Assembly: GCA_017428055.1 (NCBI GenBank)
Contig: JAFRRN010000102.1
Location: forward strand, 1 to 37,458
From: Prevotella sp.
Lineage (GTDB): Bacteria; Bacteroidota; Bacteroidia; Bacteroidales; Bacteroidaceae
Direction: 5' to 3'
DNA: 37,458 nucleotides
In this document: positions 1 through 37,458 of the stretch, piece by piece
Position numbering within the stretch: the stretch's first letter is position 1
Layout of the letters: each line of letters opens with the position of its first letter
Notes under the pieces: model-generated
Seen by the model: only the letters and a program-made list of their open reading frames with translations
What the model was told of the DNA's origin: nothing
Databases searched by the model: none
Made by a program: the position numbers and the translations under genes

Positions 1-404
1 TAGAGGTTGAGAACCATTCGGCAACCCACGGGAAGGCGACCGATCATCGCTGTAAGTATGTCAGGAGGAACCTCTTCGACCGCTGGCTCGTCATCGTCAG
101 GCATGTCTACCAAGTCGTTTTCGTATATCAGACGTTGGTTTCTCTTCAGATAGTCTATCGCATGATTGACGACAACCCTTGCCACCCATCCTTTCAACGA
201 CCCCTCGCCACGATAGTCAAAATGGCCGATGGATGTCAAGATCTTCACGAAACTATCCTGCACCACGTCCTGCGCCTCATCGCGGTTGGGGACATATCGT
301 AGGCTAATCGCCATGGCATATCCCGAAAACCGCTCATAGAGTCGCCGCATCGACTGGCGGTCGCCGCTATGGATGGCATTCAACAGTTGCTGTTCAGTTT
401 CCAC
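1..404 (-). CDS. ECF-type sigma-70 RNA polymerase sigma factor (3' end beyond window)
   Basis: Reading the minus strand from a GTG at 404 gives an open frame to the window edge (134 complete codons). It begins VETEQQLLNAIHSGD and contains a typical sigma region 2: NRDEAQDVVQDSFVKI (core binding, region 2.2) followed by FDYRGEGSLKGWVARVVVNHA and IDYLKRNQR (regions 2.3-2.4, -10 recognition). The start of region 4 (ILTAMIGRLPVGCRMVL) is visible before the sequence ends. Such factors direct RNA polymerase to alternative promoters. The start overlaps the stop of the upstream lipoprotein gene by about 11 bases, so the two are probably co-translated. GTG is chosen because no ATG precedes region 2.1. 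Regulon unknown; no anti-sigma factor is recognisable in the window. Confidence 0.85.
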   Translation of the reverse strand, partial: METEQQLLNAIHSGDRQSMRRLYERFSGYAMAISLRYVPNRDEAQDVVQDSFVKILTSIGHFDYRGEGSLKGWVARVVVNHAIDYLKRNQRLIYENDLVDMPDDDEPAVEEVPPDILTAMIGRLPVGCRMVLNL

Positions 405-1023
405 TATCCCGTGCCTTTGTCCGCTTGGTGGAGTTGAATGAGAGGTTGATGGCGGGCGTAAAACGTTTCACATCCACTACCTCCCTGGCAGTCTCATCGT
501 ACACTCGGATGCTGTCGATGGGTGTGATAGCCGACCAAGCATCCCAGTTTTTGTAGTAGATGGCTATCGAATTGTCCTTGGAGAAATAGACGGTATAATC
601 CATGGTTTTGCCATCGACGATGACCTGTTGGTTGTGTTCCGTTCCTTTGATGGTGAAATAGTTCGTGTCGTCGGAATATCCAGTCAGCGCGATACGCATC
701 CCCCAGATGTCCGGCTCATAGATCCATTCCGGCCACTTCACCTCCTTGGCATCGGGAAAGATGGTGTGATGCAGCCATTGGAACGGCAGTTCCAACACAT
801 TTGCACCCATCGACACTTGCAACAGGGAACTGCCCACCACCTCGCCGTTTACCATCCAGTTGATGGCAAACTCGCCGTCGAACTCATTGTTTCCATACAG
901 GCCTTGACTTGTTCCCTCATTTAAATACGGGTTTTGTTGGCGGTCGTTGTCCTCAATAGAACATGCAACCAAGAGCATGGCACACACCCAAGCAGCCATC
1001 ATCATCTTTTTCATGTTTGACAT
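394..1023 (-). CDS. Hypothetical lipoprotein preceding the sigma factor
   Basis: A 209-residue protein with a lipoprotein signal: a basic MKK start, a hydrophobic core and lipobox LVAC with Cys21 (start at 1023; a second ATG three codons in gives the same lipobox). The mature part is probably periplasmic or outer-membrane associated. It alternates short hydrophobic and polar stretches, is rich in Trp and Tyr, and suggests a beta-sandwich fold similar to the small DUF-type lipoproteins common in Bacteroidales. I do not recognise a specific family. It ends inside the start of the sigma-factor gene and lies downstream of the VWA lipoprotein gene on the same strand, separated from it by a repeat-rich spacer. 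A role in envelope sensing with the sigma factor is possible but is only inferred from position. Confidence 0.7.
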   Translation of the reverse strand: MSNMKKMMMAAWVCAMLLVACSIEDNDRQQNPYLNEGTSQGLYGNNEFDGEFAINWMVNGEVVGSSLLQVSMGANVLELPFQWLHHTIFPDAKEVKWPEWIYEPDIWGMRIALTGYSDDTNYFTIKGTEHNQQVIVDGKTMDYTVYFSKDNSIAIYYKNWDAWSAITPIDSIRVYDETAREVVDVKRFTPAINLSFNSTKRTKARDSGN

Positions 1024-1040
1024 TTTATTTATACAAATGG

Positions 1041-1146
1041 GGAGTTTAAGGAGTTTAGGAGTTTAGGAGTTCAGACATTAGCTTTGTTGCCATTATTTCT
1101 ATTGTCTAAACTCCTTAACACCTTAAACTTCTGAACTCCTAAACTC
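1041..1146. repeat. GGAGTTTA repeats forming a large imperfect inverted repeat
   Basis: The 154-bp spacer between two minus-strand lipoprotein genes holds four tandem GGAGTTTA/GGAGTTCA-like units (1041-1075). A complementary cluster of TAAACTCC/GAACTCC units lies at 1104-1146. The halves can pair as an imperfect stem around an AT-rich centre. It may act as a transcript-stabilising or attenuating hairpin between the VWA gene and the downstream lipoprotein gene. It contains no gene. Confidence 0.55.
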
Positions 1147-1177
1147 TTTCATCCTTTATATCATTTTTGGTTTTCTC

Positions 1178-2686
1178 TTATTCCTTGATGACGGCACGGT
1201 CCATGAGTTTCAGCAATTCTGCCCGATACCCGTGGGGGTCGAAAGAAAGGCTTTTGCCCACCAACTCCTTTGCCAAGTCGATGGTAGATGTACCTTTGTG
1301 GGGCGAAGAACGGAGGACCATGCCGTATGCCGCTACCCCAGCCGCAAAGTGGAAGTTGGCTGTTGCGGTGTTGTTGATGTCCTTGACCGTCAAGTTGGTT
1401 GAGAGAGGGATGCTCTTGTCGCCTAAAACCTTTTTATAGCGGACATCGAATGTGGCAAACGACTGATTGTTGTTGACCGTATTGCGAAATCCTTCCGTTG
1501 GCTCAATCTCATAAAGCGCTGTGATGGTCTGCCCAGCCCCAATTTCGCCAGCATCCTTTTTGTCGTTGTCGAAGTCATCGTTGTTCATCACGCGGTTCTC
1601 ATATCCTATCAGTCGATACGACTTGATGAGGGTACTGTCAAAGGTGATTTGGCATTTCGTGTCGTTGGCAACGCTGACGAAACGCTCGCGTTCATGCACA
1701 AAGACCTTCATCATCTCATCCTCGCAGTCGATATAGTAATAGTTGCCATTGCCCGAATTGCTGATTTTCTCCATCATGCCATCGTTGAAGTTGCCCATGC
1801 CAAATCCCAGGCAGGTCATGTAGATGCCTTTCACGGCATAACTCTCCACCATCTCCACCAATGCCTCCGTATTGGTGACACCCACGTTGAAGTCGCCATC
1901 AGTACCCATGATGACACGATTGTTGTAGGCGGGATTATAATTGGCGAGAGCCTCTTCGTATGCCATCTTCAGTGCCTCGCCGCCCGCCGTGCATCCCGAT
2001 GCGTATAGTTTGTCGATGGCATCCTGAATGACACTCGACTCTTTCACGGGTGTAGACTCCAATAACTTTTGCACTGTTCCTGAATAGGTGACGATGGAAA
2101 TGCGGTCGTTGGGATTCAATCGAAACAGCAACTCCTTGAGACCAGACTTCAGTAGGTCGAGCCTATCCGATCCATTCATCGAACCGGAAACGTCAATTAA
2201 AAATACGAAGTTGGCTTGCGGCACCTCATTCTCTGTCAATTCCTTGCCCTTGAGGCCGAGACGCACAAGGTAATGGTCTTGGTTCCAGGGGCAGACATTC
2301 ACCTCCGAATTGATGGCGATGGCTTGCCCGTTGGTGGGAGAGGGATAGTCGAAGGTGAAGTAATTGAGAAATTCCTCGATGCGGACGCTTGATGGACTCA
2401 CGGTATAACCATTGCTCACGTAACGACGCATGATGGCGTAAGACGCCCCATCGGCATCGACGGAGAAGGTGGAGGTGGGCTGGGTCGCCACCTGGATGAA
2501 GGGATTGTCGGTAAAGTCGTCAAACTTGTCGCCCGATGGTTTCGTTTCTTGCCCTTCCCCGCTATAGTTAGCAGCGTAGTTCTCATACATGTTAAGGCTT
2601 TCTCCATCGTAGGAGTTGCATCCTGTCGCCAACAGCAAGGTCATTGCTGGCAACCATTTGGTAAAGATCTTTTTCATGTCATTCAT
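1178..2686 (-). CDS. VWA-domain lipoprotein, YfbK type
   Basis: 502 residues. An N-terminal lipoprotein signal ends at lipobox ATGC (Cys23; Cys20 if the ATG at 2677 is used). A linker follows, then a region reading NPFIQVATQPTSTFSVDADG, matching the N-terminal domain of YfbK-like proteins. Next comes a von Willebrand A domain with a MIDAS motif DVSGS at residues 165-169 (FLIDVSGSMNGSDRL) and a second metal-site element, MGTDGDFNVG. The C-terminal third has the DUF3520-like character of the family and includes the HFAAGVAAYGMVLR segment. Length fits the family. It probably binds protein or ligand through Mg2+ at the cell envelope; the precise role of YfbK proteins is not established. It lies upstream of the lipoprotein and sigma-factor genes on the same strand. 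Confidence 0.9.
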   Translation of the reverse strand: MNDMKKIFTKWLPAMTLLLATGCNSYDGESLNMYENYAANYSGEGQETKPSGDKFDDFTDNPFIQVATQPTSTFSVDADGASYAIMRRYVSNGYTVSPSSVRIEEFLNYFTFDYPSPTNGQAIAINSEVNVCPWNQDHYLVRLGLKGKELTENEVPQANFVFLIDVSGSMNGSDRLDLLKSGLKELLFRLNPNDRISIVTYSGTVQKLLESTPVKESSVIQDAIDKLYASGCTAGGEALKMAYEEALANYNPAYNNRVIMGTDGDFNVGVTNTEALVEMVESYAVKGIYMTCLGFGMGNFNDGMMEKISNSGNGNYYYIDCEDEMMKVFVHERERFVSVANDTKCQITFDSTLIKSYRLIGYENRVMNNDDFDNDKKDAGEIGAGQTITALYEIEPTEGFRNTVNNNQSFATFDVRYKKVLGDKSIPLSTNLTVKDINNTATANFHFAAGVAAYGMVLRSSPHKGTSTIDLAKELVGKSLSFDPHGYRAELLKLMDRAVIKE

Positions 2687-2771
2687 CTTTTTTATTAGTA
2701 AATCATTTACCCGTTAAACGAATGAATGCCAAAAACCTTGCAATTTTTTAGCGGAAAAAAGTGGACAATTG

Positions 2772-4193
2772 CTATTCTTCCTCCATATCCTTATCCAATT
2801 GGTCGTTCCAAAGGTATTCTTTGGTCTCCCTTACCACAATACCACTGAGGAAAAGGAGGGAGAGGAGGTTGGGGATGGCCATTAGTGCGTTCATGCAATC
2901 GGCCATATTCCATACGATGGAGAGGCTGGTCACGCTCCCTACAAATACGGCAATGATATAGAGAAGGCGATAGAAGATGATGGGGTTGGAATGCTTATTG
3001 GGTTGGCTTTCAGTGTCGTGCTTGCCCATTTTCCATTTCGTTGCGAGGTATTCCACCGACCGTTCCCCGTAATAACTCCATCCGAGGATGGTGCTGAAAG
3101 CGAATGTGAGCAGTCCGAATGACAGGATGGGGGCGCCAAGGTAGGGGATTTTGCTGAATGCCGCCTTGGTGAGAGCCGCCCCGTCACTATAGGAAATATC
3201 GGGATAAGCAATGATAGAGGAGACGATGACCAGTCCCGTAAGGGCGCAGATGACCACCGTGTCCCAGAATGTACCCGTGCTACTGACGAGTGCCTGGCGC
3301 ACAGGATTGCGTGTCTGTGCCGCCGCTGCCACGATGGGAGCAGAGCCAAGACCCGACTCGTTGGAGAAAAGGCCTCGCGCAATGCCATACCGTGCCGCCA
3401 TCATGACGGTCGTTCCCACGAATCCGCCGCCCGCAGCCTGTGGCGAGAATGCCGAATGGCAGATAAGCTTGATGGCCGGCCACAAGAAACTGCTATTGAC
3501 AACGAGGATATAGATACATCCCAAGACGTAAAACATAGCCATAAACGGCACAAGCATACTACACACACGGGCTATGCTCTTCACACCGCCAAAGACGACG
3601 GCAGCCACCAAGGCACAAACCACCGCCCCCACAAGATACGTGGGTAGCCCGTATGTCTCATGCGAAATGGTGGCGATGGCGTTAGCTTGCACCGTGTTTC
3701 CGATGCCAAAAGAGGCACATGCCGTAAAAAGGGCAAAGAGGATGGCGAGCCACTTCCATCCCAAACCACGCTCCAAGGCATACATCGGGCCGCCAATCAT
3801 CTTGCCATTGGCGGACTTCACACGGAATTTGATGGCAAGCAAGCCCTCGGCATATTTCGTCGATATGCCAAAGACACCCGTGAGCCAGCACCACAATACA
3901 GCCCCTGGCCCGCCTAATGCCACGGCAGTTGCCACGCCGATGATGTTGCCTGTGCCGATGGTGGCGGCGAGGGCGGTTGCCAATGCACCAAACTGTGACA
4001 CGTCGCCCGATGCGTTCTTATCAGGCTTTACAGACAGTTTGATGGCTGTCCATATCTTGCGCTGTGGCACTTTCAGTCGAAAGGTGAGGAATATATGCGT
4101 TCCCAAGAGGAGGATGATCATAGGCCAACCCCACAACAAGGAACTCAACGTAGCGAAAAAAGAATTGATTGCTTCCATGTGATGATGTATCAT
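2772..4193 (-). CDS. Sodium:alanine symporter family protein (AgcS type)
   Basis: 473 residues with about ten hydrophobic segments. Family signatures include GALATALAATIGTGNIIGVA near residues 67-90, GGPGAVLWCWLTG, IGGPMYALERGLG and the downstream GLFSNESGLGSAP and GLLTFAFSTILGWSYYGER. These are hallmarks of the alanine or glycine:cation symporter family, which imports small neutral amino acids with Na+ across the inner membrane. The frame opens at 4193, where ATG overlaps the TGA of the DUF4230 gene (ATGA). An ATG five codons later (4178, MEAINSFF) fits the family start better, so either is possible. The gene is the last of a DUF4230-DUF4230-symporter run on the minus strand. Substrate (Ala versus Gly) cannot be told from sequence. 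Confidence 0.9.
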   Translation of the reverse strand: MIHHHMEAINSFFATLSSLLWGWPMIILLLGTHIFLTFRLKVPQRKIWTAIKLSVKPDKNASGDVSQFGALATALAATIGTGNIIGVATAVALGGPGAVLWCWLTGVFGISTKYAEGLLAIKFRVKSANGKMIGGPMYALERGLGWKWLAILFALFTACASFGIGNTVQANAIATISHETYGLPTYLVGAVVCALVAAVVFGGVKSIARVCSMLVPFMAMFYVLGCIYILVVNSSFLWPAIKLICHSAFSPQAAGGGFVGTTVMMAARYGIARGLFSNESGLGSAPIVAAAAQTRNPVRQALVSSTGTFWDTVVICALTGLVIVSSIIAYPDISYSDGAALTKAAFSKIPYLGAPILSFGLLTFAFSTILGWSYYGERSVEYLATKWKMGKHDTESQPNKHSNPIIFYRLLYIIAVFVGSVTSLSIVWNMADCMNALMAIPNLLSLLFLSGIVVRETKEYLWNDQLDKDMEEE

Positions 4194-4831
4194 TCTATGC
4201 GTTTGTCGTTGTCGGAAAACCGAATCTTGATATGCTTGAATCCCATCGATTGCAAGAGACCATAAAACTGGCTACTGGCATTTTGTTTCGCACTCTCCAT
4301 ATTGCTATGTGTGAGGCAGCGGGAGAGCATCTGCCGCCGTGCCTTCTCATAAAGGTTAGCACGGGTTTGTTGGCTCCATGTGCCACGTTCAAAGAAAGCC
4401 TTGGTGCGTGCCTCGTCGATGAAATTCGTGTCGAGCAACTTCACTTGTGGCAGGACGGCGGTGATGGTGTCGCCCTCGACACTGATCCATCCATCCTGCA
4501 CATCGGCCATGTCGATGCCCAGACGCAATGTGCCATAATAGATGCGCGTCAACTCGTCATCGCTGAACATACCATGACGCACGGTATCGACAAGTTCCTC
4601 GTCGTTGATGGCAAGAAACTCCCATTCGCCAATGTCGCGCAGGGATTGGATTTGTGTCTCGCTGATGGTGATATGGTTATCGTTCTCCACCTTCACGCTC
4701 AACCCGTGGATAAACCAAGCGATAAATGCAAAGAGGATGGTAAGGAGGACAATGACCGTGGTGACAGTTGTCAGGAGGCTGTTAGACTGCTGCCCAAGGA
4801 GTCGGAGGAGCCAGTTATTTCGTTTTGCCAT
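4190..4831 (-). CDS. DUF4230 domain protein, membrane-anchored
   Basis: The chosen start (ATG at 4831, MAKRNNWLLRLLGQQ) gives 213 residues; the frame stays open to 4852 but this start lies nearer the membrane segment. A single hydrophobic helix (LLTTVTTVIVLLTILFAFIA) follows a basic N-terminus, so the rest should face the periplasm. The body carries DUF4230 features: ITISETQIQSLRDIGEWEF early, then the DDELTRIYYGTLRLGIDM and GDTITAVLPQVKLLDTNFID segments, and an amphipathic C-terminus. Function of the family is unknown. It overlaps the preceding DUF4230 lipoprotein gene by 17 bases and the following symporter gene by 4, which points to one coupled transcription unit. Confidence 0.8.
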   Translation of the reverse strand: MAKRNNWLLRLLGQQSNSLLTTVTTVIVLLTILFAFIAWFIHGLSVKVENDNHITISETQIQSLRDIGEWEFLAINDEELVDTVRHGMFSDDELTRIYYGTLRLGIDMADVQDGWISVEGDTITAVLPQVKLLDTNFIDEARTKAFFERGTWSQQTRANLYEKARRQMLSRCLTHSNMESAKQNASSQFYGLLQSMGFKHIKIRFSDNDKRIE

Positions 4832-5495
4832 GTTCGATAGTCGTTTTGTCAATCAACGTGGGAATATCTGCCAAAGTGAATTGCTTGCGGAAGGTGATGG
4901 TCACATCATCGGCATCGAATCCCATTTGGGCAATCATCGGAATCAACGTGCGGGCGGCACTCAGGCGGGCATTCTCCAAGATGCCGAGCCTTGGGATGTC
5001 CTTGATGATAGAGTCGCGCCCCATGCGCTCGTAGGATGTCAGTTCCTCATCGGTGAAATGACTGCGGAGGATGGGGACATGCTGCTTCACTTGCTCGCGG
5101 TCGATATGTGTTGCCGTGAGCATAATCTGTGGGTCGGGGAGGATAATCTCCACCTTATTTCCCCTTTTCCTGACATTTCCCTCGCTAAACTCGGCAAAGT
5201 CAACGTAAGCCTTAAGTGTGGCATCGATGGGAATGGCAATCTTCCGCTCGCCAAACGGTAGGTCGATAGAGAACTCCTGGTTCATGATGGTACCCGTCAA
5301 CTTCTTCGTGTCGTCATGCGTGATGATCTTCCGCACTTGGCATTCGGCGGAATACAGGCGCGAGCATTTCTGTATCTGCATCGCCAACATGGGAATGGTG
5401 TCAATCTCTTTTCCTTTCCCGTCCGTCTGGCAACCATTGCAAGATGCGAAGAGAAAGGGCAATAATATAATAAGGTGGATAAACTTTTTCATCAT
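4815..5495 (-). CDS. DUF4230 domain lipoprotein
   Basis: 226 residues. The N-terminus is a lipoprotein signal (FIHLIILLPFLFASC, Cys19). The mature part follows the same plan as the next gene: MLAMQIQKCSRLYSAECQVRKI early, ERKIAIPIDATLKAYVDFAE, NKVEIILPDPQIMLTATHID, then FTDEELTSYERMGRDSIIKD and a helical C-terminus with LIPMIAQMGFDADDVTITF. The two DUF4230 proteins are thus diverged paralogues, one lipid-anchored and one with a transmembrane anchor, which suggests they work as a pair in the envelope. Two consecutive Met codons open the frame; either could be used. The gene follows the restriction endonuclease gene by 16 bases on the same strand. Confidence 0.8.
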   Translation of the reverse strand: MMKKFIHLIILLPFLFASCNGCQTDGKGKEIDTIPMLAMQIQKCSRLYSAECQVRKIITHDDTKKLTGTIMNQEFSIDLPFGERKIAIPIDATLKAYVDFAEFSEGNVRKRGNKVEIILPDPQIMLTATHIDREQVKQHVPILRSHFTDEELTSYERMGRDSIIKDIPRLGILENARLSAARTLIPMIAQMGFDADDVTITFRKQFTLADIPTLIDKTTIEHGKTK

Positions 5496-5511
5496 CAGAA
5501 TACAACAGACA

Positions 5512-6381
5512 TCATATTACAATACCTTCATTTTTAATCCTTGCCTCAACATCTGACCATGGACGTTCTAAGTGACCGATGGTTTCATGGAACATTCTCA
5601 ACACAACGGTTTCATCAATATCCATCCATTCCTTTTTACGCATAGCCCTACGCAAAACATAAATTTGGTCTATGCGGGAATACGCGGGGTCTACCGAATA
5701 ACTGACATCATATCTTTCTGTGACGGCAATGAAACGAGTATGAGGATTTCCACTCTTAATCTTCTCCGCAGTAGCAATAATGGTGTCCAACATGGTCTTG
5801 TCGATGTAGGTCTTGGCTTCAATGGCTACGGCAGGAATACGAATCTGTCTTGTGGGCTCATGGTTGATAGAAATGTCAAATGTACGATAAATGGCGTAAT
5901 CTTGGTCTTTCTCATTGATGCCAATTTCTGGTGACTGGATGAAGTTATCAAAATCCCTTGCCTTGAAATAAATATTGGAATATGCTTTCACGGCTCCACT
6001 ATCGAGTACATCATGACTATTCGTTTGGTGTTTGATATGATTCACGTAATCCTTAAATAAAAGGAAAAGAAACTCCTCAAGAATCGTAAGACGAAACTTA
6101 CCCTGTGATGAAAACGCACGGTCAAGTCCATGTTCGCGCATGAAATTATAGTATGTATTTAGATGTTGGACTTTTTTCCTGATGTCCTCATCATGATATG
6201 TTTTGATGTCCAACATGTTCTTTAAGTATTTAGCATATTCTGGAACAAGCAAGTCAAGTGCATTCTTCTCCAAATCTTTTAGATTGCTTTTATACTTAAC
6301 AAGCATATTCGAGGCATGGCTCAATTGAGGATAATCATCCTTTAACTGACTGATAAAGTCAAAATCACTTTTGTTTAACAT
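5512..6381 (-). CDS. Type II restriction endonuclease, Bpu10I-like
   Basis: 289 residues, cytoplasmic, with no signal peptide. The centre reads IPAVAIEAKTYIDKTMLDT: Glu188-Ala-Lys190 is the E-x-K half of a PD-(D/E)xK nuclease site, with an acidic partner probably at Asp159 or Asp161 (NEKDQDYAIYR). This block resembles the Bpu10I/BbvCI endonuclease family, which cleaves sites of the CCTNAGC/CCTCAGC kind. The N-terminal half is helical. It lies 4 bases after the C5 methyltransferase gene on the same strand, the normal M-then-R order that lets protection precede cleavage. Both genes are richer in A+T than their neighbours, a sign of horizontal acquisition. Bpu10I itself is a two-subunit enzyme, but only one subunit gene is present here. 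The recognition sequence cannot be read from the protein. Confidence 0.75.
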   Translation of the reverse strand: MLNKSDFDFISQLKDDYPQLSHASNMLVKYKSNLKDLEKNALDLLVPEYAKYLKNMLDIKTYHDEDIRKKVQHLNTYYNFMREHGLDRAFSSQGKFRLTILEEFLFLLFKDYVNHIKHQTNSHDVLDSGAVKAYSNIYFKARDFDNFIQSPEIGINEKDQDYAIYRTFDISINHEPTRQIRIPAVAIEAKTYIDKTMLDTIIATAEKIKSGNPHTRFIAVTERYDVSYSVDPAYSRIDQIYVLRRAMRKKEWMDIDETVVLRMFHETIGHLERPWSDVEARIKNEGIVI

Positions 6382-6385
6382 AGTC

Positions 6386-8161
6386 CTATGGATTTAAAAG
6401 ATTAATAATACATTCACCTATGGCTTTCGCTAATAGAGGAGGTACGGCATTGCCAATTTGCTGATATTGGCTCAAGCCTTTCTCCCAACTCATCTTGGTA
6501 CGCATCCCTTCAAAGATGAAATCATCTGGGAAGGACTGTAAACGTGCGCCTTCCCTCGCCGTGAAATTACGGTTGAGGTGGGGATGGATGAAATTAGACT
6601 GAAAAGATGCCGCAATGGTCGGCGCAGGCTGATTACCAAATAATCGCTGATTATTTTGGCTGAACTTTATCGTGGACTTCTCATCGGGGGCTCCTCTTTT
6701 CACCGCTCCATGCGTATCCCATACATCGATGAGCGATTGGCCGGGACGAATGGCACGAAAACGTTCAATGAGTCTTGGGGTGTGATGCATGGCTATATGG
6801 TTTGTCACATAGTGCATATTTTCCCGCATCAGGCGTTGGTATGCGTTTTGCGGTTCCGTATGGTATTCCATCACCTCCGCTCCTTGTGATGACTCTATTT
6901 GGGGTAAATCGGAGATAGCCTCGTCCACTGTCAACCGATGGTCAAGCTGTAATGGCTTCGGAAAAGTTGGCTGCAAACCTAAATCATGGCGAGTGCCAAT
7001 GATAATCACACGCTCACGATTTTGTGGTACGCCATAATCGGATGCGACCATGACATTGTATATAACATCATACCCACCATAACTGCCTGCATTCCTAAAT
7101 TCATCGAGGATGGTCTCAAACACCTTTCCCTTTTGCATTGACAAAAGACCTTTCACATTCTCCATGACAAATACACGCGGGGAATACCAATTGATGAACT
7201 TGACAAACCCGTAGAACAAACGATTGCGAGGGTCATCGGCGACTTTGTTCCTACGCTTGTTGGCAAGACTGAAACCTTGGCACGGGGGGCCGCCGATAAT
7301 GATGTCTGGTGTCATATTACCAATTCTTTCGTCCACCTCATCCTTCGTTATCTGCGTGATGTCCTTACAAAGGAAAGGAACATCGGGAAAATTCCTTCTA
7401 AAGGTCTTCTCACAATTCTCGTCAATATCTGAGGCGAAGATGGAGCGTATGCCAGCCATGGAGAATCCTTTTGTCAACCCACCACAACCAGAGAACAAGT
7501 CGATAGATGTCAAGGCATTGTCTGCATAGTGGAAGTCATGACTGATTTGCCCGATGACATGTTGAAGAGTCAGGCCACTTTCATCAAAAATAGATGCGTT
7601 CTTGGTCTCTTTCTCTTTTTTCTTTTTAGGTCGCATTGCGGAAATGATTTCACTTCCTTTTAGAAAAATGGGCTTGCCATCTATCCAATTAGTTCGTTCT
7701 CTGTATAAGGCGAGGACTTGTTTGACATTTATCCCATCAATCTCACATTCATATTTTAATTTGTATACGAGATAGTCTCCTTGGGGATCATCATAACCAG
7801 CCTCTCGCATTTGTTTTTCGGTGAATACCGAACTGCCGTCAGCCTTGTAATAATACACTACATCTTCATTGCCAAACTCATAGAGGATGACATATTGAGG
7901 ATTGGCAATACGGGGATTGTCTTTATTAATCCATCCATTGCGGCCCTTTCCGAGCCTGACATTGTACTTGCCATATCCGTTTTTCGCGGAAATATTCCTA
8001 ATCCAATCTAATTGTTGTTTTTGGTCATTTCTGAAACAACCGATAAGGAAAACAGCATTTTTACAATTTTCAAGTGTTATTCTGGGATGTGACACGCCCT
8101 CTATGACACCGAAATCGAATGAGAAAAATAAATCTTGTTGCTGTCCAACTATGCTTGCCAT
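6386..8161 (-). CDS. DNA (cytosine-5) methyltransferase with long N-terminal extension
   Basis: 591 residues. The catalytic part starts near residue 216 and shows the ordered C5-methylase motifs: motif I SIDLFSGCGGLTKGFSMAG (SAM binding), motif IV GGPPCQGFS with nucleophile Cys294, motif VI MENVKG (Glu334), motif VIII QNRERVIIIG (380-389), motif IX around PAPTIAAS, and motif X QIGNAVPP near the C-terminus. It methylates the host's copies of the restriction site to block the adjacent endonuclease. Residues 1-210 form an extension not present in minimal C5 enzymes. It ends in a basic stretch (KKKKEKETK) and may contribute to DNA binding or autoregulation; I do not recognise a family for it. A -7 promoter element (TATCTTTG) lies about 70 bases upstream. 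Confidence 0.92.
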   Translation of the reverse strand: MASIVGQQQDLFFSFDFGVIEGVSHPRITLENCKNAVFLIGCFRNDQKQQLDWIRNISAKNGYGKYNVRLGKGRNGWINKDNPRIANPQYVILYEFGNEDVVYYYKADGSSVFTEKQMREAGYDDPQGDYLVYKLKYECEIDGINVKQVLALYRERTNWIDGKPIFLKGSEIISAMRPKKKKEKETKNASIFDESGLTLQHVIGQISHDFHYADNALTSIDLFSGCGGLTKGFSMAGIRSIFASDIDENCEKTFRRNFPDVPFLCKDITQITKDEVDERIGNMTPDIIIGGPPCQGFSLANKRRNKVADDPRNRLFYGFVKFINWYSPRVFVMENVKGLLSMQKGKVFETILDEFRNAGSYGGYDVIYNVMVASDYGVPQNRERVIIIGTRHDLGLQPTFPKPLQLDHRLTVDEAISDLPQIESSQGAEVMEYHTEPQNAYQRLMRENMHYVTNHIAMHHTPRLIERFRAIRPGQSLIDVWDTHGAVKRGAPDEKSTIKFSQNNQRLFGNQPAPTIAASFQSNFIHPHLNRNFTAREGARLQSFPDDFIFEGMRTKMSWEKGLSQYQQIGNAVPPLLAKAIGECIINLLNP

Positions 8162-8497
8162 ATATAATAATATGATTGTTTAAAACTGTCCTCTATCTAT
8201 CCCTATGGCTTATATGTTACAGTTTCCTTTTGCAAAGATAACAACAAAGCGTTAAATATGGGAAATAATGACCTATTTTTAATTCTTTTTAGGACAAGCA
8301 AAGACAACTGAATCTGTCATTCCATACACGAAGGAACTACATTCATGAAATTCCATGCCTGAAATACAAAATGATGTTAATTCAACAGGATTTCGTCATT
8401 TTTTTTGATATTCCGTTAAACTTATGACGTGTTTTTGCGTCAGATTGATAGTTGTGCAACTGAAAATAGTAAGAATAACAATTAAAAACAAAAGGAA
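8162..8497. other. Divergent AT-rich intergenic region
   Basis: 336 bases separate the methyltransferase gene (minus) from the DUF4890 gene (plus). Apart from the -7 element at 8233-8240, I see a short dyad, TGACG...CGTCA, around a T-run near 8423-8443, which could be an operator or small hairpin upstream of the plus-strand gene. No convincing promoter with both elements was found for the DUF4890 gene. No coding sequence is supported. Confidence 0.5.
8233..8240 (-). promoter_or_regulatory. Bacteroidetes -7 element for the restriction-modification genes
   Basis: TATCTTTG on the minus strand matches the Bacteroidetes -7 consensus TAnnTTTG exactly and is followed by CAAAAGG. The -33 position 20 bases upstream reads TTCC, a poor match to TTTG, so the promoter may be weak or regulated. 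It would give a 5' UTR of roughly 65 bases before the methyltransferase ATG. Confidence 0.5.
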
Positions 8498-9004
8498 ATG
8501 AAGAAGACAATTTTAGCTATTATAGCTGCAATCACGGTATCAACATCAGTCATGGCACAGTCGGAAGACGGCAAGAGACCTGAGAGACAAAAGATGGACA
8601 AGACCGAAATGGTGAAACACCAGACCGAGCGCATGGTCAAGGAATACGGGCTCAACGAGGCCCAGGCAGCCCAGTTGCAAGAGGTCAACGCCAATTATTT
8701 CGACAAGATGCCACGGATGGGCGGCCCTCGTCCCGGCGGCGGTCGCGGCCAGATGGGCGAGCGAAAGAACACTGACGGCACGACGGGTGCTACGGCCCAA
8801 GGCGAGAAGCGTGAGCGTCCGAGCAAGGAACAGATGGAGGCGCGCATGAAAGAGATGAAAGCCAACCAAGAGGCCTACGAGGGCGAGTTGAAGAAGATCA
8901 TGACCGAAGAGCAGTTCGCCAAATACCAGGAGAACAGTAAGAAACGTATGCAAGGCGGCCCGCGCGGTCCCCGTGGCGGCAACCGCGATCGCTCCAATCA
9001 ATAG
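8498..9004 (+). CDS. DUF4890-type periplasmic protein
   Basis: 168 residues with a cleavable signal peptide (MKKTILAIIAAITVSTSVMA, cleavage after AMA-Q or nearby). The mature protein has two helical, charged segments, KTEMVKHQTERMVKEYGLNE and EQMEARMKEMKANQEAYEG, followed by KKIMTEEQFAKYQENSKK. This pattern resembles Spy/CpxP-like helical hairpins. The linker and tail are rich in Gly, Pro and Arg (PRMGGPRPGGGRGQ; QGGPRGPRGGNRDR). DUF4890 proteins are small, secreted and of unknown function. The A-rich sequence just before the ATG is usual for this phylum. It is followed by a strong intrinsic terminator, so it is a single-gene unit. Confidence 0.8.
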   Translation: MKKTILAIIAAITVSTSVMAQSEDGKRPERQKMDKTEMVKHQTERMVKEYGLNEAQAAQLQEVNANYFDKMPRMGGPRPGGGRGQMGERKNTDGTTGATAQGEKRERPSKEQMEARMKEMKANQEAYEGELKKIMTEEQFAKYQENSKKRMQGGPRGPRGGNRDRSNQ

Positions 9005-9079
9005 AAACGACACTTTTCATAAACTGAACTTTTATTATATCGTGTGAGACTCAATGGGTTATTAGAGTATTCAGGTAAC

Positions 9080-9110
9080 GACCTCCCCAACAATCGGGGA
9101 GGTCTTTTTT
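9080..9110 (+). terminator. Intrinsic terminator after the DUF4890 gene
   Basis: A perfect 9-bp stem (GACCTCCCC at 9080-9088 pairing with GGGGAGGTC at 9096-9104) with a 7-base loop is followed directly by six T residues. The downstream T-rich stretch overlaps the promoter of the next gene. Confidence 0.9.
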
Positions 9111-9138
9111 GTGAATTTGTTTTTTTTTCGTATTTTTG
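9107..9138 (+). promoter_or_regulatory. Promoter for the DUF4738 lipoprotein gene
   Basis: TATTTTTG at 9131-9138 matches the -7 consensus TAnnTTTG. The -33 position exactly 20 bases upstream reads TTTT (one mismatch to TTTG) and lies in the T-tract of the preceding terminator. The transcript would start about 15 bases before the ATG at 9160. Confidence 0.55.
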
Positions 9139-9159
9139 CAGCCTAATTGAAGAGTTGAA

Positions 9160-9750
9160 ATGAGAAAATTACCTTTTATTTTGTTATCATGCCTTTTGTT
9201 GGCATCGATGGTGGGCTGCCAGGATAAACCCAAGAACGAAGTGATTATCACCAAGATGCCACCCAAGAGGGTGGTGAACAAGGACACCTTGCGGGTGGGC
9301 GACTATTCCCAAAGCCGTGACGTGGAGTGGGTGGGTGCTACCTATACCGTGGAAGTAAACCGCCAGGCCGACTCCTCCTTGCCCATCGTGAGGGATGATA
9401 ACGGGCAGAGATATTTCGACAACACCATCCTTGTGAGAGTGTACCGTCAGGATGGGAGCGTGTTTTTCAACCGCCAGTTCACCAAGAAGGACTTCGATGC
9501 CTACGTCGATGAGCCTTATCGAAAGAATGGGGTGCTGCTCGGCATTGTCCTCGATAAGGCAGAAGGCGACTTCATCTATATGGCTGCGAGCGTGGGGTCG
9601 CCCGATAAGTCGAGCGATGAGTTCGTTCCGCTCGTGGTGAAAATATCCCGTATGGGTAGTGTGAGCATCAGCAAGGACACACAATTGGATGCCGAGAACA
9701 CGGGCGATTTCCCGGAAAAGGTCGCTATTCCCGACGATGAAGGCGTATAG
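9160..9750 (+). CDS. DUF4738 lipoprotein
   Basis: 196 residues with a lipoprotein signal ending LLLASMVGC (Cys20). The body shows the DUF4738 character: DTLRVGDYSQSRDVEWVG near the start, then VEVNRQADSSLPIVRDDNG, FDNTILVRVYRQDGSVFFNR, TKKDFDAYVDEPYRKNGVLL and SDEFVPLVVKISRMGSVSIS. It is predicted to sit in the periplasm or outer membrane with a beta-rich fold. The family function is unknown. It stands alone between the terminator upstream and the repeat array downstream, convergent with ribH. Confidence 0.8.
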   Translation: MRKLPFILLSCLLLASMVGCQDKPKNEVIITKMPPKRVVNKDTLRVGDYSQSRDVEWVGATYTVEVNRQADSSLPIVRDDNGQRYFDNTILVRVYRQDGSVFFNRQFTKKDFDAYVDEPYRKNGVLLGIVLDKAEGDFIYMAASVGSPDKSSDEFVPLVVKISRMGSVSISKDTQLDAENTGDFPEKVAIPDDEGV

Positions 9751-9803
9751 TTTATGCCTTTGTCTTCCATAATACTATTTGTTCACGCTTTTTTCTGCCT
9801 CAT

Positions 9804-9882
9804 AAACAATTTGTTTGCGATACTTAAACAAATTGTTTACGTATGGCAAACAAACTGTTTAGGTATCGTAAACAAATAACAA
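9804..9882. repeat. Array of AAACAnnnTGTTT near-palindromes at exact 22-bp spacing
   Basis: Three 13-base near-palindromes, AAACAATTTGTTT (9804-9816), AAACAAATTGTTT (9826-9838) and AAACAAACTGTTT (9848-9860), plus a left half-copy AAACAAAT (9870-9877), start at intervals of exactly 22 bp. The 9-base spacers also show mirror symmetry (GCGATAC versus GTATCGT). As a result 9814-9841 and 9845-9872 form an inverted repeat with 28-base arms and six mismatches. It lies between convergent genes, so either protein binding or an RNA hairpin is possible. Confidence 0.75.
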
Positions 9883-9915
9883 AGGCCGCATGTACAGAAA
9901 ACACATGCGGCCTTT
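9881..9915 (-). terminator. Hairpin terminator for the TPR-ribH unit
   Basis: AAAGGCCGCATGT (9881-9893) and ACATGCGGCCTTT (9903-9915) form a perfect 13-bp stem with a 9-base loop. Read on the minus strand it is followed by a T-rich stretch (GTTATTTGTTT), which suits termination of the ribH transcript. On the plus strand the downstream sequence is not T-rich. Confidence 0.65.
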
Positions 9916-9945
9916 ATAGGATTCACATGCGGCCTTTATAGGATT
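9902..9945. repeat. 22-bp perfect tandem duplication
   Basis: Positions 9902-9923 and 9924-9945 are identical 22-base units, each holding ACATGCGGCCTTT and ending ATAGGATT. The duplication copies the right arm of the preceding hairpin, so the left arm can pair with either copy. The unit length equals the spacing of the adjacent palindrome array. Confidence 0.85.
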
Positions 9946-9976
9946 TGATTGCGTAAATAATATCGAGTGGGGAATG

Positions 9977-10453
9977 TCAGAACTTCGCCATTTTGATAGC
10001 GACGATGGCGCATTCCTCACCTTTGTTGCCCAACTTCCCGCCAGCCCGTTCCTGTGCTTGCTGTAGGTTGTCGGTGGTCAAGAGCCCGAAGATGACGGGT
10101 ACATTGCTTGTCGCATTGAGCCTTGAGATGCCTTGTGTCACCCCTTGGCAGATGTAATCGAAGTGCGGAGTCTCGCCCCGTATCACGCTGCCCAATATGA
10201 TGACGGCATCATAGCCATCATTGAGGCACATCTGGTGGGCGCCATAAATCAGCTCGAAACTACCCGGGACGGTCTTCACGTGGATGTTCTCTGTCAACGC
10301 CCCATATTTCTCAAGTGCCGTAACAGCACCATTGAGCAAGTTGCTTGTGATTTCACGGTTCCATTCAGACACCACGATGCCGAAACACATGTTGCTGGCA
10401 TCGGGCACTTTCGACAGGTCTTCCTCCGAGAGGTGGTATAAAGCCGTTGCCAT
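9977..10453 (-). CDS. ribH: 6,7-dimethyl-8-ribityllumazine synthase
   Basis: 158 residues, the normal length. It condenses 5-amino-6-ribitylaminouracil with 3,4-dihydroxy-2-butanone 4-phosphate to give the lumazine precursor of riboflavin, in the cytoplasm. Landmarks are the substrate-binding SEWN and PGSFEL elements, [19 protein letters not shown] carrying the catalytic His, and [11 protein letters not shown] near the C-terminus. The start ATG directly follows the TAA of the upstream TPR gene, so translation is probably coupled. A terminator hairpin lies downstream. No FMN riboswitch is seen before the two-gene unit, and other riboflavin genes are absent from the window. Confidence 0.96.
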
Positions 10454-11161
10454 TTACTTGGTGGAAAGGCGTTGGATGTATTTGTCAATCTCCTGGCTTT
10501 GCACAAGAGCGGAGTTCACATACTTCGACTTGATGCCTTCGTAAATCTTCAAAGCCTCGTCTTTCTTGCCTTGCGACTCCAGAATCTGTGCTGCTTGCAG
10601 ACGGAAAGTGGGAGCCAAACTGTTATTGACACCATCCTTACCTTGCTTGTCTGCCTTGTCGGCGGCATTCGTCAACGTGCTGACAGCCTTGTCGAGCTGG
10701 TTGACATGGGCGTAAGCGTTGCCTAAAGCGGCGATGGCAGCAGGGCTAACCATTGCATCATTGGCAGGAGAATACTGGTCGAGGTATTTCACGGCCTCAT
10801 TCCATTTGTCAAGGTTGGCATAGCAAAGGCCAGCATAGAGCTTGGCAAGGTTGCCCGCGTCGGTGCTGCCGAAGTCACTCGCAATCTTCAAGAATCCTGC
10901 ATATCCTGCACCGTCGCCGTTGAGAGCCTTGTCGAATTGGTCGGAATTGAAGTATTCCTGGCCTTTTCCGAGGGCTGTGCTTGCCTTGTCCTCGCGGGGA
11001 CCGGACACGTATTCCTTGTACAGGAACAAGCCTGCGATGATTACGATAAGTGCGATGAGTGCGCCGAGGAGGGGCTTCTTGTATTGGTTGAAGAATGCCT
11101 CTGACTTGTTGATGGTCTCGTTTACGTCAATTACTCCTTGTTGTTGTTTCTTTTTTGCCAT
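10454..11161 (-). CDS. TPR protein with N-terminal membrane anchor (YfgM-like)
   Basis: 235 residues. A lysine-rich cytoplasmic start (MAKKKQQQGV) precedes one transmembrane helix (residues about 35-50, GALIALIVIIAGLFLY). The rest, outside the membrane, is made of helical repeats with TPR spacing, including FLKIASDFGSTDAGNLAKLY, GLCYANLDKWNEAVKYLDQY, AALGNAYAHVNQLDKAVSTL and ILESQGKKDEALKIYEGI. The layout resembles YfgM/BamD-like helper proteins that bind partners at the inner membrane. It shares a transcript with ribH, a pairing often seen in Bacteroidales. A promoter (-33 TTTC, 20 bases, -7 TAATTTTG) lies about 50 bases upstream, divergent from recF. Confidence 0.85.
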   Translation of the reverse strand: MAKKKQQQGVIDVNETINKSEAFFNQYKKPLLGALIALIVIIAGLFLYKEYVSGPREDKASTALGKGQEYFNSDQFDKALNGDGAGYAGFLKIASDFGSTDAGNLAKLYAGLCYANLDKWNEAVKYLDQYSPANDAMVSPAAIAALGNAYAHVNQLDKAVSTLTNAADKADKQGKDGVNNSLAPTFRLQAAQILESQGKKDEALKIYEGIKSKYVNSALVQSQEIDKYIQRLSTK

Positions 11162-11207
11162 TATGATTGTTGTTTTTATTATAATCCCTTTTTTGCGTAA
11201 ATCGCCG

Positions 11208-11239
11208 CAAAATTACTGAAATTCTCTCACATATTGAAA
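11208..11239 (-). promoter_or_regulatory. Promoter for the TPR-ribH unit
   Basis: On the minus strand TAATTTTG (11215-11208) matches the -7 consensus. A TTTC (11239-11236), one mismatch from TTTG, sits exactly 20 bases upstream. This is the divergent partner of the recF promoter. Confidence 0.6.
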
Positions 11240-11255
11240 TTTATTGACAGTTTTT

Positions 11256-11287
11256 TTCGTTTTTGAATGATAAAACACCTAACTTTG
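11256..11287 (+). promoter_or_regulatory. Promoter for recF-DUF721
   Basis: TAACTTTG at 11280-11287 is a consensus -7 element and TTCG at 11256-11259, 20 bases upstream, is one mismatch from the -33 TTTG. Because the element lies downstream of an in-frame ATG at 11267, that ATG cannot be the start. This supports the ATG at 11309. Confidence 0.65.
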
Positions 11288-11308
11288 CAGGGAATAAGGC
11301 ACGATGAC

Positions 11309-12427
11309 ATGTATCTGAAAAAGGTAACGATTCTCAATTTCAAGAATATCCAGTCGGCAAGTCTCGATTTGTCGCCTACGTTGAATTGCCTCATCGGACA
11401 TAATGGGATGGGGAAGACCAACCTTCTCGATGCCGTCTATTACATGTCTTTCTGCCGCAGTTTCTTCAACCCCATCGACTCGCAACTGATTTCCCATGGG
11501 CAGGATTTTTTCATGATAGAGGGTGAGTATGCCACTGACCTTGGCGACACCGAGATGCTTTATTGCGGGATGAAGCGTGGCACGAAGAAACACTTTAAGC
11601 GCAACAAGAAGGAATACAAGAAACTTTCGGAGCATATTGGGCTGGTTCCCTTGGTGTTCGTCTCTCCCTCCGACACGCTCTTGATAGAGGGTGGGAGCGA
11701 GGAGAGGCGCAAACTGATGGACGTGGTGATCTCCCAATACGACCATAGTTACATTGAGGCGTTGGCAAATTACAACAAAGCCCTCCAGCAACGCAATGCC
11801 TTGTTGAAGATGGAAGAGGAGCCTGATCCTGCCTTGATGGACATCTGGGAGAATGAGATGGCCCACAACGGGGAGTTGCTGTATGCCAAGCGCAAGGCTT
11901 TCGTAGACGAATTGGTGCCCGTGTTCCAAGATGTGTACCGCCAGATATCGGAGGGAAAGGAGGACGTGTCGCTGAAGTATGTCTCACATTGCCAAAGAGG
12001 CCCGTTGCTTGAGGTCATCCAACGCGACCGTTTCAAGGACTTCGCTGTGGGTTATTCCCTACATGGCTCACACCGCGACGACCTGGAAATGACGCTTGGA
12101 GGCTACCAGATGAAACGTGAAGGCAGCCAAGGGCAACTGAAGACATTTGTTCTCGCCCTGAAACTGGCGCAATTCGACTTCCTCAAGCGCACGGCATCCC
12201 CCAACGTGCCGTTGCTCCTCTTGGATGATATTTTCGACAAGTTGGACGCGCAGCGGGTGGAGCAGATTGTCAAACTGGTGTCTGGCGATGGCTTTGGCCA
12301 AATCTTCATCACCGATACCAACCGTGAGCACCTTGACAAAATCCTCCATAACAGTGGCTTTGACTACAAGCTGTTTTCCGTCAAGGACGGGGAAATCGAA
12401 GAAAGGAAGGAGGGAGAGGATGTTTAA
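11309..12427 (+). CDS. recF: DNA replication and repair protein RecF
   Basis: 372 residues from the ATG at 11309 (MYLKKVTILNFKNIQS), the usual RecF start and length. It is an SMC-like ATPase that binds gapped DNA at stalled forks and helps RecO/RecR load RecA. Walker A is GHNGMGKTN (residues 30-38). The ABC signature is GSQGQLKT and Walker B with the D-loop is PLLLLDDIFDKLD. The frame is open further upstream, but the promoter lies within that extension. The stop overlaps the start of the DUF721 gene by 8 bases, so the two proteins are co-expressed. Confidence 0.96.
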   Translation: MYLKKVTILNFKNIQSASLDLSPTLNCLIGHNGMGKTNLLDAVYYMSFCRSFFNPIDSQLISHGQDFFMIEGEYATDLGDTEMLYCGMKRGTKKHFKRNKKEYKKLSEHIGLVPLVFVSPSDTLLIEGGSEERRKLMDVVISQYDHSYIEALANYNKALQQRNALLKMEEEPDPALMDIWENEMAHNGELLYAKRKAFVDELVPVFQDVYRQISEGKEDVSLKYVSHCQRGPLLEVIQRDRFKDFAVGYSLHGSHRDDLEMTLGGYQMKREGSQGQLKTFVLALKLAQFDFLKRTASPNVPLLLLDDIFDKLDAQRVEQIVKLVSGDGFGQIFITDTNREHLDKILHNSGFDYKLFSVKDGEIEERKEGEDV

Positions 12428-12710
12428 AAGACAAGTGCAAACCCTCGACGACATCCTTCAGTTGGTGTTACGTGAACAAGGGTTGGAAACGCCATTGCAG
12501 CAAAAGCGGCTGATAGACAACTGGCAGCAAGTGACAGGTGCCATGGTTGCACGTTATACACAGGAGAAATTCATCAAGAACCAGACCCTTTTCGTTAAGA
12601 TTACCAATGCCGCCCTCCGCCAAGACCTCTTGATGATGCGTTCCCAATTGGTGAAACGCCTCAACGAGAGTGTGGGCGCATTGGTAATTGTCGATGTCAA
12701 GATCTATTAG
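12420..12710 (+). CDS. DUF721 / DciA-like protein
   Basis: 96 residues from ATG 12420 (MFKRQVQTLDDILQLVLREQ). DUF721 features are visible: a helical N-terminus, NWQQVTGAMVARYTQ (matching the W-x-x-V-x-G-x-x-x-A-x-x-T pattern) and a short beta-rich end, LFVKITNAALRQDLLMMRS. DUF721 includes DciA, which helps load the replicative DnaB helicase. Together with recF this suggests a role in replication or repair. The ATG lies inside the last codons of recF. The final 14 bases overlap the 3' end of the convergent S41 protease gene, so no terminator separates them. Confidence 0.85.
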   Translation: MFKRQVQTLDDILQLVLREQGLETPLQQKRLIDNWQQVTGAMVARYTQEKFIKNQTLFVKITNAALRQDLLMMRSQLVKRLNESVGALVIVDVKIY

Positions 12711-14424
12711 CCATCAGGCGTTGGTCGCGTGAAACGGACCAACGATGATAGGAGTTGTCTAATGATGCCACCTTCCTTTGCTCGCCTTCCTCGGTCGTTT
12801 CATCGGGCAGGGTGGGGAATGCCGCATCGTCCTTAAAAACTTTCAACGCTTTCTCTACCACGTGGTCGAACTGGTTGATGTATTCATTCCATGCCTCCTC
12901 GTCGAGTATGTTATAGATGATGCGACTGATGATATAACGTTCTAAGAGGGCATGTGACTTTTGTATCAACAGGTTGCGCCTCTTCAACCCATGCTTGTCG
13001 GCATAGACAGCGAACCTCTCCACGATGTCCTGCTTACGCAGATAATTGGCAAGGGTCTCCATCTGCTTGTAATTATTGAGCTTCTGGCGGTTGTCATCGG
13101 TATAGGTGTATGCGAACTGCAAGATGAGTCCGCTCATACTTGCCTGTTTATAATACGATGTCATGTTGACGGTGTCCTCGGGAACGAAGATGTCGGGCGT
13201 GATGCCGCCACCGCCATACACCTCCCGTCCAATGCCGGTGTGGTAAGTGGGGCCGGTATGCTTGATGCTGTCTTGTGAGAAGAACTCACCATGCTCATAG
13301 CGGTCGATAATGTCTTGCTCATAACCCATCCCGTCACCGGCGGTATAGGGTTTTTGGATGCAACGGCCAGAGGGCGTATAATAGCGGGCGATGGTGAGTC
13401 GGATCATCGAGCCGTCGGGGAAACCAATCTGTTGCTGCACAAGTCCCTTGCCAAAGGAACGCCTTCCGATGATGGTGGCGCGGTCGTTGTCTTGCATGGC
13501 TCCCGCCAAGATCTCCGCCGCAGACGCCGACCCCTCGTTAATTAAGACGATCAGGGGGATTTTTTGGTAGCTGCCATGCCCGTCGCTGCGGTAGTCTTGC
13601 CGTGGTGACTTGCGCCCCTCGGTGTACACGATGAGCTTGTTCTTTGGCAGGAATTCATTGGCAATTTGCACGGCAGACTGTAAATAGCCGCCAGTATTAT
13701 CGCGAAGGTCGATGATGAGGTTGCCGAACCCCTCCTGTGAGAGTTGCGCCAATGCGATGAGAAGTTCCGGGTAAGTTGTCTCCCCAAAGTTCTTGATGCG
13801 GATATACCCGGTGTTATCGTCAATCATATAGGTGGCGGCGATGCTCTTTTGGGGTATCTCCCCGCGGGTAATCGTGATTTGTTGAATAGCCTTCTGGCCA
13901 TAGCGGATGACACCCACCTTGACCTTGGTTCCCTTCGGGCCTTTCAGTCGGTGCTGGGCTTCTTGGTTGGTGACCACCTTTCCCACAAACGGCTCGTCAT
14001 CGATAGTCACGATTTTATCTCCCGCCAAGACACCTGAACGTTCAGCCGGTCCATTGGAAATCACGTTCTGCACATGTATCGTGTCCTCGCGGATGGTAAA
14101 TTCGATGCCCACGCCAGAGAACGAGCCTTTCAAGTCATCATTCGTCGCTTCCACATCCTTGGCGCTGATGTAGACGGAATGGGGGTCAAGCTCCGAGAGG
14201 ATTTGTGGGATGGCTTTCTCCACAAGTGAGTCAATATTGACGTTGTCAACATATTGGTCGTCAACAATGTGTAGGAGGTTGTTGAGTCGATTGCTTCCCG
14301 AATTGATGATATTGAGGCGGTTTCCTGAAAAATGGTTGGCATAAAACGTGCCGATGAGGATGCCTATGATGACGCAAAGTGCGAGGATCATGGGCATGTA
14401 TCTGTTTGTCTTATTCTGACTCAT
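12697..14424 (-). CDS. S41 family C-terminal processing peptidase
   Basis: 575 residues. An N-terminal membrane anchor (PMILALCVIIGILIGTFYA) places the enzyme in the periplasm. A PDZ domain follows (SGVGIEFTIREDTIHVQNVI to VTIDDEPFVGK). The protease core contains the GYIRIKNFGETT segment, a DLRDNTGG turn (239-246), the nucleophile in EGSASAAEILAGA (Ser301) and the general base Lys326 in GRRSFGKGLVQ. These match the Ser-Lys dyad of CtpA/Prc enzymes, which trim or degrade envelope proteins from their C-termini. The long C-terminal region, with the ITPDIFVPEDTVNMT segment, is typical of Bacteroidetes members. Its start overlaps the end of the dCMP deaminase gene by 14 bases. Confidence 0.93.
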   Translation of the reverse strand: MSQNKTNRYMPMILALCVIIGILIGTFYANHFSGNRLNIINSGSNRLNNLLHIVDDQYVDNVNIDSLVEKAIPQILSELDPHSVYISAKDVEATNDDLKGSFSGVGIEFTIREDTIHVQNVISNGPAERSGVLAGDKIVTIDDEPFVGKVVTNQEAQHRLKGPKGTKVKVGVIRYGQKAIQQITITRGEIPQKSIAATYMIDDNTGYIRIKNFGETTYPELLIALAQLSQEGFGNLIIDLRDNTGGYLQSAVQIANEFLPKNKLIVYTEGRKSPRQDYRSDGHGSYQKIPLIVLINEGSASAAEILAGAMQDNDRATIIGRRSFGKGLVQQQIGFPDGSMIRLTIARYYTPSGRCIQKPYTAGDGMGYEQDIIDRYEHGEFFSQDSIKHTGPTYHTGIGREVYGGGGITPDIFVPEDTVNMTSYYKQASMSGLILQFAYTYTDDNRQKLNNYKQMETLANYLRKQDIVERFAVYADKHGLKRRNLLIQKSHALLERYIISRIIYNILDEEAWNEYINQFDHVVEKALKVFKDDAAFPTLPDETTEEGEQRKVASLDNSYHRWSVSRDQRLMANRS

Positions 14425-14863
14425 TGGTATTGGGGTTTATGTATTTCACTTCAATATTGGCGCGACGTAATAGGTTGATACCGTCTTCTAACCTGTATTG
14501 CTCACCATACACCACACGTTTGATGCCTGCCTGGATGATGAGCTTGGCACATTCGATACAGGGGGAGGCGGTGACATATAGGGTGGCGCCGTCGCTGTTG
14601 TTGTTGCTTCGCGCCAGTTTGGTGATGGCATTGGCCTCGGCGTGCAACACGTAAGGCTTCGTGACATTGCTTTCGTCCTCGCAGATGTTCTCAAATCCAC
14701 TCGGCGTGCCGTTGTAACCGTCGCTGATAATCATTTTCTCCTTGACGACGAGGGCGCCAACCTTACGTCGCTGGCAATAGCTGTTTTCAGCCCAGATCAT
14801 CGCCATTCGCAAGTATCTCTTGTCTAAATTCAGTTGCTTCTCGTCTCTTGGATCCATGGTCAT
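14411..14863 (-). CDS. Deoxycytidylate (dCMP) deaminase
   Basis: 150 residues. It converts dCMP to dUMP, feeding thymidylate synthesis. The zinc site is complete: HAEANAI (His74, Glu76 as proton shuttle) and PCIECAK (Cys102, Cys105). YLRMAMIWAENSYCQRRKVG and the ISDGYNGTPSGFEN loop fit the ComEB-type family. The ATG overlaps the TGA of the M3 peptidase gene (ATGA), and a second ATG two codons later is an alternative start. The three genes M3 peptidase, dCMP deaminase and S41 protease therefore form one overlapping unit. Confidence 0.93.
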   Translation of the reverse strand: MTMDPRDEKQLNLDKRYLRMAMIWAENSYCQRRKVGALVVKEKMIISDGYNGTPSGFENICEDESNVTKPYVLHAEANAITKLARSNNNSDGATLYVTASPCIECAKLIIQAGIKRVVYGEQYRLEDGINLLRRANIEVKYINPNTNESE

Positions 14864-16944
14864 TGGGGTCTTTTGATGCCGTTCCGTACAAGGAGGGCGT
14901 CGATGGTGGGTTCTTGTCCTCGGAATCGCTTATATAAGGTCATGGGATGTTCCGTCCCACCTTTCGAGAGGATGCAGTCGCGGAACCGCTGCGCTGTCTC
15001 TTGGTTGAAAATCCCCTCATGCTTAAAGACGCTGAAGGCATCGGCATCGAGCACTTCCGCCCACTTATAACTGTAATAACCCGCAGCATAGCCTCCTGCC
15101 ATGATATGCGAGAACTGAACTGTCATGCACGTATCGGGCAGTTGCTTGGAGATGATGGCACGTTCCCAAGCCTTTTTCTCAAAGGGTTTGATGTCATCTG
15201 TGAAAGGACTTTTCAATGTATAATATGCCATGTCTAACAGGCCAAAGCTCACTTGTCGCATACATCCCGATGCCACCATGAAGTTTCGGCTGTCGATAAT
15301 CCGTTGAATGAGGTCATCGGGCAATGGCTCTCCTGTCTGGTAATGGAAAGCGAAGGTGCGAAGGAAGTCTTTCTCGATGGCGAAGTTCTCCATGAATTGC
15401 GACGGTAGTTCCACGAAGTCCCACCATACATTGGTGCCGCTGAGGCTCTCGAAGCGGGTGTTGGCGAACATGCCATGCAGCGAATGGCCAAACTCATGGA
15501 GGAAAGTCTCCACCTCGCCGAGGGTAAGCAGGGCGGGTTTCTCCTCCGTCGGCTTGGTGAAATTCATCACCACGCTGACATGTGGGCGCACGTTCTTGCC
15601 CTTCTCGTCAATCCATTGCCCTTGGTATTCGGTCATCCATGCCCCGCCTTGCTTGCTCTTGCGCGGGTGGAAGTCGGCATAGAAGACAGCGAGATATGAG
15701 CCATCCTTGTCATACACCTCGTATGCCTTCACGTCGGGGTGGTACACGGGGATGTCTTTGTTCTCCTGAAACGTGATGCCATAGAGTTTGTTAGCCAAGC
15801 CGAACACCCCGTCTATTACCTTGTCGAGCTGAAGATAAGGGCGCAACATCTCCGAGTCGATGTTATACTTCTTCATCTGCAACTTGTGCGAATAGTAGCC
15901 AGAGTCCCAAGGCATCATTTCCTCGCCCTCGCCCAAGTCTTCCTTTGCGATGGCTTTCACCTCCTCGCGCTCCTCGATGGCAGTGGGCTTGTAGGCATCG
16001 ATGAGGTCGTTGAGGAGCTTATACACATTCTCCACATTCGTTGCCATGCGGTGTTTCATCACATAGTCGGCAAAGGTGTCATAGCCCAGCAACTGCGCCA
16101 ACTCGCGCCGTAGGTTGACAAGGCGTTGGCAGATGGCCTCATTGTTCTCCTCATTGTCGTGGGTACACAGGGTGTTGTATGCCATATACATCTGCTTGCG
16201 GAGGTCTCGCTGGGTGGAGTAGGTCATGAAAGGCGAGTACGAAGGGCCGTCAAGGGTGAACACCCATCCGTCCAAACCCTCCTCCTTGGCAGCCATTGCA
16301 GCCGCTTGCCGTGCCGTCTCGGGCAGTCCGTCGAGTCGTTGCTCGTCGGTGAGATGTAGCCTGAAGGCCTTTTTCTCCTTCAATAAGTTTTGTGAGAATT
16401 GCAAGGAGAGGATGCTCGCCTCCTCGGTGAGCTGGCGCAACCGCTCTTTCCCCGCCTCATCCAATAAGGCTCCACTTCTGACAAACCCGTCATATTCTGT
16501 TTCCAGCAACATGCTTTCCTCGGGTGTCAGCTCTCGGTGGTGCTCGTACACATACTTGACTTTCTCAAATAACTTCTCGTTGAGCATCACATCATTGGAG
16601 TGTTTGGTCAGGATGGGACTCATCTTCTGCGCCAACTCATCCATGTCATCATCCGTGTTGGCACTTAACATGTTGAAAAAGACGTTGGAGACGTTGTCCA
16701 ACAAGTCATAATAATCGTCGGGCTTCTCCTTGTCAATACGGATGATGGTGTTGTCGAACGTCGGTTCGGAGGGGTCGTTGACGATGAGGTCTGTCATCTC
16801 GTCCTCGCGCCGTATGCCCTCCATGAAGGCTGCTTCATAGTCTTCTAACTGGATGCGGTCGAACGGAACGGTTTCGTGGGGAGTATTGTACTTTTCAAAA
16901 AAGGGATTGATGCGTTCTTTCTTCTCTTCAAAATTCTCACTCAT
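14860..16944 (-). CDS. M3 family metallopeptidase (peptidyl-dipeptidase Dcp / oligopeptidase type)
   Basis: 694 residues with no signal peptide. The catalytic zinc motif is HEFGH (His483, Glu484, His487) in VETFLHEFGHSLHGMFA, with the third ligand probably Glu512 in WWDFVELPSQFMEN. Other family marks are the YADFHPRKSKQGGAW block and the C-terminal MAGGYAAGYYSYKWAEVLDAD. Length and layout match M3A enzymes, which degrade oligopeptides or release C-terminal dipeptides. A promoter lies just upstream (16968-16999). It is the first gene of a three-gene unit with dCMP deaminase and the S41 protease. Confidence 0.95.
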   Translation of the reverse strand: MSENFEEKKERINPFFEKYNTPHETVPFDRIQLEDYEAAFMEGIRREDEMTDLIVNDPSEPTFDNTIIRIDKEKPDDYYDLLDNVSNVFFNMLSANTDDDMDELAQKMSPILTKHSNDVMLNEKLFEKVKYVYEHHRELTPEESMLLETEYDGFVRSGALLDEAGKERLRQLTEEASILSLQFSQNLLKEKKAFRLHLTDEQRLDGLPETARQAAAMAAKEEGLDGWVFTLDGPSYSPFMTYSTQRDLRKQMYMAYNTLCTHDNEENNEAICQRLVNLRRELAQLLGYDTFADYVMKHRMATNVENVYKLLNDLIDAYKPTAIEEREEVKAIAKEDLGEGEEMMPWDSGYYSHKLQMKKYNIDSEMLRPYLQLDKVIDGVFGLANKLYGITFQENKDIPVYHPDVKAYEVYDKDGSYLAVFYADFHPRKSKQGGAWMTEYQGQWIDEKGKNVRPHVSVVMNFTKPTEEKPALLTLGEVETFLHEFGHSLHGMFANTRFESLSGTNVWWDFVELPSQFMENFAIEKDFLRTFAFHYQTGEPLPDDLIQRIIDSRNFMVASGCMRQVSFGLLDMAYYTLKSPFTDDIKPFEKKAWERAIISKQLPDTCMTVQFSHIMAGGYAAGYYSYKWAEVLDADAFSVFKHEGIFNQETAQRFRDCILSKGGTEHPMTLYKRFRGQEPTIDALLVRNGIKRPQ

Positions 16945-16967
16945 ACTATGTTTCTTATGGAATCTTG

Positions 16968-16999
16968 CAAAATTAACAATTTTACTTTTATTTAATAAA
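16968..16999 (-). promoter_or_regulatory. Promoter for the M3 peptidase unit
   Basis: Minus-strand TAATTTTG (16975-16968) matches the -7 consensus and TTTA (16999-16996) sits 20 bases upstream, one mismatch from TTTG. It gives a leader of about 20 bases. Confidence 0.6.
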
Positions 17000-17024
17000 A
17001 AAAGGTGTTTAATTTTAACGTATC

Positions 17025-17699
17025 TTACATTATTAGCCGTTCAAAAGCAGGAATATCGATGCTGCCACGGTGTAAGACAACCAATCCTTGGCTTTCCATC
17101 ATGTTGAGGGCTTTCGAGATGTTGAGGCGGCTGTCGTTCAACTCATGGGCAAGCCGTTCCATTTTTATTTTCAATTTCTTGCGTCCGGCGGGGCGGATGC
17201 AATGCCGTTCCACGAACCTGGCGATGCGCTTATCCAGTTGCGACGATTGTGATTGCCAAGGGTAACGTTGCTGTTTCTGGCTTTGGGTGGATAGGATGTT
17301 AAGGAGATTGATACGGAAGATCTCGGAATCTTTCGACAGCTTCACCACCTCTGCTTTCTCTATAGACAAGATGCCACACTCACTCTTAGTGATAAAAGTG
17401 CGTGAGAACCGTTGTGACAACCCAAAAAGATGCTCGGGCTGAAGGATGTTGGGGGCATAAATCTCTTCCGTCAGCGTATAGCCATGGTCATCGGCAGATG
17501 TGATGACGGTCATGATGCCATTGAGCAGGAACTGTAAGGAAAGGCATGGGGTGCCCTCTTTGGCAACCTCTTTCCCCATCGCAATCTTATGGAAGCCAAA
17601 TCTCCGCTGGCCAACGATGTCCTCAAGGTCGTTTTTGCTCATACCTTGGAATAAAGGTAGCTCAAGGATCCTGTCATATATGTTGTGTTCGCTACTCAA
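17025..17699 (-). CDS. Crp/Fnr family transcriptional regulator
   Basis: 224 residues. Residues 1 to about 130 form a cyclic-nucleotide-binding-like beta-barrel (LPLFQGMSKNDLEDIVGQRR, KEVAKEGTPCLSLQFLLNGI). A dimerisation helix follows, then a winged helix-turn-helix (KIKMERLAHELNDSRLNISK, ALNMMESQGLVVLHRGSIDI). No N-terminal cysteine cluster is present, so it is not an oxygen sensor of the FNR iron-sulphur kind; the ligand is unknown. Its start overlaps the end of apbE by 8 bases. It is the last gene of the pheT-led run, though it may also have an internal promoter. Targets cannot be deduced. Confidence 0.88.
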   Translation of the reverse strand: MSSEHNIYDRILELPLFQGMSKNDLEDIVGQRRFGFHKIAMGKEVAKEGTPCLSLQFLLNGIMTVITSADDHGYTLTEEIYAPNILQPEHLFGLSQRFSRTFITKSECGILSIEKAEVVKLSKDSEIFRINLLNILSTQSQKQQRYPWQSQSSQLDKRIARFVERHCIRPAGRKKLKIKMERLAHELNDSRLNISKALNMMESQGLVVLHRGSIDIPAFERLIM

Positions 17700-18708
17700 C
17701 GATTTTCCCTTTCATGGATGGCGAGAACCAAACGGCGTTGCCCCCGTCATCTGTTGAATAGATAAAATAGGCCATCAATTCGGGATGTCGTTCCAATATC
17801 CTCTGCGACTCGTCCAACCCCAATACCATAAACGACGTGGCGTAAGCGTCCGCCATGGCGCACGAAGGGGCGAGTACCGTTGCCGAGAGGATGTTGTGCT
17901 GGATGGGATAACCCGTCTTGGGGTTGATGGTATGCGCATACCGCTTGCCGTCCTTATAATAGAAATTGCGGTAATTGCCGCTCGTCGCCATCGCCCTGTC
18001 GGTGATGTTCAATACGGTTTGCAGCTCCTGGTTGGTGCTGAGGGTGTCTTCCGTGGGCTTGGTCACGCCAATCTTCCATGGCACACGCTTGGGGCTGACA
18101 CCGCAGGTCACCACCTCTCCGCCTATTTCTATCATGTAATTCTTGATGTCATACTGGCGAAGGAGACGTGCCACCACGTCACAACCATACCCCTTGGCAA
18201 TGGCACTGCCGTCAAGGGTGATGCGTGGGTCAGACTTCACCACCTTTCCTTTCACGATACTCACCTTGTCAAACCCCACCAACTGTCGCAAGCTGTCAAT
18301 GGCATCGGCGGTGGGAGCGGTGTCGTTCTTAAATCCGAACCCCCACGCATTGACCAATGGGGCGACAGTCATGTCAAATGCACCATCGGTCTCTGCCGAA
18401 ATGGTCTTCGCCAAGGTGAACACATCGACGAACATGTCATTGAGAGCCACGCTTTCGTTGTTGTTGACCTTGGTGATAATGGAATTTTTGTTGAAAGGCG
18501 AGAGCGAGGCATCCACTTGCTTCAGCACTTTCACGATCTCGTTTTGCAGGTCTTTGTCATGTTGGTAAGTGATGTTGTACACCGTGCCAAATATAAATCC
18601 CTTGTCATTTTGGTAAGGCATATCGTGTTGTTGTCGGATGACAAAGACCGTTCCCACGATAAGCAGGACGAGGAATGGGAGTTGCCAGACGAGAGATTTC
18701 TTGTTCAT
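17692..18708 (-). CDS. apbE: FAD:protein FMN transferase
   Basis: 338 residues. ApbE enzymes use FAD to attach FMN covalently to threonine in target proteins such as NqrB, NqrC or RnfG. The N-terminus has a membrane anchor (VWQLPFLVLLIVGTVFVI) without a clear lipobox, placing the enzyme in the periplasm. Family motifs are DASLSPFNKNSIITKVN, AFDMTVAPLVNAWGFG, LDGSAIAKGYGCDVVA (substrate and metal site), IGGEVVTCG, and AHTINPKTGYPIQ with the following CAMADAYATS. The length is normal. The targets are not in the window. It overlaps the Crp/Fnr gene downstream by 8 bases. Confidence 0.93.
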   Translation of the reverse strand: MNKKSLVWQLPFLVLLIVGTVFVIRQQHDMPYQNDKGFIFGTVYNITYQHDKDLQNEIVKVLKQVDASLSPFNKNSIITKVNNNESVALNDMFVDVFTLAKTISAETDGAFDMTVAPLVNAWGFGFKNDTAPTADAIDSLRQLVGFDKVSIVKGKVVKSDPRITLDGSAIAKGYGCDVVARLLRQYDIKNYMIEIGGEVVTCGVSPKRVPWKIGVTKPTEDTLSTNQELQTVLNITDRAMATSGNYRNFYYKDGKRYAHTINPKTGYPIQHNILSATVLAPSCAMADAYATSFMVLGLDESQRILERHPELMAYFIYSTDDGGNAVWFSPSMKGKIVE

Positions 18709-18733
18709 ACGTGTTTGCGATAGGAGTTAGCGA

Positions 18734-19426
18734 TTAAAATTCCAAGGTCAGGTTAAAAGTGCCGCCAAGGCGTAAGTTGCCCTGTTTGCCATAGCCCGGC
18801 ACATACCATGTTTCACCCATATTGCCATCATCATGGAACAACCGGCGCTTGTATCGCGCACTCCATCCCATGCGGAAGTTTCTCCATACCTTGGCATCCA
18901 CCCCCACGACGAACTCCAACCAATGGTAATAGGCTTTCACACCCTGCGCACCATACTCGCACAAATTACCCCAGTAGGGGTCTTTCACACCGGGGCTTAA
19001 AACATCGAACTTGTATGAGGTGAAGGCATACCTCACCCCGCCATAAAGCCGGTTGATGTCACGTTTGTTCTTCATGAAGTTGAAATCGCAGCCGATGCGG
19101 CCATACGGCGCATTCGTGCGATAGGTGAGATGGGTGGCATCGTCCTCGGCATTGGCCTTGCCATATCCCAGTTCCACGACGGGGAAATACTTATCCTTGA
19201 GGTTGATGCGTAGGGCACCCTCATATTGGCCATAACTGCCAAATGCCATCTGCACCAATCCCACGAGGTCCCACGATACGGAAAAGCCACGGAAGAGCGG
19301 GATGGTGTCTTCCGCCAAGGGCAAAATCTCCTTCTTTGACTGAGCCTGCATGAAAACGGGCATCAAAAGGAGGAGGCTAATAGCGATTGTCCTTGAAATA
19401 AATGAGGAAATGGCTTCTCGATACAT
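18734..19426 (-). CDS. DUF6048 family outer-membrane-type protein
   Basis: 230 residues from ATG 19426 (MYREAISSFISRTIAIS); the frame is open to 19456. A signal peptide ends near MQAQ. The mature protein alternates beta-strand-like segments ending in aromatic residues: GFSVSWDLVGLVQMAFGSYG, YEGALRINLKDKYFPVVELG, GRIGCDFNFMKN, YGGVRYAFTSYKFD, HWLEFVVGVDAKVW and a terminal LTLEF. These suggest a small outer-membrane beta-barrel. It matches my memory of DUF6048, normally found next to DUF6452 as here. The start lies about 50 bases inside the DUF6452 gene, so the two are tightly coupled. Function unknown. Confidence 0.75.
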   Translation of the reverse strand: MYREAISSFISRTIAISLLLLMPVFMQAQSKKEILPLAEDTIPLFRGFSVSWDLVGLVQMAFGSYGQYEGALRINLKDKYFPVVELGYGKANAEDDATHLTYRTNAPYGRIGCDFNFMKNKRDINRLYGGVRYAFTSYKFDVLSPGVKDPYWGNLCEYGAQGVKAYYHWLEFVVGVDAKVWRNFRMGWSARYKRRLFHDDGNMGETWYVPGYGKQGNLRLGGTFNLTLEF

Positions 19427-19919
19427 CGTAAGTAACTTGTGCGTTGTTGATGACAATGGAGTCGATGCGGTAATGGGTATGGATCACCCCCGTGATGGTA
19501 TGGAAGAACGAAGGGTTGCAATCCACGGACTCAAAATGGGGTTGGTCAAGCTTTTGCACCCTGACAGTATCGATGGTGAAACTCTTCGACGGGCTGCCTA
19601 TCTTGAAATAGAAGACATCTTCCGCCCCCCGATAGCTTATCGGAAGGCTGAAACTGTCGATGTTTTCATCGAGGTTGATGAGCAGGGAGTCGCTCCCGTT
19701 ACTCCTTGTCGTGGTAACGGAGAAGGTGTCTTGTAACGTCGTAAGGGAACCCGCCAACTTGTATTTGGTGTAGATGCGGTTGTTCAAGGGGCAGTTTATC
19801 GATGAGCAGGCAGAAAGAAGGATGAATACAATGGGGATGGCAATGGCGATAAAAGGTGAAGAACAATTCACCCTTAGCCTTTTACGTATCTGACGACCTT
19901 GTCCCATGCTCCTTTTCAC
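19377..19919 (-). CDS. DUF6452 family lipoprotein
   Basis: 180 residues if the GTG at 19919 is used; the ATG at 19907 (MGQGRQIRKRLRVN) is equally plausible. A basic start is followed by a hydrophobic segment and lipobox LLSAC, so the protein is a lipoprotein. The body is beta-rich and includes IYTKYKLAGSLTTLQDTFSV, SYRGAEDVFYFKIGSPSKSF, FHTITGVIHTHYRIDSIVIN and a final HFLIYFKDNRY. Its 3' end overlaps the DUF6048 gene by roughly 50 bases. The pair is probably a lipoprotein plus barrel module of the envelope with no known role. Confidence 0.75.
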   Translation of the reverse strand: MKRSMGQGRQIRKRLRVNCSSPFIAIAIPIVFILLSACSSINCPLNNRIYTKYKLAGSLTTLQDTFSVTTTRSNGSDSLLINLDENIDSFSLPISYRGAEDVFYFKIGSPSKSFTIDTVRVQKLDQPHFESVDCNPSFFHTITGVIHTHYRIDSIVINNAQVTYDVSRSHFLIYFKDNRY

Positions 19920-19928
19920 GTTATGCTA

Positions 19929-20885
19929 TCATATCTCCTTTTCTATCTGGTAGTCATTGCGACCACTCGACGAGCGGCTGATGAGGTCGCCGAGGAATCC
20001 CGCCAAGAACAACTGAGTGCCGATAAGCATGGTGGTCAGGGCAATGTAAAACCAGGGCGAACTGGTAATCAAGCGTTGCGGAATGCCGTTGGCGAGGCAA
20101 TAGAGTTTGCCCGCGCCGATGATGATGACTGCCATGAATCCAATAAAGAACATAATCGACCCGAGGAAACCAAACACGTGCATGGGCTTCTTGCCAAACG
20201 TGCTGAGGAACCACAGCGTGAGTAGGTCTAAATAACCGTTGACAAAACGATTCAATCCCATGAACTTCGACGTGCCGTATTTGCGTGCCTGGTGATGGAC
20301 AACCTTCTCTCCAATCTTGTCAAACCCCGCATTCTTGGCAAGGTAGGGGATGTAACGGTGCATCTCCCCATAGACCTCGATATTCTTCACCACATCCTTG
20401 CGGTAGGCTTTCAGCCCGCAGTTGAAGTCGTGGAGGTTCTTGATGCCGCTCACCTTGCGTGCGGTGGCGTTGAACAGTTTGGTGGGTAAGGTCTTGGAAA
20501 TGGGGTCGTAGCGTTTCTGCTTATAGCCTGAGACGAGGTCGTAACCCTCCTCCGTAATCATGCGATACAGCTCGGGAATCTCGTCGGGGGAGTCTTGAAG
20601 GTCGGCATCCATGGTGATGACGACATCGCCCTGCGCCTCCTTGAACCCACAATAGAGGGCAGGGCTCTTCCCATAGTTGCGGCGAAACTTGATTCCCTTC
20701 ACATGGTTGGGCTGCTGGCGTTGCATCTTTTCGATGATGTTCCACGACTCGTCGGTAGACCCATCATCTACGAAGATGACCTCAAACGTGTAGTTGTTGG
20801 CTTCCATCACCTTGTGAATCCACTCGTAAAGTTCAGGGAGAGACTCTTCTTCGTTGTATAAGGGGATGACAACTGATATGTTCAT
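19929..20885 (-). CDS. Family 2 glycosyltransferase with C-terminal membrane helices
   Basis: 318 residues from ATG 20885 (MNISVVIPLYNEEESLPELY); the frame is open further upstream but this start gives the canonical GT2 N-terminus. The GT-A fold is clear: VIPLYNEEESLPEL, FEVIFVDDGSTDESW, GDVVITMDADLQDSPDEI (the DxD metal site) and FNCGLKAYRKDV. Two transmembrane helices lie near the C-terminus (VFGFLGSIMFFIGFMAVIII; FYIALTTMLIGTQLFLAGFL). This is the DPM1/GtrB type that transfers a sugar to a polyprenyl phosphate at the inner membrane. The sugar cannot be deduced. It follows the DUF4199 gene by 22 bases. Confidence 0.93.
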   Translation of the reverse strand: MNISVVIPLYNEEESLPELYEWIHKVMEANNYTFEVIFVDDGSTDESWNIIEKMQRQQPNHVKGIKFRRNYGKSPALYCGFKEAQGDVVITMDADLQDSPDEIPELYRMITEEGYDLVSGYKQKRYDPISKTLPTKLFNATARKVSGIKNLHDFNCGLKAYRKDVVKNIEVYGEMHRYIPYLAKNAGFDKIGEKVVHHQARKYGTSKFMGLNRFVNGYLDLLTLWFLSTFGKKPMHVFGFLGSIMFFIGFMAVIIIGAGKLYCLANGIPQRLITSSPWFYIALTTMLIGTQLFLAGFLGDLISRSSSGRNDYQIEKEI

Positions 20886-20907
20886 ATATAATATAAATAA
20901 TGTGTAT

Positions 20908-21435
20908 TTATGCTCTTGTTGCTGCTCGCCTCGCACATGCCAAGGCAATGAAGATGCTAATGATAAAGCCTATCACCACATTCTGCATCATGAACATGAA
21001 CGCCCATTGGAAAGGGGAAAGACCCGACATGGCTTCCATGCCCTGCCTAATCTCCTCCATGTTCATCCCACTGCGCTCATAGATGAGGCTGACAGACTGC
21101 ATGGCATCGTTCATTATGCCCATAAACCGCCCATGGTCCATGAACTTGAAGTAAATGAATTGCGCACAGGCAAAGATGAGCGACGCATAGAAGAACGTGT
21201 AAACGGAGTACATATACCCCCTGCGGAACGAGATGACACCATCAAGGGCATCGTTGCGGAATGCCACCAGCCGCCATCCCACGAGGAAAGGGGTGCAAAG
21301 GGCAAGGAGACTGCCAAGCGTCGATTGAGGGGAATAGACGACGCAAGCGAAGCTGACAATCCACAACAACGCCAAGAACACACCGTCCTGGCGTGCGAAT
21401 GCCTTGACTTGCATGATGTCTTCCGGCCTGACCAT
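20908..21435 (-). CDS. DUF4199 integral membrane protein
   Basis: 175 residues with four hydrophobic segments: FLALLWIVSFACVVYSP, SLLALCTPFLVGWRLVAF, YMYSVYTFFYASLIFACAQF and AFMFMMQNVVIGFIISIFIA. The loop FRNDALDGVISFRRGYMYS between helices 2 and 3 is characteristic of DUF4199, a Bacteroidetes family of unknown function. It often sits directly upstream of a GT2 gene, as here, which suggests a link to polyprenyl-phosphate sugar transfer; this is inference. The gene begins 13 bases after the TSCPD gene. Confidence 0.85.
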   Translation of the reverse strand: MVRPEDIMQVKAFARQDGVFLALLWIVSFACVVYSPQSTLGSLLALCTPFLVGWRLVAFRNDALDGVISFRRGYMYSVYTFFYASLIFACAQFIYFKFMDHGRFMGIMNDAMQSVSLIYERSGMNMEEIRQGMEAMSGLSPFQWAFMFMMQNVVIGFIISIFIALACARRAATRA

Positions 21436-21448
21436 CTCCCTTTCCTCT

Positions 21449-21706
21449 TTATTGTTGTGACATAGCTTGTGTCAAGGCACGTGCCAACTGGTCGGGGCAG
21501 CTCGTGGGCTTGCTGCCACAAGTGATTCCTTGCAACTTCTCAACGACCGTCTCTGCCCTTTGCCCTTTCACCAAGGAGCAAATGCCTTTGAGATTGCCGT
21601 TGCATCCGCCAATCACTTTCACCTCCTGGATGACGTTGTCATCATCCAACGAGACTTCGATGAATTGGCTGCACGTGCCTTGTGTCTTATAGAAAACTTC
21701 CTTCAT
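21449..21706 (-). CDS. TIGR03905-type TSCPD domain protein
   Basis: 85 residues. It carries the signature GTCSQFIEV at the start, VIGGCNGNLKGICSLVKGQ in the centre, and CGSKPTSCPDQLARAL, in which TSCPD names the family. Several conserved cysteines suggest metal or iron-sulphur binding. The domain also occurs at the C-terminus of some ribonucleotide reductases and as free small proteins of unknown role. It begins 3 bases after the yebC stop, within the pheT-led run. Confidence 0.9.
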   Translation of the reverse strand: MKEVFYKTQGTCSQFIEVSLDDDNVIQEVKVIGGCNGNLKGICSLVKGQRAETVVEKLQGITCGSKPTSCPDQLARALTQAMSQQ

Positions 21707-21709
21707 GTA

Positions 21710-22435
21710 CTATTCTGGCTTCATGTTGGTGTACACCGTCTGCACGTCGTCGAAGTCTTCCAACCGCTCTATCATTTTGTCGATGGTCTCGCGCTGCTCG
21801 GGTGTCACGTCCTTGAGGTCGTTGGGGATGCGGGTAAACTCGGCTCCCGTCACCTCATAGCCCTCGCTCTCCAAGTGCTTTTGGATCTCCCCGAAACTCT
21901 TGGGGTCGCCGTAGATGGTGACTTCGCCTGTCTCCTCGTCCTCGTCAAACTCGTCTTCCACTCCATAGTCGATGAGGTCAAGAATGAACTCGTCCATGTC
22001 CATGCCGTCCTTCTTCTTAAACGTGAAGACGCTCTTGTGGTCGAAAAGGAACGAGAGGCTACCCTGTGTGCCGAGGTTGCCGTTAAACTTATTGAACACC
22101 GAGCGCACGTCGCCCACGGTACGGGTGGTGTTGTCGGTCAGCGTGTCTACGAAAATGGCGACGCCATGAGGGCCATATCCCTCGTAAGTCACCTCCTTGT
22201 AGTCGCTCTGGTCCTTGCCCATGGCGTTCTTGATGGCACGTTCGATGTTGTCCTTCGGCATGTTCTCGCGCTTGGCGTTGGCGATGATGGCACGGAGGGT
22301 GGGGTTCATGTCGGGGTCAGGACCGCCCGCTTTCACGGCGATGGCAATCTGCTTGCCAATCTTGGTAAACGTCTTGGCCATGTGGCCCCATCTCTTCAGT
22401 TTCGCTGCTTTGCGATATTCAAATGCTCTTCCCAT
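21710..22435 (-). CDS. yebC: YebC/PmpR family protein
   Basis: 241 residues. It starts MGRAFEYRKAAKLKRWGHMA, with the family's KxFTKIGKQIAIAVKAGG and PDPDMNPTLRAIIANAKREN, then NMPKDNIERAIKNAMGK and YEGYGPHGVAIFVDTLTDN. The lysine cluster near the start is typical. YebC-type proteins were described as transcription regulators, and more recent work ties members to ribosome rescue at proline stretches. Which applies here is unknown. It is preceded by two 10-bp palindromes in a 24-bp tandem repeat, 20 to 70 bases upstream. Confidence 0.93.
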   Translation of the reverse strand: MGRAFEYRKAAKLKRWGHMAKTFTKIGKQIAIAVKAGGPDPDMNPTLRAIIANAKRENMPKDNIERAIKNAMGKDQSDYKEVTYEGYGPHGVAIFVDTLTDNTTRTVGDVRSVFNKFNGNLGTQGSLSFLFDHKSVFTFKKKDGMDMDEFILDLIDYGVEDEFDEDEETGEVTIYGDPKSFGEIQKHLESEGYEVTGAEFTRIPNDLKDVTPEQRETIDKMIERLEDFDDVQTVYTNMKPE

Positions 22436-22454
22436 GATTTTTTAATTATTTTGT

Positions 22455-22504
22455 CGTTATTTCGTTATGTCGTAATTACGTTATTTCGTTATGCCGTGAT
22501 CACG
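22455..22504. repeat. Two 24-bp tandem units each ending in a perfect palindrome
   Basis: Units at 22455-22478 and 22479-22502 share CGTTATTTCGTTATG and differ at three positions. Each overlaps a perfect 10-bp palindrome: CGTAATTACG (22471-22480) and CGTGATCACG (22495-22504). Two of the differences lie at symmetric positions of the palindrome, so symmetry is kept. The repeats sit between pheT and yebC and could be an operator for yebC or a transcript hairpin. Confidence 0.7.
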
Positions 22505-22508
22505 ATTG

Positions 22509-24971
22509 TTATCTCAATTCAGCATTCAGCTTGCCCTTGAGGTTGGCTATCAGCTTGTTCATGATGGCCTCGATCTGCTTGTCATTCAATGTCTTCTCCT
22601 CGTCTTGCAGGATGAAGTTCACGGCATAGCTCTTCTTCCCGGCAGGAAGGTTCTTGCCTTCATAGACATCGAACAACTCCACTTTCTTCAAGAGTTTCTT
22701 CTCGCTCTGGCGGGCAATCTGCTCTATCTGGGCAAACTCCACACCTTTGTCAACCAACAATGCCAAGTCGCGGCTCACTGCGGGGTATTTGGAAATCTCG
22801 TAATACTCCACCTTGTTCTTGCGGATGGCCTTCATCACGGCAGACCAGTGGATGTCTGCGAAATACACTTCATTGGCAATGTCGGCATCCTTCTGTAACT
22901 TCCGTGCGACGATGCCCATCTCTGCCAACGTCTTGCCGCCACGGTTCTTGATGGCGAGGGCATTGGAGAAGATGTCGTTCTCGCTCTTCTCCGTCACGAG
23001 CATGTTGGGAGAAACACCCAAACGGGTAAAGATATTCTCCACGTATGCCTTCAACTCATAGTAGCTGCTCGCCTCATTGGGATGCGCCCAACTGCCTTCA
23101 ACGCGCTTGCCTGTCACCCAGAGACCTAAGTGCATTTCCTCCGAATAGGCCCGCATGGGGCTTTCGTCGTCTTTCCTCTCGGGAGAATAGTGGTAGCAGT
23201 TGCCAAACTCGAAGAACCGCAGGTTGGCATTCTTGCGGTTGGCATTGCGCATGATGCTCTCCAGTCCGCCGAACAGCAGCGTCTGTCGCATCACGCCAAG
23301 GTCGGCACTCAATGGGTTCACCACCTTGACGGTGGTCTCCTCGGTGTAAACATTCAGTCCCGTGTAATAAGATGTCTTGGTCAACGAGTTGTTGAGGATC
23401 TCATTGAAGCCACAACCCACCAACTGCTCGCTCACCAAGTCTTGCAGGCGATGGTCTTTGTCTTGCTCGCCTTGCACGGTAATGGTACTCTTCAACTGGG
23501 TGGGAATCTCCACATTATTATATCCGTATATGCGCAAGATGTCTTCCACCACGTCGCAGGGGCGTTGCACATCCACGCGGAAGGCGGGGACAGTCAGGCG
23601 GATGCCATTCTCATCCTCAGCGTCTATCGTCATTCCAAGGCTCGTCACGATGCTCTTGATGGTGTCTTTCCCTATCTCCTTGCCAATCAATTGGTGGGCA
23701 TAGTCATACGATAGGTTCATCTTGAAGTCGGGTAGGGGATTGGGATAGACATCCTTGATTTCCATGCTCACCTTGCCGTTCGCCAACTGCTTGCACAGGA
23801 TGGCGGCTTGCTTCATGGCATAAATGGTGCCGTTGGGGTCGATGCCGCGCTCGAAACGATAGCTTGAGTCGGTACTCAACCCATGGCGACGGGCACTCTT
23901 GCGAATCCAAGTGGGATGGAAATAGGCTGCCTCCAATACCACGTTGCGCGTTGTCTCATACGTGCCGCTGCCCTTGCCGCCGAAGATGCCGGCAATGCAC
24001 ATCGGCTCCTCGGCATTGCAGATGCTCAGGTCATGCTCGCCTAAAGTGTGTTCCTCGCCGTCGAGCGTGACAAACTTCGTACCCTCGGGCTGCGTCCTTA
24101 CCACAATCTTATGCCCTGTCACCATGTCCGCGTCAAAGCAGTGCATGGGCTGTCCGTATGCCATCATGATGTAGTTGGTGATGTCCACGATATTGTTGAT
24201 GGGTCGGAGGCCAATGACCTTCAACTTGTTTTGTAACCATTCGGGACTTTCCTTCACATCACAGTCGGTCACGCTTAGGCAAACATACCGTTTACATGCC
24301 TCGGTGTTCTCAATGACCACGTCAATAGGCAGGTCGTGGTTGTCCACTTGGAACGCCTCGCAATCTGGACGGTGCAACGATGTCTCATAACCGTTTTGCA
24401 CCAACCAGGCATAAAGGTCGCGAGCCACTCCCCAATGGGAGAGGGCATCGGAACGGTTGGCGGTGATGTCTATCTCTATCACCCAGTCGCTCTCCAAGTG
24501 GTAATACTCGGCGGCGGGAGTACCCACCACGGCGTCGTCGGGCAAGACGATGATGCCCGAATGGTCATTGCCCACGCCAATCTCATCCTCGGCGCAGATC
24601 ATGCCATTCGACTCCACGCCGCGCAATTTCGACTTCTTGATGACAAACTCCTTGTCGCCATCGTATAACACACAGCCCAAGTCTGCCACGATCACCTTCT
24701 GGCCGGCGGCGACATTGGGCGCGCCGCATACGATCTGCTGCGCCTCGCCCTTGCCAAGGTCAACGGTCGTCACGTGCAAATGGTCGGAATTGGGGTGCAT
24801 ATCACACGTGAGCACCTGTCCCACATACAATCCTTTCAGTCCACCCTTGATGCTTTGCACCTCTTCCAATGACCCCACCTCAAGGCCGCACGATGTCAAG
24901 GCCTCTGCCGTCTCTTGTGGGGTAAGGCTGAAGTCTACATATTCTTTCAGCCATTTATAAGAAATATTCAT
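22509..24971 (-). CDS. pheT: Phenylalanyl-tRNA synthetase, beta subunit
   Basis: 820 residues, normal for the bacterial beta subunit. It works with PheS as an alpha2beta2 enzyme charging tRNA-Phe. In order it shows an EMAP/OB tRNA-binding domain (LYVGQVLTCDMHPNSDHLHV; VCGAPNVAAGQKVIVADLG), the B3/4 editing domain (ITANRSDALSHWGVARDLYA; MMAYGQPMHCFDAD), a B5 domain, the catalytic-like core (GFNEILNNSLTKTSYY; NPLSADLGVMRQTLLFGG; LRFFEFGNCYHYSPE) and a C-terminal anticodon-binding domain (YEISKYPAVSRDLALLVDKG). A strong consensus promoter lies upstream. It is the first gene of a nine-gene same-strand run. PheS is not in the window. Confidence 0.97.
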   Translation of the reverse strand: MNISYKWLKEYVDFSLTPQETAEALTSCGLEVGSLEEVQSIKGGLKGLYVGQVLTCDMHPNSDHLHVTTVDLGKGEAQQIVCGAPNVAAGQKVIVADLGCVLYDGDKEFVIKKSKLRGVESNGMICAEDEIGVGNDHSGIIVLPDDAVVGTPAAEYYHLESDWVIEIDITANRSDALSHWGVARDLYAWLVQNGYETSLHRPDCEAFQVDNHDLPIDVVIENTEACKRYVCLSVTDCDVKESPEWLQNKLKVIGLRPINNIVDITNYIMMAYGQPMHCFDADMVTGHKIVVRTQPEGTKFVTLDGEEHTLGEHDLSICNAEEPMCIAGIFGGKGSGTYETTRNVVLEAAYFHPTWIRKSARRHGLSTDSSYRFERGIDPNGTIYAMKQAAILCKQLANGKVSMEIKDVYPNPLPDFKMNLSYDYAHQLIGKEIGKDTIKSIVTSLGMTIDAEDENGIRLTVPAFRVDVQRPCDVVEDILRIYGYNNVEIPTQLKSTITVQGEQDKDHRLQDLVSEQLVGCGFNEILNNSLTKTSYYTGLNVYTEETTVKVVNPLSADLGVMRQTLLFGGLESIMRNANRKNANLRFFEFGNCYHYSPERKDDESPMRAYSEEMHLGLWVTGKRVEGSWAHPNEASSYYELKAYVENIFTRLGVSPNMLVTEKSENDIFSNALAIKNRGGKTLAEMGIVARKLQKDADIANEVYFADIHWSAVMKAIRKNKVEYYEISKYPAVSRDLALLVDKGVEFAQIEQIARQSEKKLLKKVELFDVYEGKNLPAGKKSYAVNFILQDEEKTLNDKQIEAIMNKLIANLKGKLNAELR

Positions 24972-25004
24972 TATATGTTAGTTGTTGATTTTCGATAATC
25001 CGTG

Positions 25005-25036
25005 CAAAAGTACTACTTTTTATGTATATACGCAAA
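25005..25036 (-). promoter_or_regulatory. Consensus promoter for pheT
   Basis: Minus-strand TACTTTTG (25012-25005) matches TAnnTTTG and a perfect TTTG (25036-25033) lies exactly 20 bases upstream. The -7 region is part of a 19-bp sequence that recurs at 25862-25880. Confidence 0.75.
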
Positions 25037-25072
25037 CTTTGCCGTCAAAAACGGATAGGAAGTATTACTCTT

Positions 25073-25681
25073 TTACTCCACTTTAAGTTTCAACAAATCA
25101 AAATACATCAGTCGTGTGTTGAGCGGCAACCTACCAACCCCAATGCCCATATATTTGGCTTCCAACCGCTCATCTTCTATCAGATAACGAAAGTCGTTTT
25201 TCTCATAGTAATGTAAAGTATCGGGGCGATTGAGAGCATCCACGATAAGGAATCTGCAACCAGTCCTGTTATTGGTGCGAAACAATACTTTGATGAAATC
25301 CATCATGGCAGAACCATAACCCTTGCCGGCAAACTCTTTGTTCGTACCAAGACGACCAATGAGAACGGCGGGGAAACGCTTCATGGTCTTGTCATGTAGT
25401 TCTGTGTCATCGAGGAATTGCTCCTTATATTCGTCTGTAATACGATTGGTGAGGCGTATGCTATCGTTTGAAAGGGAAAAAGCCGAAACAATGGTATCGG
25501 GACGGCTCCTTAAGCAAAAGAAATATGTCTTGCCAAGAAGTTTCTGCTGATTGAGAAGACAATCCTTAGCGAAGAACTCGTCAAGATCATCGTCATCACA
25601 AGAGAAGGTCTTTGATTGGGATAGTTTTTCTTTTGTGGCAGGAATGATGTCGCACTCTACAAGGAGTTGGTCGATAGTCAT
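25073..25681 (-). CDS. GNAT acetyltransferase, possible toxin
   Basis: 202 residues. GNAT features include FSCDDDDLDEFFAKDCLLNQ near the N-terminus, KTYFFCLRSRPDTIVSAFSLSN as a strand pair, and motif A in LIGRLGTNKEFAGKGYGSAM with the acetyl-CoA loop GKGYGSA. RFLIVDALNRPDTLHYYEKN (motif B) follows. The layout resembles GNATs of the TacT-like toxin group, which acetylate charged tRNAs and are paired with a small antitoxin. Here a 52-residue frame ends on the start codon (ATGA). The pair has its own promoter and sits immediately upstream of pheT on the same strand. Toxicity is an inference; a housekeeping acetyltransferase is the alternative. Confidence 0.8.
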   Translation of the reverse strand: MTIDQLLVECDIIPATKEKLSQSKTFSCDDDDLDEFFAKDCLLNQQKLLGKTYFFCLRSRPDTIVSAFSLSNDSIRLTNRITDEYKEQFLDDTELHDKTMKRFPAVLIGRLGTNKEFAGKGYGSAMMDFIKVLFRTNNRTGCRFLIVDALNRPDTLHYYEKNDFRYLIEDERLEAKYMGIGVGRLPLNTRLMYFDLLKLKVE

Positions 25682-25836
25682 AGCACATCCACCTTTTTGA
25701 GGTATTCCGATACCACCCGTGCCTCATGCCTATAATCTTGAGTACCTGGCATCCTCTCAATACGAGCAGCCTCTTTCTCAAATTGTTGAGCCGTCTCACC
25801 GTATAATGTTGGTATTGCCCTGATTGCTGTTGCCAT
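25678..25836 (-). CDS. 52-residue protein, candidate antitoxin
   Basis: ATG at 25836 opens a 52-codon frame, MATAIRAIPTLYGETAQQFE, then a helical charged stretch (KEAARIERMPGTQDYRHEAR) and the tail VVSEYLKKVDVL. Its TGA overlaps the ATG of the GNAT gene, so the two are translationally coupled. A promoter (TTCG, 20 bases, TACTTTTG) ends about 30 bases upstream, supporting expression. The small size, first position and coupling fit an antitoxin, and similar short frames precede toxins in Bacteroidales as far as I recall. No DNA-binding fold is obvious. Partner-binding through the helical part is inference. Confidence 0.65.
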   Translation of the reverse strand: MATAIRAIPTLYGETAQQFEKEAARIERMPGTQDYRHEARVVSEYLKKVDVL

Positions 25837-25863
25837 TTGATGTATTTCTATTGATTAACGATG

Positions 25864-25895
25864 CAAAAGTACTACTTTTTTCTAATATAACCGAA
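25864..25895 (-). promoter_or_regulatory. Promoter for the 52-residue protein and GNAT gene
   Basis: Minus-strand TACTTTTG (25871-25864) with TTCG (25895-25892), one mismatch from TTTG, 20 bases upstream. The -7 sits in a 19-bp repeat shared with the pheT promoter. The repeat contains the dyad AAAAGTA-C-TACTTTT. Confidence 0.6.
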
Positions 25896-26440
25896 TATTT
25901 TGCTGCAAAACGTTCAGTGGAAAGCCAACAATCATTCAACGATGGGTAAAGGACGGGAATGGCACGGGGCGACAGGGTATTGCATTACACCGTTAGTGAA
26001 TGATTCGGTTTTGTCAAATATTTATCACGAAATGGGCTTAAATGGCTGCGTTATTTGCCACCAACCTTCACTTTGGATGAAAACAGCCCCATTTTTCCCG
26101 TTTTCCGTAAGTCGTTGTATGGCAATGACTTAACGAAAGAAGGTATCTTCCGCAGCCCATAAATGCCTCTTTTTAACAAAATTTCTGATACCTTCGCACC
26201 CTGAAAATGCCCCCTTTGGAGAGGACGGATGCCACATCCGCCAGGCATAACTGCCGCACAAAAAATGTTAAATGGGGACATCCGCAAGGGTCAATTAACA
26301 ATTCCGCGCTTATGATTGGATATTTGCAATTAACGGGAGTGGCACACCGTCAATTGTTAATGGCACGTCAGGCCTTCTTTTTCTATTTCGCGATTTTTCC
26401 CGAACGTCGTTTTGTCCGCTTTTTTCAACATCAAAAGCTA
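25896..26440. other. Gene-free region with several hairpin-forming repeats
   Basis: About 545 bases without a convincing gene. Visible structures are AAATGGGCT (26030-26038) against AGCCCCATTT (26085-26094), AAGTCGTTG (26109-26117) against CAATGACTT (26123-26131), a perfect 9-bp pair GAAGGTATC (26139-26147)/GATACCTTC (26187-26195), and a 10-bp pair ATTAACAATT (26294-26303)/AATTGTTAAT (26352-26361). It could be a structured transcript or the remnant of a mobile element. No consensus promoter was found in it. Confidence 0.45.
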
Positions 26441-26848
26441 TCAACCTTCCCGCTCAAGAATCTGCATCATCTCGGCAGGGGTGACGACGATGGGAGCTTT
26501 CGGGAAGTGCTTAATGTTGCCCGTCACCAAATAGGCATCGTCCTTTGACAGGGCGACCTCATAGAATACCACATCCTTGGGGTCGGGGAAGAAATCATCA
26601 CATACTACTCGTTCACATCGTATTCCCCTTTCATATATGATTTCCAAATATTGACCAACCATCATCTTTGAGAAGTGAAACTTTGAACGATTCAGCACAT
26701 CCTCGTATTCATCAAAGATTTCCTCGTTATACAAGGGGATGATCCTTCCATGAAGCATCGCCTCAAGCACCTTGACTGTCGCCGCCTCGGTATTGTTAGT
26801 AAACAATGCCGAGACAAGCACATTGGTGTCAATCACAGCATAAATCAT
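26441..26848 (-). CDS. PIN-domain toxin (TIGR00305 type)
   Basis: 135 residues. PIN endoribonucleases cut RNA using a cluster of acidic residues. Visible here are Asp7 in YAVIDTNVLVSALF, Glu47 in EEIFDEYEDVLNR, Asp92 in PDPKDVVFYEVAL, and Asp103 or Asp104 in SKDDAYLVTGNIKHFP. The VTGNIKHFP end matches the group annotated as putative toxin component, PIN family. The start overlaps the stop of the upstream RelB-like antitoxin gene by 4 bases, the usual antitoxin-first order. The RNA target is not predictable. Confidence 0.9.
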   Translation of the reverse strand: MIYAVIDTNVLVSALFTNNTEAATVKVLEAMLHGRIIPLYNEEIFDEYEDVLNRSKFHFSKMMVGQYLEIIYERGIRCERVVCDDFFPDPKDVVFYEVALSKDDAYLVTGNIKHFPKAPIVVTPAEMMQILEREG

Positions 26849-27156
26849 GGTTTGCTCCTTTTTGATAACCTCTCTTCACGGGCCAACCTGATTTCTTCGT
26901 TGATCTCATCAAGCGTCAGGTCTTGAAGTCCATTCTCCTGTGCCTGTGCCCTTAAAGCACGGAAAGCCTCTATACCTCGCGTGTAGGTTCTTGGTTCAGA
27001 TGCCTTAATCTCAAACGGGATCTTCCTCTGCCTCACCACGGCGTTGGCAAAGATGTTCATTGCGGCATTCGCGCTCATGCCAAACTGGGCGCAGAGAGCG
27101 TCGAAGGATGCCTTTAGGTTGGAGTCCATGCGGACGGTCATTGATACTTGTGCCAT
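26845..27156 (-). CDS. RelB/DinJ family antitoxin
   Basis: 103 residues. The first 50 residues form a ribbon-helix-helix: MAQVSMTVRMDSNLKASFDA followed by LCAQFGMSANAAMNIFANAV and VRQRKIPFEI, typical of RelB/DinJ. The charged C-terminal half (FRALRAQAQENGLQDLTLDE, INEEIRLAREER) would wrap the toxin. As a dimer it should bind its own promoter, where a -7 element TATCTTTG lies 22-30 bases upstream of the ATG. The partner is a PIN protein rather than the RelE/YafQ fold usually paired with RelB/DinJ, a mixed pairing that is known to occur. Confidence 0.92.
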   Translation of the reverse strand: MAQVSMTVRMDSNLKASFDALCAQFGMSANAAMNIFANAVVRQRKIPFEIKASEPRTYTRGIEAFRALRAQAQENGLQDLTLDEINEEIRLAREERLSKRSKP

Positions 27157-27178
27157 AATATGATTGTTTGATACGGCA

Positions 27179-27186
27179 CAAAGATA
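27179..27186 (-). promoter_or_regulatory. -7 element of the RelB-PIN promoter
   Basis: Minus-strand TATCTTTG matches the consensus and would start a transcript about 15 bases before the relB-like ATG. No good -33 TTTG is present at 20 bases, which is common for repressed toxin-antitoxin promoters. Confidence 0.5.
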
Positions 27187-27530
27187 AGCATTTTATTTCA
27201 TATTGCCATCAATTTCCGTCATTTTTTGCGCTAAGCCAAAACATCCCGATGTCTGTCTTCATGATGAAAAGGAGAGAGGATATAGTCTCTTGCTGTCCAT
27301 CATGATGTTATCGTTTAGTTTGCAAAGATAGTTAAACTTCGATAAACGGACGGTTTTAGTGGGTGCAAACTTCGATAAACGGAAAAACTATCATCCAAAA
27401 AAGGCAAACGAATATAACAAGCCATACAAATGCCATGTGTCCCTACTCATGATCGTATTCCTAATATCGAATTTTGAAGTGATAATCAATAATTTTTTAC
27501 AAATCAATAAGGGATTTGAATTTTATTTTG
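27187..27530. other. Intergenic region with an inverted repeat and a direct repeat
   Basis: No gene is supported. An inverted repeat pairs TCATGATG (27259-27266) with CATCATGA (27298-27305), with AGAGA/TCTCT inside it. Further on, AAACTTCGATAAACGGA occurs twice in direct orientation (27334-27350 and 27367-27383, 33 bp apart). The pair is flanked by GATAGTT (27327-27333) and its complement AACTATC (27386-27392). The rest is AT-rich and leads into the -7 element of the RNA candidate. Confidence 0.5.
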
Positions 27531-27538
27531 TATATTTG
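27531..27538 (+). promoter_or_regulatory. -7 element upstream of the structured RNA
   Basis: TATATTTG matches TAnnTTTG exactly. No TTTG lies at the proper distance upstream, so support rests on the -7 alone and its position just before the structured segment. Confidence 0.4.
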
Positions 27539-27544
27539 TAGCCG

Positions 27545-27730
27545 TATTGTTCAAGTGAACATACAATTCTTATTTGCTCAACTTTTCCGGTACGAACTAC
27601 CACCTCGACCAAGGAGCTTTTACGAGCAAACCAATAATCTAAAGGCATGCGCTTAATGCGCAGACCTTTCCATTAGATTATTGAGGCTGTGGTAGGCCTG
27701 TACCGGAAATGGCAGGTCTGCGCTTTTGTT
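27545..27730 (+). ncRNA. Candidate structured RNA with rod-like fold and competing terminator
   Basis: The segment pairs over a long distance: TTCCGGTAC (27585-27593) with GTACCGGAA (27700-27708), CTACCAC (27597-27603) with GTGGTAG (27689-27695), AATAATCTAA (27633-27642) with TTAGATTATT (27673-27682), AAAGG/CCTTT, and a tip TGCGC-TTAAT-GCGCA (27648-27662). The unpaired 5' side (27604-27632) can form CTCG/CGAG. A mutually exclusive pairing, GCGCAGACCT (27658-27667) with AGGTCTGCGC (27714-27723), extended by CCATT/AATGG and followed by TTTTGTT, looks like a terminator. Length (about 185 nt) and a rod with a central bubble resemble 6S RNA, but homology is unproven. The next gene has its own promoter, so this is probably a separate transcript. 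Confidence 0.55.
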
Positions 27731-27881
27731 ATGCCCATACGTTAGTGCTAATCCTGCCAAAAGTGAAAGATAGTACTAACAATCAGCAAATACCATCAAG
27801 AAATTTATGACAAACGACCACGATTTTCAATCAAATGAACACGCCAAAACGGGCAAACGACCATGTGTGCGCAAACTGCCG

Positions 27882-27913
27882 TTTGCATGGTGTTGGTCTT
27901 TTTCCTATCTTTG
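27882..27913 (+). promoter_or_regulatory. Consensus promoter for the surface-protein operon
   Basis: TTTG (27882-27885), 20 bases, then TATCTTTG (27906-27913): a perfect match to the Bacteroidetes consensus. The -33 lies in the right arm of a hairpin, GCAAAC-TGCC-GTTTGC (27871-27886), a plausible operator. The transcript would start about 45 bases before the ATG at 27966. Confidence 0.8.
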
Positions 27914-27965
27914 CCAACGGATTATGCACACATATTCTTATTATTAACTCATAAAAAATACGAAC

Positions 27966-29416
27966 ATGAAAAAGGCAAAAACAATTATTTGGACGGCAGC
28001 AATAATGCTGCTGATGATGCCGTTCCACGCCTACGGGCAGACGACGAAGGTGGGCGACATCAATGGCGACGGGAATGTTACGGTGTCAGACATTCTAGCG
28101 TTGGTGCAGATTGTTCTCAAAGAGGATGAAAATCAACCCACTGCCGAGGCGGGCGAGGCTATTGACTTGGGTCTACCCAGTGGTATCAAGTGGGCATCGT
28201 GCAATGTTGGTGCTACCAAACCCGAGGAATACGGTGGTTATTACGCTTGGGGTGAAACGGAGGAGAAAGAGGTGTACGATTGGAGTACCTATCTCCATTG
28301 CGACGGCTCATATAACACTTGCTACGACCTAGGATCCTGCATCAGCGGCACCAGTACGACATCGCCCACGTGAGATGGGGCGGAAAGTGGCGGATACCCA
28401 CATACAATGAAACAAGTGAGCTGATTGACAAATGCACAACGGAATGGACAACGCTAAACGGCGTTTATGGCCGTAAGTTCACAAGCAAAATCAACGGTAA
28501 CAGCATCTTCCTCCCCGCCGCCGGCTATCATAACGGCTCCAAACTCTACAGTGCAAAGTCCTACGGCAACTACTTATCGGGTACGCAGTATGCGAGTGAC
28601 AGCAACCGTTGCTACGGCTTGAGCTTCTATAATGGTGCCGTGTACAAGTCTAGCCTCTTTGGCCGTCCCAGCGGACTCACCGTTCGCCCCGTCACAGAAT
28701 CCTCCAATCAGAGTAACATTGATAAAACTATTTGTGACATTAACGGTGACGGAGATGTCACAGTTTCAGACGTGCTGGCGTTAGTGCAAATAATTCTCAA
28801 TGACGAGGAGCAAGAAGAACCGTCCGTGATAACGGGCGAGGCAATTGACTTGGGGCTACCCAGCGGAATCAAATGGGCATCGTGCAATGTGGGTGCCACA
28901 AAACCCGAAGAATACGGCGGATATTACGCCTGGGGCGAGACGGAGGAGAAAGAGGTTTACTATTGGAGTACCTATCAATGGTGCAATGGCTCCTCCAATA
29001 CCATGACAAAGTATTGCAGTAGCTCCTCCTACGGCACGGTGGACAACAAGACCGTCCTCGACCCAGAGGATGACGTGGCGCACGTGAAATGGGGTGGCAA
29101 CTGGCGGATGCCAACATACGAGGAGATAGGCGAGCTGATTGACAATTGCACGAGCGAATGGACGACGCTTAATGGCGTGAACGGCAGGAAGTTCACCAGC
29201 AACATCAACGGCAACAGCATCTTCCTGCCCGCCGCCGGCACCCGTAATGGCTCCTCGCTCAACGATGCGGAGTCCTACGGCTACTACTGGTCGGGTGCGC
29301 TGAGTGCGGGCTACAGCTACAACGCCTACTACTTGGACTTCGGCAGTGGCCACGTGTACAGGTACAGCTTCAGCAGCCGTTACAGCGGGCACACCGTTCG
29401 CCCCGTCACAGAATAG
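27966..29416 (+). pseudogene. Dockerin-like/Fib_succ_major surface protein, interrupted by a frameshift
   Basis: The frame from ATG 27966 starts with a signal peptide (MKKAKTIIWTAAIMLLMMPF to the AYGQ cleavage site). It has one dockerin-type calcium repeat (GDINGDGNVTVSDILALVQI) and the first part of a Fib_succ_major domain (DLGLPSGIKWASCNVGATKP, EEYGGYYAWGETEEKEVYDW). It stops at 28373 after 135 residues. The rest of the domain continues in another frame (YDIAHVRWGGKWRIPTYNE...TVRPVTE). A second module follows (DINGDGDVTVSDVLALVQII plus an intact Fib_succ domain) to the stop at 29416. Comparison with the second module puts the shift just after 28352, consistent with loss of one base from a C run in GGCACC. 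The cause may be mutation, phase variation or a sequencing error. No C-terminal sorting tail is seen. Confidence 0.8.
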
Positions 29417-29434
29417 AAAATCCGATAGGATTTT
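29417..29434 (+). terminator. Weak hairpin after the Fib_succ gene
   Basis: AAAATCC-GATA-GGATTTT is a perfect 7-bp stem with a 4-base loop, followed by a mixed T-rich stretch. It could reduce read-through into the next gene or stabilise the 3' end. Confidence 0.35.
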
Positions 29435-29494
29435 GATTCGATTGTTTTTACTCATTCGATTATTTCCACAATAATTTCAAACAACTAATATATC

Positions 29495-32400
29495 ATGAGA
29501 AAAAGTATTTTAACCATGTTGGCATTCCTCTTCTTGATGGGAAACACTTTTGCCGACACCATTATAGTGAATGATGTGCAGATAATTTCTGGCGACCAAG
29601 CAGAAGTGACCGTCAGGCTTCAAACCACATCAAGTACGCAATATGCCGGATGGCAGATGGACTTCCGTTTGCCCGATGGTATTTCTGCCGTCACAAGCGG
29701 CCAAGGCCTACAAGGGCAATTGGGCGATTGTTGCGACGGAACATTCTCTTTAAACTCTAACCACCTGTCGAGTGGCGTTGACCGTTGGGTGGCTTTCTCC
29801 GCCTCTGCCCATGCCATCGATAGTGGTGGAGGCATCCTATTCACATTTCCCATCACGGCGGCCGAGACACTCACTATTGGCACGACATTGACGGCGACGG
29901 TAAAGAACATCATCTTCACAAGTCCGCAAGGAACGGAAGACATTACCATGGGCGATGTGACATTCAACATCACCGTTGGCGAGAAGCCCCAGCCGTGGGT
30001 ATTCGACCTGCAAGCCAGCATCGACTCGATTGCGGCAAGTGCCAATCTTGGCACGGCAAGCAACCCCGTTCAAATCCAAATACCCAATGAGTACCTGATC
30101 ACCTCGCCCATCACCGTACATGATAACGTGTTCGTCAGACTCACATGCGGAACGTTGAAACTTTCTGGCACTTTTGCAACCAGTAACGACTACGTATTCC
30201 TCATAGAGGGAGGGACAGAGAGCAAAAGCACCTTGTACCTCAAGAATGTGACCATTGATGCCAACAGCAGGGCATTGCATTATTCTTTCTTCAAGATACA
30301 AGGCGACCTGTATGTGGAAAGTGGCGTGACCTACAAGAACATCAACACCCAAACGGGAAAGGATAATGGTGGGTTCTATCTTAACGAAGGAACGCTTTAT
30401 GTCCAATCGGGAACGGTCAATGTTTCGGGTTCCCCCATTCGCGGCGGTGGTTACACGTATATTAGTGGTGGTGTGCTGAAAGGCAGCACTTGTGTCAACA
30501 TGAATGGCGACTGGGCGCAAGGCATTAGGACGGGTTCTGGACCAGGGGTTGAAATCAGTGGCGGTGAACTTGTTGCCACAAACATTGCCATCATTCCATT
30601 AGAGAGTACATACAGTGGCAGTGCTACTATATCCGAAGGCAAGGTTACAGCACCATCTTTGATGAAAGAAGGGAAATATTGCTATCTCTATATTAACGGC
30701 GGGCAAATAGATGTTACCCGACTTCTCACCTTGACGGGCGAGCCTTCCATCTCCGGCACACAGGTTTTCGTCAGCGGCAACGTCGGCTTAGACATCCAAA
30801 TGAATGTCGGCATACATGCCAGCTCCGCCTTGACCGATTCCTGGGCTTTTGACTGTTCATCTACAAACTTCAATACCATCAAGATGAACACAGGCGGCTT
30901 CGACCTCGGGACTACTGGCTCATTTGAGGAAAAGACATTGGTTGTCGGCATTGATTACGAATTGAAAAAGTCAGACTTTGAGAAAATGACATTCACAGGA
31001 GTACCCGACTCGTTGGAAATATATTATAATGAGGATGACTTCACGGTAAATGTACGTTTGAAATACTTGGGCATCGAGGTGAACGAGGAGAATTTCCCAG
31101 ACGGCAACTTCCGTAGCTTTATCCTCTCCCAGTGGTATGGCGAGGATGGATGGCTGTACCAGAGAGAAATCAAGGGTATAACGAGCATGGATGTTTCCAA
31201 CCAAGGCATTGCCGAACTGACGGGCATCAAGTATTTCACGGAGTTGAAGAAACTGAATGTCAGCGACAACCAACTTGTAAGCCTCGACCTCTCTTCAAAT
31301 GTCAAGCTTGACACCTTAAACTGTGACAACAACCAATTGGCAAGTCTCGACCTTTCCGCCAACACCACATTGGCATATTTGCGTTGTGCCGGTAACCAAC
31401 TGATGTGTATCACCTTGGCAGAGGGATGTGACCCCGACACGTACTATGAAGGAGAGAACATTGTCATCATTGGCTCTGGTGCTTCCCATGAACAATATTT
31501 GGAGAAGTCTGTCAAGATGTTGGCAAGTGGGAAGTATGGCATTAAGGTACCGTCAGACTTTGACTTCGCTCGTTTGAGTCAGTTTGTTGTAGATGGCGAG
31601 ACCTATTATCGAGGTGGATATTCCGACTTCCCCATCACAATGAATAGTGACAGGTATATCGTATTCCCATCGGCAAACGATCCAAGCAGCATCAGTTACA
31701 CATACGCATTCCCTTCCGAACCCAGTTACTTATATCCATACACGGACAATCGCTTAGAGGTATATGTAAACGTTACGGAGATTACTGACAAGCCCGTGGC
31801 GTTGCTCGGCGACGTGAACAACGACGGCGTCGTTTCAATCTCTGATGCCGTGTGCATCATCAGCTGGTTGCAAGAGAACACGTTGCCCGTATTCATTGAG
31901 GGAGCAGCAGATTACAACAAGGACGGCAGCATCACCGTGTCGGATGCCATCGCCATCATCCAGGCATTGCTCAACGAGGAGGTGAGTCCCGTCATCCCTG
32001 ACATCCCAGACGATGATGTTTCACACCTTTACCCCACGGCAAGCGCAAAGGGCATTGATGTGGAACTCCTCAATGCTCCACAATACACCGCATTCACCAT
32101 GGATGTGACACTGCCAAGCAATATGTCCATTGAAGACATCACGTTGGATGAAACCCGTGCGCCACATCACCAACTGGCATCCAAGCGACTTGCCAATGGT
32201 AAGTATAGGGTCATCGCCTACTCGCCAACCCTTGAAGGGTTCAACGGCAACGACGGAACATTGCTAACTATCAAGACAAACGGGAAGAGTACGGGCATGG
32301 TGAACATCGACAACATCCACTTCGTTGACATGAACGCACAGGAACATGCCCTCCACAATGCCAACGGCAACGTTACGGGTATCAACCAAGCCGAGGCGGG

Positions 32401-32584
32401 AACGAATGTTTATGCCGAAGGCAAGACCATCGTCGTGGATGCAGACCAAGACGAACTGCTCAAGGTCTATACCGCCACGGGCTTGCTCTACAAGACGCTT
32501 GACGTGAAGGCAGGACATAACCGCTTCGGCGACAACGCCACGGGCATCTACATCGTCAATGGAAAGAAGATAAACATCCGATAA
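29495..32584 (+). CDS. Multidomain surface protein: cohesin-like, beta-helix, LRR, dockerin, sorting tail
   Basis: 1029 residues. After a signal peptide (MRKSILTMLAFLFLMGNTFA) comes a cohesin-like beta-sandwich (about 22-165; QYAGWQMDFRLPDGISAV). A long region with right-handed beta-helix character follows (about 170-500; YLKNVTIDANSRALHYSFFK, GGFYLNEGTLYVQSGTVNVS). Next is a cap reading EVNEENFPDGNFRSFILSQW and a few leucine-rich repeats (LKKLNVSDNQLVSLDLSSNV). A full dockerin with two calcium loops (DVNNDGVVSISDAV; DYNKDGSITVSDAI) is near residues 770-825. A second cohesin-like domain (FTMDVTLPSNMSIEDI; LLTIKTNGKSTGMVNIDNIH) precedes a C-terminal T9SS-like tail ending GIYIVNGKKINIR. No enzyme domain is recognisable. 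Secretion to the cell surface is likely. Confidence 0.8.
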   Translation: MRKSILTMLAFLFLMGNTFADTIIVNDVQIISGDQAEVTVRLQTTSSTQYAGWQMDFRLPDGISAVTSGQGLQGQLGDCCDGTFSLNSNHLSSGVDRWVAFSASAHAIDSGGGILFTFPITAAETLTIGTTLTATVKNIIFTSPQGTEDITMGDVTFNITVGEKPQPWVFDLQASIDSIAASANLGTASNPVQIQIPNEYLITSPITVHDNVFVRLTCGTLKLSGTFATSNDYVFLIEGGTESKSTLYLKNVTIDANSRALHYSFFKIQGDLYVESGVTYKNINTQTGKDNGGFYLNEGTLYVQSGTVNVSGSPIRGGGYTYISGGVLKGSTCVNMNGDWAQGIRTGSGPGVEISGGELVATNIAIIPLESTYSGSATISEGKVTAPSLMKEGKYCYLYINGGQIDVTRLLTLTGEPSISGTQVFVSGNVGLDIQMNVGIHASSALTDSWAFDCSSTNFNTIKMNTGGFDLGTTGSFEEKTLVVGIDYELKKSDFEKMTFTGVPDSLEIYYNEDDFTVNVRLKYLGIEVNEENFPDGNFRSFILSQWYGEDGWLYQREIKGITSMDVSNQGIAELTGIKYFTELKKLNVSDNQLVSLDLSSNVKLDTLNCDNNQLASLDLSANTTLAYLRCAGNQLMCITLAEGCDPDTYYEGENIVIIGSGASHEQYLEKSVKMLASGKYGIKVPSDFDFARLSQFVVDGETYYRGGYSDFPITMNSDRYIVFPSANDPSSISYTYAFPSEPSYLYPYTDNRLEVYVNVTEITDKPVALLGDVNNDGVVSISDAVCIISWLQENTLPVFIEGAADYNKDGSITVSDAIAIIQALLNEEVSPVIPDIPDDDVSHLYPTASAKGIDVELLNAPQYTAFTMDVTLPSNMSIEDITLDETRAPHHQLASKRLANGKYRVIAYSPTLEGFNGNDGTLLTIKTNGKSTGMVNIDNIHFVDMNAQEHALHNANGNVTGINQAEAGTNVYAEGKTIVVDADQDELLKVYTATGLLYKTLDVKAGHNRFGDNATGIYIVNGKKINIR

Positions 32585-32609
32585 CCCAATTTAAAAACAA
32601 AGATATATT

Positions 32610-35132
32610 ATGCAAAGAAAGTTATTCATGACAATGCTGGCATTCCTCGCTTTCGTGGGGAATGCCTCCGCCGACAAGTTGAGCATCGCCGACGTGACCG
32701 TGGAGCAGGGCGGACAGGCCACGGTGGTGTTGAACTACGAGTTTGCCGAGCCGTATTATGGCTGGCAGATTGACATGCAATTGCCCAACGGCATCACCGT
32801 GGGCAAACGCACATTGAGTGATGCCTTGGACGAGGCGGGCTTCTCCGTCTCCTATTCCAAGCTGGCATCGGGCAAGAGCCGTTTCCTTGGCTACACGCTG
32901 GATGCCTCACAGATTCCCACGGGCAATGACGAACTATTCCACTTCGTCGTCAAGGCAGACGCGAACATGGAGCTTGGCACGTATGAGGTGACTGTGCCCT
33001 ACGTGGAGTTCACCAACTCCGCAGGGCAAGCCACGATCTTGGAGAGTGTGACATTCAACCTCACCGTGGTGGAGAAGCCGTTGGACATCGACGAGGTACA
33101 CTTCCCCGACGCGCCCTTCCGCCAATGGGTACTCGACAACGCGGATGAGGACAAGGACGGCAAGCTGACGAAGGATGAGATTCGCCGCGTCAAGGTCATC
33201 GATGCCCACGACCAGGGCATTAGGGACATCACGGGTATCGAGCATTTCGTCTACGTGGAGGAGGTGTATCTCTACAACAACTACATCCGCGAGGTAGACT
33301 TCACGTATAACGTGAGGCTGCGCAAGCTGCATGTGTACAACAACGAGATCACGAAGGTGAACGTGACGTACAATGTGGAGTTAGTGGAGTTTTACATCTA
33401 TAACAACTACATCACCACCATTGACGTGACGAAGAACGTGAAGCTGGTGCGGTTCCATATCTACAACAACTATATCACGCAGATTAACTTGCGGTATAAC
33501 GTGGAACTGGTGGACTTGTACATCTACAACAACCGACTGACGTACATCGACCTAACGTATAACATCAAGTTGGTGAGATTGCATATATACAACAACTACA
33601 TCACGCAAATCAACTTGCGGTATAACGTGGAGTTGGTGGACCTATACATCTACAACAACCGGCTGACCACAATAGACCTGACGTATAACATCAAGTTGGT
33701 GCGCTTGCACATTTACAACAACTACCTGACCGAGATCAACCTGCGGTACAACGTGGAGCTGGTGGACTTGTACATCTACAACAACCGGCTGACAACGATA
33801 GACTTGACGTATAACATCAAATTGGTAAGGTTGCATATCTACAACAACTACCTGACCGAAATCAACCTACGATATAACGTGGAGCTGGTGGACTTGTACA
33901 TCTACAACAACCGGCTGACCACGATAGACTTGACGTATAATGTCAAGTTGGTAAGGCTGTATATCTATAACAACTACCTGACGGAAATCAACGTGACCTA
34001 TAACGTGCTGTTGGAAGACCTTTATATATATAATAATGTGTTGACCACCATCGACCTGACGAAGAACGTGAGGCTGGTACGCTTGTACATCTACAACAAC
34101 AAGCTGACGGAGATCAACCTGACATACAATGTCTTGCTGGAAGACCTGTATATCTATAACAACAAGCTGGCCATCATCGACTTGACAAAGAACGTGAGAC
34201 TCGTCAGGGTATATCTCTACAACAACGAACTGACTTGGATAAAGTTGGCGGTAAACGTGGACATCATCGAAGCCGTCCTCAGTACGCAGAAACTGGTGCG
34301 CAAGGCCATCAGCGTGGATGGGGGCTATTATAAGTTCGTCGTGGTGAACGGCATTGACCTGACGAAGGTAAGCGACCTCACCGTCAACGGAATTGCGGTG
34401 GATGTCAGTTCCACGTACCTGACAGGGGACGGCTATTGGGTGTTCCCGTTTGGGGGCATTCCCACAAGCTTCTCCTACACCTACGACTCGGAGAATGGCG
34501 GAGCGGGCGGCATGGATGTCAACATCAGCTTTGGCGACGCGGATGCCGACGGCACGGAGACCATCAACGTGACGACCGACTATGGCTTCATCACCTATTG
34601 CTCGGAGAACGGGCTTGACTTCACCGACTCTGAGAACTTGAAGGCATACATCATCGCCAGCTACGACGGCGACATCGTGTATCTCTCACGGGTGACAGAG
34701 GTGCCACCCGCCACGGGACTGATCCTGAAAGCCGAGGCTGGGGAATATGAAATCCCGTTTGCCGTGACAGACGACAGCTATGTGGTGAACATGCTCGTCG
34801 GCGTGAATGAACCCACGGTGATTGAGCCGACGGAAGGGATATACACCAACTTCATCCTTGCCGACGGCAACAGGGGCTTGGGCTTCTACCGCGTGAAGGA
34901 AGAGGGTACGATTGCCGCCCACCGCGCCTATTTGCAACTGCCCACGGCGAAGATTGAGAATGGTGCCAAGTATTTCAGGCTGATGTTTGACGATGGCACG
35001 ACATCCATCCAAGGCATCGAGACACAGGATGAGAATGGGGCATACTACGATTTGCAAGGTCGCCGCTATGAGAATAAGCCCGTCATGCGTGGTATCTACA
35101 TCCATCAGGGCAAGAAGATGGTTGTGAAGTAA
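32610..35132 (+). CDS. Surface protein with cohesin-like domain and sixteen 21-residue LRRs
   Basis: 840 residues. The signal peptide (MQRKLFMTMLAFLAFVGNAS) closely resembles that of the preceding protein. Residues about 22-158 are cohesin-like (YYGWQIDMQLPNGITVGKRT; GTYEVTVPYVEFTNSAGQAT). A cap with a canonical EF-hand loop, DEDKDGKLTKDE, leads into sixteen LRRs of 21 residues (216-551). These alternate between an LVDLYIYNN/IDLTYNIK form and an LVRLHIYNN/INLRYNVE form. The C-terminal part has GDADADGTETINVTTDYGF and AYIIASYDGDIVYLSRVTEV, then a T9SS-like tail (YYDLQGRRYENKPVMRGIYI...GKKMVVK). It is 25 bases downstream of the previous gene, so the two are co-transcribed. It is likely a surface adhesin or scaffold; ligand unknown. 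Confidence 0.8.
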   Translation: MQRKLFMTMLAFLAFVGNASADKLSIADVTVEQGGQATVVLNYEFAEPYYGWQIDMQLPNGITVGKRTLSDALDEAGFSVSYSKLASGKSRFLGYTLDASQIPTGNDELFHFVVKADANMELGTYEVTVPYVEFTNSAGQATILESVTFNLTVVEKPLDIDEVHFPDAPFRQWVLDNADEDKDGKLTKDEIRRVKVIDAHDQGIRDITGIEHFVYVEEVYLYNNYIREVDFTYNVRLRKLHVYNNEITKVNVTYNVELVEFYIYNNYITTIDVTKNVKLVRFHIYNNYITQINLRYNVELVDLYIYNNRLTYIDLTYNIKLVRLHIYNNYITQINLRYNVELVDLYIYNNRLTTIDLTYNIKLVRLHIYNNYLTEINLRYNVELVDLYIYNNRLTTIDLTYNIKLVRLHIYNNYLTEINLRYNVELVDLYIYNNRLTTIDLTYNVKLVRLYIYNNYLTEINVTYNVLLEDLYIYNNVLTTIDLTKNVRLVRLYIYNNKLTEINLTYNVLLEDLYIYNNKLAIIDLTKNVRLVRVYLYNNELTWIKLAVNVDIIEAVLSTQKLVRKAISVDGGYYKFVVVNGIDLTKVSDLTVNGIAVDVSSTYLTGDGYWVFPFGGIPTSFSYTYDSENGGAGGMDVNISFGDADADGTETINVTTDYGFITYCSENGLDFTDSENLKAYIIASYDGDIVYLSRVTEVPPATGLILKAEAGEYEIPFAVTDDSYVVNMLVGVNEPTVIEPTEGIYTNFILADGNRGLGFYRVKEEGTIAAHRAYLQLPTAKIENGAKYFRLMFDDGTTSIQGIETQDENGAYYDLQGRRYENKPVMRGIYIHQGKKMVVK
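33255..34262 (+). repeat. Sixteen 63-bp LRR-coding repeats with 126-bp higher-order period
   Basis: Each 63-bp unit codes one LRR centred on YNN. In the middle of the array (about 33444-33947) units alternate in two types, so the real period is 126 bp. Copies differ mainly at third codon positions (for example LHIY encoded as ttgcatatatac, ttgcacatttac and ttgcatatctac) while the protein is constant. This indicates expansion followed by selection on the protein. Confidence 0.9.
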
Positions 35133-35155
35133 TCATTCATTCAATGAGTAAGGTT

Positions 35156-35347
35156 ATGGAAACAAACAATCAATATATCCGGCCCAAGATAGAGGTCGTG
35201 GACTTCTATAGCGACGAGATGATGAAGGACTTCGTGCCATACTCTGAGACGGAGGTCATTGACGGGCCTATCGTAGATACCGACCCCGATGACGGCTTGA
35301 ATCCTGGTGTGGCATTGGGCAAAGGCAATAGCGTTTGGGATGAGTAA
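35156..35347 (+). CDS. Small acidic peptide at the end of the surface operon
   Basis: 63 residues from ATG 35156 (METNNQYIRPKIEVVDFYSD); an ATG four codons upstream (35144) is also possible, but AAGG lies just before 35156. The N-terminal half (YIRPKIEVVDFYSDEMMKDF) resembles the KPxIEVVEL-type opening seen in many short Bacteroidales proteins of unknown function. The rest is acidic and Gly/Asp/Pro-rich (DGPIVDTDPDDGLNPGVALG, ending KGNSVWDE). There is no signal peptide, cysteine or transmembrane helix. It follows the LRR gene within 25 bases and precedes a strong terminator, so it is the last gene of the operon. A precursor-peptide role is conceivable but no maturation enzyme is nearby. Confidence 0.65.
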   Translation: METNNQYIRPKIEVVDFYSDEMMKDFVPYSETEVIDGPIVDTDPDDGLNPGVALGKGNSVWDE

Positions 35348-35359
35348 ACATATATAAGG

Positions 35360-35399
35360 AAAAAGGCTGGCATTATTCTTGATGAGTGCCAGCCTTTTT
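35360..35399. terminator. Bidirectional intrinsic terminator
   Basis: AAAAAGGCTGGCA (35360-35372) pairs perfectly with TGCCAGCCTTTTT (35387-35399) around a 14-base loop. The A-run and T-run at its ends allow termination of both the plus-strand surface operon and the minus-strand thrC transcript. Confidence 0.9.
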
Positions 35400-35404
35400 C
35401 CTTA

Positions 35405-36706
35405 TTACTGTTTTAACAAATAATCCTTGAAGTCTTGGAACGTCTTGGTCATGGGAACACTCTCTTTCTTCCCCCGCATGAAGGCGGCGAGACGTTCCGG
35501 GATTTCCACGTCGGCATGGGTGATGGCATCTACCGTCTCCTTGAACTTGGCGGGGTGGGCCGTCTCGCAGAACACGCCATATTCGTCTGCTTGTAATCCC
35601 TCTTGCAGGGCGCGATAGCCGCAGGTGCCGTGTGGGTCGAGGATATATCCCGTCTGTTGGTAGCATTCCAACAGCGTCTCCCTGATTTGTTCATCTGTGT
35701 AAGTGGCACCGCCTATCAAGGCTTTGACCGTGGCATGGGAGCCGCCATACAAGTCATAGATACGGGCAAAGTTGCTGGGGTCGCCCACGTCCATGGCGTT
35801 TGCGAGAGTCTGCTTGCTCGGTTGTGGGTTGTAGATGCCCGTCTGTAGGTATTGATAGAAGATGTCGTTGGCGTTGTTGGCGGCGATGAACCGCTTGATG
35901 GGCAGTCCCATACGATGTCCGAAGAGGGCGGCGGTGATATTTCCGAAGTTGCCGCTTGGCACACACATCACCATGTTGTCGGCCTTTCCCATCTTCTTCA
36001 TCTGGGCGTAGGCATTGAAATAATAGAATGCCTGTGGCAGGAACCGCGCCACGTTGATGGAATTGGCGGACGTGAGTTTTAGGTGGCGGTTTAACTCCTC
36101 GTCCATAAAGGCATTCTTCACCAACGCCTGGCAATCGTCAAACACGCCATCCACCTCGATGGCGGTGATGTTTTGCCCGAGCGTGGTGAACTGGCTCTCT
36201 TGTATCTTACTGACTTTGCCCTTGGGATAAAGCACGTAGACGTGGATGCCGTCAACGCCAAGGAATCCATTGGCGACGGCAGAGCCCGTGTCGCCCGAAG
36301 TTGCCACCAAAACATTCACCTGTTCGTTGCCCTCCTGGCGGATGAAATATTGCAATAGGCGAGCCATGAACCGCGCCCCCACGTCCTTGAACGCCAGCGT
36401 AGGGCCATGGAAAAGTTCCAAGGCATAGATGTTGTCTTTCACTTGAACGACAGGGGTATCGAATGATAGCGTGTCGTAGACGATCTGCTTCAACGCTTCC
36501 GCCTCCACGTCCTCGCCAAAGAACGCATCTGCCACCACGTATGACAACTCCTGGAACGACATGTCTTGGATGTGGTCAAAGAAATCCTGTGGCAGGGTCT
36601 TGATTTGTTCGGGCATGTACAGCCCTCTGTCTTCTGCCAATCCCTTCACGACAGCCTTGTGGAGGGTTGCCAAGGGTGCTTGCTTGTTGGTGCTATAATA
36701 TCTCAT
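35405..36706 (-). CDS. thrC: Threonine synthase
   Basis: 433 residues from ATG 36706 (MRYYSTNKQAPLATLHKAVV); the frame is open upstream, but that part lies in the preceding gene. It converts O-phosphohomoserine to threonine with pyridoxal phosphate. Key parts are ELFHGPTLAFKDVGARFMAR, with Lys107 as the cofactor lysine, VATSGDTGSAVANGFLGVDG (phosphate loop) and VCVPSGNFGN in the form MCVPSGNFGNITAALFGHRM. Length and motifs fit the long ThrC type of Bacteroidetes and E. coli. It follows the apgM-like gene by 5 bases and ends at a bidirectional terminator. Confidence 0.96.
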   Translation of the reverse strand: MRYYSTNKQAPLATLHKAVVKGLAEDRGLYMPEQIKTLPQDFFDHIQDMSFQELSYVVADAFFGEDVEAEALKQIVYDTLSFDTPVVQVKDNIYALELFHGPTLAFKDVGARFMARLLQYFIRQEGNEQVNVLVATSGDTGSAVANGFLGVDGIHVYVLYPKGKVSKIQESQFTTLGQNITAIEVDGVFDDCQALVKNAFMDEELNRHLKLTSANSINVARFLPQAFYYFNAYAQMKKMGKADNMVMCVPSGNFGNITAALFGHRMGLPIKRFIAANNANDIFYQYLQTGIYNPQPSKQTLANAMDVGDPSNFARIYDLYGGSHATVKALIGGATYTDEQIRETLLECYQQTGYILDPHGTCGYRALQEGLQADEYGVFCETAHPAKFKETVDAITHADVEIPERLAAFMRGKKESVPMTKTFQDFKDYLLKQ

Positions 36707-36711
36707 AATGG

Positions 36712-37458
36712 TTAGATGTTCATGATTGTTTGCATAAATTCTTGTAGTCTCAACAGACCGAAGCCTCCCGTGACGCAAGCCGTCTCGTCGTATTGTCGCA
36801 CATCGTCGGGGGCAATCCCACGATGCCATACCACAAATGGCACTGGCTCACTGACATGAATCCGCAACTCCACGGGAGTGGGGTGGTCGGGTAGGATGGT
36901 GATGCAGACAGGCTCCTCGCATTGACAAACATACTCATAGATGGGCTTGACGATACGGCTATCCAGATATTCGATGGTCTTCACCTTCAGTTCCACATCA
37001 CCGTCATGCCCCGCCTCGTCGCTTGCCTCCACGTGTACAAACACGAAGTCGTCGGTCTTCAACGCGTCGATGGCCGCCTGTGCCTTTCCCTCATAGTTGG
37101 TGTTGGAGAGCCCGGTGGCCCCCTCCACCTCAATGGTACGCAAGCCCGCATAATGACCGATACCCTTGATGAGGTCAACGGCAGTGATGACGGCTCCTCG
37201 TTTGATTTGTGGGTAAGTCTGTGTGAGGGGTGTCATGGACGGGCGATAGCCGCCGCTCCATGGCCAGATGGAATTGGCTTGCAGCCTCCCCTCCTTGGCC
37301 CGTTGGATGTTGATGGGATGATTTGCCAATAACACTTGCGATTCCAATATCAGCTTGTTAATCAAGTCTGCCGTCTCTTGCGCCGCCTTGTCGTTCCCAT
37401 TTGCCTTCACCAACAGCGGTCTCCATTCCTCATTGGGATGGTCGTGGGGTGGGGCGCA
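36712..37458 (-). CDS. apgM: ApgM-like phosphoglycerate mutase family protein, probable homoserine kinase (5' end beyond window)
   Basis: The frame is open to the window edge (248 codons), reading CAPPHDHPNEEWRPLLVKAN at its visible start, so the N-terminus with the catalytic Asp/Ser is missing. Seen here are ANSIWPWSGGYRPSMTPLTQ, GAVITAVDLIKGIGHYAGLR, FVFVHVEASDEAGHDGDVEL and ITILPDHPTPVELRIHVSEP, which are metal- and substrate-binding blocks of the alkaline-phosphatase superfamily ApgM group. The enzyme is annotated as cofactor-independent phosphoglycerate mutase. In this lineage it commonly lies between thrA and thrC. From memory, relatives have been reported to act as homoserine kinase, making the substrate of ThrC. 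The thrC gene begins 5 bases downstream, which fits that role. Confidence 0.88.
   Translation of the reverse strand, partial: CAPPHDHPNEEWRPLLVKANGNDKAAQETADLINKLILESQVLLANHPINIQRAKEGRLQANSIWPWSGGYRPSMTPLTQTYPQIKRGAVITAVDLIKGIGHYAGLRTIEVEGATGLSNTNYEGKAQAAIDALKTDDFVFVHVEASDEAGHDGDVELKVKTIEYLDSRIVKPIYEYVCQCEEPVCITILPDHPTPVELRIHVSEPVPFVVWHRGIAPDDVRQYDETACVTGGFGLLRLQEFMQTIMNI

Follow-up and report, generated by a model that had tools for sequence, protein, structure and literature searches.

The leucine-rich repeat (LRR) class named IRREKO is built from a 21-residue unit, LxxLxLxxNxLxxLDLxxNxx, with a nested 10/11 pattern, according to the available part of its description by Matsushima et al. 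(2010, PMC2946307). The same report remarks that the residue at position 2 is alternately positively and negatively charged in successive repeats of some proteins from Clostridium, Cytophaga, and Flavobacterium, and suggests that stabilizing polar interactions result; the principle of charge alternation has been in print since then. The solved structure of a protein from a different LRR class has a ladder of histidines at position 3, on its concave side, as stated in the available part of that report (PMC9525666). Internalin J, a Listeria LRR protein of 21-residue rungs, is reported to bind the mucin MUC2, with a suggested role in adhesion, in the part of the source at hand (PMC7291126).

The window, which is the whole 37,458-nucleotide stretch of Prevotella sp. 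DNA analysed here, contains a gene for an 840-residue protein with sixteen such repeats (Table 1). Two Prevotella intermedia LRR proteins may be related by kind: AdpC, reportedly internalin-like, and AdpF, which is said to interact with eukaryotic cells. The likeness, judged by the titles of the papers, is that these are LRR proteins of a Prevotella species. The array of the window protein alternates in charge between neighboring rungs at two positions. The alternation is real, and it is an extreme case of a weaker stacking tendency of the class.

Table 1 Features of the LRR gene in the window.
Feature	Positions	Strand	Basis
Complete gene (840 aa) for an LRR protein, probably secreted and surface-anchored	32610..35132	+	Single open frame; Pfam LRR_4
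Probable signal peptide, residues 1-21	32610..32672	+	By eye
N-terminal domain, residues 22-157, common to upstream gene 29495-32584	32673..33080	+	Alignment
N-terminal cap, residues 158-215, with EF-hand-like loop	33081..33254	+	Alignments
Sixteen 21-residue LRRs, residues 216-551	33255..34262	+	Tandem array, 126-base period
Most regular block, seven rungs, A and B forms in turn	33507..33947	+	Repeat alignment
Solenoid C-terminal cap region, residues 552-640	34263..34529	+	Common to paralogue L002; right border by eye
Probable short T9SS C-terminal signal, residues 798-840	35001..35129	+	By eye, left border too

The open reading frame matches Pfam LRR_4 with 92.3 bits. The putative signal peptide, recognized by eye, has a basic start, a hydrophobic core, and small residues ahead of the cut. 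The N-terminal domain agrees with the N-terminus of the upstream protein at 38% in the alignment, and BLASTP gives 36% over residues 3-176 (E 3e-23). The matches of this domain in Pfam are weak and below the cut-off, and a comparison with solved structures returned a single, insignificant match (E 0.72); at a guess, its fold may be cohesin-like. The N-terminal cap can be aligned to internalin J (PDB 3bz5) and to a paralogous protein, L002, whose gene lies on a different contig of this genome; EF-hand models match the cap weakly, under their cut-offs. The C-terminal cap region is 40% identical to that of L002 over 113 residues. Across the window, Rfam gave no match at or above the gathering score of a family.

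The array consists of 16 units of 63 bases and spans exactly the positions and residues listed in Table 1. Numbered by the scheme of the class (L1 xx L4 x I6 xx N9 x L11 xx I14 D15 L16 xx N19 x x21), all 16 repeats have the motif YNN at positions 7-9. The array as the sequence-only reading had described it, sixteen repeats of 21 residues with an invariant YNN core, is therefore confirmed to the base. Position 3 reads EKERDRDRDRDRDRDR along the sixteen rungs and position 21 reads REKEKEKEKEKLRLRD. All 15 neighboring pairs are opposite in charge at position 3. At position 21, which is charged in 14 of the 16 repeats, the sign alternates wherever there is a charge: 11 of the 15 neighboring pairs are opposite, none is like, and four include a leucine. 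That reading had also recognized the alternation of Asp with Arg and of Lys with Glu, but placed it in the central repeats; at position 3 it runs through all sixteen. The divergent end rungs keep the sign of position 3 with other residues, Glu for Asp and Lys for Arg.

The seven rungs of the most regular block take two forms in turn, A (LVDLYIYNNRLTxIDLTYN(I/V)K) and B (LVRLHIYNNY(I/L)T(Q/E)INLRYNVE). The central rungs alternate additionally at positions 5 (Y/H), 10 (R/Y), 15 (D/N), and 17 (T/R). Position 7 is Tyr and position 5 is Tyr or His in 16/16 repeats, and position 2 is mostly Val (12/16). In the central rungs, position 21 and the position 3 that follows it have the same sign in the sequence (ELVD, KLVR). 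The complementarity is accordingly one between rungs, not one inside a strand segment.

The array belongs to the IRREKO class, first (non-Cys) subtype, as far as the consensus is given in the available part of the description (PMC2946307). Each of the 16 repeats has 21 residues, hydrophobic residues at positions 1, 4, 6, 11, 14, and 16, and Asn at positions 9 and 19, while Asp or Asn is found at position 15 in 15 of them. Unlike the proteins of the 2010 remark, the window protein alternates at positions 3 and 21 and through the whole array, not at position 2. Our search of open-licence full-text papers turned up neither alternation at positions 3 and 21 nor alternation along an entire array. 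The histidine ladder of the other LRR class likewise stacks the position-3 residue on itself along the concave face, but there the same residue recurs on successive rungs, as given in the available part of that report (PMC9525666).

The best solved relative is the LRR domain of internalin J (3bz5, E 3.8e-31, residues 13-347 of the 441-residue query). The alignment follows the rungs, interrupted by two gaps of one residue each, and includes the cap, so that both the cap and the 21-residue rungs are matched. Internalin J has Cys at position 6 in most of the aligned rungs, and its Cys ladder is reportedly named in the title of a paper; the window array has no such ladder, with Ile, Leu, or Val at position 6 in all 16 repeats and Cys in none. 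The usual Cys-type repeats had been set against this array before, and rightly so for position 6, since the relatives collected in our survey have Cys there in 763 of 900 repeats (86 arrays before thinning) and YNN at positions 7-9 in 42 of the 900. As we read the alignment, internalin J alternates between Lys and Glu at position 13 over six rungs, followed by Glu. In contrast to the window protein, it does not alternate at position 3 in the aligned stretch.

The array bears the marks of duplication in pairs. Tandem Repeats Finder reports a period of 126 bases with 6.3 copies. Repeats of the same parity are on average identical in 71% of their bases and 69% of their residues (56 pairs), versus 62% and 55% for repeats of opposite parity (64 pairs). 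The period and the likeness within parity indicate that the unit of growth was, most simply, a pair of rungs. The regular alternation was thus inherited from the duplicated unit, and shuffling the order of the repeats in the window array is the wrong null model for it.

The repeats are under purifying selection, as measured by pN/pS from NG86-type counts. For eight central repeats hand-picked as most alike, the ratio is 0.079 in the A form (rungs 4, 6, 8, and 10; pS 0.426, pN 0.034) and 0.076 in the B form (rungs 3, 5, 7, and 9; pS 0.662, pN 0.050). Over all eight repeats of each form it rises to 0.33 for A and 0.30 for B, and it is 0.43 for the 15 neighboring A-B pairs. The silent differences between copies had been taken as a sign that the alternating pattern was selected. 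They do demonstrate conservation of the protein, but because the alternation was inherited with the unit they do not speak for its selection at the origin.

A gene covering the whole length of the window gene, at 93% identity, lies at L006:2282-4678 in a metagenome-assembled genome (MAG) of Prevotella sp. RGIG7572 from the omasum of a water buffalo. It is the sole ortholog found among the three loci that the search returned. Its array has 14 repeats, exactly one A/B pair fewer than the 16 in the window, and both parity and alternation are kept. The 14 paired repeats differ at 92 of 294 codons, and 72 of these differences are silent. The 28 codon pairs at positions 3 and 21 include seven that differ, five silently and two by exchange of Arg and Lys, and no sign changes; about 20% of random replacements at the two positions would keep the sign (40/213 and 36/180), a comparison of small numbers in which the pairing of the middle rungs is uncertain owing to internal turnover of units. 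Rung 6 of L006, for instance, is most like rung 4 of the window. Position 2 of rungs 2 and 3 is Glu and Lys in L006 versus Val and Val in the window, a complementary pair that was gained or lost together.

An assembly artefact was considered as the source of the array and ruled out, as the independent MAG contains the same array and the repeat copies are not identical at silent sites. In each of the two assemblies, the number of repeats may nevertheless be wrong by one unit.

Paralogue L002 matches the caps and the tail of the window protein but has two rungs in place of the long array and lacks the alternation. Homologues of this kind had been named as evidence against the pattern, and L002 is in part such a case; more widely, none of the 65 other arrays surveyed below is opposite in charge at every interface of one position. 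Since L002 combines matching caps and tail with two rungs, and the neighboring gene has about three, we read the long array as a probable expansion between older caps.

The best non-self scores were 177 bits in the genus (398 genomes), 149 bits in the phylum (395 genomes), and 195 bits in the family (399 genomes), against a self score of 642 bits, and nothing near 642 bits was found in 298 genomes of relatives; these searches overlap, and few candidates were scored per genome. The stretch 34200-34540 is matched at E up to 1e-6 in 3 of the 398 genus genomes, its own included. Viral contigs gave six pattern matches and no relatives, and 20 plasmid records contained LRR matches, all below 60% identity and none covering 80% of the query.

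To place the array in its class, we surveyed the best-scoring matches to the window protein: 29 non-self loci of the genus, 60 picked further, and 24 from the phylum and family. Arrays were defined by a motif of our own and had to hold at least six repeats; 80 of 89 genus loci and 16 of 20 phylum loci gave one. We thinned rows that were at least 60% identical across 70% of the shorter one, which reduced the arrays from 86 to 46 in the genus, from 22 to 19 outside it, and from 114 to 65 overall. L001-L009 were left out as belonging to the genome of the window, being the ortholog, or being weak matches. The null model was 2000 shuffles within arrays.

In the genus (46 arrays, 514 repeats), neighboring charges are opposite far more often than like at position 2 (68:11), position 21 (58:14), position 10 (38:12), and position 8 (27:8), and 0, 0, 0, and 1 of the 2000 shuffles, respectively, were as low. 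Smaller effects are seen at position 5 (20:12, 14/2000 shuffles) and position 13 (13:7, 8/2000). Between rungs two apart, there is an excess of like charges at positions 2, 8, 10, and 21 (z 2.0 to 4.2), which is also seen in the pooled 65 arrays. Outside the genus (19 arrays, 169 repeats), the ratios are 26:5 at position 2, 17:2 at position 21, 12:8 at position 10, and 11:1 at position 8, with 0, 3, 0, and 4 of 2000 shuffles as low for positions 2, 8, 10, and 21; position 5 (1:2) does not replicate the effect in the genus, and the two-rung reversal is not significant in these 19 arrays (z 1.0 to 1.9). Among the 441 pairs of positions compared over the 65 arrays, the most complementary by z are 10-10, 2-2, 21-21, and 8-8. 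All four are same-position pairs, as in-register stacking predicts, which supports stacking of complementary charges between rungs. Not every position is complementary: in the class, like charges predominate at 15 and 18 (Asp and Lys columns).

Position 3 behaves differently. Its neighbors are 22 opposite to 19 like in the genus (156/2000 shuffles as low) and 9 to 5 outside it (279/2000), neither of which is significant, and it shows no like-charge excess two rungs apart in the genus (z 0.2). The complementary stacking proposed from the sequence of the window protein is thus supported for the class at positions 2, 8, 10, and 21, and the position-3 ladder is special to the window protein, not a class rule. 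Net opposite contacts per interface are highest in L006 (2.0) and the window array (1.87), compared with a median of 0.38 over 67 rows. Ranked by the best single position, the window comes first among the 67 arrays with 15, followed by L051 and L006, tied at 13. Strictly alternating runs of at least nine rungs are present in 3 of the 86 genus arrays, at one position each. These are L051 at position 10, L050 at position 15, and L015 at position 21, with runs of 10, 9, and 9 rungs, respectively.

The alternation could be a by-product of duplication, if the amplified two-repeat unit carried opposite charges at 3 and 21 by chance and general purifying selection has kept them since, without selection for salt bridges in particular. 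The 126-base period and the greater likeness of same-parity repeats fit such an origin, and a suitable starting pair is not rare in the class, where 58 of 621 interfaces have at least two net complementary positions and eight of the 621 combine opposite charges at 3 with opposite charges at 21. However, interfaces with at least two net complementary positions are more frequent (0.093) than after shuffling of repeat order (mean 0.041), and the class excess persists in 37 genus arrays without two-repeat periodicity (0, 8, 2, and 0 of 2000 shuffles at positions 2, 8, 10, and 21). The signs of position 3 are, moreover, kept in the divergent end rungs. We consider a by-product doubtful, though it deserves serious weight.

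We propose instead, with a probability of roughly 60%, that the window protein is a surface cargo of type IX secretion (T9SS) whose 16-rung solenoid of the IRREKO/internalin-J type arose from duplication of a 126-base unit, is stabilized by two charge ladders, and offers a ligand-binding face. The solenoid would have grown between fixed caps by two rungs at a time. With every rung 21 residues long, each position would stack on itself; position 3 would lie on the concave strand face and position 21 just ahead of the strand, and the alternation of acid and base at both would form two charge-complementary ladders along the solenoid. The ladders may stabilize a long solenoid whose rungs are nearly alike, counter the repulsion expected between rungs of identical charge, and make a slip by one rung costly. 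The solenoid would then project a face that serves as the binding surface for a ligand. The fold in this proposal, a solenoid of short beta-strands in a stack, is assigned by homology to 3bz5, and the salt-bridge geometry is deduced from homology and the constant repeat length; the anti-slip and adhesion roles are inferred as well.

The main functional rival is that the alternation serves binding, with stability secondary: a striped concave face of Asp/Arg at position 3, Tyr/His at position 5, and Tyr at position 7 might fit a ligand, for instance a repeating polymer or glycan. The invariance of Tyr at position 7 and of Tyr or His at position 5, the restriction of position-3 complementarity to the window protein, its probable location on the surface, and the MUC2 binding reported in the available part of the internalin J source (PMC7291126) agree with this. 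Position 21, however, alternates too, though it is outside the strand, and we regard a primary binding role as unlikely. A sign-alternating face is also self-complementary after a shift by one rung. Two solenoids might thus pair face to face at that offset, with the positive stripes of one molecule or cell meeting the negative stripes of another; since curved concave faces pair poorly, such pairing is highly improbable. Equally far-fetched is a lattice-matched template, in which a two-rung stripe of acid and base, and of Tyr and His, in turn on a face of low curvature would hold a polymer with a repeat of like length, such as beta-1,4-glucan, and the even number of rungs would set the bound length. 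The stripe period would be roughly 10 Å if rungs are about 5 Å apart, and the cellobiose repeat of beta-1,4-glucan is about 10 Å.

With stabilization by charge ladders as the preferred reading, the array is a natural example of charge-complementary stacking in a repeat protein, complete along sixteen rungs. The survey turns the 2010 remark on position 2 into a measured class tendency at positions 2, 8, 10, and 21. This may be of use in the design of long stable solenoids and in judging register in a common class of Bacteroidota surface proteins, for which none of the other 67 arrays offers as clear a test case as the window protein and its ortholog L006.

The export route is suggested by the C-terminus and by the genome. 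Short T9SS C-terminal signals with motifs B, D, and E were described for Prevotella intermedia and found with custom models, according to the available part of the report (PMC11969387). By eye, the tail of the window protein fits that description as far as it is given there (PMC11969387): residues 798-840 contain an Ile at the cleavage site, a Motif B of Tyr, Gly, and basic residues, a GxY-Ile Motif D, and a basic Motif E. The tail of paralogue L002 is alike (52% over 48 columns). Neither the last 110 nor the last 289 residues matched any NCBIfam sorting model at E values up to 10. The genome encodes the T9SS components SprA (2655 bits) and PorV (426 bits), both over the cut-off. We infer that the protein is exported by the T9SS and anchored at the surface. 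Adhesion is our default guess for its role, by analogy with the MUC2 binding reported for internalin J in the available part of that source (PMC7291126).

The gene immediately upstream (29495-32584, +) contains about three rungs, in which position 6 is Val or Cys. It and L006:13-2256 have a C-terminal half in common between the two species, composed of the cap, LRRs, and a dockerin. Ahead of this half, the window gene carries the N-terminal domain of the LRR gene and other sequence, whereas the L006 gene carries DUF285/BspA-type repeats. The difference looks like a domain exchange. L006:13-2256 begins at a contig end, and its true N-terminus may be missing.

Further upstream, the overlapping frames 27966-28373 and 28319-29416 (+) each contain a dockerin-like stretch, and the second also contains Lcl_C. 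The gene may be broken or frameshifted, since similar sequence goes on in the second frame roughly from the point where the first one stops. At 26441-27156 (-), a RelB-type antitoxin gene and the overlapping PIN-domain gene that follows it are likely a toxin-antitoxin pair. In L006, a P-loop gene (AGPNGSGKTT; 4971-5585, -) is located between the LRR gene and a threonine-synthase-like gene; the gap in the same place of the window (35133-35404, about 270 bases) could not accommodate it. At 9804-9945, between listed open reading frames, are two short tandem arrays with 3.4 and 2.0 copies, each of its own 22-base repeat.
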